Assembly: GCA_903918375.1 (NCBI GenBank)
Contig: CAIXED010000001.1
Location: 1 to 64,000 of the forward strand
DNA from: an uncultured Pseudomonadota bacterium
Lineage (GTDB): Bacteria > Pseudomonadota > Gammaproteobacteria > Methylococcales > Methylomonadaceae
Reading direction: 5' to 3'
DNA: 64,000 nt
Positions 1 to 64,000 of this stretch are shown in pieces. The translations under genes and the position numbers were made by a program. Each line of letters begins with the position of its first letter. The stretch's first letter is position 1. The notes below the pieces were generated by a model. That model had not been told where the DNA came from, did no database searches, and saw only the letters and a list, made by a program, of their open reading frames with translations.

Positions 1-59
1 TCGATGTATAAATGAAAAATGTTTTTTGCAATATCCAAACCCACTACGTTACGATTCAT
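1..59 (-). CDS. IS110-family transposase, N-terminal fragment cut by the window edge
   Basis: The reverse strand from 59 to 1 reads MNRNVVGLDIAKNIFHLYI and continues out of the window. The GLDIAK-x-x-F opening is the signature start of IS110-family (DEDD) transposases, and the Asp of LDIAK is the first acidic residue of the RuvC-like catalytic site. An AGGAG ribosome binding site lies about 8 nt before the ATG. Only 19 codons are visible, so completeness cannot be judged. The element sits where ureB would be expected downstream of ureA, so it probably interrupts the urease operon. Confidence 0.8.
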   Translation of the reverse strand, partial: MNRNVVGLDIAKNIFHLYI

Positions 60-62
60 CTC

Positions 63-129
63 GGACTCCTCTTTGCCCCGTTTTAATTGTTTGGTGCATT
101 GTGACACCGTTGGGTGTGGAGAGGAGTCC
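63..129. repeat. Inverted repeat at the presumed IS110-family element end
   Basis: GGACTCCTCT at 63-72 is repeated in perfect inverted form as AGAGGAGTCC at 120-129. One copy overlaps the transposase ribosome binding site and the other lies 30 bp from the ureA stop. A small inner palindrome (ACACC/GGTGT, about 104-117) lies between them. Subterminal inverted repeats are typical of the IS1111 subgroup of IS110, so 129-130 is a plausible element boundary. The exact end cannot be fixed without the other end of the element. Confidence 0.55.
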
Positions 130-159
130 ATGTCATCATCCTATGGCCAATATTTTTGT

Positions 160-462
160 TTAAACAATCGGCTCGTGGACTGTGACTAATTTAGTGCCGT
201 CGGGGAAAGTGGCTTCGACTTGCACGTCATGCAACATTTCAGCAATTCCCTCCATCACATCATCGCGGCTTAATAAAGTCCGGCCATAAGCCATCAATTC
301 GGCAACGGTTTGTCCATCACGCGCGCCTTCCATAATCGCGGCCGAGATATAAGCTACCGCTTCGGGATAATTGAGCTTAACCCCACGCGCTTTGCGACGT
401 TCGGCGACTAAAGCGGCGGTAAACAGTAGTAATTTGTCTTTTTCACGAGGTGTTAATTGCAT
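160..462 (-). CDS. ureA: Urease subunit gamma
   Basis: This is the small (gamma) subunit of the nickel enzyme urease, which hydrolyses urea to ammonia and carbamate in the cytoplasm. The 100-residue length and the [12 protein letters not shown] start are standard for UreA, as are the internal [13 protein letters not shown] and VMEGIAEML segments and the VHEPIV C-terminus. It follows ureD by 13 bp. In most operons ureB and ureC come next, but here an IS110-type transposase gene begins 100 bp downstream. The rest of the urease operon is therefore displaced beyond the element or lost from this locus. Confidence 0.97.
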
Positions 463-475
463 GGTGTGTTCCGTA

Positions 476-1303
476 TCAAGTCGCCCAAATTCGAGGTGCC
501 GAAGCGGGGCGGTGAGCGATTTCAGTTCTAAGCAGTTGCCAGACTTGTTGAAAAAAATCTCTTAACAGGTCGGCGCGAGCATCTAAGCCGCGACAAATCA
601 GCATATCATCAATTCTGGTCACGCCACGCAGCGGATGCTCGCCAATCAATTGCTGCACGGCTTCTAAATCAGCCGCAGTCGCAGGGTAGGCAAACAATGT
701 GCCGCAAGCGGAATGATTGTCCAATCCCCAACGGGCAGTAAAGGCTTGAGCATCTAAACGCAAGCGTTCGCGGTAAAACAAACGGCCTTGGCGATGGATT
801 TGCCAGTTCAAACACGCTTCACCGTTATCAAAGCCTTCGCCAGCGGCCGGTCGGCCTAAAGCCAAAACTTCCCAGCCAATAAAACGGGCATTTTCGGCTA
901 ACTCGATGTTCATGCTGGAATTGAAACGCGCACCTTGATAGACAATAGTTTCTTGCGGCAACCATTCCAAAGTCGCATCACTGGCTACTGTTAATGACAC
1001 GCTTTGGCTGGCCGTTTCGCCACCGCTACGGTAAAACTTTCCCGCCGCTGGGGTAGTGATTAAGGCATGACTACCACTGGCTGCGCTGGCGCTAATGCTT
1101 AATTGATCACCGGCGACAACACCGCCGGGCGGGTGTAATAAATAAACATGACAAACCCCGCCCTCAGGATAAAACGGTCGTTGCACGGTTAACGGGCCGA
1201 CATGTTGGCGCTCTGCCAGCACGGTTTTTTCACCGCGCAACTCAAAACCCAGTTTTAAATCAGCCTGCCAACCGCTTAATGGCTGGGGATTAATCAAGTT
1301 CAC
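476..1303 (-). CDS. ureD: Urease accessory protein UreD (UreH)
   Basis: UreD works with UreF and UreG to deliver nickel to apo-urease. The 275-residue protein has the family's features: GELRLGFE-like N-terminus ([23 protein letters not shown]), the [26 protein letters not shown] block, [11 protein letters not shown], and [13 protein letters not shown]. The start overlaps the stop of the preceding 78-residue gene by four bases (ATGA), so the two are probably translationally coupled. It lies upstream of ureA in the usual ureD-ureA order. Confidence 0.96.
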
Positions 1304-1536
1304 TTGAATGCAAAACGCCGAATCAAATGCCCCGCCAGCCAGCTATAAAAACTCACCAACAAAGCTGCCATCACTAAAAAGCCGTTTTCCACCAAAGGAT
1401 GAATTGCGGCGGCGATTAAGCCATGCAAATTGCTACCACCGGCTTGCATCGCTTCCAAGCTGCTGTGGGCGTCGCTTGGGAATGCCCAAACCATCAATAA
1501 ACAAGCGCTCAATAATTTTATAAATTCGGTGTTCAT
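1300..1536 (-). CDS. Small predicted membrane protein in the urt-ure operon
   Basis: I do not recognise this 78-residue protein. It starts with a hydrophobic signal-like segment (about 5-23, ending near DAHSS). A second hydrophobic stretch runs from about 45 to 70 (NGFLVMAALLVSFYSWLAGHLI), and the end is basic (RRFAFK), which suggests one mature transmembrane helix with the C-terminus inside. The gene lies 20 bp after urtE and overlaps ureD by four bases, so it is co-transcribed with urea uptake and urease genes. The His residues (HSS, LHGL, AIHP) recall the HupE/UreJ nickel-transport family, but it is far too short for that family. A role in urea or nickel handling is only inferred. Confidence 0.7.
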   Translation of the reverse strand: MNTEFIKLLSACLLMVWAFPSDAHSSLEAMQAGGSNLHGLIAAAIHPLVENGFLVMAALLVSFYSWLAGHLIRRFAFK

Positions 1537-1556
1537 TACAAGCTCCAGAAAGCGGT

Positions 1557-2255
1557 TTAAACCGTTAAATAGCGTTTTACCATAGTTTCATTCAATTCAT
1601 CGATAGCGCCGACAGCGACATGGCGACCACGATCCATAATGCAAAAGCTATCCGCTACTTTGCGAGCAAACGGTAGTTTTTGTTCGACCAGCAAAACCGT
1701 TACGCCAAGCTCTTTATTCAAACGAATAATCACATCACCAATTTCGCTAACGATATTGGGTTGAATCCCTTCGGTCGGTTCATCGAGAATCAATAAACGT
1801 GGATTTAAAACCAAGGCTCGGCCAATCGCTAATTGCTGTTGCTGGCCGCCGGACAAGTCGCCGCCACGACGTTTGAGCATTTGTTTTAGCACCGGAAAAA
1901 TCTCGTAAATGCTGTCGGGGACTTTTTTAATCCCTTGTTTATTGGCAGCCCGTAAACCGGTTTTCAGATTTTCTTCGACCGTCAGCAACGGAAAAATCTC
2001 GCGACCTTGCGGCACATAACCAATGCCCAGTTCGGCACGGGTTTCGGCTTTGGCGCGACTTAAATCGATACCATCAAACTGAATACTGCCGTCTGCGACC
2101 GGAATTAAACCCATGATGGATTTTAATAAAGTGGTTTTACCAACCCCGTTGCGACCCATTAAACACACGCAACTGCCTTGTTTAACCTGTAAATCCAAGT
2201 CCCATAAGGTATGACTGGCGCCGTAAAATTGTTGTAGTGCGGTAATGTTAAGCAT
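1557..2255 (-). CDS. urtE: Urea ABC transporter ATPase UrtE
   Basis: This is one of the two ATPases of the urea importer, of the LivF type. The 232-residue protein has Walker A (GRNGVGKTTL, about 34-43), the Q-loop region YVPQGREIFP, the LSGGQQQQLAIGRAL signature and Walker B (LLILDEPTEGIQPN). The TEGIQP segment after Walker B is typical of UrtE/LivF. The start overlaps the urtD stop by one base. Position in a complete urtABCDE set next to urease genes separates it from branched-chain amino acid transporters. Confidence 0.95.
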   Translation of the reverse strand: MLNITALQQFYGASHTLWDLDLQVKQGSCVCLMGRNGVGKTTLLKSIMGLIPVADGSIQFDGIDLSRAKAETRAELGIGYVPQGREIFPLLTVEENLKTGLRAANKQGIKKVPDSIYEIFPVLKQMLKRRGGDLSGGQQQQLAIGRALVLNPRLLILDEPTEGIQPNIVSEIGDVIIRLNKELGVTVLLVEQKLPFARKVADSFCIMDRGRHVAVGAIDELNETMVKRYLTV

Positions 2256-3061
2256 TAGCCCCCCAGATAAACTTGTATAACCCGAGGATCATTTTGTACC
2301 TCGTCCATTGTGCCTTCGGTCAACACCGAGCCTTCATGCAATACCGTCACTTTACGGGCGATGCTACGCACAAATTCCATATCGTGTTCGACCACCACCA
2401 ACGAATGTTTGCCTTGTAGCGACAACAATAATTCGGCGGTACGTTCAATTTCTTGATGAGTCATCCCTGCAATCGGCTCATCGACCAGCATCACTTTGGG
2501 CTCTTGCATTAACAACATGCCAATTTCTAACCATTGTTTTTGACCGTGCGACAAAATCCCCGCTGGCTGGTTAATCAAGCTGCTTAAGCCAATGGTGGTT
2601 AACACTTCGTGGATGCGATGGCGTTGTTGTTGGTTGAGTTTATGAAATAAAGTCGACCAAGTGCGTTTGTCGGTTTTTAACGCCAGTTCTAAATTCTCGA
2701 ACACGGTTAGTGCATCGAAGACACTGGGTTTTTGGAATTTGCGACAAATGCCAGCTTGAGCAATCGCTGGTTCGTCTAATTCCAATAAATCTATAGTTTG
2801 CCCAAAAAATACCGTGCCACTATCAGGACGGGTTTTGCCGGTGATAACATCCATTAGTGTGGTTTTACCCGCACCGTTGGGGCCAATCACGCAGCGCAAT
2901 TCGCCATCGTTGATATACAGCGATAAATGATTGAGGGCTTTAAAACCATCAAAGCTAACGCTGACATCTTCCATGTACAGCACTGGGCCATGTCGGGTAT
3001 CGACACCGTCAGACACCAAAGCACTGGCGACAACATCTTCTGAGTGAGTTAAGGGCATCAT
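2255..3061 (-). CDS. urtD: Urea ABC transporter ATPase UrtD
   Basis: This is the second, LivG-type ATPase of the urea importer. The 268-residue protein has an N-terminal extension of about 25 residues, then MEDVSVSFDGFKAL, Walker A GPNGAGKTTL, the signature LSHGQKQWLEIGMLL and Walker B VMLVDEPIAGMT. The LSHGQKQWLEIGM signature, in place of the usual LSGGQ, is characteristic of UrtD. The start overlaps the urtC stop by four bases. Two adjacent ATG codons are available, and the first is used here. Confidence 0.95.
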   Translation of the reverse strand: MMPLTHSEDVVASALVSDGVDTRHGPVLYMEDVSVSFDGFKALNHLSLYINDGELRCVIGPNGAGKTTLMDVITGKTRPDSGTVFFGQTIDLLELDEPAIAQAGICRKFQKPSVFDALTVFENLELALKTDKRTWSTLFHKLNQQQRHRIHEVLTTIGLSSLINQPAGILSHGQKQWLEIGMLLMQEPKVMLVDEPIAGMTHQEIERTAELLLSLQGKHSLVVVEHDMEFVRSIARKVTVLHEGSVLTEGTMDEVQNDPRVIQVYLGG

Positions 3062-4173
3062 GCGCTGGCTACTCCTGTTTTAAGACCGGTTTTGGCTGCG
3101 AGGGTTTGACGTTGACGCTTGAGTAAACCAACGATGCCGTCAGGTAATAACAAGGTCACTAATACAAACACCGCGCCGAGTGAAAACAACCAAATTTCTG
3201 GCATCAAGCCGGTTAACACGGTTTTGGCATAGTTGACTAACACCGCACCGATGATGGCGCCGTATAAAGTGCCGCGCCCGCCGACCGCTACCCAAATCAC
3301 AATTTCCAACGAGTTTAGTGGTGAAAACTCGCTAGGGTTGATGATGCCGACTTGCGGCACGTACAACGCGCCCGCAACACCGGCTAACATCGCTGAAAAT
3401 ACAAACACCCAAAGTTTGAATAATTCCACTCGATAACCTAAAAACCGTACTCTGGATTCTTGATCGCGAATCGCAGTCACCACGCGGCCTAGTTTGCTGT
3501 TGACAATCCAACGGCACAGTAATAAAGCCGCTATCAAGCTGGCACCGGATGCCAATAACAACACCGAACGCACTGCTTCTGATTGAATGTTGAATCCCAA
3601 AATATCTTTAAAATCAGTCAAGCCGTTGTTGCCGCCAAAGCCCATTTCATTACGGAAAAAAGCCAGTAATAGCGCATAGGTCAAGGCTTGAGTGATGATG
3701 GATAAATAAACGCCGGTCACTCGCGAACGAAACGCCAACCAGCCAAACACAAACGCTAATACACCAGGCACTAAAACCACCATTAACAAGGCAAAGCCAA
3801 AGTGTTCAAAGCCATGCCAATACCAAGGTAGTTGTTTCCAGTTTAAGAACACCATGAAATCCGGCAATAAAGCGTCGCCATAAACCCCGCGCGAGCCAAT
3901 TTGACGCATTAAATACATGCCCATCGCATAACCGCCCAAGGCAAAAAATGCGCCTTGGCCTAAGACCAAAATCCCCGCATAACCCCAGACCATGTCTAAG
4001 GACAAACCCAGCAGAGCAAAGCATAAATATTTGCCAATTAACGACACGCTGTAAGCGGAAAAATGTAAGGCCGAATCCGCTGGAAACAACAGATTACAGA
4101 GTGGAATACCCAGCGTCACGATCAGCAATAAGCTCAGGACGCTGCTGTAAGATTTATCTAAATTAGCCATCAT
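3058..4173 (-). CDS. urtC: Urea ABC transporter permease UrtC
   Basis: This is the LivM-type permease of the urea importer, an inner-membrane protein of 371 residues with about ten hydrophobic segments. It carries the family's LSLDMVWGYAGILVLGQGAFFALGGY-type N-terminal region and the cytoplasmic coupling loop RDQESRVRFLGY. The C-terminal NSLEIVIWVAVGGRGTLYG segment is also typical. The gene starts 2 bp after urtB and overlaps urtD. The urea-specific identity comes from the operon rather than from any single residue. Confidence 0.94.
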   Translation of the reverse strand: MMANLDKSYSSVLSLLLIVTLGIPLCNLLFPADSALHFSAYSVSLIGKYLCFALLGLSLDMVWGYAGILVLGQGAFFALGGYAMGMYLMRQIGSRGVYGDALLPDFMVFLNWKQLPWYWHGFEHFGFALLMVVLVPGVLAFVFGWLAFRSRVTGVYLSIITQALTYALLLAFFRNEMGFGGNNGLTDFKDILGFNIQSEAVRSVLLLASGASLIAALLLCRWIVNSKLGRVVTAIRDQESRVRFLGYRVELFKLWVFVFSAMLAGVAGALYVPQVGIINPSEFSPLNSLEIVIWVAVGGRGTLYGAIIGAVLVNYAKTVLTGLMPEIWLFSLGAVFVLVTLLLPDGIVGLLKRQRQTLAAKTGLKTGVASA

Positions 4174-4175
4174 GG

Positions 4176-5879
4176 TTAGGCCTCCGCTGCCCGGCCTTTT
4201 TGTGGGAATAAACCCCGTGGCCGTTTTTGAATGAATAAGATGATGAAAACCAACACCAGAATTTTGGCTAATACCGCACCGGCATAAGGTTCTAAGAATT
4301 TATTGGCAATCCCCAAGGTGAAGCCAGCCACCAAGGTGCCAAACAAATTACCAACCCCGCCAAACACCACCACCATGAAGGAATCGACGATATAAGCTTG
4401 ACCGAGATTAGGGCCGACGTTGGTGATTTGACTCAGCGCGACGCCAGCTACACCGGCAATCCCTGAACCCAAGCCAAAAGTCATCGCATCGACTTTCGCA
4501 GTAGGAATCCCCATTGCTCTCGCCATGCCACGGTTTTGTGCCACAGCACGCACTTCTAAGCCGAGTTTGGTGCGTTTTAAGATTTGCAATAAAGCGGTAA
4601 ACACCAACAGACAAAACACCAGAATGTAAAAGCGGTTCCAAGTTAAGGATAGAAAGTCATTGATTTGCCATGAACCACTTAACCAGCTGGGTGTAGCGAC
4701 ACTGCGGTTGAGTGGTGAAAAAATTGAACGCACAGTTTGTTGTAAAAACAGACTGACGCCAAAGGTGGCCAATAAAGTTTCTAAAGGACGACCGTATAAG
4801 AAGCGAATAATCCCACGTTCAATCGCGACACCGACCAAAGCCGAGACTAAAAACGCCACCGGAATCGAGATAATCAAAGCTAAGCCCAAATGATTAGGCA
4901 GTAATTGTTGCATCACATAAGTGCTATAAGCGCCGAGCATCATTAATTCGCCATGCGCCATATTGATGATGCCCATTACCCCAAAGGTAATCGCCAAACC
5001 AATTGCTGATAACACTAAAACCGCGCCCAGACTTAAGCCGAAAAACACAGTTTCAATCGCGGCATAGGCTTGGATTCTCGCTTGAATATTGCTCAAAGCA
5101 GCGGCGGCCAAGTTGCGAATATCGCTATCGGCTTCTTGAAATTCGCCATCGCTGTTTTGTTCGGTCATCGCTTGCAAACGGTTAACCACATCTTGGCTAT
5201 CGTGAGATTTGAGTTGGTTGATCGCATCAATTCGTACCGCTTTGTCGGCGCTGTCCATGTCTTGTAATAGCAAGATTTGTTCAATCGCTTGTTTAACGGT
5301 TGGCGCGGTTTCGATGCTTAAGCGTTGGCGTAATAAAGCCAACACTTTGTTGTCAGCTTCTTTGCTGATGGCTTTGACGGCGGTTAAGCGCACATCAGCA
5401 TCGTTGGCATTAAGCTGTAATTGACCAATCAATTTGCGTAAGTTGCCGCGCAGTTTGTTGTTGAGATTGATTTTGCTGACCGCGCTGCGATCCACTTCAC
5501 CCAAAGCAGCGCTGCTGAGCGCATCGCTAAGTTGGTAGCCCGCGTTAGATTCTTGAGCAATCACCAACTTGGCTTCGGCTTTTAACTCAAACAATTTGCC
5601 GTCTTGCAATGCTTGTAACAGATTGAGGCTTTGCGGTTCGATAGCGAGTTGTTCAATCGCCGCTTCGCGATCTTGGATACTGCCTTGTCTTAACAAATCT
5701 AAGGCTTGATTAAAATCGCTTGGGCTTTGGGCTAGGCTGGGTAGGCTGACAGCTAACATCAGCGAAAAAATAAATCTTGGAAGCCGTTTAAAAACACCGG
5801 AATTAGCAAGGCGAAACGGTGTTGATTTAAAGCGTGTCGGCGACGTTTTTAAATGGGTTCTAAAAATTAAGCTAGGCAT
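4176..5879 (-). CDS. urtB: Urea ABC transporter permease UrtB, long form
   Basis: This is the LivH-type permease of the urea importer (567 residues). Two parts are visible. After a basic, signal-peptide-like start (hydrophobic core near 37-50, ending SLAQS) comes a soluble helical domain to about residue 270, which would lie in the periplasm. The permease proper follows, with LAITFGVMGIINMAHGELMMLGAY, the ERGIIRFLYGRPLETLLATFG block and MARAMGIPTAKVD. Proteobacterial UrtB proteins often carry this extra N-terminal domain, whose role is unclear to me. The start is supported by AGGAA about 8 nt upstream. Confidence 0.94.
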   Translation of the reverse strand: MPSLIFRTHLKTSPTRFKSTPFRLANSGVFKRLPRFIFSLMLAVSLPSLAQSPSDFNQALDLLRQGSIQDREAAIEQLAIEPQSLNLLQALQDGKLFELKAEAKLVIAQESNAGYQLSDALSSAALGEVDRSAVSKINLNNKLRGNLRKLIGQLQLNANDADVRLTAVKAISKEADNKVLALLRQRLSIETAPTVKQAIEQILLLQDMDSADKAVRIDAINQLKSHDSQDVVNRLQAMTEQNSDGEFQEADSDIRNLAAAALSNIQARIQAYAAIETVFFGLSLGAVLVLSAIGLAITFGVMGIINMAHGELMMLGAYSTYVMQQLLPNHLGLALIISIPVAFLVSALVGVAIERGIIRFLYGRPLETLLATFGVSLFLQQTVRSIFSPLNRSVATPSWLSGSWQINDFLSLTWNRFYILVFCLLVFTALLQILKRTKLGLEVRAVAQNRGMARAMGIPTAKVDAMTFGLGSGIAGVAGVALSQITNVGPNLGQAYIVDSFMVVVFGGVGNLFGTLVAGFTLGIANKFLEPYAGAVLAKILVLVFIILFIQKRPRGLFPQKGRAAEA

Positions 5880-5898
5880 GACGATTCCTCGAAGAGGG

Positions 5899-5930
5899 GG
5901 ATACCCTCAGCATCCGTGCCGAAGGTATCC
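5899..5930 (-). other. Stem-loop between urtA and urtB
   Basis: GGATACC (5899-5905) pairs with GGTATCC (5924-5930) around an 18-nt loop. It lies in the only sizeable gap (63 bp) of an otherwise overlapping operon, directly after the binding-protein gene. Such hairpins often stabilise the upstream mRNA so that the binding protein outnumbers the permease. That role is an inference, and no T-tract marks it as a strong terminator. Confidence 0.35.
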
Positions 5931-5942
5931 AAACATCCAATG

Positions 5943-7244
5943 TTATTTGTAGTTCTGTCCTGAACACTTCTTGGTTTTGGTATTGAAGTTGCCGCAACTG
6001 ATTGGGGCAGTCCAATCGGCAATAATCGGTTTGCTTTCTGGTAAGAAATCAGACCAAGCATCGCCATCAACCAATTTGTTGGTTTGCCATACGGTAACGA
6101 ATTGACCGTCGCCTTGAATTTCGCCAATCAACACCGGTTTGCTGATGTGATGGTTAGGCAACATTTTTGAAGTGCCGCCAGTCAAGTTAGGGTATTCAAC
6201 GCCGATGATGGCTTTTTGTACTGCGTCAGGATCGGTAGTACCGGCTTTCTCAACCGCTTTCACCCACATATTGAAGCCGATGTAATGCGCTTCCATTGGG
6301 TCGTTAGTGACGCGTTTTGGGTTTTTGATATAGTCTTTCCATTGGTTGATGAAGGCTGCGTTTTTGGTGCTATCAACGCTCATGAAGTAGTTCCATGCGG
6401 CCAAGTGGCCAACTAACGGTTTGGTATCCATACCAGACAATTCTTCTTCACCCACTGAGAAGGCGATGACAGGGATTTGCTCAGCAGAAACACCTTGGTT
6501 ACCCAATTCTTTGTAGAAAGGGATGTTGGCGTCGCCGTTGATAGTTGAAACTACTGCAGTTTTCTTGCCCGCTGAACCAAATTTTTTGATGTCAGAGACA
6601 ATGCTTTGCCAATCAGAGTGACCGAATGGTGTGTAGTTGATCATGATGTCTTTCGCTGGCACACCTTTGGATTTTAGATAGGCTTCCAAAATCTTGTTGG
6701 TGGTACGTGGATAAACGTAGTCAGTACCTGCCAATACCCAGCGTTGTACTTTCAAATCGTTCATCAAATAATCAACCGCTGGAATCGCTTGTTGGTTAGG
6801 CGCTGCACCAGTGTAGAAGACGTTTTTAGACGATTCTTCACCTTCGTATTGAACTGGGTAGAACAGCAAGCCGTTCAACTCTTCAACCACTGGCAAAACT
6901 GATTTACGCGATACAGACGTCCAGCAACCGAAAATTGAAGCGACCTTATCCTTAGTCAACAATTCACGGGCTTTTTCAGCAAATAGCGGCCAGTTTGAAG
7001 CAGGGTCAACCACCACCGCTTCCAGTTTTTTACCCAACAAACCACCTTTTTTGTTTTGCTCATCAATCAGCATCAACATGGTGTCTTTCAAAGTGGTTTC
7101 ACTGATCGCCATCGTGCCTGATAGCGAATGCAATACACCGACTTTAATTGTGTCTTCAGCGAATGCGCTGCCAGTCAGTAACAACGATGACAAAGCAGTG
7201 GTTAGCGCTAATTTGCGTAACGGATTAGATAATTTCATAGTCAT
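5943..7244 (-). CDS. urtA: Urea ABC transporter periplasmic binding protein UrtA
   Basis: This is the periplasmic urea receptor of the Urt importer. The 433-residue protein has a signal peptide (basic MTMKLSNPLRK, hydrophobic core, cleavage near SAFA-EDT). The mature protein begins DTIKVGVLHSLSGTMAIS, the classic UrtA/AmiC opening, followed by the PVQYEGEESS and TDYVYPRTTN blocks. Four Cys residues are present in the full protein; two lie in the last 24 residues (ISCGNFNTKTKKCSG) and may form a disulfide. It lies 19 bp after the porin gene, so the porin and binding protein are probably co-expressed. Confidence 0.96.
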   Translation of the reverse strand: MTMKLSNPLRKLALTTALSSLLLTGSAFAEDTIKVGVLHSLSGTMAISETTLKDTMLMLIDEQNKKGGLLGKKLEAVVVDPASNWPLFAEKARELLTKDKVASIFGCWTSVSRKSVLPVVEELNGLLFYPVQYEGEESSKNVFYTGAAPNQQAIPAVDYLMNDLKVQRWVLAGTDYVYPRTTNKILEAYLKSKGVPAKDIMINYTPFGHSDWQSIVSDIKKFGSAGKKTAVVSTINGDANIPFYKELGNQGVSAEQIPVIAFSVGEEELSGMDTKPLVGHLAAWNYFMSVDSTKNAAFINQWKDYIKNPKRVTNDPMEAHYIGFNMWVKAVEKAGTTDPDAVQKAIIGVEYPNLTGGTSKMLPNHHISKPVLIGEIQGDGQFVTVWQTNKLVDGDAWSDFLPESKPIIADWTAPISCGNFNTKTKKCSGQNYK

Positions 7245-7263
7245 AGTCCTTTGAGATTAGAGG

Positions 7264-8496
7264 TTAGATTTGCCATTGGAAGCCGAGCATCATTTGGCTA
7301 CTGCGGTCAATATTAGGAAGTGAAGTCGTGTAGCTATAACCTTTGGTTAATAGATCGCCATATTGATAGCTCAGCGATACTTTCGCGTTGTGGCTATCGA
7401 TAATGTAATTGACACCCGCTTCATACAATTCGCGATTACTGCTAGTGGTAGGGCTTGTGTTTGTGTAACGTAGGAAAGGTTGGGCTTGGCCTATCCAGAT
7501 TTTTTGTGGAAATAAATACAGACCGCTCACATCGTAAGCATTGCCTTCAAACATCCCAAAACCACCCCCTGCGTCGCGACTTTCTGTACTGTATCCGTTT
7601 GAAATGCCATAGTTTTTGTATTCACCGTTCAGCGTGAGCACGCTACCATCCGGCAAAACTTTTTCCATTAACACATCGGCAGCTGTCGCACGAAGATTAC
7701 CGGGATCAGTAACTGTTCCCGCACCACCTTCTTGATACTGATTAGACACACCGACGGTTAAAATGTCGCCGCCTTTGCCGTAGTAAGTCCCTGATGTGTA
7801 ATAACCTGGATTTTTTTCCACTTCCCAGAAGTTATAAGCAAAGCGCTGGCCATACAAAATATTAGAGTTTTGATTCGCACCACCGCGTAAACCACGGAAG
7901 AAACCAACTGCGTATTGGAAGCGTTTATCAAAGAAAGCACCCCAGATGGTGGCACCATCATCACGTCCGTATGAGCCTGCAGACGTCCCGTCTGCTTTAA
8001 TGATGGTGTTGTAATCAGAAGACTCAAACGGTGTGCCAGCCGCAAAGGTGTTGTAGATCGGACTGTAGAAAGGACCGTTCATCTCACGACGTTCAGCCGG
8101 CACTAACATACGACCAACCCATAAGTTGTAAGCTGGGTCGATTTCAATTTTACCAATCGCATCCAATACGCGTACTTCACCGCCATTGCCGCAAGTTTGG
8201 CAATCGGTGTTGAATTCCACTTTCAAGTATTGGTGAATCTGACCATTTAAATACAAACGGATATTGTCGAGATTGAAATCGTTATTCCAGGTTTTGCCAT
8301 TGGTAGAGCCAGCTTCCTGCGCGGTAAAACTGGTACGCAACCCTGCGCCAACACTCACCCATTTGGTGTCATCAATTTTAAAAGTCGCTCCTGCTAAAGC
8401 ATCAGATGTGTGGCTAACAGCTAGAGCTGAAATGGCCGCTGTACAAAATACGCGGGCTTTACGCCCAATCGCGGTGGTTTTGATAGTTCTCTTCAT
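7264..8496 (-). CDS. Outer-membrane porin of the urea uptake operon
   Basis: The product is a predicted outer-membrane beta-barrel of 410 residues. I place the start at the ATG at 8496, preceded by GGGGG about 6 nt upstream, because it is followed by a normal signal peptide (MKRTIKTT, then a hydrophobic segment ending DALA-GAT). An upstream in-frame start would add 34 residues with no signal features. The mature protein has alternating beta-strand patterns and ends in a strand with a terminal hydrophobic residue (MMLGFQWQI). Two Cys in CQTC could form a loop disulfide. As the first gene of the urt operon it probably lets urea or short amides through the outer membrane (inference). Confidence 0.85.
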   Translation of the reverse strand: MKRTIKTTAIGRKARVFCTAAISALAVSHTSDALAGATFKIDDTKWVSVGAGLRTSFTAQEAGSTNGKTWNNDFNLDNIRLYLNGQIHQYLKVEFNTDCQTCGNGGEVRVLDAIGKIEIDPAYNLWVGRMLVPAERREMNGPFYSPIYNTFAAGTPFESSDYNTIIKADGTSAGSYGRDDGATIWGAFFDKRFQYAVGFFRGLRGGANQNSNILYGQRFAYNFWEVEKNPGYYTSGTYYGKGGDILTVGVSNQYQEGGAGTVTDPGNLRATAADVLMEKVLPDGSVLTLNGEYKNYGISNGYSTESRDAGGGFGMFEGNAYDVSGLYLFPQKIWIGQAQPFLRYTNTSPTTSSNRELYEAGVNYIIDSHNAKVSLSYQYGDLLTKGYSYTTSLPNIDRSSQMMLGFQWQI

Positions 8497-8580
8497 TAGA
8501 GCCCCCAGAGTTTGATGGTCAAATGTGATCGCAAACGCTTTAAGCGATGCTGCCGTTATCTGGCGGGATGAATTTTTGAA

Positions 8581-8608
8581 TTTGTAGCGTATTTGCACAA
8601 TTCGTCAA
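8581..8608 (-). promoter_or_regulatory. Candidate sigma-70 promoter of the porin-urt-ure operon
   Basis: On the minus strand TTGACG (8608-8603, five of six to the -35 consensus) is followed after 16 bp by TACAAA (8586-8581, four of six to -10). It is placed about 85 bp before the porin start. I saw no sigma-54 (GG-N10-GC) element in this gap, although one is common for nitrogen-scavenging operons. Confidence 0.35.
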
Positions 8609-8630
8609 ATAACTCATCAGTCATTTGACG
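8603..8630. promoter_or_regulatory. Perfect 8-bp inverted repeat, candidate operator
   Basis: CGTCAAAT (8603-8610) and ATTTGACG (8623-8630) are perfect inverted copies separated by 12 bp. They lie in the gap between the divergent urt operon and the sensor gene cluster and overlap the candidate -35 box. The spacing fits a dimeric regulator contacting two successive major grooves. The LuxR-type regulator encoded at 12839-13774 is the obvious candidate, but this is an inference. Confidence 0.4.
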
Positions 8631-8699
8631 TATGGCAGGGGAATAAGGGCTTAAGTAGAGTGGCTAAAGATTATTAGTGCTCGATTTAGAGGAATAGAC

Positions 8700-9449
8700 A
8701 TGCGAATTTTTACCCCAAAACCACAGCAAATAATCTGCTTATTAAGCTTAGCTACTGGCTCGGCAATCGCGGCAGATAACAATGCAGTCAGCATCGACAA
8801 AAGCGCCGTCAAAGCGATTGAATTCAATTTGGCCGACGATAATCTCCAGCAATTTGGTTTTAAATTGTCTGCGAAAACCATGGCCGAGCGGGTCAAGGCT
8901 AATTTGACCGAATGGCATTATCCTTTTCAGGCGATCGATGGCGCTTATACGCACCGCTTACAAGCCCAATTAGGCAAAGTCAGTCATCAACAAACGCCGG
9001 TAGGCTTCTCTTTTACCAGCGGTAGCTCCGATCCACGTTCACCGGATTTTCAAAAAGCCGATGTGTTACCGATTACTTGCACACTCAGCAAAATTGGTGA
9101 TCAGAAACAAACCATCGAACAACATAGCAGTTTTGGTATTCATCAATTTAGTGACCAGCCAAGCGAGGCTAAGCTGAATGATAAATTGGTTGATCAAATC
9201 AGCACCGCTTGTTTCACTTTATTAGACGATTTACGTTTGCCAAGCGCGGCTGGTAACAATTTCGACAGTAAAACCTTTAAACCGACTTGGATGCCGGATA
9301 TAAAAATTGAAGTAAAACAAGTACCGGTCGTTAACAGCACTAACCTTGATGCTGGCGCTAAATCCGCTAACGAAGAAACTCGCAAAGAGATTATTATTCA
9401 CAATCAAGGTACGCCGCTGATTCTGAATTTTGGCCATGAGCGTCGCTGA
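8700..9449 (+). CDS. Secreted protein of unknown function next to the permease-kinase
   Basis: I do not recognise this 249-residue protein. It begins with a signal peptide (MRIFTPKPQQ, hydrophobic core, cleavage near SAIA-ADN), so it should be periplasmic. The mature part contains PITCTLSKIG and TACFTLL, giving two Cys that could form one disulfide, and it ends in a hydrophobic LILNFGHERR strand. AGAGGAA lies 8 nt before the ATG. It is 24 bp upstream of the hybrid kinase gene and divergent from the urea operon, so a role as an accessory to signal perception is possible but unproven. Confidence 0.75.
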   Translation: MRIFTPKPQQIICLLSLATGSAIAADNNAVSIDKSAVKAIEFNLADDNLQQFGFKLSAKTMAERVKANLTEWHYPFQAIDGAYTHRLQAQLGKVSHQQTPVGFSFTSGSSDPRSPDFQKADVLPITCTLSKIGDQKQTIEQHSSFGIHQFSDQPSEAKLNDKLVDQISTACFTLLDDLRLPSAAGNNFDSKTFKPTWMPDIKIEVKQVPVVNSTNLDAGAKSANEETRKEIIIHNQGTPLILNFGHERR

Positions 9450-9473
9450 TATAAATAGCTATTTAGGAGTATT

Positions 9474-12400
9474 GTGGAAGTCGGTCTTTATAAAAACATT
9501 GCCAAGGTTAGGCGTGATTACAATGCCTTGGTCGCTAATGAAACCCTAGAAGATTACGCCTTACGCTATGCGCCGCGTAGCTTTCGAAAATGGTCGGGAT
9601 TTCGGGTTGCCAATACAGCGTTTGGCTCGACCTCGTTTTTAGTATTAGAGGCGATTGGCGGCTTTTTATCGATAAATTACGGTTTTACCAATGCTTGTTG
9701 GGCGATTTTAATTGTCGGCGTGGTGATTTTTATCACCAGTCTGCCGATTAGTTATTACGCGGCTCGTAATCATATAGATATTGATCTGCTAACTCGTAGC
9801 GCTGGATTTGGTTACATCGGCTCCACCGTCACTTCTTTAATTTACGCTTCATTTACCTTTACCCTGTTTGCTTTAGAAGCCTCGATTATGTCGCTGGCTA
9901 TCGAGTTGTATTTTCATATACCGCTGGCGATTGCTCATGTTGTCAGTGCTGTCATTGTGGTGCCATTGGTGACTTTTGGGGTGACCACGATCAGTCGAAT
10001 GCAGTTGTGGACTCAGCCGATTTGGTTAGTATTGTTGATTGCGCCTTATGTCGCGGTGGTGATGCGCGAGCCTGATGCTTTGCTGACTTTAAACAGTTAT
10101 TTGTGGATTGCTAGCAGCGGCCAAGGTTTTGATTGGTTGCTGTTTGGTACCGCAACCACGATAGCTTTTTCGATGGTTGCACAGATTGGCGAACAAGTGG
10201 ATTTCTTGCGTTTCATGCCCGATCAAAAACCTGGCAAAGCTTGGCGCTGGTGGTTGGCGATGTTGTCGGCAGGGCCAGGCTGGATTGTGTTTGGGGTGAT
10301 TCGGCAAATTCTAGGGGCATTACTGGCGCATTTGGCGATTCGTCACGGCATTAGTCCTGAACACGCCCACGAACCAACGCAAATGTATTTGGTTGCCTAC
10401 AAACAATTGTTTGAAAATCCGCAATGGGCAATGGCTGCAACCACTTTGTTTGTGGTGTTAAGCCAGATCAAAATCAATGTTACCAATGCTTATGCCGGCT
10501 CTTTGGCATGGTCGAATTTCTTTTCACGAGTCACACACAGCCATCCTGGGCGAGTGGTTTGGTTGTTATTTAATGTCTTGATTGCCTTGTTGTTAATGGA
10601 GTTTGGCGTATTCGGGGCCTTGGAAAAAGTGCTAGGCTTGTTTTCGAATATGTCGATTGCATGGATTAGCGCGGTTGCCGCTGATTTGATGATTAATAAA
10701 CCGCTGGGATTAAGTCCCAAAAAAGTCGAGTTCAAACGCGCTTATTTAGCCGACTTAAATCCGGTGGGGATTATTGCCACCTTTAGCGCTTCGGTAGTGT
10801 CTATTTTGGCTTATTTAGGCTTGTTTGGTGAATATCCAAGAGCTTTTTCTGCGTTTATTGCCTTAATCGTCTCATTTATATTGGTACCTGCCATCGCTTA
10901 TTTTGGCGGTAAAAAATATTATATGGCGCGGGACGGTGAGCAAGCGTGCGATAAAACCTGCTCTATTTGTGAAAACAACTTTGAACATGAAGATTTAGCT
11001 CATTGTCCCGTATATGCTGGCAGCATTTGTTCCTTGTGTTGCACTCTGGATGCGCGTTGTTTAGATGCTTGTAAAACCGGATTTCGGTTTGATGATTATA
11101 TGCAAGCACTGGCGGAACGGTTTTTGCCAAAGCGGATGAGTTTGAATGCGCGTTTACGGATGTTGCGCTTTGCCTTGATGTTCGGCTTTTTGTCGGTGCT
11201 AACCGGAATTTTTATCAGCATTATTTATTATCAAGATTTACTATCGGTTCAGCACAATTTGGCCAGTTTTGATTTACTGGTGAATAACTTTCTCAAAATC
11301 TACGCATCATTATTGGTGTTTATTGGATTATGTACTTGGTGGCTAATTTTAAATGCCGAAAGTCGGCGAGTAGCTTTGGAAGAAACCTCCAAACAGACGC
11401 AATTGTTATTGCAGGAAATTGAGGAACATAAAAAAACCGACCAAAAACTCCAGCAAGCTATCCATATGGCCGATACTGCTAATCAGGCCAAAAGTCGTTT
11501 TTTAAGCAGTATGAGCCACGAAATTCGCTCGCCGTTGAATAGCATCATCGGCTATGCACACATCTTGCATCAAGACACCAGTATTCCTGAGCATCGGCAG
11601 CAAGCAGTGGAAACTATCCAGCGAAGTGGTGAACATTTAAGCTCTTTGATTGAAGATATTTTGGATATAGCACGCATTGAAGCACGTAAGTTTGAGCTGA
11701 AATATCAGGCGATTAATTTTTCCAATTTTATTGAATATTTGGTCAACACCTACAAAGAACAAGCAGAAGATAAGGGCTTGAATTTTAACTGTCACATTGC
11801 CAGCATCTTGCCGCAACGGGTGCGTGGCGATGAAAAACGTGTAGGGCAGATTTTGATTAATTTGTTAAGCAATGCGATTAAATTTACTACTCATGGTGAA
11901 ATCACGTTACGAATTAGTTATAGCGGTGGAGTGGCGACTTTTTATGTGATTGATACTGGCCGCGGGATTGATGAAAAACAGTTACAACAAGTATTTCAAC
12001 CGTTTACTCGTTTGAATACCTTGACCGGTAATGCGGTGGCAGGTAGCGGTCTGGGCTTAACCATCAGCAAGATTTTGACCGAGGTGATGGGCGGTGAGCT
12101 GACAGTGACTAGCCAATTGGGGCATGGCTCGACTTTTACTGTGCGTTTGTTATTGCCTAGTTTAGCCACCGAAACCGAGCAAAATAGCGAGTTGCCGGTA
12201 ATTGGTTATCAAGGTATGCGGCGGAAAATTTTGGTGGTTGATGATCAGCGAGACCATCGACAATTGTTGACTGCGATTCTGGAGCCTTTAGGTTTTCAGA
12301 TTAGCGAAGCCAGTTCGGGTGAATCTTGTTTGTTAAAAGTACAGCGTGAGAAACCTGATTTGATTTTGCTGGATATTTCCATGCCAGGCATTAGCGGTAT

Positions 12401-12839
12401 CGAAACCACAGCGGCTTTACGGCAGCAGAAATTGACCATGCCCATTTTAATTTTAAGCGCCAATGCTTATTCCAGTGATCGATTAGCGGCTTTAAATGCC
12501 GGTTGTAACGAGTTTCTGCCCAAGCCACTGAATGTCCGAGATTTGCTAGATAATTTAAAACAATATTTAGCCATAACTTGGTTATATCAAGCACCCATTG
12601 AGCCACAGATCAAGCCAGTTAAGGTGAATGCGATGGCAATTCCGCCAAGCGAATTGGTTCAGGTGTGTATTGATTATGTGCGGATTGGTGATTTATTAGC
12701 ATTAAAGAAAACCGTTGATACACTGAGCGTCAGTCATCCGCAATATGCTGGATTTTTCGCCAAACTGAAAAGCTTAGCGAATGAATTTAAAGTGGGTGAG
12801 ATACGCAAATTATTGAATATTAGTAAACAGGAGTCTTAG
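9474..12839 (+). CDS. Hybrid histidine kinase with NCS1-permease sensor and cysteine-rich linker
   Basis: This is a 1121-residue membrane sensor kinase. Residues 1-480 form a permease of the nucleobase/hydantoin (NCS1) type with about twelve hydrophobic helices (LTRSAGFGYIGS is the recognisable NCS1-like segment). Residues 492-533 hold nine Cys (492, 496, 499, 511, 519, 522, 523, 529, 533). Two more helices follow near 563-590 and 605-630, then a coiled coil. The kinase core has His682 in SHEIRSPL, the N-box at Asn800, DTGRGI at 827 and GSGLGL at 857. A receiver domain follows with Asp923/924, phospho-acceptor Asp967 and Lys1017, and then 85 helical residues. The start is GTG, supported by TAGGAG 5 nt upstream. 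It overlaps the response regulator gene by one base. Substrate-transport versus pure sensing cannot be decided; urea or a purine breakdown product is the likely cue from context. Confidence 0.85.
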   Translation: MEVGLYKNIAKVRRDYNALVANETLEDYALRYAPRSFRKWSGFRVANTAFGSTSFLVLEAIGGFLSINYGFTNACWAILIVGVVIFITSLPISYYAARNHIDIDLLTRSAGFGYIGSTVTSLIYASFTFTLFALEASIMSLAIELYFHIPLAIAHVVSAVIVVPLVTFGVTTISRMQLWTQPIWLVLLIAPYVAVVMREPDALLTLNSYLWIASSGQGFDWLLFGTATTIAFSMVAQIGEQVDFLRFMPDQKPGKAWRWWLAMLSAGPGWIVFGVIRQILGALLAHLAIRHGISPEHAHEPTQMYLVAYKQLFENPQWAMAATTLFVVLSQIKINVTNAYAGSLAWSNFFSRVTHSHPGRVVWLLFNVLIALLLMEFGVFGALEKVLGLFSNMSIAWISAVAADLMINKPLGLSPKKVEFKRAYLADLNPVGIIATFSASVVSILAYLGLFGEYPRAFSAFIALIVSFILVPAIAYFGGKKYYMARDGEQACDKTCSICENNFEHEDLAHCPVYAGSICSLCCTLDARCLDACKTGFRFDDYMQALAERFLPKRMSLNARLRMLRFALMFGFLSVLTGIFISIIYYQDLLSVQHNLASFDLLVNNFLKIYASLLVFIGLCTWWLILNAESRRVALEETSKQTQLLLQEIEEHKKTDQKLQQAIHMADTANQAKSRFLSSMSHEIRSPLNSIIGYAHILHQDTSIPEHRQQAVETIQRSGEHLSSLIEDILDIARIEARKFELKYQAINFSNFIEYLVNTYKEQAEDKGLNFNCHIASILPQRVRGDEKRVGQILINLLSNAIKFTTHGEITLRISYSGGVATFYVIDTGRGIDEKQLQQVFQPFTRLNTLTGNAVAGSGLGLTISKILTEVMGGELTVTSQLGHGSTFTVRLLLPSLATETEQNSELPVIGYQGMRRKILVVDDQRDHRQLLTAILEPLGFQISEASSGESCLLKVQREKPDLILLDISMPGISGIETTAALRQQKLTMPILILSANAYSSDRLAALNAGCNEFLPKPLNVRDLLDNLKQYLAITWLYQAPIEPQIKPVKVNAMAIPPSELVQVCIDYVRIGDLLALKKTVDTLSVSHPQYAGFFAKLKSLANEFKVGEIRKLLNISKQES

Positions 12840-13774
12840 TGAATCAGGCATTACCCGCTAACAATGGCACGGTGTTGATTGTTGATGACACGCCCGCCAA
12901 TTTGGCTTTGTTATCCGATACTTTGTCGGAAGCCGATTATCGAGTGTTAGTTGCAACCGATGGTTATTCGGCGATTGAGCAAATTAAATACATCAAACCG
13001 GATATTATTTTGCTGGATGTGATGATGCCAGGCATTGATGGTTTTGAAACCTGTAAACACTTAAAAGCCGATCCCGCCAGTGCTGAAATACCAGTGTTAT
13101 TTATGACCGGTTTAAGTGAGTTGGATGATTTATTACGCGGTTTTAGCGAAGGCGCTTTGGATTACATCGTTAAACCGATTCGTCCTGCTGAAGTATTAGC
13201 ACGAATCGAAGTGCATCTTAGCCAAACCCGTAATCGCTTACGCGCTGAGCGTTTATTGCAACATATCGATTTTGCGGTGATTTCTGTTAATGCTGAAGGT
13301 CGAATAGGTTGGTTAACCCCAGCCGCTGAACAATGGTTGCTGGAGTTTAATCAGCAACAAGCAGAGCCTGAATCGTTAGTTGCGGTACAGGATTTATTAC
13401 CGGCTAAAGTGCTGCAATGTTTCCAAAACTGGTTACAGCGTTTAGCTAAATTGGGTGGTGATGCTGCTGATTTTAAATTGGCTTCGGGGTTTAGTTTAAG
13501 CATTAGCCCGTGTGAACATGCCGATGAATATCTGTTGTTATTGCAGCGTGAGGATGCGGAATGGACGCCAGAAGTGCTGCGCGAAAAACTGAAACTGACT
13601 TTTCGCGAAGCGGAAATTTTGATGTGGATTTCCCGAGGTAAAACCAATAAGGAAATTGGCATGATTCTCGACACCAGTCCAAGAACCGTTAACAAGCATT
13701 TAGAACATATTTTCGAGAAGCTGGGGGTTTCGACTCGTGCAGCCGCGGTGGCGATGGTGTTGCAAAAAGCTTAA
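12839..13774 (+). CDS. Response regulator with LuxR-type DNA-binding domain
   Basis: This 311-residue transcription regulator is the likely partner of the permease-kinase. The receiver domain (about 11-125) has Asp16/Asp17, phospho-acceptor Asp60 in LLDVMMPG and Lys112 in VKPIRP. A middle region (about 140-240, AVISVNAEGRIGWLTPAAEQWL) looks PAS-like. The C-terminal LuxR helix-turn-helix (about 248-308) reads LTFREAEILMWISRGKTNKEI, with the turn MILDTSPRTVNKHLEHIF. The GTG start overlaps the kinase stop (TAGTG), and a GGAG lies 7 nt upstream. It probably controls the divergent urea operon, perhaps via the inverted repeat at 8603-8630. Confidence 0.9.
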   Translation: MNQALPANNGTVLIVDDTPANLALLSDTLSEADYRVLVATDGYSAIEQIKYIKPDIILLDVMMPGIDGFETCKHLKADPASAEIPVLFMTGLSELDDLLRGFSEGALDYIVKPIRPAEVLARIEVHLSQTRNRLRAERLLQHIDFAVISVNAEGRIGWLTPAAEQWLLEFNQQQAEPESLVAVQDLLPAKVLQCFQNWLQRLAKLGGDAADFKLASGFSLSISPCEHADEYLLLLQREDAEWTPEVLREKLKLTFREAEILMWISRGKTNKEIGMILDTSPRTVNKHLEHIFEKLGVSTRAAAVAMVLQKA

Positions 13775-13801
13775 GGAGAATAATGGAGGGTGTCGCGGAG
13801 A

Positions 13802-13834
13802 ATCTACCGAGCTGCCAAGCGCAGCTCAGTAGAT
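13802..13834. terminator. Long hairpin between convergent response regulator and rpiA
   Basis: ATCTAC-C-GAGCTGC (13802-13815) pairs with GCAGCTC-A-GTAGAT (13821-13834), giving 13 base pairs, one mismatch and a 5-nt loop. The position between convergent genes suggests transcription termination in both directions. No clear T-run follows on either strand, so intrinsic termination may be weak. Confidence 0.45.
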
Positions 13835-13843
13835 AGCAAAAGC

Positions 13844-14503
13844 TTAGTAAGTGATAACTTCTGAGCCTTTGCCCACTAACACAACATCTGCGCCGCGCAA
13901 TGCGAACAAGCCGTTGGTGACAACGCCTGGGATGTTGTTGATGATTTTTTCCAATTCAACTGGATCAAGGATGCTCAAGTTGTGAACGTCCAAAATTTCG
14001 CAGTGGTTGTCGGTGATGTAGTTTTGGCGCAATTCAGGTTGGCCGCCCAATTTCACCAATTCTCTAGCAACAAAGCTACGTGCTAATGGTAATACTTCAA
14101 CCGGTAATGGGAATTTGCCCATCACGTCTACGCATTTGCTGGAATCAACGATACAAACGAATTTTTTGCTGGCACCAGCGATGATTTTTTCGCGGGTTAA
14201 TGCACCGCCACCGCCTTTCAACATTTTTTTGTGTGGAGTGACTTCGTCAGCGCCATCAACATAAATTTCCAAATCGCCGGTTTGGTTTAATTCCAAAACA
14301 GGGATGCCGATTCTTTGTAAATGTTCGGTGGTTTTGATTGAGCTAGAAACTGCGCCTTCGATGTCGTGTTTAAAATCGCAGTCGGCTAATAAATCAATCA
14401 AGTGAGTCACGGTAGAGCCGGTGCCCATACCGATGATTGGCGTGTTCTTTAAATAAGGCAATGCTGCTTGAGCAACTTGTCTTTTTAATTCGTCTTGAGT
14501 CAT
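13844..14503 (-). CDS. rpiA: Ribose-5-phosphate isomerase A
   Basis: RpiA interconverts ribose-5-phosphate and ribulose-5-phosphate in the non-oxidative pentose phosphate pathway. The family motifs are present: GMGTGSTV near the N-terminus, YVDGADEV (substrate-binding DGADE) and [13 protein letters not shown] chose the ATG at 14503 (MTQDELKRQ), giving 219 residues, the usual length; an upstream in-frame ATG would add 13 unconserved residues. AGGA lies upstream of the chosen start. The gene is divergent from ilvA. Confidence 0.96.
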
Positions 14504-14610
14504 GGTGGATAGTCCTGAGGTTTTCTTGAATAAATCTGACACGGCTACGATCCTGTCATTGTGTGGGATAATAACCGATAAAAGCCGATTTCTCAGCAGT
14601 TTTTAGGACA

Positions 14611-16137
14611 ATGACACAGAACTACATCGAAAAGATATTGCGGGCAAAAGTTTATGACGTTGCCGAACAAACGCCGCTGGATTTCGCGCCGACGCTCTCT
14701 GAGCGCCTGAATAATAAGGTCTATTTAAAACGCGAAGACTTACAACCAGTATTTTCATTCAAATTGCGCGGGGCCTATAACAAGATGGCCTCGCTGACCG
14801 CCGAACAAGCGGCTGCGGGCGTGATTGCTGCCTCGGCTGGCAACCATGCTCAAGGCGTGGCGCTGGCGGCTAAAAAGCTGGGGATTAAGGCATTAATCGT
14901 GATGCCAAAAACCACCCCAGAAATCAAAATCAAATCCGTTAAAGCCCGTGGTGCCAAAATCGTTTTGCATGGCGATTCTTATGATGATGCTTACAGCCAC
15001 GCGAAAGAATTAGTTGCCGAAAAAGGCATGACCTTTATTCATCCTTACGACGATCCCGATGTGATTGCCGGCCAAGGCACGGTTGGCATGGAGATTCTGC
15101 GTCAACACAATGGCGATATTCACGCGATTTTTGTCCCCGTCGGCGGTGGTGGTTTAGTGGCGGGTGTGGCGGCTTATGTGAAGTTCGTTCGTCCTGAAAT
15201 TAAAGTCATCGCAGTTGAGCCGGATGATGCCGATTGCTTGAATCAGGCTTTAAAAGCCGGTAGCCGAGTGATTTTGGATCAAGTGGGTTTGTTTGCCGAT
15301 GGCGTGGCGGTTAAACAAGTCGGTGAAGAACCATTTCGCATCGCGCAAATGTATGTCGATGAAGTGATTACCGTTAGCACCGATGAAATCTGTGCAGCAA
15401 TTAAAGATATTTTTGACGATACCCGTTCGGTGGCTGAACCGGCTGGTGCTTTGTCGGTTGCTGGTTTAAAACGCTATGCAGAACAATATGGCCTAAGCAA
15501 TCAAACTTTGGTGGCGATTGATAGCGGCGCTAACATCAATTTTGATCGTTTGCGTTATGTTGCTGAACGAACTTTGGTTGGCGAGCATCGAGAAATTTTG
15601 TTGGCGGTGACGATTCCAGAAGAGCCGGGTAGCTTCCTCAAATTCTGCAAAAACCTAGGTAAACGTAGCATTACCGAATTCAATTACCGCTATTTTGATA
15701 GTCATAACGCCCAAGTCTTTGTTGGTATTACCAGCAGTGGTGCCGAGTCTGATCGTCATCAGTTAATTGAGCAGTTGGTGGAAGAAGGTTTCGCAGTGAC
15801 TGACATGACTAACAACGAGATGGCGAAAGATCATGTCCGACATATGGTCGGCGGTCATGCACCAGAGCAATTGCATGAAGTGGTGTATAGCTTGCAATTT
15901 CCAGAGCGGCCAGGTGCGTTGTTGAAGTTTTTAATGTCCTTGGGTAGTCAATGGAATATCAGTTTGTTTCATTATCGCAATCATGGCGCGGCGTTTGGTA
16001 AGGTGTTGATTGGTTTGCAAATTAGCGACGCGCAACGCCCAGCGTTTGAACATTGCTTGGCCTTGTTAGGCTTGGTTTACGAACAGCAAACCAGCAATCC
16101 TGCTTACCGTTTGTTTGTTGGCGGCTCCGCGCAATAG
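14611..16137 (+). CDS. ilvA: Threonine dehydratase, biosynthetic
   Basis: IlvA converts threonine to 2-oxobutanoate, the first step of isoleucine synthesis, using pyridoxal phosphate. The 508-residue length fits the long biosynthetic form. Lys51 in SFKLRGAYN is the PLP lysine, and PVGGGGLVAGV is the phosphate-binding glycine loop. Two C-terminal ACT-like regulatory domains (about 325-405 and 420-505, beginning EILLAVTIPEEPGSF and EVVYSLQFPERPGAL) provide isoleucine feedback inhibition. It lies 8 bp upstream of waaA, so the two are probably co-transcribed. Confidence 0.97.
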   Translation: MTQNYIEKILRAKVYDVAEQTPLDFAPTLSERLNNKVYLKREDLQPVFSFKLRGAYNKMASLTAEQAAAGVIAASAGNHAQGVALAAKKLGIKALIVMPKTTPEIKIKSVKARGAKIVLHGDSYDDAYSHAKELVAEKGMTFIHPYDDPDVIAGQGTVGMEILRQHNGDIHAIFVPVGGGGLVAGVAAYVKFVRPEIKVIAVEPDDADCLNQALKAGSRVILDQVGLFADGVAVKQVGEEPFRIAQMYVDEVITVSTDEICAAIKDIFDDTRSVAEPAGALSVAGLKRYAEQYGLSNQTLVAIDSGANINFDRLRYVAERTLVGEHREILLAVTIPEEPGSFLKFCKNLGKRSITEFNYRYFDSHNAQVFVGITSSGAESDRHQLIEQLVEEGFAVTDMTNNEMAKDHVRHMVGGHAPEQLHEVVYSLQFPERPGALLKFLMSLGSQWNISLFHYRNHGAAFGKVLIGLQISDAQRPAFEHCLALLGLVYEQQTSNPAYRLFVGGSAQ

Positions 16138-16145
16138 TGCTTGTG

Positions 16146-17411
16146 ATGCGTCAACTTTACACCTTGATTTTTAGTGCTTTAACCCCGTTGATTTTGCTGC
16201 GCTTGTATTGGCGCGGCATCAAAGCGCCGTTGTATCGTCAGCGTTGGCAGGAGCGATTGGGTTTTTATCGCACTGCACCGAGTCAGAATGTGGTGTGGTT
16301 TCATGCCGTATCTGTCGGTGAGGCGGAAGCGGCGTTTCCATTGATTAAACTAATGCAAAGCCAGCATCCGACTCAGCGCTTTTTAGTCACTACCACGACG
16401 CCAACCGGTTCGGCGCGAGTGCAAGCGGTGTTGGCGGATAGCGTTGAGCATGTTTATCTACCTTACGATTTGCCGGTGATCGTTGCGCGGTTTTTGCGGC
16501 ATTTTCAGCCGAAAATTGCTGTGATTATGGAAAAGGAAGTTTGGCCAAATTTGTTTGCCGCTTGCGCTGCAGAGCAAATTCCCTTGTATGTGATTAACGC
16601 CCGTTTATCGGCAAAATCAGCCAAAGCCTATAAAAAAATCCCCGCTTTAATCAAACCGGCTTTGGCTTGCATTCAGCAAATCGCTACCCAAACCGAAGAT
16701 GACCAACAGCGCTTTATCGACATCGGTGCCAGTGCTCAACAAGTCGCTGTGCTAGGTAATATCAAGTTTGATTTAAGCATTGAGCAAGCGACGATAGATG
16801 CCGGTTTAGCCTTGAAGCAAAACAACTTTGCTGGGCGCTTTGTTTGGATTATTGCTAGCACTCACCAAGGCGAAGAAGAGATTTTGCTGGCGCTGTATCC
16901 AGCGTTAAAAGCCCAGATTAAAAACTTGTTGTTGGTGATTGCCCCTAGACATCCTGAGCGGTTTGAAGCGGTGAAAAAACTTGCTGAAAAACAGGGTTTA
17001 TCAGTGGTGATGCGTAGCGAAAATTGTTTAGTTGATGATGGCTGTGATGTTTATGTTGCCGATAGCATTGGTGAATTAAAAATGCTCTATGCCGCAGCTG
17101 ATTTGGCGTTTGTTGGTGGCAGTTTGGTTGCAGTTGGTGGGCATAATGTTTTAGAACCTGCGGCGGTGGGCGTGCCAGTGTTGTTTGGGCCGCAGATGTT
17201 TAATTTTCAGGAAATTGCCGAGCAAATGTTAAAGGCTGGCGCGGCAGAGCAGTGTGATGATGATTTGGCGATTGCCAAAGCAGTGTTGCACATTCATGAA
17301 GAGCTATCGTTTCGACAAAGCCTAAGTAGCAATGCCAAGCGCTTTGTCGAACAAAATCAAGGTGCTACGGCGCGGGTTGCGGCTTTGCTGGCGCAATCTT
17401 TGGATGCGTAG
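16146..17411 (+). CDS. waaA: 3-deoxy-D-manno-octulosonic acid (Kdo) transferase
   Basis: WaaA (KdtA) adds Kdo to lipid IVA in lipopolysaccharide assembly at the inner membrane. The ATG at 16146 gives 421 residues, the family length, beginning with an N-terminal anchor ([24 protein letters not shown]). The domain motifs [44 protein letters not shown] and the C-terminal [18 protein letters not shown] are all characteristic. Glu in VGEAEA is the catalytic position. The reading frame extends upstream into ilvA, but that portion has no family similarity. Confidence 0.96.
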
Positions 17412-17458
17412 TTTATAATTTTGTCTGTTTTTTTAATCGTTTAAGGTGTAAAGCACTT

Positions 17459-18673
17459 ATGTCGGAAATCAAAAAAGTAGTATTGGCCTATTCAGGCGGT
17501 CTGGATACATCGGTCATTTTGAAATGGTTACAAGATGTTTATGACTGTGAAGTGGTGACATTTACCGCTGATGTCGGTCAAGGTGAAGAGTTGGAGCCTG
17601 CTAGAGCGAAAGCCACCGCAGCTGGTATCAAAGAAATTTATATTGATGATTTGCGTGAAGAATTTGCCCGCGACTTTATCTTCCCAATGTTCCGCGCTAA
17701 CACCATTTACGAAGGCGAATATTTATTGGGCACCTCAATTGCCCGTCCTTTAATCGCCAAACGCTTGATTGAAATTGCCAACGAAACCGGCGCTGATGCG
17801 ATTTCGCACGGTGCAACCGGTAAAGGTAACGACCAAGTGCGTTTTGAATTAGGCGCTTATGCTTTGCGCCCTGATATTAAAGTCATCGCGCCTTGGCGTG
17901 AGTGGGATTTGAACTCCAGACAAAAACTGCTCGATTATGCTGAGAAGCATGGCATTTCTGTCGAAATGAAAAAAGGTAAAACCTCGCCTTATTCAATGGA
18001 CGCCAACTCGTTGCACATTTCTTACGAAGGCCGCATTTTGGAAAATCCTTGGACAGAGCCAGAAGAAGATATGTGGCGCTGGACAGTATCACCAGAAAAC
18101 GCACCAGACCAAGCGACTTACATCGAATTGACTTACAAAAACGGTGACATCGTGGCGATTGATGATGTGCCACACACACCGCATCAAGTCATGGAAAAAT
18201 TGAACAAAGTCGCTGGCGCTAACGGTATCGGTCGTTTGGACATTGTTGAAAACCGTTATGTCGGCATGAAGTCCAGAGGTTGCTACGAAACCCCAGCCGG
18301 TACTGTGATGTTAAAAGGTCATAGAGCGATTGAGTCTTTGACTTTAGATCGTGAAGTAGCGCATTTAAAAGATGAATTAATGCCTCGCTATGCGTCATTG
18401 ATTTACAACGGCTACTGGTGGAGCCCAGAGCGTGAAATGTTGCAAACCATGATCGACGCTTCACAGGTCAATGTAAACGGTAAAGTCCGTTTGAAATTGT
18501 ACAAAGGCAATGTAATTGTTGTGGGTCGTGAGTCAGCTGATAACAGCTTGTTCGACGAAAACATCGCCACTTTTGAAGAAGACGGCGGTGCTTACAACCA
18601 AAAAGACGCAGAAGGCTTTATTAAGTTAAACGCTTTGCGGATGCGGATTGCAGCGAAAAAGCGTATTAAGTAA
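17459..18673 (+). CDS. argG: Argininosuccinate synthase
   Basis: ArgG joins citrulline and aspartate with ATP in arginine synthesis. The 404-residue protein carries the ATP-binding [10 protein letters not shown] loop at the N-terminus, [11 protein letters not shown], the GTSIARPL and [15 protein letters not shown] motifs and [17 protein letters not shown] lies before the ATG. The gene is followed within 8 bp by a strong intrinsic terminator, which marks the end of the ilvA-waaA-argG group. Confidence 0.98.
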
Positions 18674-18680
18674 AGGATTG

Positions 18681-18713
18681 AAACCTGCCGTCATAACAAT
18701 GACGGCAGGTTTT
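18681..18713 (+). terminator. Intrinsic terminator of argG
   Basis: A perfect 14-bp stem (18681-18694 with 18699-18712, arms beginning AAACCTGCCG) closes a 4-nt AACA loop and ends in TTTT on the plus strand. It is 7 bp beyond the argG stop. Confidence 0.9.
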
Positions 18714-18914
18714 CTTGAAAATGATTTAATTTTTGCAGGAGTTGGGCAATTGCTCTTGCCCCTATTTCTCAGTCAAATAAGCTTCAGCCTAATTTACAAT
18801 GAAGCCTCTTACAACTCGATTATTCAAAAACCTAGTTTGCTTGACGAGTTAGAAACCGCTCACCATCTCTGTGATTATAGCTTTCCATAGACACATCCTT
18901 GGGTAAATGGCGTC

Positions 18915-19085
18915 GCCAAAGCGACTGTCATTCCAGATACCGCATACAAATCCAGCACGACAGCCAAATAAAACCAACCCTAGTCAGTCCAGATACAAGT
19001 AATATCAGCCACCCACTTTTGTTCAGTGAGCGATCTGCTTCAAATGCTGATTTAACAAGCAGGGAGGCAACAAAGAGAGGCTAAA
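18915..19085 (-). pseudogene. Decayed IS3-family transposase (OrfB) fragment
   Basis: The minus strand encodes EQKWVADITCIWTD, a stop codon, then GWFYLAVVLDLYA, which is the start of the rve catalytic core of IS3-family OrfB transposases (the Asp in ADIT is the first catalytic residue). Just upstream, in a different frame, LLNQHL and FEADRSL match the usual LLNxxFxADRPNQKW lead-in, so there is at least one frameshift as well as the internal TAG. No complete end or inverted repeat was found. The remaining gap from 18714 to 18914 and 19086 to 19181 shows nothing I can assign, and may be further decayed insertion-sequence DNA. Confidence 0.75.
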
Positions 19086-19181
19086 TTGTCTTTTCGTGTA
19101 CGGTCGCAGTTCGCAAACAATCGAATAGGATAGAGAGTGGTGGTGTTTTATTCTGAATTGTCCCGCCAATGTGCTGCGGGC

Positions 19182-19215
19182 AAAAAAAAGGACTTAACAT
19201 TACTGATAAGTCCTT
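19182..19215 (-). terminator. Intrinsic terminator of tRNA-Lys
   Basis: On the minus strand AAGGACTTA (19215-19207) pairs perfectly with TAAGTCCTT (19196-19188) across a 10-nt loop, followed by a run of T residues (A-run 19182-19189 on the plus strand). It begins 8 nt after the tRNA 3' end. Confidence 0.88.
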
Positions 19216-19223
19216 GATATTCG

Positions 19224-19299
19224 TGGTGGGTCGTGTGCGATTCGAACGCACGACCATCGCATTAAAAGTGCGGTGCTCTACCGGCTGAGCTAACGACCC
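19224..19299 (-). tRNA. tRNA-Lys (anticodon TTT)
   Basis: The 76-nt cloverleaf on the minus strand has a perfect 7-bp acceptor stem (GGGTCGT/ACGACCC), D-loop AGCTCAGCCGGTAGAGC, an anticodon loop CTTTTAA on a GCA/TGC stem, T-loop GTTCGAATC and an encoded CCA. Anticodon TTT reads lysine codons AAA and AAG. A decayed transposase lies just beyond its 3' end. Confidence 0.98.
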
Positions 19300-19358
19300 G
19301 AAGTATCTGTGTATTATAGCGGCTTAATTAAATAAGGCAAGCTTTTTTTAAGTTTAAT

Positions 19359-20069
19359 CTATTCGCTCGCAAGTACTTTGGCTAATTGAGCGGCTGGCAC
19401 GTATCCAGGCAGGATATTGCCTTTCGCTGTGACGATCATTGGTGTGCCTGTCATGCCAAAATCTTCGCCTAGCTGCATGTGTTTATCAACGGGGTTATCG
19501 CAAGACTTAGTGTCAAAAGCATCGCCTTTTTTAGCCGCTGTTAACGCTTTGTTTTTATCGGCGGCACACCACACAGCAACTGCTTTATTGTATGATTCAG
19601 AACCCTTCCCTGCTCTTGGGAAGAACAAGTAGCGCACTGTAATACCTTGCGCTAAATACTGATCAATTTCTGAATGAAGCTTGCGACAGTAGCCGCAGTC
19701 GATGTCGGTAAACACTGAAACCGTATATTTGCTATTTGGCGCTTTGAACACAATCATCTCTTGCTCACCGATTTTATCTAATGCGGCTTTACGAACGGCA
19801 CCTAACTTTGATTCGGTAATATTTTTCTTGGCATCGACATCAAATAATTGTCCCTGCAGCAAATATTTCCCATCTTCAGATGCATAAAAGATATTAGACC
19901 CAGCATTAACTTCATATAAGCCCTTTATCTCAGAAGGCTTAACAGTATCAACTTGCTCAGTCGGCATAAAAGTAGCAATTGCTTTCTTAATCGCTGCTTC
20001 ATCAGCCATTAAAATGCCAGCGTGACAGGCAAAACTTGCTAATACGAGGGTTTGGATGATTTTTTTCAT
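19359..20069 (-). CDS. dsbC: Periplasmic disulfide isomerase DsbC
   Basis: DsbC reshuffles wrong disulfides in the periplasm and is kept reduced by DsbD. With the ATG at 20069 the protein has 236 residues, a signal peptide (MKKIIQ to about Ala22), an N-terminal dimerisation domain and a C-terminal thioredoxin fold. The active site CGYC is at Cys125-Cys128, and the cis-Pro loop reads TGTPMIV. Two further Cys (in VWCAAD and KSCDNP) match the structural disulfide of DsbC. A TTG three codons upstream is a less likely start. It follows rseP's promoter-distal end by 59 bp in the reverse order, meaning dsbC lies downstream of rseP, where bamA is usually found. Confidence 0.95.
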   Translation of the reverse strand: MKKIIQTLVLASFACHAGILMADEAAIKKAIATFMPTEQVDTVKPSEIKGLYEVNAGSNIFYASEDGKYLLQGQLFDVDAKKNITESKLGAVRKAALDKIGEQEMIVFKAPNSKYTVSVFTDIDCGYCRKLHSEIDQYLAQGITVRYLFFPRAGKGSESYNKAVAVWCAADKNKALTAAKKGDAFDTKSCDNPVDKHMQLGEDFGMTGTPMIVTAKGNILPGYVPAAQLAKVLASE

Positions 20070-20128
20070 GTTAAGCAACTCTAAATAGAGGAAAAAACAA
20101 AGACCACAAGGAATAAGCTTGGTTCAAT

Positions 20129-21493
20129 CTATTGGAACAATCGGCCAAGATCGACAAACATAGCCAACGCCATTAACGAGAACAATATCAACATTCCCGC
20201 TTGCTGGAAATACAACTGCACTTTATCGGATACGGGACTACCTTTTATTGCTTCAATGCCATAAAACAATAAATGTCCACCATCCAAAACTGGCACTGGC
20301 AATAAATTAAGTACGCCAAGACTGACACTGACTAAGGCTAAAAAGCGCAGAAAAGCCCCTAAACCCATTTCTGCTGATTGACCGGCGTATTGTGCAATGC
20401 TGATTGGCCCACTAAGGTTTTGCACCGATGCTGAGCCAACAAACATCTTGCCCATCATTTTTACCGTGCTGATCGCATAAAAAGCCGTTCTTTCAAACGC
20501 AGCTGGCACAGCTTCAATCGGTGATAACGAATGATTAACGACCATAGAATCTAATAGCGCTTGGGGTACTTCAACACCTGCACCGATTTTACCCACCACA
20601 CTACCATCAGCTAAGGTTTCTTTACGCGGGGCAATCGTTAACGGCAATTGCACTTCATCACGCAGAATCAGCAATTTAATCTCTTGCTCAGGTCTGGCTT
20701 GGACATAATTAACCCATTGTTGCCATTCTTGCATCGCTACGCCATCAGCGCTGACAATCAAATCGCCTGACTTTAAACCGGCTTGTTGTGCAACACTCTC
20801 CGCAACCAACTTACCAATAATCGGCTTAATGATAGGCGCCCAAGGTCTAAGACCTAACCGTTTTTGCAGTGCCTCAGGATTTTGTACATCTTGCTCATTA
20901 ATAATCAGCACTCGCATTTGCTGATCACCATCAAAGGTTTTAACGCTAACCACAATATCGTGATTACCGCTTAAAGCTTGAGAAAGTAACTCGTCTAAAG
21001 CCGACATCCAAGTTGGCGTATCTTTTTGATTAACGCTGAGAATTTCATCTTGTTCGATAAACCCAGCTTCAGCGGCTAATGTGCCAGATTCAACCTTGCC
21101 AACAATCGGCTTAATCCCGGTTTCGCCCATGACAAACACTGCCCAAAACAATGCGACAGCTAACAGTAAATTGAAGATTGGTCCTGCGGCGACAATTGCT
21201 GATCTAGCGAATAACGATTGGCGATTAAACGCATAAGGCAAATCTTCTGATTTAACCTCGCCTTCACGTTCATCGACCATTTTGACATAGCCGCCCAATG
21301 GAATTGCAGCGACAACAAACTGAGTTGATTGGGGATTTTTTTGCCAAGACCATAGGACTTTACCAAAGCCTATGGAAAATCGGATCACTTTAACCCCTGA
21401 TTTTCTTGCCACCCAAAAGTGACCAAATTCATGAAATGCCACCAAAACCGCGATGGCAACAACAAAGAAAAACAGGGATTGTAGGGTATCCAT
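20129..21493 (-). CDS. rseP: RIP zinc metalloprotease RseP
   Basis: RseP is the inner-membrane site-2 protease that cleaves RseA to release sigma-E and removes signal peptides. The 454-residue protein has the zinc motif HEFGH in the first helix (FHEFGHFWVARKSGV) and the third ligand in the C-terminal LLPVPVLDGGH segment. Two PDZ domains lie between (about 110-300, with GLKSGDLIVSADGVAMQEW in the second). It overlaps the dxr stop by one base and belongs to the rpsB-rseP gene string. Confidence 0.97.
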   Translation of the reverse strand: MDTLQSLFFFVVAIAVLVAFHEFGHFWVARKSGVKVIRFSIGFGKVLWSWQKNPQSTQFVVAAIPLGGYVKMVDEREGEVKSEDLPYAFNRQSLFARSAIVAAGPIFNLLLAVALFWAVFVMGETGIKPIVGKVESGTLAAEAGFIEQDEILSVNQKDTPTWMSALDELLSQALSGNHDIVVSVKTFDGDQQMRVLIINEQDVQNPEALQKRLGLRPWAPIIKPIIGKLVAESVAQQAGLKSGDLIVSADGVAMQEWQQWVNYVQARPEQEIKLLILRDEVQLPLTIAPRKETLADGSVVGKIGAGVEVPQALLDSMVVNHSLSPIEAVPAAFERTAFYAISTVKMMGKMFVGSASVQNLSGPISIAQYAGQSAEMGLGAFLRFLALVSVSLGVLNLLPVPVLDGGHLLFYGIEAIKGSPVSDKVQLYFQQAGMLILFSLMALAMFVDLGRLFQ

Positions 21494-22677
21494 TAGCTAT
21501 TTAATTCACCAATAATTGTATTAGCAACCTCACGCGCCTGACGATCTGCTTGTAAGATAATTTCTAAGCTATCAGCGACATCAGGGGTAAATTTCGCCAT
21601 GCTACGCTCGATAATTTTGGCAATATCGGTAAAGCGCACTTGCTCATTTAAGAAAGCTTCAACCGCAATCTCATTGGCCGCATTCAGCACAGTCGGCATA
21701 ATGCCACCGGCTTTAATCGCTTCATAGGCTAATCTTAAACAAGGGAAACGCTGTAGATCCGGTTGTTCAAAATCCATGTGCGCCACTTCAAAAATATTCA
21801 GTGGAGCAACACCGGAATCAAAACGCTCAGGCCATGCCATTGCATGAGCAATCGGTGTGCGCATATCAGGATTACCCATTTGCGCCAATACCGAACCATC
21901 AACGTAATCAACCATCGAGTGAATGATACTTTGTGGATGAATCACCACTTGAATGTCATCTGGGTCCATATTGAATAACAAACAAGCTTCGATTAACTCC
22001 AAGCCTTTGTTCATCATGGTCGCAGAATCTACGGAAATTTTGCGGCCCATATCCCATTTTGGATGAGCAACCGCTTGATCTGGCGTGACTGCGTCTAAAT
22101 CAGCAATCGGTGTTCTACGGAACGGCCCGCCCGATGCGGTCAATAAAATACGACGCGCTTGTTTTGCGGTTTGCCCCGCTGTGTAACCAGCCGGCATACA
22201 TTGGAAAATCGCATTATGTTCGCTATCGATTGGTAACAAAGTTGCACCCGCATCGGTCACCGCTTGCATAAAGATTTGCCCTGACATTACCAAAGCTTCT
22301 TTATTAGCTAACAACACATCTTTACCCGCTTTAGCCGCCGCCAAGGTTGGCAATAAACCCGCTGCGCCAACAATCGCCGCCATCACAGAATCAACATTGT
22401 CTAAAGTTGATACCGTTTCCAAGGCTTTTGCGCCGCCCAATACTTTAATATCGGCAACTGGCGAATTGGCAATTCGATCTTTGAAAACTTGTAGGTTATT
22501 TTCGTTAGCAACCACCGCATATTCTGGATGATGCGCTAAGCATTGTTCGTATAAAGCATCCAGATTACCGTTGGCAGTTAAGGCCACAACACGGTATTTA
22601 TCGGGATGTCTGGCAACAACGTCTAAGGTGCTAACGCCGATTGAACCGGTCGCTCCAAGTATGCAAATACCTTTCAT
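21493..22677 (-). CDS. dxr: 1-deoxy-D-xylulose 5-phosphate reductoisomerase
   Basis: Dxr makes 2-C-methyl-D-erythritol 4-phosphate, the committed step of the MEP isoprenoid pathway, using NADPH and a divalent metal. The 394-residue protein has the [13 protein letters not shown] nucleotide-binding start, [11 protein letters not shown], the metal and substrate motif [12 protein letters not shown], and [18 protein letters not shown]. It overlaps cdsA by four bases (ATGA). The neighbouring uppS gene makes an isoprenoid from the same pathway. Confidence 0.98.
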
Positions 22678-23579
22678 GAAAATACGCTCCGACCAATCAA
22701 AACAATGCCTGCATAGAAAAAGGGTGCTGCAGCAATCACGCTATCAATTCGGTCTAAAATGCCACCGTGACCAGGTAATAAACTACCGCTGTCTTTAACA
22801 CCTTTGCGTCTTTTCATCAGGCTGAAAAACAAATCACCGTAAATTGAAACCAATACCGTCAACACAGACAGAATAATCAAATCAATCGCCATCAGAATCA
22901 CCAATTCTGAACCTTCTTGGTCCAATCCTGACAAGCCATAATATAAGCGCAAAGCAATCGCGCTAATCACAGCCGAACCTAATGCACCATACATACCTTG
23001 TACAGTTTTGCCTGGGCTAACTTCTGGAGCCAACTTATCTTTACCCCATTTTTTGCCAACAAAATAGGCTGCAATATCAGCAAACCAAATCAAGGCTAAG
23101 AAATATAAAACCATGCTCGAACCATAATAAGCTCTCAATTTACTTAAAAACATCCAAGCAGAAAGCAGCACTAACCAACCAATAAAACGCTCAACGCTCG
23201 GTTTAATTTGCATGCTTAATAACTGTGGCGAGGCTTGACGAATCAAGGTCATCATCAATATCCAAAACAGCACAGGTGCAATCACCAACCATTCCAATGC
23301 GTCAGAATAATTTTTGATTTCTGGCCATTCTAATAATTCGCCCATCAATTCTAAAAATACCGTCCAATAAGTAACGCCCAACATAGGCAATACTAATGAA
23401 GCTAAAAATAGTAATTTATTGCTTAGCTTATCGATACCGGTTAAATCCAACCATTCCCAAGCTGCGGCCAGGGTAATGACTGCGATAAATAGTGAAAAAT
23501 AGATAGTTGGCAGTTCAAAGACTGCCAAGATGACGACAGCTGCCAATACCAGTGCCGTTATGATGCGTTGTATTAACAT
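22674..23579 (-). CDS. cdsA: Phosphatidate cytidylyltransferase
   Basis: CdsA makes CDP-diacylglycerol, the precursor of all phospholipids, in the inner membrane. The 301-residue protein is hydrophobic throughout, with about eight helices. The conserved signature at the C-terminal end, [21 protein letters not shown] followed by RIDSVI, is complete, and SPGKTVQG marks the middle motif. It is somewhat longer than the roughly 285-residue E. coli enzyme. It lies 39 bp after uppS and overlaps dxr. Confidence 0.96.
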
Positions 23580-23618
23580 AGGTTATGTTTTTTAATTATT
23601 ATGGTTTAAGAAAAATGC

Positions 23619-24374
23619 CTAGCGTTTTATAGCGATCATTTGTTCGCCAGTATGACCAAATCGCCGCTGTCTACTTTTAAAGCTGATGACGGCTTGTTCT
23701 AACAGTTGTTGATCAAAATCAGGCCATAAAGCTTCTGTGAAATAAAACTCAGTGTACGCTAATTGCCACAGCAAAAAGTTACTGATTCGCTCCTCACCAC
23801 CCGAACGGATAAACAAATCGGGCTCAGGTAAATCGGCAGTTACTAAATACTGATTAATCAATTCCTCAGAAATCGCCTGTTGCTCAATTTCACCACTGGC
23901 AATCGCTGCGACGATTTTTTGCACCGCTTGGGTAATATCCCAACGGCCGCCATAGTTAGCGGCAATCACCAAAGTCAAACCGGTATTGTTTTCAGTTTGC
24001 TGTTCAGCTGCGCGAATTTTTTCCTGTAATTTGTCAGAAAAAGCAGTTTTGTCACCAATAATTTTTAAGCGAATATTGTTTTTATCCAGCTTATTAACCT
24101 CAGATTGCAAGGTTGCCATGAATAACTCCATCAGCAAATTCACTTCATCTTTGGGACGACGCCAGTTTTCGCTACTAAAAGCAAATAAAGACAGGACTTC
24201 GATATTGGATTTTGCACAATATTCGACAATTTTACGCACGGCTTTTACACCCGCATGATGCCCCATGATTCGTGGCATTAAACGCTTTTGCGCCCAGCGG
24301 CCATTGCCATCCATGATGATGGCAATGTGCTTAGGATTATCGCTATCGACAATTGCCTGAGATTCGGCAGACAT
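23619..24374 (-). CDS. uppS: Undecaprenyl diphosphate synthase
   Basis: UppS extends farnesyl diphosphate with eight isopentenyl units to give the lipid carrier for cell-wall synthesis. The 251-residue protein has the metal-binding IAIIMDGNGRWA motif, GHHAGVKAVRKI, the FAFSSENWRRP segment and the C-terminal PDLFIRSGGEERISNFLLWQ substrate motif. It lies 11 bp downstream of frr in the operon. Confidence 0.98.
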   Translation of the reverse strand: MSAESQAIVDSDNPKHIAIIMDGNGRWAQKRLMPRIMGHHAGVKAVRKIVEYCAKSNIEVLSLFAFSSENWRRPKDEVNLLMELFMATLQSEVNKLDKNNIRLKIIGDKTAFSDKLQEKIRAAEQQTENNTGLTLVIAANYGGRWDITQAVQKIVAAIASGEIEQQAISEELINQYLVTADLPEPDLFIRSGGEERISNFLLWQLAYTEFYFTEALWPDFDQQLLEQAVISFKSRQRRFGHTGEQMIAIKR

Positions 24375-24385
24375 AGAGGATTGCG

Positions 24386-24943
24386 TTACATTGACAATAG
24401 ATCAGCTTCTTTTTCTTCAAGATGCTTTTCTACTTCTTTAATAAATTGATCAGTCAATTTCTGAATTTTTTCTTCGCCTTGACGGGCATCATCTTCAGAA
24501 ATTTGTTTTTCTTTCAACGCATCTTTAATCGTTGCATTCGCATCACGACGGATATTTCTAATCGCAACACGACCTTGTTCAGCTTCGTTTTTAACGATTT
24601 TCACCAAATCACGACGACGCTCTTCGGTTAACGCAGGCAATGGGATTCGAATCACGGTACCTTGGGTTGCAGGATTTAACCCCAAACCTGAAGACATAAT
24701 TGCTTTTTCAATCGCTTGCACCATGCTTTTTTCCCAAGGCACCACTTTTAACGTTCTGGCATCTTCAACAGATACGTTGGCGACTTGTGATAACTGCGAA
24801 TCTTGACCGTAGTAAGTCACAGTAATTTGATCAAGCAAACTAGGGTGAGCACGACCGGTTCTGATTTTGGTAAAGGCTTTTTGCAACGATTCAATGCTTT
24901 TCAGCATTCGGGTTGAAGCATCTTGTTGAATATCACTGATCAT
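24386..24943 (-). CDS. frr: Ribosome recycling factor
   Basis: RRF splits post-termination ribosomes together with EF-G. The 185-residue length is exact for the family. [15 protein letters not shown], the domain II segment [16 protein letters not shown], and the C-terminal [21 protein letters not shown] helix are typical. It starts 1 bp after the pyrH stop, in the standard pyrH-frr pair. Confidence 0.98.
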
Positions 24944-24944
24944 T

Positions 24945-25664
24945 CTATTTCCTCTCGATTAGGGAGCCGATATCTTCACCGCGCATTAAACGCATTACCG
25001 CTCCCGGTTCAAAAATATTCATTACACGCATGGGCAGATTATTATCACGGCATAAAACTAATGCGGTGGTGTCCATCACATTCAAGCGCTGGTCAATCGC
25101 TTCATCATAAGTCAATCGTGGATAAAATACTGCATCAGGGACTTTATGTGGATCGGCAGAATACACACCTTTTACTTTAGTCGCCTTAATCATTAATTGC
25201 GCGTCAATCTCGATGGCTCGCAAACTGGCTGCGGTATCGGTGGTAAAAAATGGATTACCGGTGCCGGCTGCAAAAATGGCTACCCGCCCTTTTTCCAAAT
25301 GTCTTACCGCACGACGGCGAATGTAATCTTCACAGACTTGATTGATTTTTAGCGCTGTCATAACCCGAACTGGCTGGCCGAGGTATTCCAAAGCATCTTG
25401 CATGGCTAAAGCATTAATGACCGTCGCCAACATACCCATTTGGTCACCGGTGACGCGATTCAATCCTGCGGACGCTTTTTCACCACCACGCAAAATATTA
25501 CCACCGCCAATCACCAAACCAACTTGAATGCCTGCATCACATAAATCTTTAACTTCATGCGCTAAACGCTGAACTATATCCGGGTCGATACTGCCACCCT
25601 TTTCACTCATAAGGGCTTCGCCGCTCAATTTAAGTAAAATTCTCTGACAAATTGTATGACTCAT
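24945..25664 (-). CDS. pyrH: UMP kinase
   Basis: PyrH phosphorylates UMP to UDP and is allosterically controlled by GTP and UTP. I chose the ATG at 25664 (MSHTICQ), giving 239 residues, with GGTGGA upstream; an in-frame GTG four codons earlier is less likely. The amino-acid-kinase-fold motifs [24 protein letters not shown] and [15 protein letters not shown] are present. It lies just beyond a strong terminator after tsf, so it needs its own promoter or readthrough. Confidence 0.97.
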
Positions 25665-25710
25665 ATTCACATCCACCGTTTGTTTATGGGTTAAGTTTTG
25701 CGAAACAGAT

Positions 25711-25738
25711 AAAAAACCCGGCGTTAACCGGGTTTTTT
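25711..25738. terminator. Bidirectional-type terminator between tsf and pyrH
   Basis: AAAAAACCCGG (25711-25721) pairs perfectly with CCGGGTTTTTT (25728-25738) around a 6-nt loop. On the minus strand the stem ends in six T residues. It lies 9 bp beyond the tsf stop and would uncouple the rpsB-tsf unit from pyrH. Confidence 0.9.
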
Positions 25739-25747
25739 GGGGAGAGA

Positions 25748-26632
25748 TTAACCTCTGACTTGCGCCATAACCTCAGCAGCGAAGTCTTCTTCTTTCTTCT
25801 CGATGCCTTCACCCACTTCAAAACGGGCAAAACGCGCAACTTCATTGCCTTTTTCTTTCAGCAACTGGCCAACGGTTTTGCTATCGTCCTTAATAAAGGC
25901 TTGGCCTTGCAAAGTGATTTCCGCCAAAAATTTGTTGACTCGACCAGAAACCATTTTTTCAACGATTTCCGCTGGCTTACCTTTGATTTTTTCTTCTTGT
26001 TGCGCCAAGAAAATTTCTTTTTCTTTTTCAATCGCATCAGCAGCAACTTGATCAGCAGAGATGCACATAGGCTTACTAGCAGCAATGTGCATTGCAATAT
26101 CTTTACCTAATTCTGCGTCGTTTTTGCTTAATTCAACGATAACGCCGATTTTGCTACCGTGTAGGTAAGCAGCTTGGCCGCCGTCAGTTGCAGTGTATTT
26201 AACAAAACGTCTAACAGTGATGTTTTCGCCCAATTTAGAAATCAAAGCGCGACGTGTTTCATCAATAGTGCTACCGCTTGCCAATACTAAAGCTTGCAAT
26301 TGATCGTCATTTTCAACGTCAGTTGCCAATAATGCATTAGTTACATCGTTTACGAAACCAACGAAGTCATCGCCTTTAGCAACGAAATCGGTTTCGCAGT
26401 TAACATCAACCATAACAACGGTTTTTGCATCATCAGATACTTTTGAGCCGATAACACCTTCAGCAGCGATACGACCTGATTTTTTATCCGCTTTTGCTAA
26501 ACCCGCTTTACGCATGTTTTCGATTGCCAACTCCATGTCGCCAATCGCTTCAACTAAAGCTTTTTTACATTCCATCATGCCAGAACCGGTACGTTCACGC
26601 AGTTCTTTCACCATTGCGGCAGTAATATCCAT
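25748..26632 (-). CDS. tsf: Elongation factor Ts
   Basis: EF-Ts exchanges GDP for GTP on EF-Tu. The ATG at 26632 ([16 protein letters not shown]) gives 294 residues and has GAGGAAAAAAAC directly upstream; a start five codons earlier overlaps this ribosome binding site. The UBA-like N-terminal domain with GMMECKKAL and the core motif [16 protein letters not shown] are standard. It follows rpsB with an attenuator-like hairpin in between. Confidence 0.98.
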
Positions 26633-26656
26633 CGTTTTTTTCCTCAAGTTTATTAA

Positions 26657-26686
26657 CTAAAAAAACGCCTCACTAAGGAGGCGTTT
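26657..26686 (-). terminator. Attenuator-like hairpin between rpsB and tsf
   Basis: On the minus strand AAACGCCTC (26686-26678) pairs with GAGGCGTTT (26671-26663) around a 6-nt loop, and T residues follow. Its place between two co-transcribed genes suggests partial termination that sets the S2 to EF-Ts ratio, as is known for rpsB-tsf in enterobacteria. Confidence 0.7.
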
Positions 26687-26764
26687 AAAAACTTACAAAC
26701 TGATTTAATTGTTTAAATCAGCACACGCCCAATGTTGAGCAAAGGACGTGTTGATAGTGAAAAC

Positions 26765-27508
26765 TTACGCTTCCGCTGCAACTTCTTCAACAAAATCGTC
26801 AGCTTTTGCTGATGCGTCTAACCGTAAAGATTTTGCTTCTAACACTGCTGTAGCAGCAGCTTGGCAATATAGGCTAACAGCACGGATTGAGTCGTCGTTA
26901 CCAGGGATAACGTAATCAATTTTTTCAGGTGAGTTGTTTGAGTCAACAATACCTACAACTGGAATGCCCAATTTTTTGGCTTCCATAATAGCATTTTTCT
27001 CGTAACCAACATCCAAGACGAAGATAACGTCAGGTGCGCCACGCATGTCTTTGATACCGCCTAAGCTACGCTCAAGTTTCTCAAGTTCGCGCTCCATACC
27101 CAAAGCTTCTTTTTTGCTGAAACGTTGATACAAAGTGCCGTCCAGTTTCATTGCTTCCAATTCTTTCAGACGGTTAATTGATTTTTTGATGGTTTTGAAG
27201 TTAGTCAACATACCACCCAACCAACGGTGGTTAACGTATGGCATACCACAACGTTTTGCTTCTTCAGCGACCGCTTTACGAGCTGATTTTTTTGTACCAA
27301 CGAAAAGGATGGTACCTTTATTTGCAGTCATTTGACCCAAATAGTTGATTGCGTCATTAAATAATGGAAGCGTTTGTTCCAAATCGATAATGTGAATCTT
27401 GTTACGAGCACCGAACAAATAAGGTGCCATTTTTGGATTCCAGTAACGAGTTTGGTGTCCAAAGTGAACACCCGCTTCTAACATTTCACGCATTGACACT
27501 GCTGCCAT
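26765..27508 (-). CDS. rpsB: 30S ribosomal protein S2
   Basis: S2 is a small-subunit protein that binds late in assembly with S1. The 247-residue protein starts [25 protein letters not shown] in line with other S2 proteins. It contains the IHIIDLEQT and [15 protein letters not shown] motifs and [12 protein letters not shown]. The start is supported by TAGGAG 6 nt upstream. A long leader (see the 27509-27685 entries) precedes it. Confidence 0.98.
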
Positions 27509-27527
27509 TTATTTCTCCTAAGGATTT

Positions 27528-27543
27528 GCCGAACCTTTTCGGC
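27528..27543 (-). promoter_or_regulatory. Hairpin in the rpsB leader, just above the ribosome binding site
   Basis: GCCGAA and TTCGGC form a 6-bp stem with a 4-nt loop ending about 8 nt before the rpsB TAGGAG. Gammaproteobacterial rpsB mRNAs carry leaders through which S2 represses its own synthesis. The long leader (about 140 nt from the candidate promoter) fits such control, but the full conserved structure was not checked. Confidence 0.45.
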
Positions 27544-27656
27544 TTTTGGGTTACGCCTCCGCTTATCCCGACCGATGACCGAATTGCATGACTGCAAACC
27601 AGCACCCCATCAACCGTGTCGACAAGCGTGAGTATTGATTACATAGTGAACTTACC

Positions 27657-27685
27657 TTTATACCATGATTCGGTTTTTACAACAA
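27657..27685 (-). promoter_or_regulatory. Candidate rpsB promoter
   Basis: On the minus strand TTGTTG (27685-27680) is followed after 17 bp by TATAAA (27662-27657). The -10 box is strong and the -35 weak. It would start transcription about 140 nt before rpsB. Confidence 0.4.
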
Positions 27686-27776
27686 GCTCAAGTCTGATAG
27701 ACTGCAGGCTTTGAGGTGTGCTTCAAACCCAAACCCATCATCACCTCTGAACTTCTTACCCCAAAAATATAGACTG

Positions 27777-28541
27777 ATGAGCATCGTAATTAAAACTGCT
27801 GACGAAATTGAAAAAATGCGGATTGCTGGCAAGCTGGCTGCCGAAGTTTTAGAGATGATTGCCCCGCATGTTGTTGTTGGCGTTACCACTGATGAACTCG
27901 ACCAAATCTGCCACGATTATATTGTTAATGTTCAGCAAGCCATCCCTGCTCCGCTCAACTATCGTGGCTTCCCAAAATCAATCTGCACCTCGATTAACCA
28001 ACAAATTTGCCACGGCATTCCCAGTGATAAAAAACTGAAAAGCGGCGACATTATTAATGTTGACATTACTGTTATCAAAGATGGCTACCACGGCGACACC
28101 AGCCAAATGTTTTGCGTTGGCGACGTTACCCCTCACGCCAAACGCCTAGTGGAAATCACTCGCCAATGCTTGTTTTTGGGCATTGAGCAAGTTAAACCGG
28201 GCGCACATTTCGGCGACATTGGCCATGTGATTCAAGTCCATGCCGAAAGCAATCGTTATTCAGTGGTTCGCGAGTTTTGCGGCCACGGCATTGGCAAAAA
28301 ATTCCACGAAGACCCACACGTTATGCACTTTGGTAAACGTGGCGAAGGTGCAGTCATGAAGCCCGGTATGATTTTCACCATCGAACCAATGATTAACCTC
28401 GGCAAACGCCATATGAAAGTCCTCGCTGACGGCTGGACAGCTGTCACCAAAGACCGCAGCTTATCGGCACAATTCGAGCACACCATTTTGGTCACCGAAA
28501 CCGGCTACGAAATCCTCACTCTGCGTCAGGAAGAGCAATGA
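27777..28541 (+). CDS. map: Methionine aminopeptidase type I
   Basis: Map removes the initiator methionine from new proteins. The ATG at 27777 gives 254 residues, close to the E. coli enzyme. The divalent-metal ligands are visible in the pita-bread fold: IINVDITVIKDGYHGDTSQM (two Asp), EFCGHGIGKKFHE (His), MIFTIEPM (Glu) and AQFEHTILV (Glu). The reading frame runs 22 codons upstream without family similarity. It overlaps glnD by four bases and is divergent from rpsB, as in E. coli. Confidence 0.97.
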   Translation: MSIVIKTADEIEKMRIAGKLAAEVLEMIAPHVVVGVTTDELDQICHDYIVNVQQAIPAPLNYRGFPKSICTSINQQICHGIPSDKKLKSGDIINVDITVIKDGYHGDTSQMFCVGDVTPHAKRLVEITRQCLFLGIEQVKPGAHFGDIGHVIQVHAESNRYSVVREFCGHGIGKKFHEDPHVMHFGKRGEGAVMKPGMIFTIEPMINLGKRHMKVLADGWTAVTKDRSLSAQFEHTILVTETGYEILTLRQEEQ

Positions 28542-31180
28542 TTCATCAAAAGCGCTTCGATCAACAGTTAATCACTCGCTGTTTCGAAGCAGCTAGCCCA
28601 ATTTCGGCATTCAAAAACTTAATCAGCAGCGAAACCGAATTTCTAAAGCAACAATTTAGACCGCATCAAACGGTTACCACCCTACTATCGGAAAAAGCCG
28701 CCTTTATCGATAGCTTATTGCAATGTTGCTGGCAACATTTTCTAGGCCAAGACAGCGAATCATCTAGCCTAATCGCCACGGGTGGCTACGGTCGCAGCGA
28801 ATTATTCCCACACTCAGACATCGACATTCTGATTCTGATTCCCGCTCAACACAGCGACAACCACCAAGAACAAATTGCCGATTTCAGCCGCTTCCTGTGG
28901 GACATTGGCTTAAAACCCGGCCAAAGCGTTCGCAATATTCAACAATGTATAGAAGCCGCTGCCGACGACCAAACCATCTTCACCAATTTGCTAGAAATGC
29001 GTTTAATCACCGGTGATTTTGATTTATTCACCGACTTAAAAACCGCACTGGCTGACAATAAACTCTGGCCTTCCGAACAATTTTTCCCCGCCAAAATTGC
29101 CGAACAAGCCCAGCGCTATCGCAAATACCACGACACCGCCTACAACCTTGAACCCAACATCAAAGAAGGCCCTGGCGGGATTAGAGATTTACAAATCATT
29201 TCTTGGGTGTTTAAGCACCACTATCATTCATCAACGCTGCGCGGATTAATCAAATACGGCTATCTACCCCGTGCCGAATACGACAACCTGATTGCCGCCC
29301 GCGACATCCTCTGGCGCTTACGCTTCGCACTCCACAACTTGACCAATCGCAGCGAAGACCGCCTGTTATTTGATTATCAACGCGAACTCGCCACCCAATT
29401 CGGCTATATCGACGGCCATAACCAACCCGACGTCGAACAATTCATGCAGTTTTATTACAAAACCGTGGTCGATATTGAACGTCTAAACGAAATGCTATTG
29501 CAGGTGTTAAATGAAAAGCTGATTAGCCATCAAGCTAACTTAACACCGCAACCGATTAACGCCGATTTCGAGTCCATCGACGGCTATCTTCAAGCAACCA
29601 ACAATCATATTTTTGAACAGCGCCCGCTCGCACTATTAGAAATTTTCTTACTACTGCAACAAACGCCATCTTTAAAAGGCATACGCGCTAATACCGTTCG
29701 TTTGATTCGCAAAAGCTTACATAAAATTGATAACACCTTTAGAGCCGACAGAAACGCCAATCGCTTATTTATCGAGATATTGCGCCAGCCACACGGCATC
29801 ACCGAACAACTGAAACGCATGAACCGCTACGGTGTTCTTGCCGCCTACCTGCCCGACTTCGCCAACATCGTAGCGAGAATGCAATATGACTTGTTCCACA
29901 TCTACACCGTAGACGAACACACCTTATTTCTACTTCGCAATCTGCGCCGTTTCTCATTGCCGATGCAAGACGCCGAACTGCCTTTTTGCAATACGATTTT
30001 TAGACTAATCGCCAAACCCGAAGTGCTGTACATTGCCGCCCTGTTTCACGACATCGCCAAAGGTCGCGGCGGCGATCATTCGCAACTCGGTGAAACCATC
30101 GCCCAACGCTTTTGCACCCAACATCTACTGCCGATTCATGACAACAAATTAGTCGCGTGGCTAGTTCGGAACCATTTATTAATGTCGATGACCGCTCAGC
30201 GCAAAGACATCAGCGATCCCGAAGTAATCCACACCTTCGCCTTACAAGTCGGTAGCATCGAATATCTCAACCATTTGTATTTGCTGACCGTCGCCGATAT
30301 TCGCGCCACCAACCCCAGCCTGTGGAATTCGTGGAAAGACACCCTGCTAAAAGAACTGTACATGGCCACCCACAACGCTCTGCACCGCGGCCTACACAAC
30401 CCAGTCGCCCGCTCAGAACGGCTGGTCGATAACATCAAAGAAGCCCAACTGGAGCTATTTAAACTGGGATTATCAGAATCATTGATTCAAGACTCTTGGC
30501 GCCATCTTAGCGACGATTATTTCTTACGCTATTCGGCTGATGAAATTGCATGGCACACGATTGCGATTGCCGCATCGGAAGAAGCTGATTTACCTTTGGT
30601 ATTACTGCGTCCACAAACTCAACGCGGCAGTGCCGAGATTTTCGTCTACACCAAAAACGAAACCGGCATTTTCTCAATCTGCACCGCCAGCATTGACCAA
30701 CTCGGCCTGACTATTCTCGACGCCCGCATCATCACCACCGACGACCAGTACGTTTTAAACAGCTTTCAAGTCTTGGAACAATCTGGCGAAGCGATTAACG
30801 ATTTACATCAAGAAATTCAGATTTGCAGCTCGCTGCGCCAAAACTTACTGAACAAAGCAGCGGTTAAAGCAGCCCACAATATTCACAAACAATCACGCCA
30901 AGCCCGACACTTCCCGATTGAAACCCGAATTACCTTTTTGGACGACCCCAAAAATCACCACACCATTCTGGAATTAATCACCACCGACCGCGCAGGCTTG
31001 TTGTCCACCATCGGCCAAGCCTTTAGCGAATTAGAAATCCAACTCCACAACGCCAAAATCACCACCATCGGCAGTCGAGCAGAAGATATGTTTTACATTA
31101 GCGACCAGCTAGGGCAGCCGATTGAGGATGAAGATCGCAAACAACAGTTGCGGGATAAGATTTTGACTTTATTAGCTTAA
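28538..31180 (+). CDS. glnD: PII uridylyltransferase / uridylyl-removing enzyme
   Basis: GlnD reads glutamine and adds or removes UMP on PII proteins, setting nitrogen control. The 880-residue protein has four parts: the nucleotidyltransferase domain with GGYGRSELFPHSDIDI (Asp94 and Asp96), a GlnD-specific helical region, an HD domain with His504-Asp505 in LFHDIAKGRGGDHS, and two C-terminal ACT domains (near 690-760 and 805-875). The second ACT begins ILELITTDRAGLLSTIG. All catalytic motifs look intact. Its start overlaps the map stop (ATGA). Confidence 0.98.
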   Translation: MIHQKRFDQQLITRCFEAASPISAFKNLISSETEFLKQQFRPHQTVTTLLSEKAAFIDSLLQCCWQHFLGQDSESSSLIATGGYGRSELFPHSDIDILILIPAQHSDNHQEQIADFSRFLWDIGLKPGQSVRNIQQCIEAAADDQTIFTNLLEMRLITGDFDLFTDLKTALADNKLWPSEQFFPAKIAEQAQRYRKYHDTAYNLEPNIKEGPGGIRDLQIISWVFKHHYHSSTLRGLIKYGYLPRAEYDNLIAARDILWRLRFALHNLTNRSEDRLLFDYQRELATQFGYIDGHNQPDVEQFMQFYYKTVVDIERLNEMLLQVLNEKLISHQANLTPQPINADFESIDGYLQATNNHIFEQRPLALLEIFLLLQQTPSLKGIRANTVRLIRKSLHKIDNTFRADRNANRLFIEILRQPHGITEQLKRMNRYGVLAAYLPDFANIVARMQYDLFHIYTVDEHTLFLLRNLRRFSLPMQDAELPFCNTIFRLIAKPEVLYIAALFHDIAKGRGGDHSQLGETIAQRFCTQHLLPIHDNKLVAWLVRNHLLMSMTAQRKDISDPEVIHTFALQVGSIEYLNHLYLLTVADIRATNPSLWNSWKDTLLKELYMATHNALHRGLHNPVARSERLVDNIKEAQLELFKLGLSESLIQDSWRHLSDDYFLRYSADEIAWHTIAIAASEEADLPLVLLRPQTQRGSAEIFVYTKNETGIFSICTASIDQLGLTILDARIITTDDQYVLNSFQVLEQSGEAINDLHQEIQICSSLRQNLLNKAAVKAAHNIHKQSRQARHFPIETRITFLDDPKNHHTILELITTDRAGLLSTIGQAFSELEIQLHNAKITTIGSRAEDMFYISDQLGQPIEDEDRKQQLRDKILTLLA

Positions 31181-31185
31181 TTGCC

Positions 31186-31213
31186 AAGGGTAGATTAATT
31201 ACAATCCACCCTT
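31186..31213. terminator. Hairpin between convergent glnD and lytic transglycosylase genes
   Basis: AAGGGTAGATT (31186-31196) pairs with AATCCACCCTT (31203-31213) with one mismatch and a 6-nt loop. It starts 6 bp after the glnD stop and probably terminates both convergent units. The T-runs are short. Confidence 0.55.
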
Positions 31214-31225
31214 ATCATCAACCCG

Positions 31226-32287
31226 CTACTCTGCCGCCAAATATTGACTAGGCCCAACAGGTGCTTCGTAACTGACACCTTCTCTAAAATATTGATGTGG
31301 ATTAGCCGCAATCTCACGCGCTGCTAGAAATTGGGCGTAATAGTTACGCGAGGCAAATCCAAACGCAGGACCATCATAATTATCAACAATCCGATTAAAG
31401 TCGTTGCCGACGGTATTTTGCGCCCGCTTCATACCACCAATACCGTGGTTATACGATGTCACTGCCGCCGGCCAATCGCCTAATTTGCCATAGGCATAAG
31501 TCAAATAACGCGCCGCACCATTAGCCGACACAAACGGATCATAGCGTTGATCGCGTTTATCATGCCCCGGAATAAAGGTTTTCGCTGCTGCATTGGTGAA
31601 CTGCCACAAACCAACAGCACCGGCAGATGATTTTGCGTTTAATTGGAATGATGACTCGACATGAGGCAAATAGGCTAAATCTTCAGGCAAACCCGCATCG
31701 CGGAAGATTTTTCTAAACTGTAAATCGTAGCGACCGCTGATTTCTAAGCCGCGTTTAAAACGCTCACGAGTACCTCGCTGCGAACGCAATCGCTCACTAG
31801 CGCCCGCTAAAACCGTATTCACCGGCTTACCCGTCGCTTCAATCTTGGCGATGATTTGTCTATCGGCTTGGCTCAAATCAGCGCCATAACGCAACTTACC
31901 TTCCAAGCCAGCCAATTGCGATTTCCAAAATTCTTTGCGTTGGCTAACGATATTTTTCTGCTCGGTAGTTAAACCTTCGCCAACATTACCCGGCAAAGTC
32001 AGCACTTCGTAAATCACGTCCATATGTCGATCATCGTGAAACGCCACTTCAGAACGCTGCCAAACCCCATAAGTTTTGCGCCAAAATTCCACCGCTGGAT
32101 CAATCGCCGCTGGCTTTGCGAACACGCCAGAATAAACAGTCGGTTTATAACCCGTATTCGCTGACGTGGGAGGCGTCACCACAGGCTTAATCACCGTAAC
32201 TTTGTCGCGATTTGAAGTAGTGCTACAAGCATTAAGCAAGACTGCAACCGCAATTAAAAGCGACACGCGCAGAAAAGATTGATTCAT
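31226..32287 (-). CDS. Lytic murein transglycosylase lipoprotein (MltD-like)
   Basis: The enzyme cleaves peptidoglycan glycan strands to 1,6-anhydro products. The 353-residue protein has a lipoprotein signal with lipobox LLNAC (Cys21) and a transglycosylase SLT domain. The catalytic Glu211 lies in LPHVESSFQLNAKSSAGAVGLWQF, followed by DPFVSANGAARYLTYAYG and AVTSYNHGIGGM. It resembles MltD but lacks C-terminal LysM repeats. Ser/Thr at lipobox position +2 (CST) favours outer-membrane sorting. The 137 bp upstream hold no other gene. Confidence 0.9.
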   Translation of the reverse strand: MNQSFLRVSLLIAVAVLLNACSTTSNRDKVTVIKPVVTPPTSANTGYKPTVYSGVFAKPAAIDPAVEFWRKTYGVWQRSEVAFHDDRHMDVIYEVLTLPGNVGEGLTTEQKNIVSQRKEFWKSQLAGLEGKLRYGADLSQADRQIIAKIEATGKPVNTVLAGASERLRSQRGTRERFKRGLEISGRYDLQFRKIFRDAGLPEDLAYLPHVESSFQLNAKSSAGAVGLWQFTNAAAKTFIPGHDKRDQRYDPFVSANGAARYLTYAYGKLGDWPAAVTSYNHGIGGMKRAQNTVGNDFNRIVDNYDGPAFGFASRNYYAQFLAAREIAANPHQYFREGVSYEAPVGPSQYLAAE

Positions 32288-32424
32288 TTTGAGCCTTATT
32301 GATTAATAATTTTTCTTTAACTGCTATCAAAACAGTCAATGATTTCAAGTAATAATATCGCTCATTTAGAAAAAGCGTGAACAAAAATCTGCATATTTTT
32401 TGATCTATCTCGGCAAAAAGCCGA

Positions 32425-32949
32425 TTAATGCCAACCGCCGTATTGCTTGGTAGGATCACCACGAAAGCCAGTGCTGGTTTTGTTGGCATCAGGGACATGC
32501 ACACCGTCTTCCGCTGCTTGGGTCATATTTCGCAATGTGTAGCCGCCTAAAGCTTTGGCTTGCTGAGCAATCGCAGTGGTTAATGGGCTAATGTCGTAGC
32601 GATTAATGTCGGCTTGCACCACCACGCTAATTAATTTATCTGCGTTTTGACTAGCCTCGGTTGGCGAGAAACTCAAAATCAGCGGCAATACCGTTCCCGC
32701 TGGAATTGGTAATTGATAACGGGCGCTGTTTTCCAATACGGTTTCTGCCAATAATTCACCGCTCGGCAAACGGGCTTCAATCTTGCCTGACTTAACCAAG
32801 CCACTGTTATTACTAACAGAACCTTGCAAAGTCACCACTTTTTCATATTTCTGAATCGACTCTTTCAGCACTTTTTGTGGTTTCGCCTCTTTGCCACAGC
32901 CGCTTAATAAAACCGCCAAGACCAACCACGCTATACGAGATGATTTCAT
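32425..32949 (-). CDS. Lipoprotein of unknown function
   Basis: I do not recognise this 174-residue protein. The N-terminus is a lipoprotein signal (MKSSRIAWLVLAVLLSGC, lipidated Cys18, followed by Gly). The mature part from about 45 to 125 (LQGSVSNNSGLVKSGKIEARLPSGELLAETVLENSARYQLPIPAG when read across) resembles a carboxypeptidase-regulatory/beta-sandwich fold, as in surface adhesin or transport accessory proteins. The C-terminus ends in KQYGGWH. It begins 12 bp after ubiH and may be co-transcribed with it. Confidence 0.75.
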   Translation of the reverse strand: MKSSRIAWLVLAVLLSGCGKEAKPQKVLKESIQKYEKVVTLQGSVSNNSGLVKSGKIEARLPSGELLAETVLENSARYQLPIPAGTVLPLILSFSPTEASQNADKLISVVVQADINRYDISPLTTAIAQQAKALGGYTLRNMTQAAEDGVHVPDANKTSTGFRGDPTKQYGGWH

Positions 32950-32961
32950 CGCTACTCCTAG

Positions 32962-34170
32962 TTAACCGCCTAAATTCGGTAAACGCCGCGCCAAGCCCAT
33001 CGCATGTTTGGCTAATAATTGCTTAGCAAACGGCAAATGATCGAGCAAAGTTAAACCGGTGTTTCTCAATGCCGCCAACGCCAACCATTGATTAGAAAAA
33101 ATTCGCACCACGTTGTCAGTAAAGCCGATGGTTTGACTGTGATCTTGTTGGCGCTGTTTGGCATAGTGATTTAAAAATCCTGCCTCACCAATATCGGCTT
33201 GGTTTTGATGCTGTTGAATTAAAGCCTCGGCTAATTCGGCAACATCGCGAATACTCAAATTAAAACCTTGTCCAGCAACCGGATGTAATTGATGCACGGC
33301 ATTACCAATAATCACCGCCCGCTCTGCGACCATTTTTTCAGCACGAATCAAACTTAATGGAAACGCTCGGCGTGGCGCGGCTAGTTTTAAAGTCCCTAAG
33401 CGATAACCAAAGCACGCTTGTAATTCGGCCAAGAAATCCGCTTCGCCACCGGCCATTAACGATTCGGCTTGTTCATGGCTGCGAGTCCAAACCACGGCAG
33501 TGCGTTTGCCAGTCACCGGTAAAAACGCCAACGGCCCAAATGCGGTGAAACGCTCGTAAGCGGTGTTGTTGTGCGGCAAGCTTGATTCGACGGTTGTTAC
33601 CAAAGCGGTTTGTCCGTATTCGGTTTGTTGCTGGTCAATCTGCAACAATTGTCTGACCGATGATTGCCCACCATCAGCGCCCACCAACAAAGCAGCGGTT
33701 AAATTCAACGATTCGCCGTTGTCTTGTTTTAAATGGACATTGATTTGGGCATCATCGCTAATCAGACCAGCCACCCGAGTTTGATAAAAATACTGAATTT
33801 GAGTTTGCGCGACTAAATCGGCAACATGGGTTTCGATTTCGCGAGCGGTGATTACATAACCTAAAGCCTCAACCCCTTGTTGCTGAGCCGATAAACGGGT
33901 TTTGCCAAAATGACCGCGATCAGAGACATGAATTTGTTTAATCGCCGTGGCTTGTTGAGCTACGCCCTCCCAAGCCCCCAAGCTTTGCAATAGCTGTACA
34001 GTGCCAGCCGCTAATGCCAAGGCTCTATCACCAGCGGGTGATTGTTGCTGTTGCTGACGACTAGCAGCTTCAACCACGGCAATTTTTAAGCCGCTATCTT
34101 TTAACGCTAAGGCTAAACAATTACCGACTAAACCACCGCCAGCAATCATTAAATCAAAATGACTATCCAT
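32962..34170 (-). CDS. ubiH: FAD-dependent ubiquinone hydroxylase UbiH
   Basis: The enzyme hydroxylates a ubiquinone ring precursor (2-octaprenyl-6-methoxyphenol step). The 402-residue flavoprotein has the N-terminal FAD motif MIAGGGLVGNCLALAL, a middle LVGADGGQSSVRQ motif and the C-terminal GNAVHQLHPVAGQGFNLSIRDV motif typical of the UbiH/UbiI/UbiF group. The order ygfB-pepP-ubiH points to UbiH. UbiI, which often follows, is absent here and its place is taken by a lipoprotein gene. The start overlaps the pepP stop by one base. Confidence 0.93.
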   Translation of the reverse strand: MDSHFDLMIAGGGLVGNCLALALKDSGLKIAVVEAASRQQQQQSPAGDRALALAAGTVQLLQSLGAWEGVAQQATAIKQIHVSDRGHFGKTRLSAQQQGVEALGYVITAREIETHVADLVAQTQIQYFYQTRVAGLISDDAQINVHLKQDNGESLNLTAALLVGADGGQSSVRQLLQIDQQQTEYGQTALVTTVESSLPHNNTAYERFTAFGPLAFLPVTGKRTAVVWTRSHEQAESLMAGGEADFLAELQACFGYRLGTLKLAAPRRAFPLSLIRAEKMVAERAVIIGNAVHQLHPVAGQGFNLSIRDVAELAEALIQQHQNQADIGEAGFLNHYAKQRQQDHSQTIGFTDNVVRIFSNQWLALAALRNTGLTLLDHLPFAKQLLAKHAMGLARRLPNLGG

Positions 34171-35480
34171 TACTCGCCTCGCATGATGGCTTCAATATCG
34201 GCAACGGTTTTCGGCACCGCGTGAGTCAAAATTTCATAGCCGTCTTTAGTGACCAAAACATCGTCTTCAATCCGAATCCCAATCCCGCGCCATTGTTTAT
34301 CCACCGTTTCACAATCGGCTGGCACATATAAACCCGGCTCGACCGTCAACACCATGCCCGGCTCCAGCAAACGCCATTCTTCTTTGATTTTGTAATCGCC
34401 AACATCGTGAACATCCATGCCTAACCAATGACCAATCCGGTGCATATAAAACTGTTTGTATTTTTCATCTTTAATCAGCTTTTTGAGCTTGCCTTTTAAT
34501 AAGCCCAACTCAATCAAGCCTTTGGTCAAAACTTCTACCGAAGCTTCATGGGCTTTGTTCCAAGCGATACCCGGCGCGATTTGTTCTAAAGCCGCTGATT
34601 GTGCGTCTAAAACCAATTGATATAACAAGCGCTGCGGCTCGCTGAATTTGCCAGATACAGGAAAAGTACGGGTAATGTCGGCTGCGTAATGGTCACATTC
34701 GACGCCAGCATCAATTAACAACAAATCGCCTTTGCGTAGTTTGTCGGTGTTTTCGGTGTAATGCAGAACACAAGCATTTTTGCCGCCAGCAACAATCGAT
34801 GGATAAGCCACCGCGCGTAAACCGTCTTGCATAAAGTGGTTAACTAATTCGGCCTCGACTTGATATTCATAAAGCCCGGGCTGGCAATATTGCATAGCGC
34901 GAACATGGGCAGCCGCCGATACTTGCGCCGCGCGGCGCATCAGCTTTAATTCTTCGGCACTTTTGAATAAGCGCATTTCGTGAACGATATGTTCTAAAGA
35001 CACCAATTCACCCGGTGCCGACACACCATTTCGCGAATGTTTGCGGATATTTTTAATCCACTCCATTAATTTAAAATCTAAATCGCTATCCCTGCCCATC
35101 GGATAAAACACCTTGGCTTTGTTTTCCAACATGCCCGGCAAAATTTCATCGAGATCATCAATCGGAAACGCATCATCAGCTTCGTAATGTTTGGTAGCGC
35201 CTTCCAAACCCGCATGAGCGCCTTCCCACAAGGCTTTTTTCTCATCAAACTCACGACAAAACAGCACATATTCGCCTTTTTCGCGACCGGGAATAAACAC
35301 CGCCATCGCATCGGCTTCATTAAAACCGGTCAAATAATAAAAATCGCTGTCTTGGCGAAACGGATAATGGACATCGCGATTACGAACCGCTGCCCCAGCA
35401 CTGGCAATAATGGCGATATTGCCTTTACCGATTTGCTTCATTAGCGCCGCACGGCGTTTTTTAAATTCGCTCTGTTTCAT
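34170..35480 (-). CDS. pepP: Xaa-Pro aminopeptidase
   Basis: PepP removes N-terminal residues that precede proline. The 436-residue protein matches E. coli PepP in length. The dinuclear manganese ligands are Asp257 and Asp268 (LLLIDAGVECDHYAADITRTF read in parts), His351 (HRIGHWLGMDVHD), Glu381 (TVEPGLY) and Glu405 (GIRIEDD). It lies 15 bp after ygfB and overlaps ubiH by one base. Confidence 0.97.
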   Translation of the reverse strand: MKQSEFKKRRAALMKQIGKGNIAIIASAGAAVRNRDVHYPFRQDSDFYYLTGFNEADAMAVFIPGREKGEYVLFCREFDEKKALWEGAHAGLEGATKHYEADDAFPIDDLDEILPGMLENKAKVFYPMGRDSDLDFKLMEWIKNIRKHSRNGVSAPGELVSLEHIVHEMRLFKSAEELKLMRRAAQVSAAAHVRAMQYCQPGLYEYQVEAELVNHFMQDGLRAVAYPSIVAGGKNACVLHYTENTDKLRKGDLLLIDAGVECDHYAADITRTFPVSGKFSEPQRLLYQLVLDAQSAALEQIAPGIAWNKAHEASVEVLTKGLIELGLLKGKLKKLIKDEKYKQFYMHRIGHWLGMDVHDVGDYKIKEEWRLLEPGMVLTVEPGLYVPADCETVDKQWRGIGIRIEDDVLVTKDGYEILTHAVPKTVADIEAIMRGE

Positions 35481-35495
35481 AGTATTTTCTGGCTA

Positions 35496-36023
35496 TTAAT
35501 GACTTTGTGGTTGACTGGCTTCTAGGAAATAATCGCGAACTGTCAAAATCGCTACTCGCAGATATTCGTGAACTTCCATCAAGGCGCTGGCATCTTCTTC
35601 ATCGTCGGCATCGCTATCGATTTTGGTTAGCTCGATAATATCGCGCATCACCTCGCCCATTTCGCCCGGCCAATCACTGTTGGATTGTGAAAAACCCACC
35701 CCATATAAAAAGCCCTGACACCAAACCCGCAAGGCTTCAATTTGCTCAAATAAAGGCTCTTCTATATCCGGCAAAAACAGATCAAATTCATAATCCTCAT
35801 TATCTTCCCCCAGCAGCAGCCGAGTTTGCTCAAACAAGCTATTTAATAAAGACAAATCCTCTTCTTCAATCGATGGCACATCACTAAATAAAGCCTGCAA
35901 CCAATTATCAACATCGGCACGCGGCTCTACGCACAACATCCCCACCGCAATCCCATGCGCTTCTGCTGCGCCAAAATCGGCATCCAGTGTTTCAAAAATT
36001 TCATTAACTGCTTGATATGTCAT
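35496..36023 (-). CDS. ygfB: UPF0149 family protein YgfB
   Basis: A 175-residue acidic helical protein of the YecA/YgfB (UPF0149) family. The conserved EAHGIAVGMLC start and the VWCQGFLYGVGFS segment are present, and the sequence between has the usual Asp/Glu-rich linkers. The biochemical role is not settled; in pseudomonads YgfB influences stress and resistance regulation. It is the first gene of ygfB-pepP-ubiH and diverges from zapA. Confidence 0.93.
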   Translation of the reverse strand: MTYQAVNEIFETLDADFGAAEAHGIAVGMLCVEPRADVDNWLQALFSDVPSIEEEDLSLLNSLFEQTRLLLGEDNEDYEFDLFLPDIEEPLFEQIEALRVWCQGFLYGVGFSQSNSDWPGEMGEVMRDIIELTKIDSDADDEEDASALMEVHEYLRVAILTVRDYFLEASQPQSH

Positions 36024-36131
36024 AGTTTCGCCATTGTCCTAATTGCCAAGAAGCTGTTTAAAAGCGGCGCTTATGCTAACATTGTTAACTATCATTGATG
36101 ATTTTAATCTCGCACTGGTTAATAAACCGCT

Positions 36132-36356
36132 ATGTCCCCATCCGATAAAGACCCCGCAACCGAATTGGCTGCGCTTGAAGCCAAACTCGACACCTTGATT
36201 GACCAATTCAATCAGCTTAAAAACGAGAATAAATCCCTCAAAATAAGACAAGATGTTTTAGTCAAAGAAAAAGCCAAATTACTGGAAAAAACCACGCTCG
36301 CCAAAACCCGCGTCGAAGCAATGATTGCTCGACTAAAAGCAATGGAAAATGATTGA
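36132..36356 (+). CDS. Small coiled-coil protein (TIGR02449-type, ZapB-like)
   Basis: A 74-residue protein that is almost entirely a heptad-patterned helix (about 8-72, LAALEAKLDTLIDQFNQL, then LLEKTTLAKTRVEAMI). Such genes precede zapA in many gammaproteobacteria, and the coiled coil resembles the cell-division protein ZapB. Here the stop overlaps the zapA start by four bases, so translation is coupled. A role in division is inferred from this pairing. Confidence 0.85.
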   Translation: MSPSDKDPATELAALEAKLDTLIDQFNQLKNENKSLKIRQDVLVKEKAKLLEKTTLAKTRVEAMIARLKAMEND

Positions 36357-36658
36357 TGTCTAAACAGTTACACCCAGTCTCACTGTCTATCATGGGCAAA
36401 GAATATCGAATTGCCTGTTCTACCGATGAGCGCGAAGCCTTGATAAATTCCGCACAGCTGCTGGATCAACAAATGCGAAAAGTCCATGAAACCGGCAAAG
36501 TCACCGGTGCTGACAGAGTTGCCGTTTTAGCAGCACTGAATTTAACCCACGAATTAAGCCAAAGCGCAACATCCAGCAATAGCCACGACATCACCGATTT
36601 CAGCGACCGCCTAGTCAATTTGCGTTCCAAAATAGAAAACGTTTTAGAAAACCCATAA
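36353..36658 (+). CDS. zapA: Cell division protein ZapA
   Basis: ZapA binds and bundles FtsZ filaments at the division site. The 101-residue protein shows the family's start PVSLSIMGKEYRIAC and the helical region ALINSAQLLDQQMRKV, with a C-terminal coiled coil. Two adjacent start options exist; the overlapping ATG is used here. The 6S RNA gene follows on the same strand, which is the classic zapA-ssrS order. Confidence 0.95.
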   Translation: MMSKQLHPVSLSIMGKEYRIACSTDEREALINSAQLLDQQMRKVHETGKVTGADRVAVLAALNLTHELSQSATSSNSHDITDFSDRLVNLRSKIENVLENP

Positions 36659-36670
36659 ACCTGTTTAGAA

Positions 36671-36855
36671 TGCCGCCCTTCTCCTGCAGCGTTCGAGCAG
36701 TGCTGGGTGTTTCCTGAACCTGTTTTTACCCCGGAAACTTTTTGCTATTCATGGTGTGCATGCCTGTTTATTCAGGAAGCCTGATTGATTAGATTTGGTT
36801 TCCACTTGAACCTCCGGTTCAAGGACGAAGGCATCAGACGGCGCAGGCGGGGGAT
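36671..36855 (+). ncRNA. ssrS: 6S RNA
   Basis: 6S RNA mimics an open promoter and holds RNA polymerase with sigma-70 in stationary phase. The hallmark 3' half is clear: CTTGAACC-TCC-GGTTCAAGG at about 36806-36825, then GCATCAGACGGC. The ends pair to close the long stem (CCTGC near 36683-36687 with GCAGG near 36843-36847, then CTTCC with GGGGG-type G-U pairs). Length about 185 nt and position after zapA match E. coli. The exact ends are approximate. Confidence 0.9.
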
Positions 36856-36888
36856 TCGATTGTCGAGGCTTTAAGAACAAATAAAAAC

Positions 36889-39800
36889 ATGGCGAGCACT
36901 AGCAACTTTGCATTCCTCGAACAACACGATCCGTTATTTTTTCAGCTTGCCTCGGCAGCGGAACGTGCTTTTTCTAGCGATCCCAACACCACTCTGATTA
37001 AACTCCGTCAACTTGGCGAAGCTCTGGCTCAAGACTTGGCTGTTCGTTGTGGTATCGAATTTGACGACAAAACCACTCAAGTTGATTTGTTGTTCAAACT
37101 CAATCGTGAAATCCGTTTTGATGCCAATGTTGCAGACCTATTTCATTCCCTGCGCATTGAAGGCAATCGCGCTAACCATCAGTTTAGAACCCAACACAAA
37201 GAAGCTTTAGATGGCTTACGGATTGCCCGCGCTTTAGCGATTTGGTTTCACCAAGCTTTTGGTAAACAAGGGAGCAATTTCAAGCCAGGTCCTTTCATCG
37301 CGCCAAGCGATCCTAGTCAGGAATTGCGCGAACTTACTATTCAGATTGACCAGCTCAAAGCTAAACTTCAAGATGCCAATCAGCAAGTCGAAACCAATCA
37401 ACAGTTAATCGAACTGACTGCGCTTGAGAAACAGCAATACGCCGCTTTGGCTGAACAAATGGATGATGAAGCGCGGATTTTTGAGCAAATGGCTCAAGAG
37501 CATGAGCAGCAATTAAATCAAGAGCGTCAAGCTTTTGAAGCTCGATTGCAAGCGATGCAAGCCGAGTTGGACACCAAAACACAAGCCAGCCAAGTAATAA
37601 GCGCCACGATTAAAAAAGCCACTGTTGAATTATCGCTTAACGAAGAATTAACCCGCATCCTCATTGATCAACAACTGATTGCCGCTGGTTGGGACGCAGA
37701 TAGTGAACAACAAACTTACCAAAAAGGCGCAAGACCGGAAAAAGGCAAAAACAAAGCGATTGCCGAATGGCCAACCAAAGGCAAACAAGCAGCAGATTAC
37801 GTGCTTTTCGCTGGATTAACGCCGATTGCCGTGGTCGAAGCCAAGCGTGAAAACACCAATGTCGCAGGCAAAATCCCCCAAGCCGAACGCTATTCACGCG
37901 GCTTTGGCCCATCAAGCGCCATGCTACCGGCTTGGCAACAACAAGGCCGAAGCATTGCTTGGCCGGATCACGAAAATGGTCATTACCAAATTCCCTTTGT
38001 TTATTCTTGTAACGGTCGGCCTTTCGTTAAACAACTCGCCGAACAATCTGGTACTTGGTTTCGTGATGTTCGAGAGAACTTTAATTTAGCGAAACCCTTA
38101 GCCGATTTTCATAGTCCTCAAGGTTTACTCGACAAATTGCAACGCAGTAAAACCGCAGCAGAACAAAAACTCCGCGAGGAAGGCTTTGCTTATCTGCGCT
38201 TGCGTGACTATCAAGAAAAAGCCGTTGCAGCGGTCGAAGTTGCCTTAGCCAATAATCAACAACAATCGCTACTAGCAATGGCGACCGGCACCGGCAAAAC
38301 CCGCACCATCATTGGCCTGATGTATCGCTTTTTAAAAACCGAACGCTTTAAGCGAATTCTGTTTTTAGTAGATCGTACCGCCCTTGGCCAACAAGCGATT
38401 GATAGCTTTAACGATTCACCACTCGAACAAAATCAAACCCTATCAAAAATCTACAATATTGCCGAACTTGGCGATATGGCGGCCGAAGCCGAAACCCGCA
38501 TTCAAGTGGCTACCGTGCAAGCGATGGTGAAACGAATTTTTCAATCCGACAACCCACCGAATATCGACGCCTATGATTGTCTGATTGTCGATGAAGCGCA
38601 TCGTGGCTATGCCTTGGATCAGGAAATGACCGAAGGTGAAATGGCGGTGCGCGATGTCGCACAATATCTATCCAGCTATCGCCGAGTATTGGATTATTTT
38701 GACGCCGTAAAAATTGGCCTCACCGCCACCCCAGCCAAACACACCACCGAAATTTTCGGCAAACCTATCTACACCTACTCCTATCGGGAAGCCGTCGCCG
38801 AAGATTGGCTAATCGACCACGAACCACCCATTCGATACAAAACCTTACTCAGTGAAAAAGGCATTCAATTTAGCAAAGGCAGTCAAGTCAACGTTATCAA
38901 CACTCAAAACGGTGCCGTTGAACTAACTACCCTAGACGACGACTTAAACTTTGATGTCGAAGCCTTTAATCGTAAAGTCATCAGCCCATCGTTTAACAAA
39001 ATTATCTGCAAAGAATTAGTCAAAGAACTTGACCCGTTTGGCGATGAAAAAACCTTGATTTTCTGCGCCACCGACCGCCATGCCGACATGGTGAAACGCT
39101 TACTGGATCGTTTGTTCAAAAAACTCTACAGCGATGAATACAACGAAGCAGCGGTGAAAAAAATCACCGGCCAAAGCGACAAAGTTAGCCAATTGATTCG
39201 CCAATACAAAAACGAACGCTACCCGAACATTGCTATTACCGTTGATTTACTGACTACCGGTATCGACGTGCCCAAAATTAGCCACTTGGTATTTTTCCGC
39301 CGGGTTCGTTCGCGGATTCTCTACGAACAAATGTTAGGTCGTGCCACTCGTCGCTGTGATGAAATTGGTAAAACCGTATTTAAAATCTACGATCCTGTCG
39401 ATATTTACGCCACGCTGCAAGATGTCAATAGCATGAAACCACTGATTAAAGATCCTAATATCAGCATTCAACAGCTAGTTGAAGAGTTAAAAAATCCCGA
39501 AAGTTTAGCTGCGCCAGGGATTAAACCCGAAACCAGTCATGCCCACGATGTACTCGACGCCATCAGCCAACGGGTTATGCGTGTGCTACGTAAAGCCCAG
39601 AGCAAAGCCAACAAAAAACCAGCATTACAGCAAAAGCTCAACGAGTTGGAATCACTTTGGGGCGTACCCGCAACGCAACTCTCTCAACATTTACAACAGC
39701 TTGGCCCACAACAAGCCGCGAGCTTTATCCAACATAATCACAACCTGCTCAATCAACTTGAACAAGTAAAAACTTTATTGGGTTCTGAATTTTTTCCAGT

Positions 39801-40359
39801 GATTTCGGAACATGAAGATGAAATAAAAGAACGCGAACAAAGCTATGGCAACTATCGTAAGCCAGCCGATTATCTGGAAAGTTTCAACGATTTCATCAAA
39901 AACCAGCTTAACCAATCAGCCGCCTTAGCCGTCGTCGTCAACAAACCTAAAGACCTAAATCGCGAACAATTACGCGAAATTCGCCTATTACTCGATCAAC
40001 ACGGCTACAGCGAAGCCGCCCTAAAAAGCGCTTGGCGTCATCAAACCAATCAAGACATCGCCGCCAGCATCATCGGCTATATTCGCCAAGCAGCAATTGG
40101 CGAAGCTTTAATCCCTTTTCAACAAAGGGTCGATAACGCCATGCAAAAAATCTACGCACTTCATCCTTGGAGTACCGTTCAACGCAAATGGCTAGATCGT
40201 CTAGCCAAACAACTAAAACTCGAAGTGGTGATTGACCAACAATTCGTCAATCGCACCTTTGCCAAAGACGGCGGCGCGAAAACCTTAAACACTATTCTCG
40301 ACCAGCAACTCGACAACGTGCTGGAAACGCTGTCCACTATCTTATGGTCAGCCGCCTAA
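36889..40359 (+). CDS. hsdR: Type I restriction enzyme R subunit
   Basis: HsdR is the translocase and nuclease of a type I restriction system. The 1156-residue protein begins with a DUF4145-like domain and a coiled coil (about 145-235). The nuclease motif has Asp303 and Glu317-x-Lys319 (ADYVLF, VVEAKRE). The SF2 helicase has Walker A ATGTGKT (465-471), DEAH (568-571), GLTATPAKHT and a C-terminal domain with TTGIDVPKISHLVF and GRATRR. The architecture fits the EcoEI (type IB-like) group. It starts 33 bp after 6S RNA with no clear ribosome binding site. Confidence 0.95.
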   Translation: MASTSNFAFLEQHDPLFFQLASAAERAFSSDPNTTLIKLRQLGEALAQDLAVRCGIEFDDKTTQVDLLFKLNREIRFDANVADLFHSLRIEGNRANHQFRTQHKEALDGLRIARALAIWFHQAFGKQGSNFKPGPFIAPSDPSQELRELTIQIDQLKAKLQDANQQVETNQQLIELTALEKQQYAALAEQMDDEARIFEQMAQEHEQQLNQERQAFEARLQAMQAELDTKTQASQVISATIKKATVELSLNEELTRILIDQQLIAAGWDADSEQQTYQKGARPEKGKNKAIAEWPTKGKQAADYVLFAGLTPIAVVEAKRENTNVAGKIPQAERYSRGFGPSSAMLPAWQQQGRSIAWPDHENGHYQIPFVYSCNGRPFVKQLAEQSGTWFRDVRENFNLAKPLADFHSPQGLLDKLQRSKTAAEQKLREEGFAYLRLRDYQEKAVAAVEVALANNQQQSLLAMATGTGKTRTIIGLMYRFLKTERFKRILFLVDRTALGQQAIDSFNDSPLEQNQTLSKIYNIAELGDMAAEAETRIQVATVQAMVKRIFQSDNPPNIDAYDCLIVDEAHRGYALDQEMTEGEMAVRDVAQYLSSYRRVLDYFDAVKIGLTATPAKHTTEIFGKPIYTYSYREAVAEDWLIDHEPPIRYKTLLSEKGIQFSKGSQVNVINTQNGAVELTTLDDDLNFDVEAFNRKVISPSFNKIICKELVKELDPFGDEKTLIFCATDRHADMVKRLLDRLFKKLYSDEYNEAAVKKITGQSDKVSQLIRQYKNERYPNIAITVDLLTTGIDVPKISHLVFFRRVRSRILYEQMLGRATRRCDEIGKTVFKIYDPVDIYATLQDVNSMKPLIKDPNISIQQLVEELKNPESLAAPGIKPETSHAHDVLDAISQRVMRVLRKAQSKANKKPALQQKLNELESLWGVPATQLSQHLQQLGPQQAASFIQHNHNLLNQLEQVKTLLGSEFFPVISEHEDEIKEREQSYGNYRKPADYLESFNDFIKNQLNQSAALAVVVNKPKDLNREQLREIRLLLDQHGYSEAALKSAWRHQTNQDIAASIIGYIRQAAIGEALIPFQQRVDNAMQKIYALHPWSTVQRKWLDRLAKQLKLEVVIDQQFVNRTFAKDGGAKTLNTILDQQLDNVLETLSTILWSAA

Positions 40360-40377
40360 TCAACATCAAGAGCTATT

Positions 40378-41904
40378 ATGAGCAACAACGAAATCGTCCA
40401 AAAACTTTGGAACCTCTGCGACGTACTGCGTGACGACGGTATCAACTACTCAGATTACGTCACCGAACTGGTCTTGCTGTTGTTCATCAAAATGGAGTTT
40501 GAAAACACCGAAGCCGGCATCCTACAACAACACAAATTACCAGCGGGTTGTCGTTGGCTGGATTTAACCAATTTATCCGGCTTAAACCTGCTCAATCACT
40601 ACCGACAAATGCTATTGGATTTATCCAAAAGCAGTGATCATCTGATTGCCGCTATCTACGCCGATGCTCAAACCCGCTTACGCGAACCGCGCCATTTAGA
40701 GCAATTGATCAAAAGCCTCGACAACATCGACTGGTTCAGTGCTAAACGCGATGGTTTAGGGGATCTATACGAAGGCTTACTGGAAAAAAACGCCAGCGAA
40801 ACCAAATCGGGTGCCGGTCAATATTTCACGCCACGGCCACTAATCGACAGCATTATTCGCTGCATCCAACCCAAAGCCGGTGAACAAATTCAAGACCCTG
40901 CCGCAGGTACTGCTGGCTTCTTGATTGCCGCCGATGCCTATATCAAGCAGCAAACCGATGAGCTTTATGACTTAGACGAAAAAGCCCAACGCTTCCAACG
41001 CAATCAAGCTTTTGTTGGCATGGAGCTGGTGCCAGGAACTCGCCGGTTAGCGTTAATGAATTGTTTGCTACATGGCATGGAAGGCGATGACGAAGGCGTG
41101 GTGCATTTAGGCAATACCTTAGGTCAAGCCGGTAGCCAATTACCCAAAGCCGATGTAATTCTGACCAATCCACCCTTCGGCACCGCCAAAGGGGGTGAAG
41201 CCAGCGTTACCCGTGACGATTTCACCTACAAAACCAGCAACAAACAATTGGTATTTTTGCAGCATATTTACCGCAACCTTAAAGCCGGAGGCCGTGCCGC
41301 AGTGGTATTACCGGATAACGTCTTATTTGAGGCTGGAGTTGGCAGCGAGATTCGCCGCGACTTGATGAACAAATGCAATCTGCACACCATTCTGCGCTTA
41401 CCGACCGGTATTTTTTACGCACAAGGCGTGAAAACCAATGTGCTGTTTTTTACCAAAGGCAGCGCCAGCAATCCGCATCAAGATGAAAACTGCACCGAAC
41501 AGGTTTGGGTTTACGACCTACGCAGCAACATGCCCAGTTTCGGCAAACGCACCCCGTTTGGCGATCAACATTTACAAGCGTTTGAAACGTGTTACCACGC
41601 CAGCGAACGCCAACAAAGCCACGGGGTAGACGATGCCAATCCCGAATCCCGCTGGCGTTGTTTCAGTCGTGATTGGATTAAAACCCAAAAAGCCGATTCA
41701 TTAGACATCGCATGGCTAAAAGACCAAGACAGCGTTGAAGCTGCCAATTTACCAGAACCCGATGTATTAGCGGCGGAAGCTATGAGCGAATTGACCGAAG
41801 CTTTGCGGGAATTGGATGGATTGATGTTGGCGTTGGGGGCGGGGGATCAGGCGAAAATTCAACGCGATTTATTGAGTGAAGCTTTGGTATTGAAGGATGA
41901 CTAA
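40378..41904 (+). CDS. hsdM: Type I DNA N6-adenine methyltransferase M subunit
   Basis: HsdM methylates adenine in the sites recognised by HsdS. The 508-residue protein has the N-terminal HsdM helical domain (NEIVQKLWNLCDVLRDDGINYSDYV), YEGLLEKNA and GAGQYFTPRPLID. The S-adenosylmethionine motif DPAAGTAGF starts at Asp173 and the catalytic NPPFG at Asn264. It lies 18 bp after hsdR and overlaps the next gene by one base (TAATG). Confidence 0.97.
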   Translation: MSNNEIVQKLWNLCDVLRDDGINYSDYVTELVLLLFIKMEFENTEAGILQQHKLPAGCRWLDLTNLSGLNLLNHYRQMLLDLSKSSDHLIAAIYADAQTRLREPRHLEQLIKSLDNIDWFSAKRDGLGDLYEGLLEKNASETKSGAGQYFTPRPLIDSIIRCIQPKAGEQIQDPAAGTAGFLIAADAYIKQQTDELYDLDEKAQRFQRNQAFVGMELVPGTRRLALMNCLLHGMEGDDEGVVHLGNTLGQAGSQLPKADVILTNPPFGTAKGGEASVTRDDFTYKTSNKQLVFLQHIYRNLKAGGRAAVVLPDNVLFEAGVGSEIRRDLMNKCNLHTILRLPTGIFYAQGVKTNVLFFTKGSASNPHQDENCTEQVWVYDLRSNMPSFGKRTPFGDQHLQAFETCYHASERQQSHGVDDANPESRWRCFSRDWIKTQKADSLDIAWLKDQDSVEAANLPEPDVLAAEAMSELTEALRELDGLMLALGAGDQAKIQRDLLSEALVLKDD

Positions 41905-42248
41905 TGAGTTTGCCCAATAACCGTAACCTAGAACACTTTCCACCCGTTTTATCGTTAATACAACATGCCAAAGTGCGTGCTTTAAGCAGCGTTAATCAAC
42001 AGTTAGTGGAATTGTATTGGCAAATTGGTAAATACCTAAGCCTCAAGGTTTCTGAACAAGGCTGGGGGAAAAGCACTGTCAAAGAATTGGCTCAGTGGCT
42101 GGCAGAACATGAACCCAATTTGCGTGGTTTTTCAGCTCAAAATTTATGGCGAATGCGGCAGTTCTATGAAATTTACGCAAACCAACCAAAACTCTCAACA
42201 CTGTTGAGAGAATTATTACAAATAACAGACATTCCGAGTAAGCAATGA
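41904..42248 (+). pseudogene. Truncated DUF1016 (YhcG-type) gene inside the hsd operon
   Basis: The 114-residue product matches the N-terminal domain of DUF1016 proteins (VNQQLVELYWQIGKYLS, GWGKSTVKELAQWL, GFSAQNLWRMRQFYE). Full DUF1016 proteins have about 350 residues with a C-terminal PD-(D/E)XK nuclease domain, which is missing here. The frame ends at LLRELLQITDIPSKQ, right where hsdS begins (ATGA overlap). DUF1016 genes are often found in type I systems. It is either a remnant cut by an hsdS exchange or a free-standing N-terminal domain. Confidence 0.8.
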
Positions 42249-43639
42249 ATTTGGAAAACAAACCCAAAAATTGGTGCGAAGTGAAACTGGGAAAATTAGC
42301 CAAACAAGTTACTAAAGGCACTACACCTACAACTGCTGGCTATCAATATTTAAATGTAGGAATTCCTTTTGTAAAAATTGAAAATATTAATGAATATGGT
42401 GTTAATTTAGATTCTATTACACAGTTTATTTCAGAAGAAGCTAATCAAGCATTACTTAGATCTCAGCTTGAAGATGGGGATATTCTTTTTTCTATAGCAG
42501 GAACAATTGGTAAAACTGCTTTGGTAACACAAGAATGTTTGCCGGCAAATACAAATCAAGCTGTAGCAATTATTCGAGGAACTTCAAGTGTTTTTGATGC
42601 TAAGTTTCTAAGGCAACAACTTCGTAGTTTTTCTGATGTTATTGCCAAAAATAAAGCTCGAGGCGGTGCAATGAACAATATATCGCTTGGCGATTTAAAG
42701 GAAATAACATTATCAATTGCCCCACTCGCCGAACAACACCAAATTGCCACCAAACTAGACGAACTGCTTGCACAGGTAGACAGCATCAAAACCCGCCTCG
42801 ACACTATCCCCAAAATCCTCAAACGCTTCAGGCAATCTGTATTGGCTGCGGCTATCAGTGGGAAGTTGACCGAAGACTTCAGGGGTAATGTCCAATTACA
42901 TAAAGCAAAAATTGAAAATATTAGTGTTTTGGTCACTAAGGGAGCATCACCAAACTGGCAAGGCATTAATTATGTTGATGATCCTAATCAAACTTTGTTT
43001 GTAACGAGCGAAAACGTTGGGGGTATGAAAATACTACTCGATAATCCAAAATATGTAGAAGATGAATTTAATGAAAAACAACAGCGCTCTTTGCTAATGA
43101 AAGGGGATGTCTTAACTAATATTGTTGGGGCGTCAATTGGCAGAGCAGTTGTATGGGATAAGAATATCAAAGCAAACATTAATCAAGCTGTTTGCATAAT
43201 AAGGCTAGATAAAAATAAGTGTATAGCCGATTACCTATGTTATTTTCTAAATAGTCCTATTGGTATTGATGCATTAATTGCTAATAAAGTTGATGTAGCT
43301 AGGGCAAATGTAAGCCTCGGTTCTGTGAAATCATTAGAGTTGTTTTTGCCGGATTTATCTGAACAAACAGAAATCATCCGCCGCGTCGAACAACTCTTCA
43401 CCTACGCCGACCAAATCGAACAACGGGTAAAAGACGCCCAAGCCCGCGTCAATCAGCTAACCCAATCGATTCTTGCCAAAGCGTTCCGAGGTGAATTGAC
43501 CGCTGAATGGCGTGAGCAAAACCCTGATTTAATTAGCGAGGAAAATAGTGCCGAAAGTCTGCTTAAACGTATTCAGCTGGAACGAACAGCTGAAAATACC
43601 AAAAGCAAAACAACACTCAAAGTAAAAAAAGTCGAGTGA
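42245..43639 (+). CDS. hsdS: Type I restriction specificity subunit
   Basis: HsdS binds the bipartite DNA target and guides HsdM and HsdR. The 464-residue protein has two target recognition domains (about 5-160 and 220-375). Each is followed by a conserved helical spacer: PLAEQHQIATKLDELLAQVD (first) and LSEQTEIIRRVEQLFTYADQ (second). The gene segments coding for the recognition domains are clearly richer in A and T than the spacers, consistent with domain exchange. The start overlaps the DUF1016 stop. The target sequence cannot be read from this. Confidence 0.95.
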   Translation: MNLENKPKNWCEVKLGKLAKQVTKGTTPTTAGYQYLNVGIPFVKIENINEYGVNLDSITQFISEEANQALLRSQLEDGDILFSIAGTIGKTALVTQECLPANTNQAVAIIRGTSSVFDAKFLRQQLRSFSDVIAKNKARGGAMNNISLGDLKEITLSIAPLAEQHQIATKLDELLAQVDSIKTRLDTIPKILKRFRQSVLAAAISGKLTEDFRGNVQLHKAKIENISVLVTKGASPNWQGINYVDDPNQTLFVTSENVGGMKILLDNPKYVEDEFNEKQQRSLLMKGDVLTNIVGASIGRAVVWDKNIKANINQAVCIIRLDKNKCIADYLCYFLNSPIGIDALIANKVDVARANVSLGSVKSLELFLPDLSEQTEIIRRVEQLFTYADQIEQRVKDAQARVNQLTQSILAKAFRGELTAEWREQNPDLISEENSAESLLKRIQLERTAENTKSKTTLKVKKVE

Positions 43640-43643
43640 AGCC

Positions 43644-43862
43644 ATGACTCCGATTGCAGCCGATAAAATTGAGATTTTTCGTCGTGGCGATGAAATTGTG
43701 CTGCGCGAAAAACCTTACAGCGCGCTGGCTATTTTTGAGGCGTTAAGTCAGTTACCTGAAGAGTTTATAGCAGAAGGACGATCTGATTCTAAGCCACAAG
43801 AAAGAGAGTTTTTTGATAGCCGTAAAATATCTACATCACAAAACACATCCCACACGGAATAA
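43644..43862 (+). pseudogene. VapB-type antitoxin lacking its DNA-binding N-terminus
   Basis: The 72-residue product carries the C-terminal half of VapB antitoxins (KIEIFRRGDEIVLREKP, then LPEEFIAEGRSDSKPQERE). The usual first 35 or so residues, the AbrB/SpoVT swapped-hairpin domain that binds DNA, are missing; only MTPIAAD precedes the match. It starts 4 bp after hsdS. No VapC toxin follows. The same frame continues after the stop codon for 21 codons (to 43928) ending RAIELAKEL, so a nonsense change or unrelated remnant is possible. Confidence 0.65.
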
Positions 43863-43931
43863 GAGAACGATTTAGTCAGCATACAAACCGATATTCAACG
43901 AGCCATTGAGTTGGCCAAGGAGCTTTGAGTT

Positions 43932-44216
43932 ATGACTGTAAAATTATTGCCATTTGATGTCGCAAGTTTGCTTGATAGTGATGAAATGATTAGCGAATAT
44001 CTGTCACAGGTATTGGAAGACGGTGATAGTGACGAATTGATTAGCGCCTTGGGTCATATTGCTAAAGCGCGTGGCATGGCTAAGGTGGCCGAGAGTTCCG
44101 GCTTAGGCCGTGAAAGTCTGTATAAGGCATTATCGCCCGGTGCTAAACCGCGTTTTGACACTGTGTTAAAGGTTATCAAGGCGCTTGGTGTTAAGTTACA
44201 TGCGGAAACCGCTTAA
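43932..44216 (+). CDS. HigA-type addiction module antidote, orphan
   Basis: The 94-residue protein belongs to the 'addiction module antidote' group: an N-terminal segment (FDVASLLDSDEMISEYLSQVLED), then a helix-turn-helix (GMAKVAESSGLGRESLYKALS) and LKVIKALGVKLHAE. These antitoxins normally follow a RelE/HigB-like toxin gene. None lies upstream here, only the VapB remnant, and the downstream gene is on the other strand. It may therefore act as an orphan regulator or have lost its partner. Confidence 0.88.
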   Translation: MTVKLLPFDVASLLDSDEMISEYLSQVLEDGDSDELISALGHIAKARGMAKVAESSGLGRESLYKALSPGAKPRFDTVLKVIKALGVKLHAETA

Positions 44217-44238
44217 ACTTGAGATGCTGAACCCATCA

Positions 44239-44264
44239 CCAGGGTGGCGAAACCGCCACCTTGG
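44239..44264. terminator. Strong hairpin after the antitoxin gene
   Basis: CCAGGGTGGCG (44239-44249) pairs with CGCCACCTTGG (44254-44264), with one G-U pair and an AAAC loop. It lies between convergent genes (antitoxin and the MerR-type regulator). No T-run follows, so it may be a rho-dependent or structural element. Confidence 0.5.
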
Positions 44265-44316
44265 TATGCGAGTTAAAACTTACAGGTGAAAAACTGGGGG
44301 CTTTGAATTTTCCCAA

Positions 44317-45219
44317 TCAATTAATATGCCGCCACTGCAGCGCCTTATTATGAAAATCATCAAAATCAGCGATTAACTCGCAATTACTCGGCACCATCGG
44401 TTTTTGGCTCAACCAACACGAAACCCCGCGCCCCGCTAACCAAATCGACACCTCAGTCTGACTTAACGCTTCCATCACCGCATTTAACTGAACCATCGTT
44501 TCTGGATCAGACGGTGACTTTAACAAGCTCAGCACCACAATATTCACTTCGAGCTTTTTAGTCGCTTCAACAATATCAAACGCGGGAACATCAGCCCCTA
44601 AGTAATAACAGTTGTACTGTTGTTCGGCGGCTAATAAAGATGACATCAACAAACCAAACTCGTGCGGCTCACCGCTTGGCGTAGCGAACAGCATACTGGC
44701 GCGATTGGCGGATAAATTGTGGACGTTGTTAACCATGCTTAACAGAATCCGTTTCACACTGGCCGAAAAAATATGCTCTTGAGCAATATTAATCTTACCT
44801 TCATGCCACAACTGGCCGACATGCACCAAAGCCGGCGTCAAAATATCTCTGACATAAATCAGCGGCTCGCTGGAAATCAAAGCGCGCTTTAATAATTGCT
44901 CACAGCGATCAATCCGGTAATGCAACAAAGCCTCAACAATCTGCTCAGAAAATTGATTTTTCTGTTCAACTTGCTGCTCGTCAGCGCCACTGGCTAATTT
45001 TTGTAATTGTTCAATGTCTAAGCCCGACACTTTACTAATCGCATGACCTTGACGCGTCAAGCAGGCCAACAGCGTCAATTTTTCTAAGTCTTGTTGCGAA
45101 TAAGTACGGTGTCCACCCGCCTCACGTCGAGGCGCAATCACTTGGTAGCGACGCTCCCAAGCCCGCAAGGTTTCTACGCCCAAACCTGTCAAAACTGAAA
45201 TTGATTTTATTGAATACAT
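44317..45219 (-). CDS. B12-dependent light-sensing MerR-family regulator (CarH/LitR type)
   Basis: This 300-residue repressor has an N-terminal MerR DNA-binding domain (SIKSISVLTGLGVETLRAWERRY) and a C-terminal cobalamin-binding part. The CarH light-sensor signature W-x9-EH is complete (Trp138, Glu148, His149), and the cobalamin motif E-x-H-x-x-G is at Glu184-His186-Gly189. In CarH proteins adenosylcobalamin drives tetramer binding to DNA in the dark, and light releases it. It diverges from a sigma-factor gene, the usual position for CarH/LitR, and its start codon region carries candidate operator half-sites. A role in light-induced stress gene expression is well supported by the motifs. Confidence 0.9.
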   Translation of the reverse strand: MYSIKSISVLTGLGVETLRAWERRYQVIAPRREAGGHRTYSQQDLEKLTLLACLTRQGHAISKVSGLDIEQLQKLASGADEQQVEQKNQFSEQIVEALLHYRIDRCEQLLKRALISSEPLIYVRDILTPALVHVGQLWHEGKINIAQEHIFSASVKRILLSMVNNVHNLSANRASMLFATPSGEPHEFGLLMSSLLAAEQQYNCYYLGADVPAFDIVEATKKLEVNIVVLSLLKSPSDPETMVQLNAVMEALSQTEVSIWLAGRGVSCWLSQKPMVPSNCELIADFDDFHNKALQWRHIN

Positions 45220-45232
45220 TTTGTTTATGTTT

Positions 45233-45276
45233 TGTACAAATATTTTCTTGACAAAGATTGTACATCAAGATAACTT
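45233..45276 (+). promoter_or_regulatory. Candidate promoter and CarH/LitR operator between carH and the sigma gene
   Basis: TTGACA (45248-45253) is a perfect -35 box, followed after 17 bp by a weak -10 TAACTT (45271-45276). TGTACA hexamers flank it at 45233-45238 and 45259-45264. TTGACA and the second TGTACA share the T-n-n-ACA pattern and start 11 bp apart, as in the direct-repeat operators described for CarH. A further AATACA lies at 45213-45218 over the carH start codon. A regulator bound here would block the promoter. Confidence 0.55.
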
Positions 45277-45311
45277 AACTACCAACCTAATTGATGAACG
45301 GGAATTGAGCC

Positions 45312-46562
45312 ATGGCCTTACGACATCTGAATCCAATAAACGACAACGCTATCCAACTGATGGCTGATCCTTTAATCTCCGCTGCGCCTTGGCTTGAAAT
45401 CGCAGACGAAAGTCTGGAAACCAAAGCGGAACCTGCTGTACAGCCTGTACAGGCACTGGCTGAAGAAATGGAAGTAGCCAGAAAAAAATTACTCCATCTA
45501 TTACTAGAGAAAGATTTCGTCGCCAAATTACTCAGCGAACAACTAATAACAAAAGCTGAAGAAGGCGTTGATTACTCACTGAACAACAGTGACAAAATGG
45601 CACAAGCAAAACCTGTACAAGATTCAAACTTTGTACAGGGTAACACATTAAACCTATTAGATGCAGGTGAAAAGCTCGCCAGCCAACAAGATTACAATTT
45701 GCAACAAGCGCATATTTTTCCGGTGTTCTTGTTAAAAGTCGCTGAGCAAGCTCAAAAGCAATTGGCGCAACCTGAATACACCGACATCGCTTACAGAAGT
45801 CGCTTGATTGCTTACCGAATGAATTTGCAACAAGTCAGACAAAAAATGATTGCCAGCAATACTGGTCTGGTAGCGTTCGTGGCTTGTAAATACAAAACCG
45901 TATCTTTAAGTTTTGAAGACTTAATGCAAGAAGGCAGCATAGGCTTGATCAAAGCCGTTGACCGCTTTGACGCCAGCCGCGGGATTCGCTTTTCGACTTA
46001 TGCGATTTTCTGGATTAAACAAGCGATTTCCAGATTGATCGTCAAACAAGAAAAAGTGGTGCGTTTACCGATTGCCTTAGCGGAAAAATCGTCGGTGGTG
46101 TTTGAAGTGATGCGTAACAGCTATTTAGAACACAATCGCTGGCCGAGCTTGTTAGAAATAAAAGCCCAGTGCGACTTATCAATGGATGACATTAAAACCA
46201 TCAGTAGTTATTATCAGTCCACGCATTCATTGGATTCTGCCCAATCTGATGACGGTGACGATCAAACCTTGATGGCAACTTTGCCACAACATCAATTTGC
46301 TCAACCGCTAAATGAACTAATTGACTCAAATCTAAGCCTATATATAGGTAAGGTTGTCGCCAGTCTTCCAGAAAAAGAAGCGGCTATATTGAATATGCGT
46401 TTTGGCTTGCACAATCATCATGAGATGACTTTACAAGCCATAGCGGATCAACTGCATGTGACCAGAGAACGGGTCAGACAAATACAGAACGATGCTTTAA
46501 AAAAATTAAAACAGCAGTTCGGTTACGACTTGTTGCCGTTTCTTGAGCCAAATCAAGGCTAA
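45312..46562 (+). CDS. Sigma-70-family factor with unusual N-terminus
   Basis: The 416-residue protein contains region 2 (about 174-245: RQKMIASNTGLVAFVACKYK, LSFEDLMQEGSIGLIKAVDRFD, RFSTYAIFWIKQAI), region 3 and region 4 (about 345-405: LPEKEAAILNMRFGLHNHHE, then VTRERVRQIQNDALKKL). This is the RpoD/RpoS-type family, not ECF. The first 165 residues are unlike RpoD region 1 and contain repeated V-Q units (AVQPVQ, PVQ, FVQ) that come from TGTACA sequences in the DNA. GGGA lies 12 nt before the ATG. Divergence from a CarH-type repressor suggests light-dependent expression. Confidence 0.88.
   Translation: MALRHLNPINDNAIQLMADPLISAAPWLEIADESLETKAEPAVQPVQALAEEMEVARKKLLHLLLEKDFVAKLLSEQLITKAEEGVDYSLNNSDKMAQAKPVQDSNFVQGNTLNLLDAGEKLASQQDYNLQQAHIFPVFLLKVAEQAQKQLAQPEYTDIAYRSRLIAYRMNLQQVRQKMIASNTGLVAFVACKYKTVSLSFEDLMQEGSIGLIKAVDRFDASRGIRFSTYAIFWIKQAISRLIVKQEKVVRLPIALAEKSSVVFEVMRNSYLEHNRWPSLLEIKAQCDLSMDDIKTISSYYQSTHSLDSAQSDDGDDQTLMATLPQHQFAQPLNELIDSNLSLYIGKVVASLPEKEAAILNMRFGLHNHHEMTLQAIADQLHVTRERVRQIQNDALKKLKQQFGYDLLPFLEPNQG
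45437..45451 (+). promoter_or_regulatory. Tandem TGTACA hexamers inside the sigma gene
   Basis: TGTACA occurs at 45437-45442 and again at 45446-45451, 9 bp apart. They match the half-sites between carH and the sigma gene and encode the V-Q repeats of the sigma factor's N-terminus. They are candidate internal operators. Confidence 0.4.
45614..45637 (+). promoter_or_regulatory. TGTACA-N12-TGTACA site inside the sigma gene
   Basis: Two TGTACA hexamers (45614-45619 and 45632-45637) are separated by exactly 12 bp. As I recall it, the motif proposed for LitR-type regulators in Pseudomonas is T(G/A)TACA-N12-TGTA(C/T)A, which this matches fully. It lies about 300 bp inside the coding region. It may be a roadblock operator or control an internal promoter. 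Confidence 0.5.
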
Positions 46563-46615
46563 AAAAACGCAAGAAACACTAACAGGCAAAGCTGCAATAA
46601 CAAGAGGAGTGATTT

Positions 46616-47776
46616 ATGTCATCAGAAAAACCTAACACCACCAACCAAACACCGCCACCCGATTGGAAAGCCGAGTTTGATAAACATTGGCATAAAGTCA
46701 GTCAACGCAGCGCGGATTTTTATAACGGTCATAAACAGCTGTTTAAATTATCCAATATCGGCGCGGCATTAGGCGGCGCAGTGGCTTTGACTTGGCTTGC
46801 TAGCGGTGTTTACATCGTTGACGAAGGTAACCGTGGCGTTGTCACTCGCTTTGGTGCTTATAGCGAAACTACCCAACCAGGTCCGCATTGGCATATGCCT
46901 TTGCCGATTGAAAAAGTCAAAATCGTTAACGTTGAACAACAACGTTTTATCGAAGTCGGCTATCGCGACTCTAGCCGCTTTGCCAAAGCCGCAACGATTC
47001 CACAAGAATCTTTGATGCTGACTAGCGACGAAAATATTATTAATGTCCGTTTAGCGGTTCAATACCAAATCAACAACGCTAAAGACTACTTATTTAATGT
47101 TAAAGACAACGAAGCGACCTTAAAACAATTAACCGAAAGCGTTGAACGTGCGGTGATTGGTCGTAACAACATGGACTTCGTATTAACCGAAGGCCGTAGC
47201 GAAATCGTTGCCGAAATCAAACGCGAAATTCAAAGCGCAATGGATGAATACCATGCCGGTGTCACCATCGCCAGCGTCAACTTACAAGATGCTCAGCCAC
47301 CTGAAGAAGTGCAAGGTTCGTTTGAAGATGCAATTCGCGCTCGTGAAGATAAGCAACGTTTAATCAACGAAGCCGAAGCGTATAGCAACGAAATTATTCC
47401 AAAAGCTCGCGGTGCAGCCTCTCGCTTAATGCAAGAAGCGGAAGCCTTTGAAGCAGAAAAAATTGCTAAAGCCAAAGGTGAAACCGAACGCTTTGATCAA
47501 TTGTTGGTGGAATACGAAAAAAGCCCAGCGATTACCCGCAAACGCTTATACCTAGAAGCGAAAGAAAAACTCTACAGCGGCAGCAACAAAATTTTGATCG
47601 AATCCGAACGTAATGCCTCGCAGTTCTACATGCCATTACCAGCCACTAACCAAGCGGCTAACAATGTGGTTAGCAGATCAGTAGCGGAACCTGAATTCAA
47701 CGCTGACAGCGTAGATAAAGGCAACGCTCACAAAGCTAACCTTAGCAGCGACTTACGCCCAAGCCGGAGCAAATAA
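46616..47776 (+). CDS. hflK: FtsH modulator HflK
   Basis: HflK is a single-pass SPFH/band 7 protein that with HflC forms a cage around FtsH in the inner membrane. The 386-residue protein has one transmembrane helix (about 40-62, GAALGGAVALTWLASGVYIV). It is followed by DEGNRGVVTRFGAYSETTQPGPHWH and the SPFH core LTSDENIINVRLAVQYQI. The usual Gly-rich N-terminal stretch is short here and the C-terminal tail is Ser/Asn-rich. AGAGGAG lies upstream of the ATG. It overlaps hflC by one base. Confidence 0.93.
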   Translation: MSSEKPNTTNQTPPPDWKAEFDKHWHKVSQRSADFYNGHKQLFKLSNIGAALGGAVALTWLASGVYIVDEGNRGVVTRFGAYSETTQPGPHWHMPLPIEKVKIVNVEQQRFIEVGYRDSSRFAKAATIPQESLMLTSDENIINVRLAVQYQINNAKDYLFNVKDNEATLKQLTESVERAVIGRNNMDFVLTEGRSEIVAEIKREIQSAMDEYHAGVTIASVNLQDAQPPEEVQGSFEDAIRAREDKQRLINEAEAYSNEIIPKARGAASRLMQEAEAFEAEKIAKAKGETERFDQLLVEYEKSPAITRKRLYLEAKEKLYSGSNKILIESERNASQFYMPLPATNQAANNVVSRSVAEPEFNADSVDKGNAHKANLSSDLRPSRSK

Positions 47777-48645
47777 TGAACATTAGAACTAATACAACTG
47801 TACTCGTACCTGCTGGCATCGGCTTATTAGCGATGGCCTATATGTCGGTTTTTTATGTCAATCAACATGAAAAAGCCATTATGTTTCGTCTAGGTGAAAT
47901 GGTCACCTCCGACTACAAACCAGGTATCCATTTTAAGACCCCCATCATCAATAACGTCAGTACATTTGATGCGCGTGTGCTGACCTTGGACACCAAGTCT
48001 GAGCGTTTTCTTACCTCCGAAAAGAAGAATGTAATTGTTGATTCTTTTGTTAAATGGAGAATCGGTGATGTGGGTCTCTTTTACACCACGGTTGGCGGTG
48101 ATGAATATCAAGCCAATTTACGTCTTGAACAAATCACTAAAGACGCGATGCGCGGTGAGTTTGGTCTAAGAACTATCAAGCAATTGATTTCAGAAGACCG
48201 TACCGAACTACGCCAAACTTTATTGACTAAATTAGCGCCAGTCGCGGCTAAATTTGGTATTGAATTGATTGATATTCGTATCAAACGCATTGATTTACCG
48301 CAAGAAGTCAGTAACTCGGTTTATCAAAGAATGCGTGCTGAACGTGAAAGAGTTGCTCGTGAGTTCCGCTCACAAGGTGCAGAAAGTGCCGAGCAAATCA
48401 GTGCTGAAGCCGACAAACAAAAGCAAGTGATCTTAGCCAACGCCCAACGCGATGCTGAAAACGTCCGTGGTCGTGGTGATGCTCAATCAGCGGAAATTTA
48501 CGCGAAAAGCTATGGTAAAAACCCAGAGTTTTACGCTTTCTACCGCAGTTTGCAGGCTTACCAAACAGCATTTGAGAAAACTCAAGATACTTTGGTGCTA
48601 AAACCAGACTCTGAGTTTTTCAAATACTTTAATAACGAAAAATAA
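47776..48645 (+). CDS. hflC: FtsH modulator HflC
   Basis: HflC is the partner of HflK. The 289-residue protein has an N-terminal membrane anchor (VLVPAGIGLLAMAYMSVFYV), the band 7 core (MVTSDYKPGIHFKTPIINNV, SFVKWRIGDVGLFYTTVGGD), and the C-terminal FYAFYRSLQAYQ, DTLVLKPDSEFFKYF typical of HflC. It is separated from ftsH by about 290 bp that contain a pair of palindromic repeats. Placing hflKC directly upstream of ftsH differs from E. coli, where hflKC lies with hfq-hflX. Confidence 0.94.
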   Translation: MNIRTNTTVLVPAGIGLLAMAYMSVFYVNQHEKAIMFRLGEMVTSDYKPGIHFKTPIINNVSTFDARVLTLDTKSERFLTSEKKNVIVDSFVKWRIGDVGLFYTTVGGDEYQANLRLEQITKDAMRGEFGLRTIKQLISEDRTELRQTLLTKLAPVAAKFGIELIDIRIKRIDLPQEVSNSVYQRMRAERERVAREFRSQGAESAEQISAEADKQKQVILANAQRDAENVRGRGDAQSAEIYAKSYGKNPEFYAFYRSLQAYQTAFEKTQDTLVLKPDSEFFKYFNNEK

Positions 48646-48728
48646 TAATCAGCTGATTTTTAATACCAGTGTTTTAAGACTCCACCGTCTAGCACTTAGT
48701 TTAGTCGCGCTATCCAGTTAAGGGGTTT

Positions 48729-48761
48729 CCGTTCGTCCTGAGCCTGTCGAAGGATGAATGG
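48729..48761. repeat. Palindromic dispersed repeat, copy 1
   Basis: A 33-bp imperfect palindrome beginning CCGTTCGTCC and ending GGATGAATGG, with core GAGCCTGTCGAA. It has the look of a REP-like dispersed element. It lies in the hflC-ftsH gap and forms an inverted pair with the copy at 48788-48820. Confidence 0.7.
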
Positions 48762-48787
48762 AAAACCCGAGTTTCTCAGTTAAGCCG

Positions 48788-48820
48788 CCGTTCATGCTTC
48801 GACAAGCTCAGCACGAACGG
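48788..48820. repeat. Palindromic dispersed repeat, copy 2 (inverted)
   Basis: A 33-bp element beginning CCGTTCATGC and ending GCACGAACGG with core TTCGACAAGCTC. It is the copy at 48729-48761 in opposite orientation, 26 bp apart. The pair could fold into one large hairpin and reduce readthrough from hflC into ftsH. The rest of the hflC-ftsH gap (48646-48938) shows no gene. Confidence 0.7.
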
Positions 48821-48938
48821 CTCAAGTTAGCGACATTGGATAGAACAAAACCGCTTAACTAATGCCGATAAACACGCAGTCTTGAAACACTGAACATAGA
48901 ACACAGCTCCACCTTGCATCTTGGTCGAGGTCATCGTC

Positions 48939-50843
48939 ATGCTAAAACATATAACTCGTATCGTTATTCTCACCGTGATTGGCACGGTCTTGTTTAACTT
49001 CTTCAATCGCAGCACACCGCATTACGATCAAAACTATGCCGTGTCCTATTCCGATTTCATTACCGATATTCGTAACAACGGCATTTCAGAAGTTGTGATC
49101 GATGGTAACAATGTGGAAGGCCGCCGCCAAAATGGCGAACGCTTCACCACCTACAACCCCAACGATCCACGCATGATTGATGAGTTGTTGGAATACGGAG
49201 TAAAAATCAAAGTCGAGCGCCCACAAGTGCCATCGACCATGATGCAAATTCTGATTTCTTGGGCACCAATGTTATTGCTGATTGCTGTGACGATTTTCTT
49301 CATGCGTAAACAGCAAATGGGCAATCAAGGCGGTCAAATGGGCTTTGGTAAAAGTCGCGCTAAATTAATGGCCGAAGACCAAGTGAAAGTCCGTTTCACT
49401 GATGTCGCAGGTGTTGAAGAAGCCAAAGAAGACGTAGTGGAAATGGTCGATTTCCTTCGCGATCCCGGCAAATACGAAGCTTTGGGCGGCAAAATTCCAC
49501 GCGGAGTGTTGATGGTTGGCCCTCCAGGTACAGGTAAAACCTTGTTGGCAAGAGCGATTGCCGGTGAAGCAGGAGTGCCTTTCTTCTCAATCTCGGGTTC
49601 TGATTTCGTCGAAATGTTCGTCGGTGTCGGTGCTTCTAGGGTGAGAGACATGTTCGAGCAAGCCAAAAAACGCGCACCTTGCATCATTTTTATCGACGAA
49701 ATTGACGCGGTCGGTCGTCAACGTGGCGGTAGCGGCATGGGCGGCGGCGGTAACGACGAACGCGAACAAACCTTGAACCAATTATTGGTTGAAATGGACG
49801 GCTTTAGCGGCAACGAAGGCATTATCGTCATCGCTGCGACTAACCGCGCTGATGTACTGGACAAAGCCTTGTTAAGACCGGGTCGTTTCGACCGTCAAGT
49901 GCAAGTTGGCTTGCCAGACATCAAAGGCCGTGAGCAAATTTTGAAAGTTCATGCTGACAAAGTACCGCTGGCTGATGACGTCAACATCAACGACTTGGCG
50001 CGTGGCACCCCAGGTTTTTCCGGTGCAGAATTGGCTAACTTGATTAACGAAGGCGCTTTGTTCGCTGCTCGTAACAAGCAAACCGTTGTCACCATGAATA
50101 ACTTAGATAAAGCCCGCGACAAAATGATTATGGGCGCTGAAAAACGCACTATGGTGATGAGCCGTGATGACTTGTTAATGACCGCTTACCACGAAGCTGG
50201 CCACGCGATTGTTGGCCGTATCGTCCCTGAACATGATCCGGTTTACAAAGTCAGCATCATGCCAAGAGGCGGCGCTTTAGGTATCACCATGTTCTTGCCA
50301 GACCGCGATCAATACAGCGCCAGCAAAGACAAATTGGAAAGCCAAATTGCCAGCTTGTTTGGTGGCCGAGTGGCGGAAGAAATGATTTACGGTAAAAACA
50401 AAGTCACTACCGGTGCTTCAAACGACATTCAAAGAGCCACCCAATTGGCACGTAACATGATCACCAAATGGGGCTTCTCAGAACGTCTAGGCCCGATGGA
50501 TTACGGTGATAGCGAAGGCGGCTACATGGGCGCACAAGCGAAACCGATGTCCGAACAAATGGCGCAATTGATTGATGAAGAAATCCGCAAAATGATTGAT
50601 ATCAATTATGAAAGAGCAACACAGATTTTGACTGACAACATCGAAATCATGCACAACATGGCCCACGCCTTATTGGATTGGGAAACCATTGATAAGTACC
50701 AAATTGATGAGTTGATGGCGGGTAAAAAACTGGCTCCACCAGAACCAGCGCCTGAAATCACCAGCTACGAAGAAACCGCTGAAATTAGCAACACCGAGGA
50801 CGATCAACAGTATGGACAATCAGGACAGTTAGCGATGTCTTGA
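48939..50843 (+). CDS. ftsH: ATP-dependent zinc metalloprotease FtsH
   Basis: FtsH is the inner-membrane AAA protease that degrades membrane proteins and regulators such as sigma-32 and LpxC. I chose the ATG at 48939 with GAGG 8 nt upstream, giving 634 residues. Two transmembrane helices (about 4-22 and 100-122) flank a periplasmic domain. The AAA domain has Walker A GPPGTGKT (194-201, Lys200), Walker [12 protein letters not shown] and the SRH. The protease site HEAGH is at 418-422. All catalytic parts look intact. It follows hflKC, with which it forms a complex. Confidence 0.97.
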
Positions 50844-50858
50844 GCTTAGGCCGACATT

Positions 50859-50884
50859 TGAGGCTGTTGAACCTCTCAGCCTCA
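50859..50884 (+). other. Hairpin after ftsH
   Basis: TGAGGCTG (50859-50866) pairs with CAGCCTCA (50877-50884) around a 10-nt loop, 15 bp after the ftsH stop. No T-run follows directly. It may act together with the terminator at 50906-50943. Confidence 0.4.
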
Positions 50885-50905
50885 TCCCGAATTTCCTCCT
50901 CTATG

Positions 50906-50943
50906 CGCCCTTCTAAATCTGTACTCTTGAAGGGCGTCTTTTT
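50906..50943 (+). terminator. Intrinsic terminator of ftsH
   Basis: CGCCCTTC (50906-50913) pairs with GAAGGGCG (50929-50936) around a 15-nt loop and is followed by TCTTTTT. The loop is long, so it is of moderate strength. Confidence 0.65.
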
Positions 50944-50960
50944 GACTAGGCGGTTTTATT

Positions 50961-51374
50961 ATGAATAACAGCATCGTTTCTGACAAAAGTGTCAGTTTTT
51001 TACGTTTGATTCTGGCGGTTAACTTTAATGCTGCCGTGATTTTCATGCTGATTGTCAGCGTCTTAACAGCCATGGGTAATCCGCTGTTTTTTGACGATTA
51101 CGGCGATTTGTATGGGCCAATGGATAACAACCTACGGTTAATGCTGATTTATTTGTGCGTCACCGAACTGGGTGTTTACTCTTTTTGTCGCTACAGCGAT
51201 AACTACCGCGCCATGATGGTGATGGGCTTGTTTTTATTGCTGCTGATTATTTCCATCGAATTTTACGGCGTGATTAACGAAGTGGCAGTCGATGAAAATT
51301 ATCGTTGGTTTTTTCTGTATTTAGGCTTATCGCATTTGGCGTATGGCGCATTGCCTACCGTCAATAAGGTCTAA
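50961..51374 (+). CDS. Four-helix membrane protein of unknown function
   Basis: I do not recognise this 137-residue protein. It has four hydrophobic segments (about 15-38, 60-75, 83-103 and 116-132) linked by acidic loops (FFDDYGDLYGPMDNN and VAVDENYRW). This is a compact four-helix inner-membrane layout. It lies between ftsH and the epimerase-photolyase-lipocalin genes on the same strand. The terminator before it suggests its own promoter. No function is assigned. Confidence 0.75.
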   Translation: MNNSIVSDKSVSFLRLILAVNFNAAVIFMLIVSVLTAMGNPLFFDDYGDLYGPMDNNLRLMLIYLCVTELGVYSFCRYSDNYRAMMVMGLFLLLLIISIEFYGVINEVAVDENYRWFFLYLGLSHLAYGALPTVNKV

Positions 51375-51458
51375 ATCATCAATTCCGTTAGGGAAAAAAT
51401 TTCATTAACCGATTTGCCGTTGGCTGAGCGAACGACTTAACTTAAAGGCATTGGCTTT

Positions 51459-51540
51459 TATCCCCCTCTTTGAAAAAGAGGGGTTAGGGGAGATTATTCA
51501 AATAAATCCCCCTCAATCCCCCTTTTTCAAAGGGGGAAGC
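51459..51540. repeat. Inverted pair of C-rich dispersed repeats
   Basis: A unit at 51459-51495 (TATCCCCCTCTTTGAAAAAG-type) is followed by an inverted copy at 51504-51540 (AAATCCCCCTCAATCCCCC-type, ending AAAGGGGGAAG). Each also contains its own short stem (CCCCTCTTT/AAAGAGGGG-like). This resembles the CCCCTTTTTCAAAGGGGG repeats found scattered in many genomes. It occupies most of the 196-bp gap before the epimerase gene. Confidence 0.7.
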
Positions 51541-51570
51541 GTTTTAACTAAATGGCAGTCAGTCTAAATT

Positions 51571-52482
51571 ATGACCACAAAAAATATTCTCATCACTGGC
51601 GGCACCGGCTTTTTAGGCAGCGCCTTGATTGCCGATTGGTTAGCTCAAGGCCATCAAGTCACCGTGATTAGCCGCGATCCACTAGCGGCCATGCAACAAC
51701 TCGGTAATCAAATCAACGCCGTTAGCAGTTTCAACCTGCTTTCGACCAGCGCCCAATTCGACGTGATTGTTAATTTAGCCGGTGCGCCATTGTTTAGCAG
51801 TCGCTGGAGCGAGGCGCGTAAACAGCAAATTCGCGATAGCCGAATTGGTTTAACCCAGCAATTAGTCAGCTTTATTGCCAGCTTGCAACACAAACCCGAA
51901 CTGCTAATTAGCGGCTCAGCGATTGGCATTTACGGCGACCAAGGCGATACGGTTTTAACCGAACAAAGCACTAGCCAAGCCGACTTTGGACAACAATTGT
52001 GCAGCGATTGGGAACAAGCCGCCTTACAAGCCGAAAGCTTGGGCGTCAGAGTGTGTTTAATTCGCACCGGCTTGGTTTTAGGCAACCATGGCGGCTTATT
52101 ACAGCGCATGTTACCGGCCTTTAAATTGGGTTTAGGTGGTTGTTTAGGCAATGGTCAACAATGGATGTCTTGGATACATTTGAGCGATTGGTTAGCCATC
52201 CTCAACACCTTTATCGACCATCCCGAACTAAGTGGCGCATTTAACGCCACCGCCCCCAATCCGGTCAGCAATCAAAGTTTTAGCCAACAACTCGCCAAAC
52301 AACTACACAGGCCGGCTTTATTACCTGTGCCGAGTTTTGTGCTAAAACCACTTTTAGGCGAAATGTCGGAGCTGATTTTAGGGAGCCAGCGGGTAATGCC
52401 TGAGCGCTTACTGGCGGCGGGTTTTAAATTTCAATACCCAGATTTAGCCCCAGCCTTACAGCAAATTCTCAATCGGCATTAA
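51571..52482 (+). CDS. TIGR01777 family epimerase (SDR fold, YfcH-like)
   Basis: The 303-residue protein is an extended short-chain dehydrogenase with the nucleotide-binding loop ILITGGTGFLGSAL. It continues with VNLAGAPLFSSRWSEARKQQ, SGSAIGIYGDQGD and a C-terminal DUF1731-like region (LLGEMSELILGSQRVMPERLLAAGF). Substrates of this family are unknown. Its stop overlaps the photolyase start (TAATG), and homologues are commonly found among light-induced genes with phr and lipocalin. A link to the CarH regulator upstream is therefore plausible. Confidence 0.9.
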   Translation: MTTKNILITGGTGFLGSALIADWLAQGHQVTVISRDPLAAMQQLGNQINAVSSFNLLSTSAQFDVIVNLAGAPLFSSRWSEARKQQIRDSRIGLTQQLVSFIASLQHKPELLISGSAIGIYGDQGDTVLTEQSTSQADFGQQLCSDWEQAALQAESLGVRVCLIRTGLVLGNHGGLLQRMLPAFKLGLGGCLGNGQQWMSWIHLSDWLAILNTFIDHPELSGAFNATAPNPVSNQSFSQQLAKQLHRPALLPVPSFVLKPLLGEMSELILGSQRVMPERLLAAGFKFQYPDLAPALQQILNRH

Positions 52483-53858
52483 TGAAGCGTTTCGATACCT
52501 CGCTATTTATTTTTCGTCGGGATTTACGTTTAGATGACAACACCGCGCTCAATGCCGCTTTGTCACAATCGAAACAGGTTTTAGCGGCGTTTATCTTTGA
52601 CCCGCAACAAATCCAGGCTCATCCCTATCAAAGCCAAGCTGGTTTGCAATTTATGCTGCAAGCCTTGGCGGATTTACAGCAACAATTCGCCGAACACAAC
52701 GGCAAGCTGTATCTATTTCATGGCAAACCGAGCGAGCTGATTAGCCAATTAAATGCCGAACATAAACTTGATGCGCTGTTTGTTAATCGCGATTACACGC
52801 CATTCAGCCGCCAACGCGATGCCGACTTGTATCAGCATTGCCAACAACTCGGCTTAGCGTTTCACAGCCATAACGATCTGTTACTGAATCAACCGGAACA
52901 GCTGATTAAAGCCAATGGCTCACCCTATCAAGTGTTTACGCCGTTTTATAACCGCGCCAAACAAAACCCCGTCGCTTTGCCAACTGGCTTAGCGAATGGT
53001 CAGTTTTTCAGAGCTAATTCGCAATACGATCAGCCACAATTACTTGAACAACTCAAAGCCGCGCATAACAATCCTTTTCAAGGTGGCCGACAACAGGCCT
53101 TGGCAATCCTCAACGATTTACAGCATTGCCAAAACTATGCCGAGCAACGCGACTTCCCTGCTCTGGATGCGACCAGTAATCTCTCAGCCCATCTTAAATT
53201 TGGGTGCTGTTCGGTGCGGGAAGCGTTTTATGCGGTGTTACACAATTTAGGCAGCGAACACCCGCTGATTCGACAATTTTACTGGCGAGATTTTTTCAGC
53301 CACATTGCCTTTCATTACCCGCAAGTGTTTGGTCACGCTTTTCACAGTCGTTACGATGCGATTAATTGGAGCAAAGACCAAGATCGTTTCTGGGCTTGGG
53401 CCAACGGCAAAACCGGTTTTCCAATCGTCGATGCCGGCATGCGGCAGTTAAATCAAACTGGTTGTATGCACAATCGTTTGCGGATGATTACCGCCTCGTT
53501 TTTAGTCAAAGATTTGCACATTAGTTGGCGCTGGGGCGAACGCTATTTTGCCCAGAAACTGATTGATTACGACCCCTGTTTAAACAACGGCAATTGGCAA
53601 TGGGCTGCCTCAACCGGCTGCGATGCCCAACCCTATTTTCGGATTTTTAACCCTTGGCTCCAGCAACAAAAATTTGACCCCGACTGTTTGTACATCAAAC
53701 GCTGGCTACCAGAATTACAAGGCTTTAGCCCCAAAACGATTCACAACTGGCAAAATAGCCCATTAGCTGGCGATTACCCACCGCCCATGGTCGATCACAG
53801 CCAACAAAGCCAAGCCATTAAAGCCATTTTCAAAGCACTCAACTTAGGAGCCGATTGA
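52482..53858 (+). CDS. phrB: Deoxyribodipyrimidine photo-lyase
   Basis: The enzyme repairs UV-induced cyclobutane pyrimidine dimers using blue light. The 458-residue protein has the N-terminal antenna domain (LFIFRRDLRLDDNTAL) and the FAD-binding helical domain. The FAD-domain motifs are FYWRDFFSHIAFHYP, WANGKTGFPIVDAGMRQL, HNRLRMITASFLVKDLHI and DYDPCLNNGNWQWAASTG. These fit a class I photolyase rather than a cryptochrome. It overlaps genes on both sides by one base, so epimerase, photolyase and lipocalin form one translationally coupled set. Confidence 0.95.
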   Translation: MKRFDTSLFIFRRDLRLDDNTALNAALSQSKQVLAAFIFDPQQIQAHPYQSQAGLQFMLQALADLQQQFAEHNGKLYLFHGKPSELISQLNAEHKLDALFVNRDYTPFSRQRDADLYQHCQQLGLAFHSHNDLLLNQPEQLIKANGSPYQVFTPFYNRAKQNPVALPTGLANGQFFRANSQYDQPQLLEQLKAAHNNPFQGGRQQALAILNDLQHCQNYAEQRDFPALDATSNLSAHLKFGCCSVREAFYAVLHNLGSEHPLIRQFYWRDFFSHIAFHYPQVFGHAFHSRYDAINWSKDQDRFWAWANGKTGFPIVDAGMRQLNQTGCMHNRLRMITASFLVKDLHISWRWGERYFAQKLIDYDPCLNNGNWQWAASTGCDAQPYFRIFNPWLQQQKFDPDCLYIKRWLPELQGFSPKTIHNWQNSPLAGDYPPPMVDHSQQSQAIKAIFKALNLGAD

Positions 53859-54370
53859 TGCGATTTATCTTAATTTTGATCTGTAGTTTATTGACCGCCT
53901 GCACTGGCATTCCCGAAGGTGTGAAAGTCGTCGATGGTTTTGAACTCAACCGTTATTTAGGCACTTGGTACGAAATCGCCCGTTTAGACCACAGCTTTGA
54001 ACGCGGCCTAAGCGACATTCGCGCCGAATACAGCCTCAATCCTGACGGCACAGTTAAAGTATTGAATACCGGTTTTGACAGCGAACAAAGCGAACGCCAA
54101 ACCGCGATTGGCCAAGCGCATTTTGTCGGCAATCAAGATATTGGCAGCTTAGAAGTCTCGTTTTTCGGCCCATTTTATGGCGCTTACAACATCATCGCTT
54201 TAGACAAAAAAACTTACCGCTACGCAATGATTGCAGGGCCTAATCGCGATTATTTATGGATTTTGGCTCGCACGCCAAACTTGGATAAAGCCACTTTGCA
54301 AGACTTAGTCGCACAAGCAGCAGAATTGGGTTTTGCGACTGAGCAGTTGATTTATGATCGGCATCCATAA
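53858..54370 (+). CDS. blc: Outer-membrane lipoprotein lipocalin (Blc-like)
   Basis: Blc-type lipocalins bind fatty acids or lysophospholipids at the outer membrane during stress. The ATG at 53858 overlaps the photolyase stop and has TAGGAG 8 nt upstream. The 170-residue protein has a lipoprotein signal with lipobox LLTAC and the lipocalin signature LNRYLGTWYEIARLD. FFGPFYGAYNIIALD and YLWILARTP follow. Lipocalin genes of this kind sit next to photolyase genes in several light-responsive bacteria. Confidence 0.93.
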   Translation: MRFILILICSLLTACTGIPEGVKVVDGFELNRYLGTWYEIARLDHSFERGLSDIRAEYSLNPDGTVKVLNTGFDSEQSERQTAIGQAHFVGNQDIGSLEVSFFGPFYGAYNIIALDKKTYRYAMIAGPNRDYLWILARTPNLDKATLQDLVAQAAELGFATEQLIYDRHP

Positions 54371-54596
54371 AGCCTAAGCTCTGCTTATTGCGACAACTGA
54401 ATTCGCCATTAAAAATACATCCAGCTATTAATTCCTTAAGCTTTGATTTTGTCATTCCGAAGGAACCCCTTAACCTCTAAGTAATTAAATACTGTTAAAG
54501 CTAAGCGATCCCTACGGGACAACAAAAGAAAAGTGGCTTGGCAATTTTGAGTGAATAAGAGCGCCAGCAAATGAAAAAACCTAAAAAGAAGACGCT
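54371..54596. other. Intergenic stretch with a degenerate repeat and a 9-codon frame
   Basis: From 54447 (TTTTGTCATTCC) to 54527 (GGGACAACAAAA) the ends are imperfect inverted copies, suggesting a decayed miniature repeat. At 54571 a nine-codon frame (MKKPKKKTL) overlaps the start of the next gene (ATGA) and could be a leader or the tail of a lost gene. No toxin gene of BrnT type was found here. Confidence 0.4.
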
Positions 54597-54923
54597 ATGA
54601 AACCAATAAAAATTGATTGGGATTTTGTCGATTCACACCCTATGGCAGATAAACCTGACGAAGACTCTCCAGAGCTGACCGATGAAGACTTTGCCAGAAT
54701 GCGACCCGCTAGCGCTGTATTACCAGAAATATTCGGCGCTGAACTGGCGGCTGAAATGCTCAAACCTAAAGGCGGTCGCCCACGCAAGGATAACCCAAAG
54801 GTTTTTGTTGGGATCCGCCTTGATACCGAGATTGTAGACTCTTTCAAAGCGACCGGCCGTGGCTGGCAAACGCGCATGAATGATGCCTTGAAAGAGTGGT
54901 TACGCGAGCATTCAGCGGCTTGA
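54597..54923 (+). CDS. BrnA-like antitoxin (DUF4415), orphan
   Basis: The 108-residue protein has the acidic N-terminal half (DEDSPELTDEDFARMRPASAVLPEIFG) and the C-terminal ribbon-helix-helix half (KVFVGIRLDTEIVDSFKATG, GWQTRMNDALKEWLREH) of BrnA/DUF4415 antitoxins. BrnA normally neutralises the RNase BrnT encoded just upstream. No BrnT gene is present on either side. A second, truncated gene of related type follows at 55026. It may act as a free-standing regulator. Confidence 0.85.
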   Translation: MKPIKIDWDFVDSHPMADKPDEDSPELTDEDFARMRPASAVLPEIFGAELAAEMLKPKGGRPRKDNPKVFVGIRLDTEIVDSFKATGRGWQTRMNDALKEWLREHSAA

Positions 54924-54934
54924 TTGTTTAGTCT

Positions 54935-54993
54935 GTAGGCCGGAATAAGCGCGGCGTTTCTGGCAGAAAGCTGATTAAAATCCACCAGCCTAC
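54935..54993. repeat. Short element bounded by inverted GTAGGC/GCCTAC ends
   Basis: GTAGGC (54935-54940) and GCCTAC (54988-54993) bound a 59-bp GC-rich segment beginning GTAGGCCGGAATAAGCG. The GTAGGCCGGA start recalls REP/BIME-type units. It lies between the two antitoxin-like genes. Confidence 0.45.
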
Positions 54994-55025
54994 GCCCAAC
55001 CAATAGCAAAAACGGGAGACCCACA

Positions 55026-55169
55026 ATGAATGGCTCGAAAACCAATGATATGACCCGTACAGAAATATTAGAGGCTGTACGAGCAATACCGCGTGAAAAA
55101 GATTTTGTCTGGGATGGTATTGATGAAGACGACCGCCCACTCACTGATCAAGAATTACAGTCCTGTTAA
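55026..55169 (+). pseudogene. N-terminal fragment of a second BrnA-type antitoxin
   Basis: A 47-codon frame, MNGSKTNDMTRTEILEAV and onward to DFVWDGIDEDDRPLTDQELQSC, matches the N-terminal half of DUF4415/BrnA antitoxins (the DFVWDG-x-DEDDRPLT block). The C-terminal DNA-binding half is absent, and the frame ends at TAA. It is a small gene that length cut-offs would miss. It could be a remnant or a short peptide that still binds a toxin encoded elsewhere. Confidence 0.6.
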
Positions 55170-55205
55170 CGCCCTAACAACCAACAGAACGATTATCTAT
55201 TGTTA

Positions 55206-55469
55206 TCAAAGCAACTTAACCAGTGCAGCAATAGCGGCAACCGCGACAGAAAGCATAGTGCCCATTTTTATAGTTAATCGCAGTTCTAATTCGTTGAGAT
55301 CACGTTTAGTAGAAATATTATCAAGATCATATTCATGCTTTGCTTGTTCAAGTGTTGATGCAATAGCGGCTTTTTGTAGACGTGTAATCGTTTCTGCTTG
55401 TTGCTCACTAAAGCCAGATGATCTTAATTCGTTAAAGAATTCGTGCGTATCAAAGGTAATAACATTCAT
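55206..55469 (-). CDS. DUF1640-type coiled-coil membrane protein
   Basis: The 87-residue protein begins with MNVITFDTHEFFNELRSSGFSE, then a helix rich in Gln, Glu and Lys (about 20-65), and ends in a hydrophobic tail (MLSVAVAAIAALVKLL) that should anchor it in the membrane. This matches DUF1640 proteins, related to mitochondrial MCUR1/CCDC90. AAGGA lies 8 nt upstream of the ATG. The gene is alone and convergent with its upstream neighbour. Its function in bacteria is unknown. Confidence 0.85.
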   Translation of the reverse strand: MNVITFDTHEFFNELRSSGFSEQQAETITRLQKAAIASTLEQAKHEYDLDNISTKRDLNELELRLTIKMGTMLSVAVAAIAALVKLL

Positions 55470-55575
55470 CGTGTTAATCCTTGCGTTAAATTTGGCGGCA
55501 AGTTTACCAAATAGATTGTCATGTGTAAGGTTAAGCTAAGATACCCCCCTCTTTCACTCTCATTCTTCCACCACC

Positions 55576-56025
55576 ATGCAAATCTGGGTCGATGCCGATG
55601 CTTGTCCAAAGGCGATAAAAGACATTCTTTACCGAGCGGCTGAGCGCACGCAAACCTCGGTTACTTTGGTTGCTAATCAATACCTGCAAACTCCGCCTTC
55701 GCGTTACATCAAGTTTTTACAAGTCCAATCCGGCTACGACATTGCTGATAACGAAATTGTTAAACGCTTATCCGCTGGGGATTTGGTGATTACCGGCGAT
55801 ATTCCGCTGGCCAATGACACCATTGATAAAGGCGCTCATGCCCTTAACCCACGCGGCGAACGCTATACCAAGGAAAACATTAAACAGCGGCTGAATATGC
55901 GTGATTTTATGGACACACTCAGAGCCAGTGGCATCGATACCGGCGGCTTGGCGGCGATGAGCCAGCGCGATGTGCAAGCCTTTGCTAATCAATTAGACAG
56001 CTTCTTGGCACAACACAATCAATGA
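55576..56025 (+). CDS. yaiI: UPF0178 family protein YaiI
   Basis: The 149-residue protein has the conserved start [22 protein letters not shown], then [23 protein letters not shown] and [16 protein letters not shown] of the YaiI/YqxD family. The acidic residues (DADACP, DNEIV, TGDIPLA) resemble a PIN-like nuclease active site, but no activity is established for the family. It has no clear ribosome binding site and stands 68 bp before the P-type ATPase gene. Confidence 0.95.
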
Positions 56026-56093
56026 GCGCTAACCGCTAGTTTCAATACGCAAAACTTGCTAGTTTCATCGCTTAAACAAGCGAGGTTTAAGCG

Positions 56094-58772
56094 ATGAAAA
56101 TTCACCAATTCAGCACTGACGAAGCCCTCAACAGCCTCAAAACCAAAATCACCGGTTTATCTAGCCATGAAGCACAACGGCGTTTGCTCGAATTTGGCCT
56201 CAACCAAATTGACATAGCACCGCGCGAATCCTTGTTATGGGGATTTGCCAAAGAGTTTGTACATTTTTTTGCCTTAATTCTGTGGTTAGCGGCTGGCTTG
56301 GCGTTTTTTGCCGAATCGCAGCAACCGGGTAGCGGTATGAACACCTTGGGCTTTGCGATTTTAGGGGTGATTTTGATTAACGGCGTATTCGCATTTTGGC
56401 AGCAATTCCGCGCTGAACAAGCGATGACCGCTTTGCAAAAGCTGTTACCGCAAACCGTCAAAGCCTTGCGGGACGGCAAGATCGGTTCAATTTTAGCCGC
56501 TGATTTAGTGCCCGGTGATTTGATCGTGTTGCAAGAAGGCGATAACGTTCCCGCCGATTGTCGAGTCATCGAATCACTGAGTTTACGGGTCAACAACGCC
56601 ACCGTCACCGGCGAATCAATGCCACAAGCCCGCAACGCTGAGCCTTGTGAGGGTGATGATTTATTTCATGCTCGCAATATATTGTTAGCTGGCACTTCTA
56701 TCATGTCCGGCGAAGCCACCGCCGCCATCTTTGCCACTGGAATGCACAGCGAATTTGGCAAAATCGCCCATTTAACCCAAACCGCTGGCGCGTCGATTTC
56801 GCCCTTGCAATTAGAAATCATCCGCCTCAGTCGGATCATAGCGATGATGGCGTTGTGCTTAGGCGCGGTGTTTTTCTTGATTGGCCAAAGCATGGGCTTG
56901 TCGTTTTGGGACAATTTTATTTTTGCGATCGGCATTATCGTCGCCAATGTGCCGGAAGGTTTATTGCCAACCGTCACTTTGTCGTTAGCAATGGCGACGC
57001 AGCGAATGGCCAAACGCAATGCCTTGATTCGACATTTACCATCGGTTGAAGCCTTGGGTTCAGCAACTGTAATTTGCACCGACAAAACCGGCACGCTCAC
57101 TGAAAATCGCATGGAAGCGGTCATCCTGTATCTCAATCAGCAACTGATTTCATCCTCCGAGATTCAGCAACAAGCCGAATTACAGCAGCAATATCAGGAT
57201 TTTTTTATCGATGCCCTGCTTTGTCACAATTTAAAACCGGTAAGCGTGGCCGGCAAAACTCAATTAAGCGGCGATCCTATGGAAATGGCCTTGGTCGCGA
57301 TGGCGAACAGCCATTTAAAGCACAGTTTTAATTACCAAAAAATCAATGAAATCGGTTTTGATACCTACCGCAAACGGCTATCGACGATTCATCAAACCCC
57401 GACTGGCATCATGTTGTATTGCAAAGGTGCGCTGGAAATGTTGTTGCCGTTGGCTAATCGAGTCCAAATCGGCGCGGAGATTGTGCCGATTAGCGCTCAA
57501 CATCGTCAAGGTTTTACTGATGCGCTGGAAACCATGGCTGCAGATGGCTTGCGGGTGTTGGCCTTTGCTTGGCGGCAGTTGGACAATACTGATGATTTAG
57601 CTAACAGCGAACAAAATCTGATTTTAGGTGGTTTGGTTGGCTTAGCCGATCCGCCACGTGCCGCCGTGCCTGCCGCGATTAGCAAATGTAAAACAGCGGG
57701 GATTAAAGTGATTATGGTCACCGGCGATCATCCACACACCGCCTTGGCGATTGGCCGACAAATAGGCCAAATTGAAACTGACAACCCAGTAGTGATGACT
57801 GGCGATCAATTACGCAAACTGTCGCCCACCCAATTACAGCTAACCTTAGACGAGCCTGAACTGATTTTTGCCCGCGTCGCTGCCGATCAAAAAATGCTGA
57901 TCGTCAAAGCCTTGAAAAACAAAAAACAGGTCGTCGCGGTGACTGGCGATGGGGTCAACGATGCGCCAGCGCTAAAAATGGCCGACATTGGCATTGCGAT
58001 GGGGATTAGCGGCACCGATGTCGCCAAACAAGCGGCAGACATGATTTTGTTAGATGACGACTTTGCCAGCATTGTCGCGGCGATTGAGGAAGGTCGAGCG
58101 GTGTATGCCAACATCCGCAAGTTTTTAACTTACATTCTGACCTCTAACGTACCGGAATTAGTGCCTTATTTAGCCTTTGCCTTATTCAAAATTCCGTTGC
58201 CGTTAACCATTATTCAGATTCTAGCTGTCGATTTAGGCACCGATATGTTGCCAGCGCTAGGCTTGGGTGCTGATAAACCGGAACCTGGCATCATGGCTAA
58301 ACCGCCCCGCCCAGCACAAGAACGCTTGCTTAACTGGCCTTTGGTATTAAGAGCTTATTTATTTTTAGGTTTATTAGAAGCGGCAGCGGCAATGGCGGCT
58401 TATTATTTTGTATTGCAACAAGCAGGCTGGGTTTGGGGGCAAAGTTTAGATGCCCATAATCCAGTGTATTTACAGGCAACCACTGCTTGTTTAAGCGCGA
58501 TTATTTTGATGCAAGTGGTCAATGTATTTATTTGTAAAAATCCCAGTAGCGGTTTATTGCGAGTAGCAACTTTCTCGAATCCATTGATTTTATCGGGCGT
58601 GGCTTTGGAAATGGTTTTGATTATGTTGATTGTTTATACGCCTTGGGGGAATCAATTATTTGGCACGGCACCGATTGCGCTAGAAGTTTGGTGGTTAATT
58701 GTGCCGTGTTGTTTGCTGATGTTGCTGTTGGAAAGTCTGCGTAAATACCTAGCTAAAGCGTTTAATCATTGA
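56094..58772 (+). CDS. P-type cation-transporting ATPase resembling the Na+/K+-ATPase group
   Basis: The 892-residue protein is a complete P2-type ATPase: an N-terminal cation-ATPase domain, TGES actuator loop (VTGESMPQAR), the phosphorylated Asp330 in CTDKTGTLT, and GDGVNDAPAL at 618-627. M4 has PEGLL (287-291), M5 SNVPELVP (from 684) and M6 DLGTDMLPALGLGADKPE (from 713). VANVPEGLLPTVTLSLAMA and the LGTDM segment resemble eukaryotic Na+/K+-ATPases more than SERCA, which has NPAD-type M6 residues. The ion (Na+, K+ or Ca2+) cannot be decided from sequence alone. The 3' end overlaps the convergent tag gene by 11 bp. Confidence 0.88.
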   Translation: MKIHQFSTDEALNSLKTKITGLSSHEAQRRLLEFGLNQIDIAPRESLLWGFAKEFVHFFALILWLAAGLAFFAESQQPGSGMNTLGFAILGVILINGVFAFWQQFRAEQAMTALQKLLPQTVKALRDGKIGSILAADLVPGDLIVLQEGDNVPADCRVIESLSLRVNNATVTGESMPQARNAEPCEGDDLFHARNILLAGTSIMSGEATAAIFATGMHSEFGKIAHLTQTAGASISPLQLEIIRLSRIIAMMALCLGAVFFLIGQSMGLSFWDNFIFAIGIIVANVPEGLLPTVTLSLAMATQRMAKRNALIRHLPSVEALGSATVICTDKTGTLTENRMEAVILYLNQQLISSSEIQQQAELQQQYQDFFIDALLCHNLKPVSVAGKTQLSGDPMEMALVAMANSHLKHSFNYQKINEIGFDTYRKRLSTIHQTPTGIMLYCKGALEMLLPLANRVQIGAEIVPISAQHRQGFTDALETMAADGLRVLAFAWRQLDNTDDLANSEQNLILGGLVGLADPPRAAVPAAISKCKTAGIKVIMVTGDHPHTALAIGRQIGQIETDNPVVMTGDQLRKLSPTQLQLTLDEPELIFARVAADQKMLIVKALKNKKQVVAVTGDGVNDAPALKMADIGIAMGISGTDVAKQAADMILLDDDFASIVAAIEEGRAVYANIRKFLTYILTSNVPELVPYLAFALFKIPLPLTIIQILAVDLGTDMLPALGLGADKPEPGIMAKPPRPAQERLLNWPLVLRAYLFLGLLEAAAAMAAYYFVLQQAGWVWGQSLDAHNPVYLQATTACLSAIILMQVVNVFICKNPSSGLLRVATFSNPLILSGVALEMVLIMLIVYTPWGNQLFGTAPIALEVWWLIVPCCLLMLLLESLRKYLAKAFNH

Positions 58773-59328
58773 GTAATAGCTGATAGCGAAAACAATCTAC
58801 CGTGTGGTCGTTAACCATCCCAACCGCCTGCATATAGGCATAACAAATGGTTTTACCGACAAATTTAAAGCCGCGTTGTTGTAAATCGCGACTGAGTTGT
58901 TCGGAAGTTGGCGTAAAAGCTGGGATTTGCTCGTGAGTTAAGTAATTGTTTTGAATCGGTTTACCTTCGACAAATTGCCAGAGGTAGGCGTCAAAACTAG
59001 CGAATTGTTGCTGAACTTTGAGAAAGGCTTGGGCATTAATAATCGCTGATTGCAGTTTTGATTTATTTCTCACTAAGCCAGGGTTTTCCAGCAAACTTTG
59101 TAATTTTTCAGGGTCGTAATTGGCAACGATAGCTGGATCGAAATCATCAAACGCTAGTCGATAAGCAGGACGTTTATTAAGAATGGTGCGCCAGCTTAAT
59201 CCGGCTTGAGCACCTTCCAAGATCAGAAATTCAAACAATTGCCTATCGTCGTGGAGCGGAACGCCCCATTCGGTATCGTGATAATGCGCTTCGTTAGCAC
59301 TGCCTAACGCCCAGCGGCACTTTTGCAT
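58762..59328 (-). CDS. tag: DNA-3-methyladenine glycosylase I
   Basis: Tag removes 3-methyladenine from alkylated DNA. The 188-residue protein has the CRWALG start with zinc ligand Cys4, His17 in YHDTEWGVPLHDD, and the C-terminal zinc pair in NDHTVDCFR. LEGAQAGLSWRTIL and FKFVGKTICYAYMQA are family motifs. It starts at the yajD stop (TAATG) and its 3' end runs into the convergent ATPase gene by 11 bp. Confidence 0.97.
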   Translation of the reverse strand: MQKCRWALGSANEAHYHDTEWGVPLHDDRQLFEFLILEGAQAGLSWRTILNKRPAYRLAFDDFDPAIVANYDPEKLQSLLENPGLVRNKSKLQSAIINAQAFLKVQQQFASFDAYLWQFVEGKPIQNNYLTHEQIPAFTPTSEQLSRDLQQRGFKFVGKTICYAYMQAVGMVNDHTVDCFRYQLLLND

Positions 59329-59687
59329 TATTTGTTTTGCATCAGGCTTTTAAGATCGGCAAACGGATTAAAAGTACCGCCACCGGATTTGGCTTCCGCA
59401 GCCGATTTTCCACCGTAACGAATTTGCTCTTCAAAACGCTGATGTTCATTGTCGTGGCAATAAACGCACAATAATTCCCAATTACTGCCGTCGCTGGGAT
59501 TGTTGTCGTGATTGTGGTCAACGTGATGTACGGTTAGTTCGCGGAGATTTTTTAAATCAAATTCGCGAGTACAACGCCCGCAAATCCATGGATACAGTTT
59601 TAACGCTTGTTCACGGTAACCTTTTTCGCGTTCTTCTTTATTGCGTCGAGCTTCGGCGACAATTTGTTGGGCTTTGCTATTTGACAT
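59328..59687 (-). CDS. yajD: HNH nuclease family protein YajD
   Basis: The 119-residue protein has an HNH fold: zinc Cys pair CGRC, HHVDHNHDNNPSDGSNW, and the second pair CVYCHDNEHQR. The N-terminus is charged and helical (QIVAEARRNKEEREKGYRE). Its biological role is not known; the fold points to nucleic-acid cleavage or binding. It is coupled to tag, a repair gene, and lies 15 bp after moaA. Confidence 0.93.
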   Translation of the reverse strand: MSNSKAQQIVAEARRNKEEREKGYREQALKLYPWICGRCTREFDLKNLRELTVHHVDHNHDNNPSDGSNWELLCVYCHDNEHQRFEEQIRYGGKSAAEAKSGGGTFNPFADLKSLMQNK

Positions 59688-59702
59688 GATTTTTTCCTCC
59701 TT

Positions 59703-60710
59703 TTAACCGCCGGTAGCGTTCATGTGGCGCATGATAATCGGTTGCTCGTTAAGATCGAAATAGTGACGTTCTGGCTTGATTTGCATCGCTTCGATAATCG
59801 CTTGTTTTAATCTATCTATATCGTTGGGATATTGGCGAACGATGGCTTTTAAATCGACTGAATGTTCATTACCTAAACACAGTAATAACCGACCTTCGGC
59901 AGTCAGTCGCACTCGATTACAACTGCTGCAAAAATTGGCGCTGTGTGGCGAGATAAAACCCACCCGAGTTTGCGTGCCTACTACTTGGCAATAATCCGAT
60001 GGGCCGCCAGTTTTGTCGGCAATTGCGACTAAATCAAAGCGTTGTTGTAAATCTTGTTTAATTAAATGACTGGGATAATAGGCTTCAGCGCGATTGTGTT
60101 GATCGACCACGCCTAATGGCATTTCTTCGATAAAGCTAATATCAATCGCTTTATCAACCGCAAATTGCACTAAATCACAGACTTCTTGATGATTACGATT
60201 TTTTAGAATCACCGCGTTGATTTTAATCCGCTGAAAATCGGCAGCGATAGCGGCATCAATGCCTTTTAGCACTTGCGCTAAATCGCCGGTGCGGGTTAAT
60301 TGTTTGAATTTATCCGCATCTAAAGTATCTAAGCTGATGTTAATCCGCTTAACACCTGCGGCTTTAATTTCGGCAGCCATGTTGGCTAATTGCGAACCGT
60401 TGGTGGTGATGACTAATTCATCAAGGCCGGATAATTGGCCTAATTGCTGTAACAAACCTAAGGCACCATTACGCACTAAAGGCTCGCCGCCGGTAATGCG
60501 AATTTTACTGACACCGAGTTCGACAAAGGCTTGGCTGATGAAATGCAGTTCTTCCAAACTCAGAATTTGCCCACGGGGTAAAAACACCATGTCTTCGGCC
60601 ATGCAGTACAGGCAGCGAAAATCACAGCGGTCGGTAATCGATACCCGCAGATAATTAACGGTCCGTCCAAAGCGGTCGATCAGCTGGGGCGTTTGCGGCA
60701 AATGAGTCAT
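59703..60710 (-). CDS. moaA: GTP 3',8-cyclase MoaA
   Basis: MoaA is the radical-SAM enzyme that starts molybdenum cofactor synthesis from GTP. I chose the ATG at 60710, giving 335 residues; the longer frame upstream shows no family similarity and would overlap the divergent gene. The N-terminal cluster ligands are Cys29, Cys33 and Cys36 (CDFRCLYC). The second cluster is in FCSSCNRVRLTAEGRLLLC, and the C-terminus ends in the essential Gly-Gly. ITGGEPLVR is also present. The other moa genes are not in the window. Confidence 0.96.
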   Translation of the reverse strand: MTHLPQTPQLIDRFGRTVNYLRVSITDRCDFRCLYCMAEDMVFLPRGQILSLEELHFISQAFVELGVSKIRITGGEPLVRNGALGLLQQLGQLSGLDELVITTNGSQLANMAAEIKAAGVKRINISLDTLDADKFKQLTRTGDLAQVLKGIDAAIAADFQRIKINAVILKNRNHQEVCDLVQFAVDKAIDISFIEEMPLGVVDQHNRAEAYYPSHLIKQDLQQRFDLVAIADKTGGPSDYCQVVGTQTRVGFISPHSANFCSSCNRVRLTAEGRLLLCLGNEHSVDLKAIVRQYPNDIDRLKQAIIEAMQIKPERHYFDLNEQPIIMRHMNATGG

Positions 60711-60878
60711 AAGTTTTTGGAAAAAATCGGGATAGAGATAGTACCACAGCCGATTACAGCGACAATTAGATGACCGCAAGAGCTTAAAGTATTTTCTGAT
60801 AAAAGCTGGGCAAGCAATTGAATTTTTATAATTTTCTAAGTACCCTAAAGCTAAAGCGATTCCTGCGTGAGAGCAATT

Positions 60879-61268
60879 ATGAGCCATTCTAATTCTTTAC
60901 ATCACACCATCAAACCGAGCAAAAGTCGGGTATTACTGACTTGTTTGCTGTTATTAATCAGCCTAAACAGCGAGGCTAAAAAACGAAAAACCCCGCCACC
61001 AGAGCCGGAAGTCGTATTTGAAGAAATTCCTGAATACCATGCTGAATTAGATTTAAGCATTCCTGATAATCAATGGCTGGATGACATCGACACCGAGCAA
61101 TTATTTCAAGCCCCGAAAAAAGCCGAACCTCAACAACTGGCTGGCAAAAAATCAAAAAAACGACCTTTAAATGTCGATTGCGGGATGGATGTTAATCCTA
61201 ACTTGAGCATTGATAATTCCTTAGGTAATCGCTTAACCGGGGAATGTGATGTGCAGTATCGTTATTAG
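60879..61268 (+). CDS. Small exported protein of unknown function
   Basis: I do not recognise this protein. With the ATG at 60879 it has 129 residues; an in-frame GTG four codons earlier is possible. A signal-like helix (VLLTCLLLLISLNSEA) is followed by a Lys/Pro-rich segment (KKRKTPPPEPEV), an acidic region and a C-terminal part with two Cys (VDCGMDVNP, GECDVQYRY) that could form a disulfide. TATAAT at 60827-60832 is a candidate -10 box. It diverges from moaA. Confidence 0.7.
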   Translation: MSHSNSLHHTIKPSKSRVLLTCLLLLISLNSEAKKRKTPPPEPEVVFEEIPEYHAELDLSIPDNQWLDDIDTEQLFQAPKKAEPQQLAGKKSKKRPLNVDCGMDVNPNLSIDNSLGNRLTGECDVQYRY

Positions 61269-61380
61269 CCGCTTCAATGCCATCGATTGCTAAGCTCGAT
61301 AAAAACCCACAAACATTCTCCAATCACCAATCCCTGCGTTAAAATTACGGCTTTAATCTTTAGCGGCTACGGAATGGACC

Positions 61381-62346
61381 ATGAATTATAAAACCCTGTT
61401 ATTTGTACTTAGTGCGCTGTGCTCAAATCTTGGCATGGCTGGCGAAAAAACGGTGATTCACTTAGGCGTGATGGCGTCTGGAACGCTGGCTTGGGAATTG
61501 GCGGCGATTCAAAATCATCATTTACTTGAAAATCAAGACTTTGCTATCGAAACCGTCAACTTAGCCAATCAACAAGCAGGCAAAGTGGCGTTGCAATCGG
61601 GTAGCGTCGATATGATAGTTTCTGACTGGATTTGGGTATCCAGTATGCGCGCTGAAGGTAGCGATTACAGCTTCACGCCATTTTCTAACAGCGCTGGCGG
61701 TTTGCTGGTTGCGGCTGATAGCAGTATCAAATCGCTGGCTGATCTTAAAGGTAAAAAACTGGGGATTGCCGGTGGCGAGTTGGATAAAAACTGGTTATTG
61801 CTGCAAGCTTTGGGTTTACAACAAGGCATCGATTTGAATCAATCAGTCGAAAAAGTCTTTGGCGCACCGCCATTGCTGAATCAACAATTGACCAGCAAAC
61901 GCATTGATGCGGTTTTAACTTATTGGCAATTTGCCGCCCGTTTAGAAGCCGAAGGCTATCAGCAATTATTAAGCGGCGAACAGATTATTAGCCAATTAGG
62001 GGTGAAATCGTCAGTGCCTAGCTTGGGTTATGTGTTTAAACAAAGCTGGGCTAATCAACATAAAACCGCGTTACAACAGTTCTTAACCACCACTCATATT
62101 GCCCGTGACAAATTGTGTAACGAAGATGCGGCTTGGCAGCAAATCATGGCCTTAACTGAAGCCGAAGATCCCACCAGCCAACAACTAATTAGACAGCGTT
62201 ATTGCCAAGGTCGGGTTGCTGACTGGGGCGTGGCGAATCAAAAGGCCGCTGAAACCGTGTATGGTTTTTTAAGCAAACTCGGCGATAACAAACTGACCGG
62301 CAAAAGCGGACAACTGCAAGCAGGTACTTTTTGGTCGGCTGATTAA
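61381..62346 (+). CDS. ABC transporter substrate-binding protein (TauA/SsuA-like)
   Basis: The 321-residue protein has a signal peptide (cleavage near GMA-GEK) and an NMT1/THI5-like periplasmic fold (VIHLGVMASGTLAWELAAIQ, SVDMIVSDWIWVS, LADLKGKKLGIAGG). Such proteins bind sulfonates, pyrimidine precursors or other small organic molecules, and the ligand cannot be read here. Two Cys (LCNED, RYCQG) lie in the C-terminal lobe. It is followed without gap by the permease gene (TAATG overlap). Confidence 0.9.
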   Translation: MNYKTLLFVLSALCSNLGMAGEKTVIHLGVMASGTLAWELAAIQNHHLLENQDFAIETVNLANQQAGKVALQSGSVDMIVSDWIWVSSMRAEGSDYSFTPFSNSAGGLLVAADSSIKSLADLKGKKLGIAGGELDKNWLLLQALGLQQGIDLNQSVEKVFGAPPLLNQQLTSKRIDAVLTYWQFAARLEAEGYQQLLSGEQIISQLGVKSSVPSLGYVFKQSWANQHKTALQQFLTTTHIARDKLCNEDAAWQQIMALTEAEDPTSQQLIRQRYCQGRVADWGVANQKAAETVYGFLSKLGDNKLTGKSGQLQAGTFWSAD

Positions 62347-63104
62347 TGTTCAGTCGGTTTCTGCGTCATCCTCAAACCCTAGCAGCGTTATCTTTATTGC
62401 TGCTAGTGGCGCTGTGGCAATTAGCTGCCACGCTGTTACATAGCAATACTTTACCGACACCGATTAAAGTCGCCACCGTGTTGTGGCAAGCGATAGCGTC
62501 TGGCGAACTGCCTTATCATTTGGGTGCGACTTTATTGCGTTTAATCAGCAGCTTCACCATCGCTATGGTGTTGGGCTGTGGGATTGGCGTGTTATTGGGT
62601 AGACATAAAACTCTGGATGCTTTTTTCGACAACTGGCTGGTGATTTTTTTAAATGTACCGGCTTTAGTGACGATTATTCTTTGCTATGTCTGGTTTGGTT
62701 TGATTGAGTGGGCGGCGATTTTGGCGGTGGTAATTAATAAGCTACCGAATGTGATTGTCACGATCCGCGAAGGCACTCGCACCTTAAATCAAGACTTATT
62801 GGAAATGGCACAAAGTTATCGGTTTAGCCGGCGCAAAACCTTTGTGCATGTGATTTGGCCACAATTGCATCCGTTTGTGATGGCTGCGACTCGCTCTGGT
62901 TTGGCGTTAATCTGGAAGATTATTTTGGTGGTTGAATTATTGGGACGCAGTAATGGCATGGGCTATCAATTGCACTTGTTTTTCCAATTATTTGATGTCG
63001 CCAGTCTGCTGGCTTATACGGTAGCGTTTGTGGCGGTGATTCAATTGATTGAAGTGCTGATATTGAAACCTTTGGATAAAAAAGCCCAACGGTGGCGGCG
63101 ATGA
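62346..63104 (+). CDS. ABC transporter permease (TauC/SsuC-like)
   Basis: The 252-residue inner-membrane protein has about six helices and the coupling-helix motif EMAQSYRFSRRKTFVHVIWPQLHPFVMAATRSGLALIWKI, which in family terms is the EAA loop (read as EMAQSY and WPQLHP). The N-terminal LWQLAATLL and GVLLGRHKTLD blocks fit the SsuC/TauC group. It overlaps both neighbours and clearly works with them. Confidence 0.93.
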   Translation: MFSRFLRHPQTLAALSLLLLVALWQLAATLLHSNTLPTPIKVATVLWQAIASGELPYHLGATLLRLISSFTIAMVLGCGIGVLLGRHKTLDAFFDNWLVIFLNVPALVTIILCYVWFGLIEWAAILAVVINKLPNVIVTIREGTRTLNQDLLEMAQSYRFSRRKTFVHVIWPQLHPFVMAATRSGLALIWKIILVVELLGRSNGMGYQLHLFFQLFDVASLLAYTVAFVAVIQLIEVLILKPLDKKAQRWRR

Positions 63105-63835
63105 GTAGCATTGATATCCATATTGCTAATAAAACCTTTAATGCCGATGGCCGTCAGCATTGTGCGATTGCTGATTTGCAAATCAAGATAGAGCCGAATC
63201 AATTTGTTTGTTTAGTCGGGCCTTCTGGCTGTGGCAAAACCACTTTGTTGAATATCATTGCTGGGCTTGATTCGCAGTTTCAGGGGCAGATTGCTTTAAC
63301 TGAACAAGCTAGACAGCCGCAGATTGGTTATGTATTCCAAAATCCGCGCTTATTGCCTTGGCATACGGTTCGCGAGAATATCGAGCTGGTGTTTGAGCAT
63401 ACTCCGCCAGCTCAATTAATCGATAGTTTGTTAGCGGAAATGCAATTAGCCGACGTGCAAGATGTTTATCCGCAGCGTTTATCGTTGGGAATGCAGCGGC
63501 GAGTGTCGATTATTCGTGCTTTTGCGATTAATCCCGATATTTTGTTGATGGATGAGCCGTTTGTATCGCTGGATGCACCCACTGCGCGGCAGATTAGAAA
63601 TTCGCTGCAAAATCTTTGGTTGCAACGCCCACATACGGTGTTGTTCGTGACTCACGATTTGCGCGAAGCGATTGCTTTAGCGGATCGATTGGTATTTTTA
63701 TCAGCCTCGCCGATGCAGGTGGTCGGCGATATTGCGGTGACGATTGATCGTCAACAACGTAACGATGCTGAGCAAATTGAGCAATTTAGACAGCATTTAC
63801 TCCAACATTTTCCGGCTATTAACAGCCTTTTGTAA
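63101..63835 (+). CDS. ABC transporter ATPase (TauB/SsuB-like)
   Basis: The ATG at 63101 overlaps the permease stop (ATGA) and gives 244 residues; an in-frame GTG three codons earlier is less likely. It has Walker A GPSGCGKTTL, the Q-loop YVFQNPRLLPWHTV, signature LSLGMQRRVSIIRAF and Walker B ILLMDEPFVSLD, with the H-loop in FVTHD. The signature LSLGM replaces LSGGM, a modest variation. It completes the three-gene importer. Confidence 0.94.
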   Translation: MSSIDIHIANKTFNADGRQHCAIADLQIKIEPNQFVCLVGPSGCGKTTLLNIIAGLDSQFQGQIALTEQARQPQIGYVFQNPRLLPWHTVRENIELVFEHTPPAQLIDSLLAEMQLADVQDVYPQRLSLGMQRRVSIIRAFAINPDILLMDEPFVSLDAPTARQIRNSLQNLWLQRPHTVLFVTHDLREAIALADRLVFLSASPMQVVGDIAVTIDRQQRNDAEQIEQFRQHLLQHFPAINSLL

Positions 63836-63848
63836 CCGAGGTTTTCAG

Positions 63849-64000
63849 ATGAACATGAAACGTATTTTAAGCGCCGCCTTATTAGTAATCGCCAGCCAAC
63901 TCAGCTTTGCCGAAACCAAAGCGATTAGAGGCTTTGATACTGGCAGTTATCAGCAAATTTTGACCGAGAAAAACAATCAAGGCTTTATGTTGGTGATTTG
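63849..64000 (+). CDS. Secreted protein, possibly thioredoxin-like, N-terminal part only
   Basis: Fifty codons are visible before the window ends. They encode a signal peptide (MNMKRILSAALLVIASQLSFA) and a mature start ETKAIRGFDTGSY, then LTEKNNQGFMLVI. This resembles the lead-in to a thioredoxin-like domain, where the active-site Cys would follow just beyond the end. GAGG lies 7 nt before the ATG. It sits 13 bp after the ABC ATPase gene, in the same direction, so it may be part of the same unit. Confidence 0.6.
   Translation, partial: MNMKRILSAALLVIASQLSFAETKAIRGFDTGSYQQILTEKNNQGFMLVI

Follow-up and report, generated by a model that had tools for sequence, protein, structure and literature searches.

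A Candidate Intragenic Operator of a Predicted B12-Type Photoreceptor Repressor Within a Sigma-Factor Gene of Methanotrophs

Genes and Sites at the Locus

In the 64,000-nucleotide stretch of DNA analyzed here (the window), a sigma-70-family gene lies divergent from a gene for a MerR-type repressor with B12-binding domains and heads a sigma-hflK-hflC-ftsH order that is conserved among relatives (Table 1). The sigma protein reached no NCBIfam equivalog. Three genes of the window genome score over the FtsH family cut-off (C65, C1, and C71), and thus the copy at this locus may be a special-purpose one, perhaps linked to light. In five related loci (L071, L082, L090, L094, and L095), the interval from the sigma gene to ftsH yielded no hflK and little or none of hflC, and the pair of half-sites described below is kept. 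Further downstream, at 51571-54370, lie an epimerase-type gene, a photolyase gene and a lipocalin-like open frame, which are genes that pair with light-response genes elsewhere; a relative of the lipocalin-like frame adjoins the repressor gene in locus L098.

Table 1. Coordinates of genes and sites at the sigma locus of the window.
Feature	Position	Strand	Basis
MerR-type repressor gene with B12-binding domains, CarH/LitR-like	44317..45219	-	Pfam, structure match, signature residues
Outer half-site of the promoter operator, TGTACA; most relatives have TGTAYA	45233..45238	.	Promoter alignment, genus pattern search
TTGACA, -35 box of the sigma gene, also fits the CarH repeat TnnACA	45248..45253	+	Promoter alignment, published repeat
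Inner half-site of the promoter operator, TGTACA; most relatives have TNTACA	45259..45264	.	Lies in the -35/-10 spacer
Putative -10 box TAACTT, 17 bp after TTGACA	45271..45276	+	By eye; weak consensus match
Sigma-70-family gene	45312..46562	+	Pfam Sigma70_r2 and Sigma70_r4 over cut-off
Extra TGTACA	45437..45442	.	Window genome and nearest relative (L018/L060) only
Extra TGTACA	45446..45451	.	Window genome and nearest relative (L018/L060) only
Candidate intragenic operator TGTACA-N12-TGTACA, encodes V-Q-x4-V-Q	45614..45637	.	Conservation, motif as PmlR2/PplR1
hflK-type SPFH gene, next in operon	46616..47776	+	TIGR01933 over cut-off, conserved gene order
hflC-type SPFH gene	47776..48645	+	TIGR01932 over cut-off, conserved gene order
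ftsH-type protease gene	48921..50843	+	TIGR01241 over cut-off, conserved gene order

The repressor joins a MerR-type DNA-binding domain to a B12-binding domain, with MerR_1 (PF13411, 49 bits, cut-off 21.6) and B12-binding_2 (PF02607, 52.3 bits, cut-off 23) over their cut-offs and B12-binding (PF02310, 28.8 bits) just under its cut-off of 32.1. Its nearest solved structure is CarH of Thermus thermophilus (5c8d, E 3.4e-27), and the residues G135/W138, E148/H149, G183/H186, and G208/P212, invariant in 13 homologues, correspond to the GxxW, EH, GxxH, and GxxxP signature of light response in B12 photoreceptors (PMC11796333; here and below, statements on cited papers apply to those parts of them that were available to us). 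Because it scores 129.9 bits against the NCBIfam CarH equivalog, far under the cut-off of 400, we term it CarH/LitR-type and not CarH. Class II LitR proteins are not known to carry the usual B12-binding motif; the repressor carries the B12 light signature and was not filed as class II, even with a PplR1-like site at the locus. The class II LitR repressors PplR1 and PmlR2 of Pseudomonas answer to a LOV protein (PMC9758184), whereas the window repressor carries the B12 signature. One genome of the genus sample (G018) holds two copies of the repressor gene, C34 (L058) and C67 (L052); no sigma frame was found beside one of them, and a half-decayed intragenic pair lies beside the other.

Six Hexamers, Two Predicted Operators

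A search of the 64-kb window located TGTACA six times within 405 bp, at 45233, 45259, 45437, 45446, 45614, and 45632, exactly where the sequence-only reading that preceded this analysis had put them, and the excess over chance claimed there holds against both shuffles and synonymous resampling. The whole window holds 16 copies against 11.25 expected from shuffles, and the genome-wide count that the reading proposed as a check gave 279 in 2,785,980 bp, or about 0.04 expected per 405 bp. Three was the maximum per 405-bp stretch in dinucleotide-preserving shuffles of the window, reached in 4 of 300, and the sigma gene with its synonymous codons resampled held a mean of 0.42 hexamers, with four or more in one of 20,000 runs. 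Pairs of the form TGTACA-N{3,30}-TGTACA occur at three places in the genome, all of them in the sigma locus, against one for the reversed-pattern control. As the reading had also said, all four coding hexamers encode V-Q units, in the frame ..T GTA CA.

The six hexamers cannot be treated as one set, as they had been. Four are conserved parts of two predicted operators, one at the promoter and one inside the gene, and the other two, at 45437 and 45446, are lineage-specific, being absent from the sister species examined and present only in the window genome and a 97%-identical relative; as they are limited to these two and separated by N3, they were dropped as part of an operator. Extra hexamers in the sigma genes number nine over 26 lineages, two of them contributed by L060, which is nearly identical to the window; synonymous permutation gave a mean of 3.4 and reached nine in one of 1000 runs (39 rows merged at 85% to 26; L098, L101, and L089 left out); sporadic extra half-sites may therefore matter.

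At the promoter, the inner half-site begins 11 bp after the start of TTGACA, an offset that the reading had pointed out and that equals the published spacing of CarH direct repeats, with TTGACA itself fitting their TnnACA pattern (PMC9304148). Two such repeats stand 11 bp apart here, and the outer half-site is 15 bp off. The aligned promoters of relatives give the consensus TGTAYA-N9-TTGACA-N5-TNTACA, which at up to three mismatches matches 34 of the 37 genus genomes and none in the control, once in 31 genomes and twice in each of G018, G032, and G035. The three genomes with no match are G022 and G033, both without the repressor, and G021, whose promoter has one extra base before TTTGACA. Lying over the -35 box and the spacer, the promoter operator is placed as suits a repressor. 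The TAACTT candidate for the -10 box is missing from the list of a computational promoter scan. In G032 a second promoter-type operator with two mismatches (C1:2837531-2837565) hints that the repressor may have a further target there.

Conservation of the Intragenic Pair

The hexamers at 45614 and 45632 are separated by exactly N12 and correspond to sigma residues 102-109. Likened to the LitR motif in the sequence-only reading, the pair does share its pattern with the published class II LitR sites of PmlR2/PplR1, which have the consensus T(G/A)TACA-N12-TGTA(C/T)A and of which the PmlR2 site was footprinted (PMC9758184); it matches this consensus with no mismatch and is the sole such place in the window genome. 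Within one mismatch, TRTACA-N12-TGTAYA is found at 14 places against 6 for the control, so that weaker sites may exist elsewhere in this genome.

In the genus sample, the exact pair was found in 32 of the 37 genomes, one in each, against 2 of 37 for the reversed-pattern control. Of these, 31 fall inside the sigma gene that adjoins the repressor gene. The remaining one sits in a kinase gene on another contig of G018, where it encodes a kinase motif, and was judged a chance match. Counted over the 35 Methylomonas-group genomes that have the repressor, the pair at the sigma gene is exact in 31, near-exact in three (G008, G017, and G029, 10-11/12 at the same place), and reduced to 8/12 in G018. 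For G022 and G033, which are without the repressor, the best repressor hits (E 5.5e-7 and 4.0e-6) lie in much longer open frames, G033 being an 81% complete genome.

The second sample consists of named records found with the repressor alignment, namely the best 80 of 163 relatives; as it shares genomes with the genus sample, the two counts must not be added. Among these best 80, the 42 nearer loci (L060-L101) have a recognized sigma gene in 41 and a pair matching at least 11 of 12 positions in 39, exact in 35. The 39 come from Methylomonas, Methylobacter, Methylomicrobium, Methylotuvimicrobium, Methylicorpusculum, and Methyloprofundus, and also include metagenome-assembled genomes whose names stop at family level or above. 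The other 38 of the best 80 (33-43% identity), in which no such sigma gene was found, are all without the pair. These distant loci (L102-L139) often show TGTACA 26-92 bp upstream of the repressor start, several of them as TGTACA-N9-TGTACA, which repeats the 15-bp step of the window's promoter operator. The comparison of orthologous sigma genes, another check proposed with the sequence-only reading, found the N12 pair kept in most loci and the hexamers at 45437 and 45446 only in the nearest relative.

In a family sample of 161 genomes, a close repressor (E <= 9.2e-78) is present in 36; in 28 of them the exact pair lies 240-602 bp upstream of the repressor start (counted by hand). The remaining eight are six genomes of the genus group g21 plus G008 and G017; in the one g21 locus looked at (L170) the pair is 11/12. 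Where a close repressor is lacking, the exact pair occurs somewhere in 13 of 125 genomes, and the control pattern occurs in 4 of 161. Five such genomes (G072, G082, G177, G189, and G199) carry exact N12 pairs with extended TGTACAC..GTGTACA arms, which are perhaps sites of another regulator.

Three single cases, some from draft genomes, separate the parts of the locus. G022 lacks the repressor and has the sigma gene (60% identity); TGTACA is absent from its 4-kb stretch, and the position of the first half-site reads GGTACA. In L098 the repressor, promoter operator and hflKC-ftsH are all retained, and the pair lies in a 104-codon open frame without sigma domains; sigma hits in that genome do not exceed 34% identity. 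The pair thus goes with the repressor in these two cases, rather than with the sigma protein. L101, which has both the repressor and the sigma gene, shows no hflKC-ftsH within 5 kb and no pair (8/12); together with the 8/12 pair of G018 and the off-pattern pair of L055, it is a counter-case to the coupling of pair and repressor.

Selection at the Level of Codons

The sequence-only reading had suggested that a DNA site may shape the coding sequence, and codon-level conservation bears this out strongly. The pair is read in the frame NNT GTA CAR. Its Val codons are GTA in 47 of 48 cases, whereas in the rest of these genes 115 of 759 are (33 rows, 25 distinct, with the incomplete gene of L018 as well as L052 and L054 left out), and the codon preceding each half-site ends in T in 49 of 50 against a background of 0.207, while encoding V, P, I, A, L, F, or S. 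We note that for the genus positions, codon counts, distances, codon alignments, departures and extra hexamers, the pair was located by searching the 5' part of each gene for its best N12 match, which favours the hexamer letters, and that the distance, codon-alignment, departure and extra-hexamer analyses draw on overlapping sets of genomes. The ranking of codon constancy is free of this bias, since it uses the protein alignment only. Over 21 lineages (33 rows merged at 90% or higher identity, again without L018, L052, and L054), the two Val columns of the pair rank first and second of 93 conserved columns, that is, columns with V, A, P, T, G, L, R, or S in at least 80% of lineages, and the columns preceding them are two of only three variable columns, among 180, whose third base is at least 90% constant.

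Where half-sites depart from the consensus, as TATACA, TTTACA, or TGCACA, TnnACA is kept though the protein is altered, and the silent position is nearly fixed (45 distinct sites; L018, L052, L054, L089, and L101 left out). L055, with TGTGCA and CGTACA, is the exception, being broken in both halves. In 12 genes of the Methylobacter group, third-base T persists for several codons past the pair, with a possible third half-site 15 bp on (codon alignments without L098, L060, L101, and L089). Selection thus acts on the DNA at the pair; the site seems to have dictated the codons, and its retention probably dictates the amino acids there as well. In the protein, the pair falls in a low-confidence AlphaFold linker (residues 92-127, pLDDT < 50), probably disordered, that joins the helical N-terminal part to the sigma core. 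Only local disorder was used from this model, as its mean pLDDT is 68.4.

A Second Operator for Dark Repression?

We propose that the divergent B12-type repressor has two operators, one in the sigma promoter (45233-45264) and one within the coding part of the sigma gene (45614-45637). Repressor carrying AdoB12, as a tetramer if it resembles CarH, for which tetramers are known (PMC8156234), would bind at both in the dark. Its presence at the intragenic site would tighten repression of the sigma-hflK-hflC-ftsH operon; the likeliest route is a bridge to the promoter operator, about 375 bp away, and the alternative is a block to elongating RNA polymerase. Light would release the repressor from both operators. 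Selection for the DNA site would meanwhile fix GTA codons and third-base T in the linker, and so impose V-Q-x4-V-Q on the protein. As a whole, this reading, in which a CarH/LitR-type B12 photoreceptor uses the pair as an auxiliary operator within the sigma gene to reinforce dark repression, has in our estimate a probability of roughly 0.7. Judging from the comparative sequence data, the intragenic site is very likely bound by the divergent repressor, and a contribution to repression is likely.

How the second site would act is a matter on which we lean, with low confidence in the choice, toward bridging. The same half-sites stand at promoter and pair, 218-586 bp apart, which are distances suited to looping. 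The pair has its own N12 geometry, different from the 15+11 bp of the promoter operator. Helical phasing, sought as evidence for looping, was not found among 26 distinct distances of 218-586 bp from 40 loci (R 0.11 at 10.5 bp, p 0.72; L089 and L101 left out), which speaks against a stiff loop, although at such lengths a loop need not show phasing. We would tentatively go one step further and picture a bridge dissolved by light, in which a B12-photoreceptor tetramer ties the promoter to the intragenic operator and V-Q-x4-V-Q has been imposed across several methanotroph genera, a picture that deserves a little more reserve than bridging itself.

The strongest competitor, in itself rather unlikely, is a roadblock only, where repressor on the pair halts RNA polymerase that has escaped the promoter operator and the two sites never touch. 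The pair lies within the transcribed region as such an operator should, its distance from the promoter varies widely without phasing, and bound repressors are documented as roadblocks (PMC4132739, PMC10310618); many DNA-binding proteins, however, are described as poor ones (PMC10310618). A site in the untranslated leader would moreover spare the protein, yet the pair is never closer than 218 bp to the promoter in the 40 loci, which argues against a pure roadblock.

Control by the pair of an internal sigma-gene promoter, serving hflKC-ftsH or a short form of sigma, is improbable. This would suit L098, with its pair, hflKC-ftsH and no sigma gene seen, and L101, where both hflKC-ftsH within 5 kb and the pair are lacking, but the promoter scan gives no promoter-like site at the pair (two in the region against 2.6 expected), and codon alignments of two other groups show by eye no conserved -10-like hexamer near it. 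A role in storage, in which the pair would only keep repressor close to the repressor gene or adjust its amount and leave the sigma transcript unaffected, seems more doubtful again: genus genomes with the pair almost always have no other exact N12 site, but a decoy has no need to stay in a transcribed operon beside a promoter operator across genera, as is observed.

That V-Q-x4-V-Q is kept for sigma function, the hexamers merely following, is very improbable. The V102 and Q109 columns are nearly invariant in 19 sigma proteins, but codon usage at the pair is held much more tightly than background, the codons just before it differ in amino acid and share their third base, the pair of L098 persists in a frame without sigma domains, and the stretch is predicted to be disordered. 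Least probable of all is a hairpin acting in the mRNA, for which the two hexamers could pair, since every departure among the 45 distinct sites is one-sided and unpaired with no compensatory change, the N12 loop being constant in a set chosen as N12 matches.

Comparison With Known Systems

Intragenic operators are already known, as are the promoter operators of CarH and LitR. The lac operator O2, which lies within lacZ at about 400 bp from the main operator and serves the same repressor as an auxiliary site, resembles the arrangement proposed here; it differs in the repressor family, in having nothing to do with light, and in that the window locus shows no phasing. The intragenic operator of purB in E. 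coli, where PurR reportedly acts as a roadblock without a partner at the promoter, is likewise a repressor site within a coding sequence and is not light-related.

Among light regulators, PmlR2/PplR1 offers the closest site, TGTACA-N12-TGTACA, with two sites per promoter region. The first covers the -35 box; the second follows the transcription start and lies in the leader, before the start codon (PMC9758184), whereas the second site of the window locus is inside the coding sequence. The CarH proteins of T. thermophilus, Bacillus megaterium and myxobacteria share the union of MerR and B12-binding domains and the TnnACA repeats 11 bp apart, one of which holds the -35 box, but their known operators consist of three to four tandem 11-bp repeats at the promoter, in contrast to steps of 15+11 bp in the promoter operator and of 18 bp within the gene here, and their targets are carotenoid genes in place of a sigma-hflKC-ftsH operon (PMC9304148, PMC8156234). 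In the literature searched, which covered few subscription journals and some papers in part, we found neither an intragenic CarH/LitR operator or this sigma locus in methanotrophs, nor an intragenic B12-photoreceptor operator kept across genera with codon constraint.

Implications

Many intragenic transcription-factor sites look inert and unconserved; those of PhoB in E. coli are reported to be mostly so (PMC10294691), whereas the window pair is conserved across genera with constraint on its codons. The pair thus offers a clear comparative case of an intragenic site under selection, cross-genus and nearly unique, with codons held against background, gone in one genome without the repressor and kept in one without the surrounding sigma gene. 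It also provides a ready test system for intragenic repression, for the constraint that a DNA site can place on protein evolution, and for a B12 light sensor that would repress at a distance. For the organisms themselves, the arrangement suggests that these methanotrophs put a sigma factor and the HflKC-FtsH protease under the control of light.
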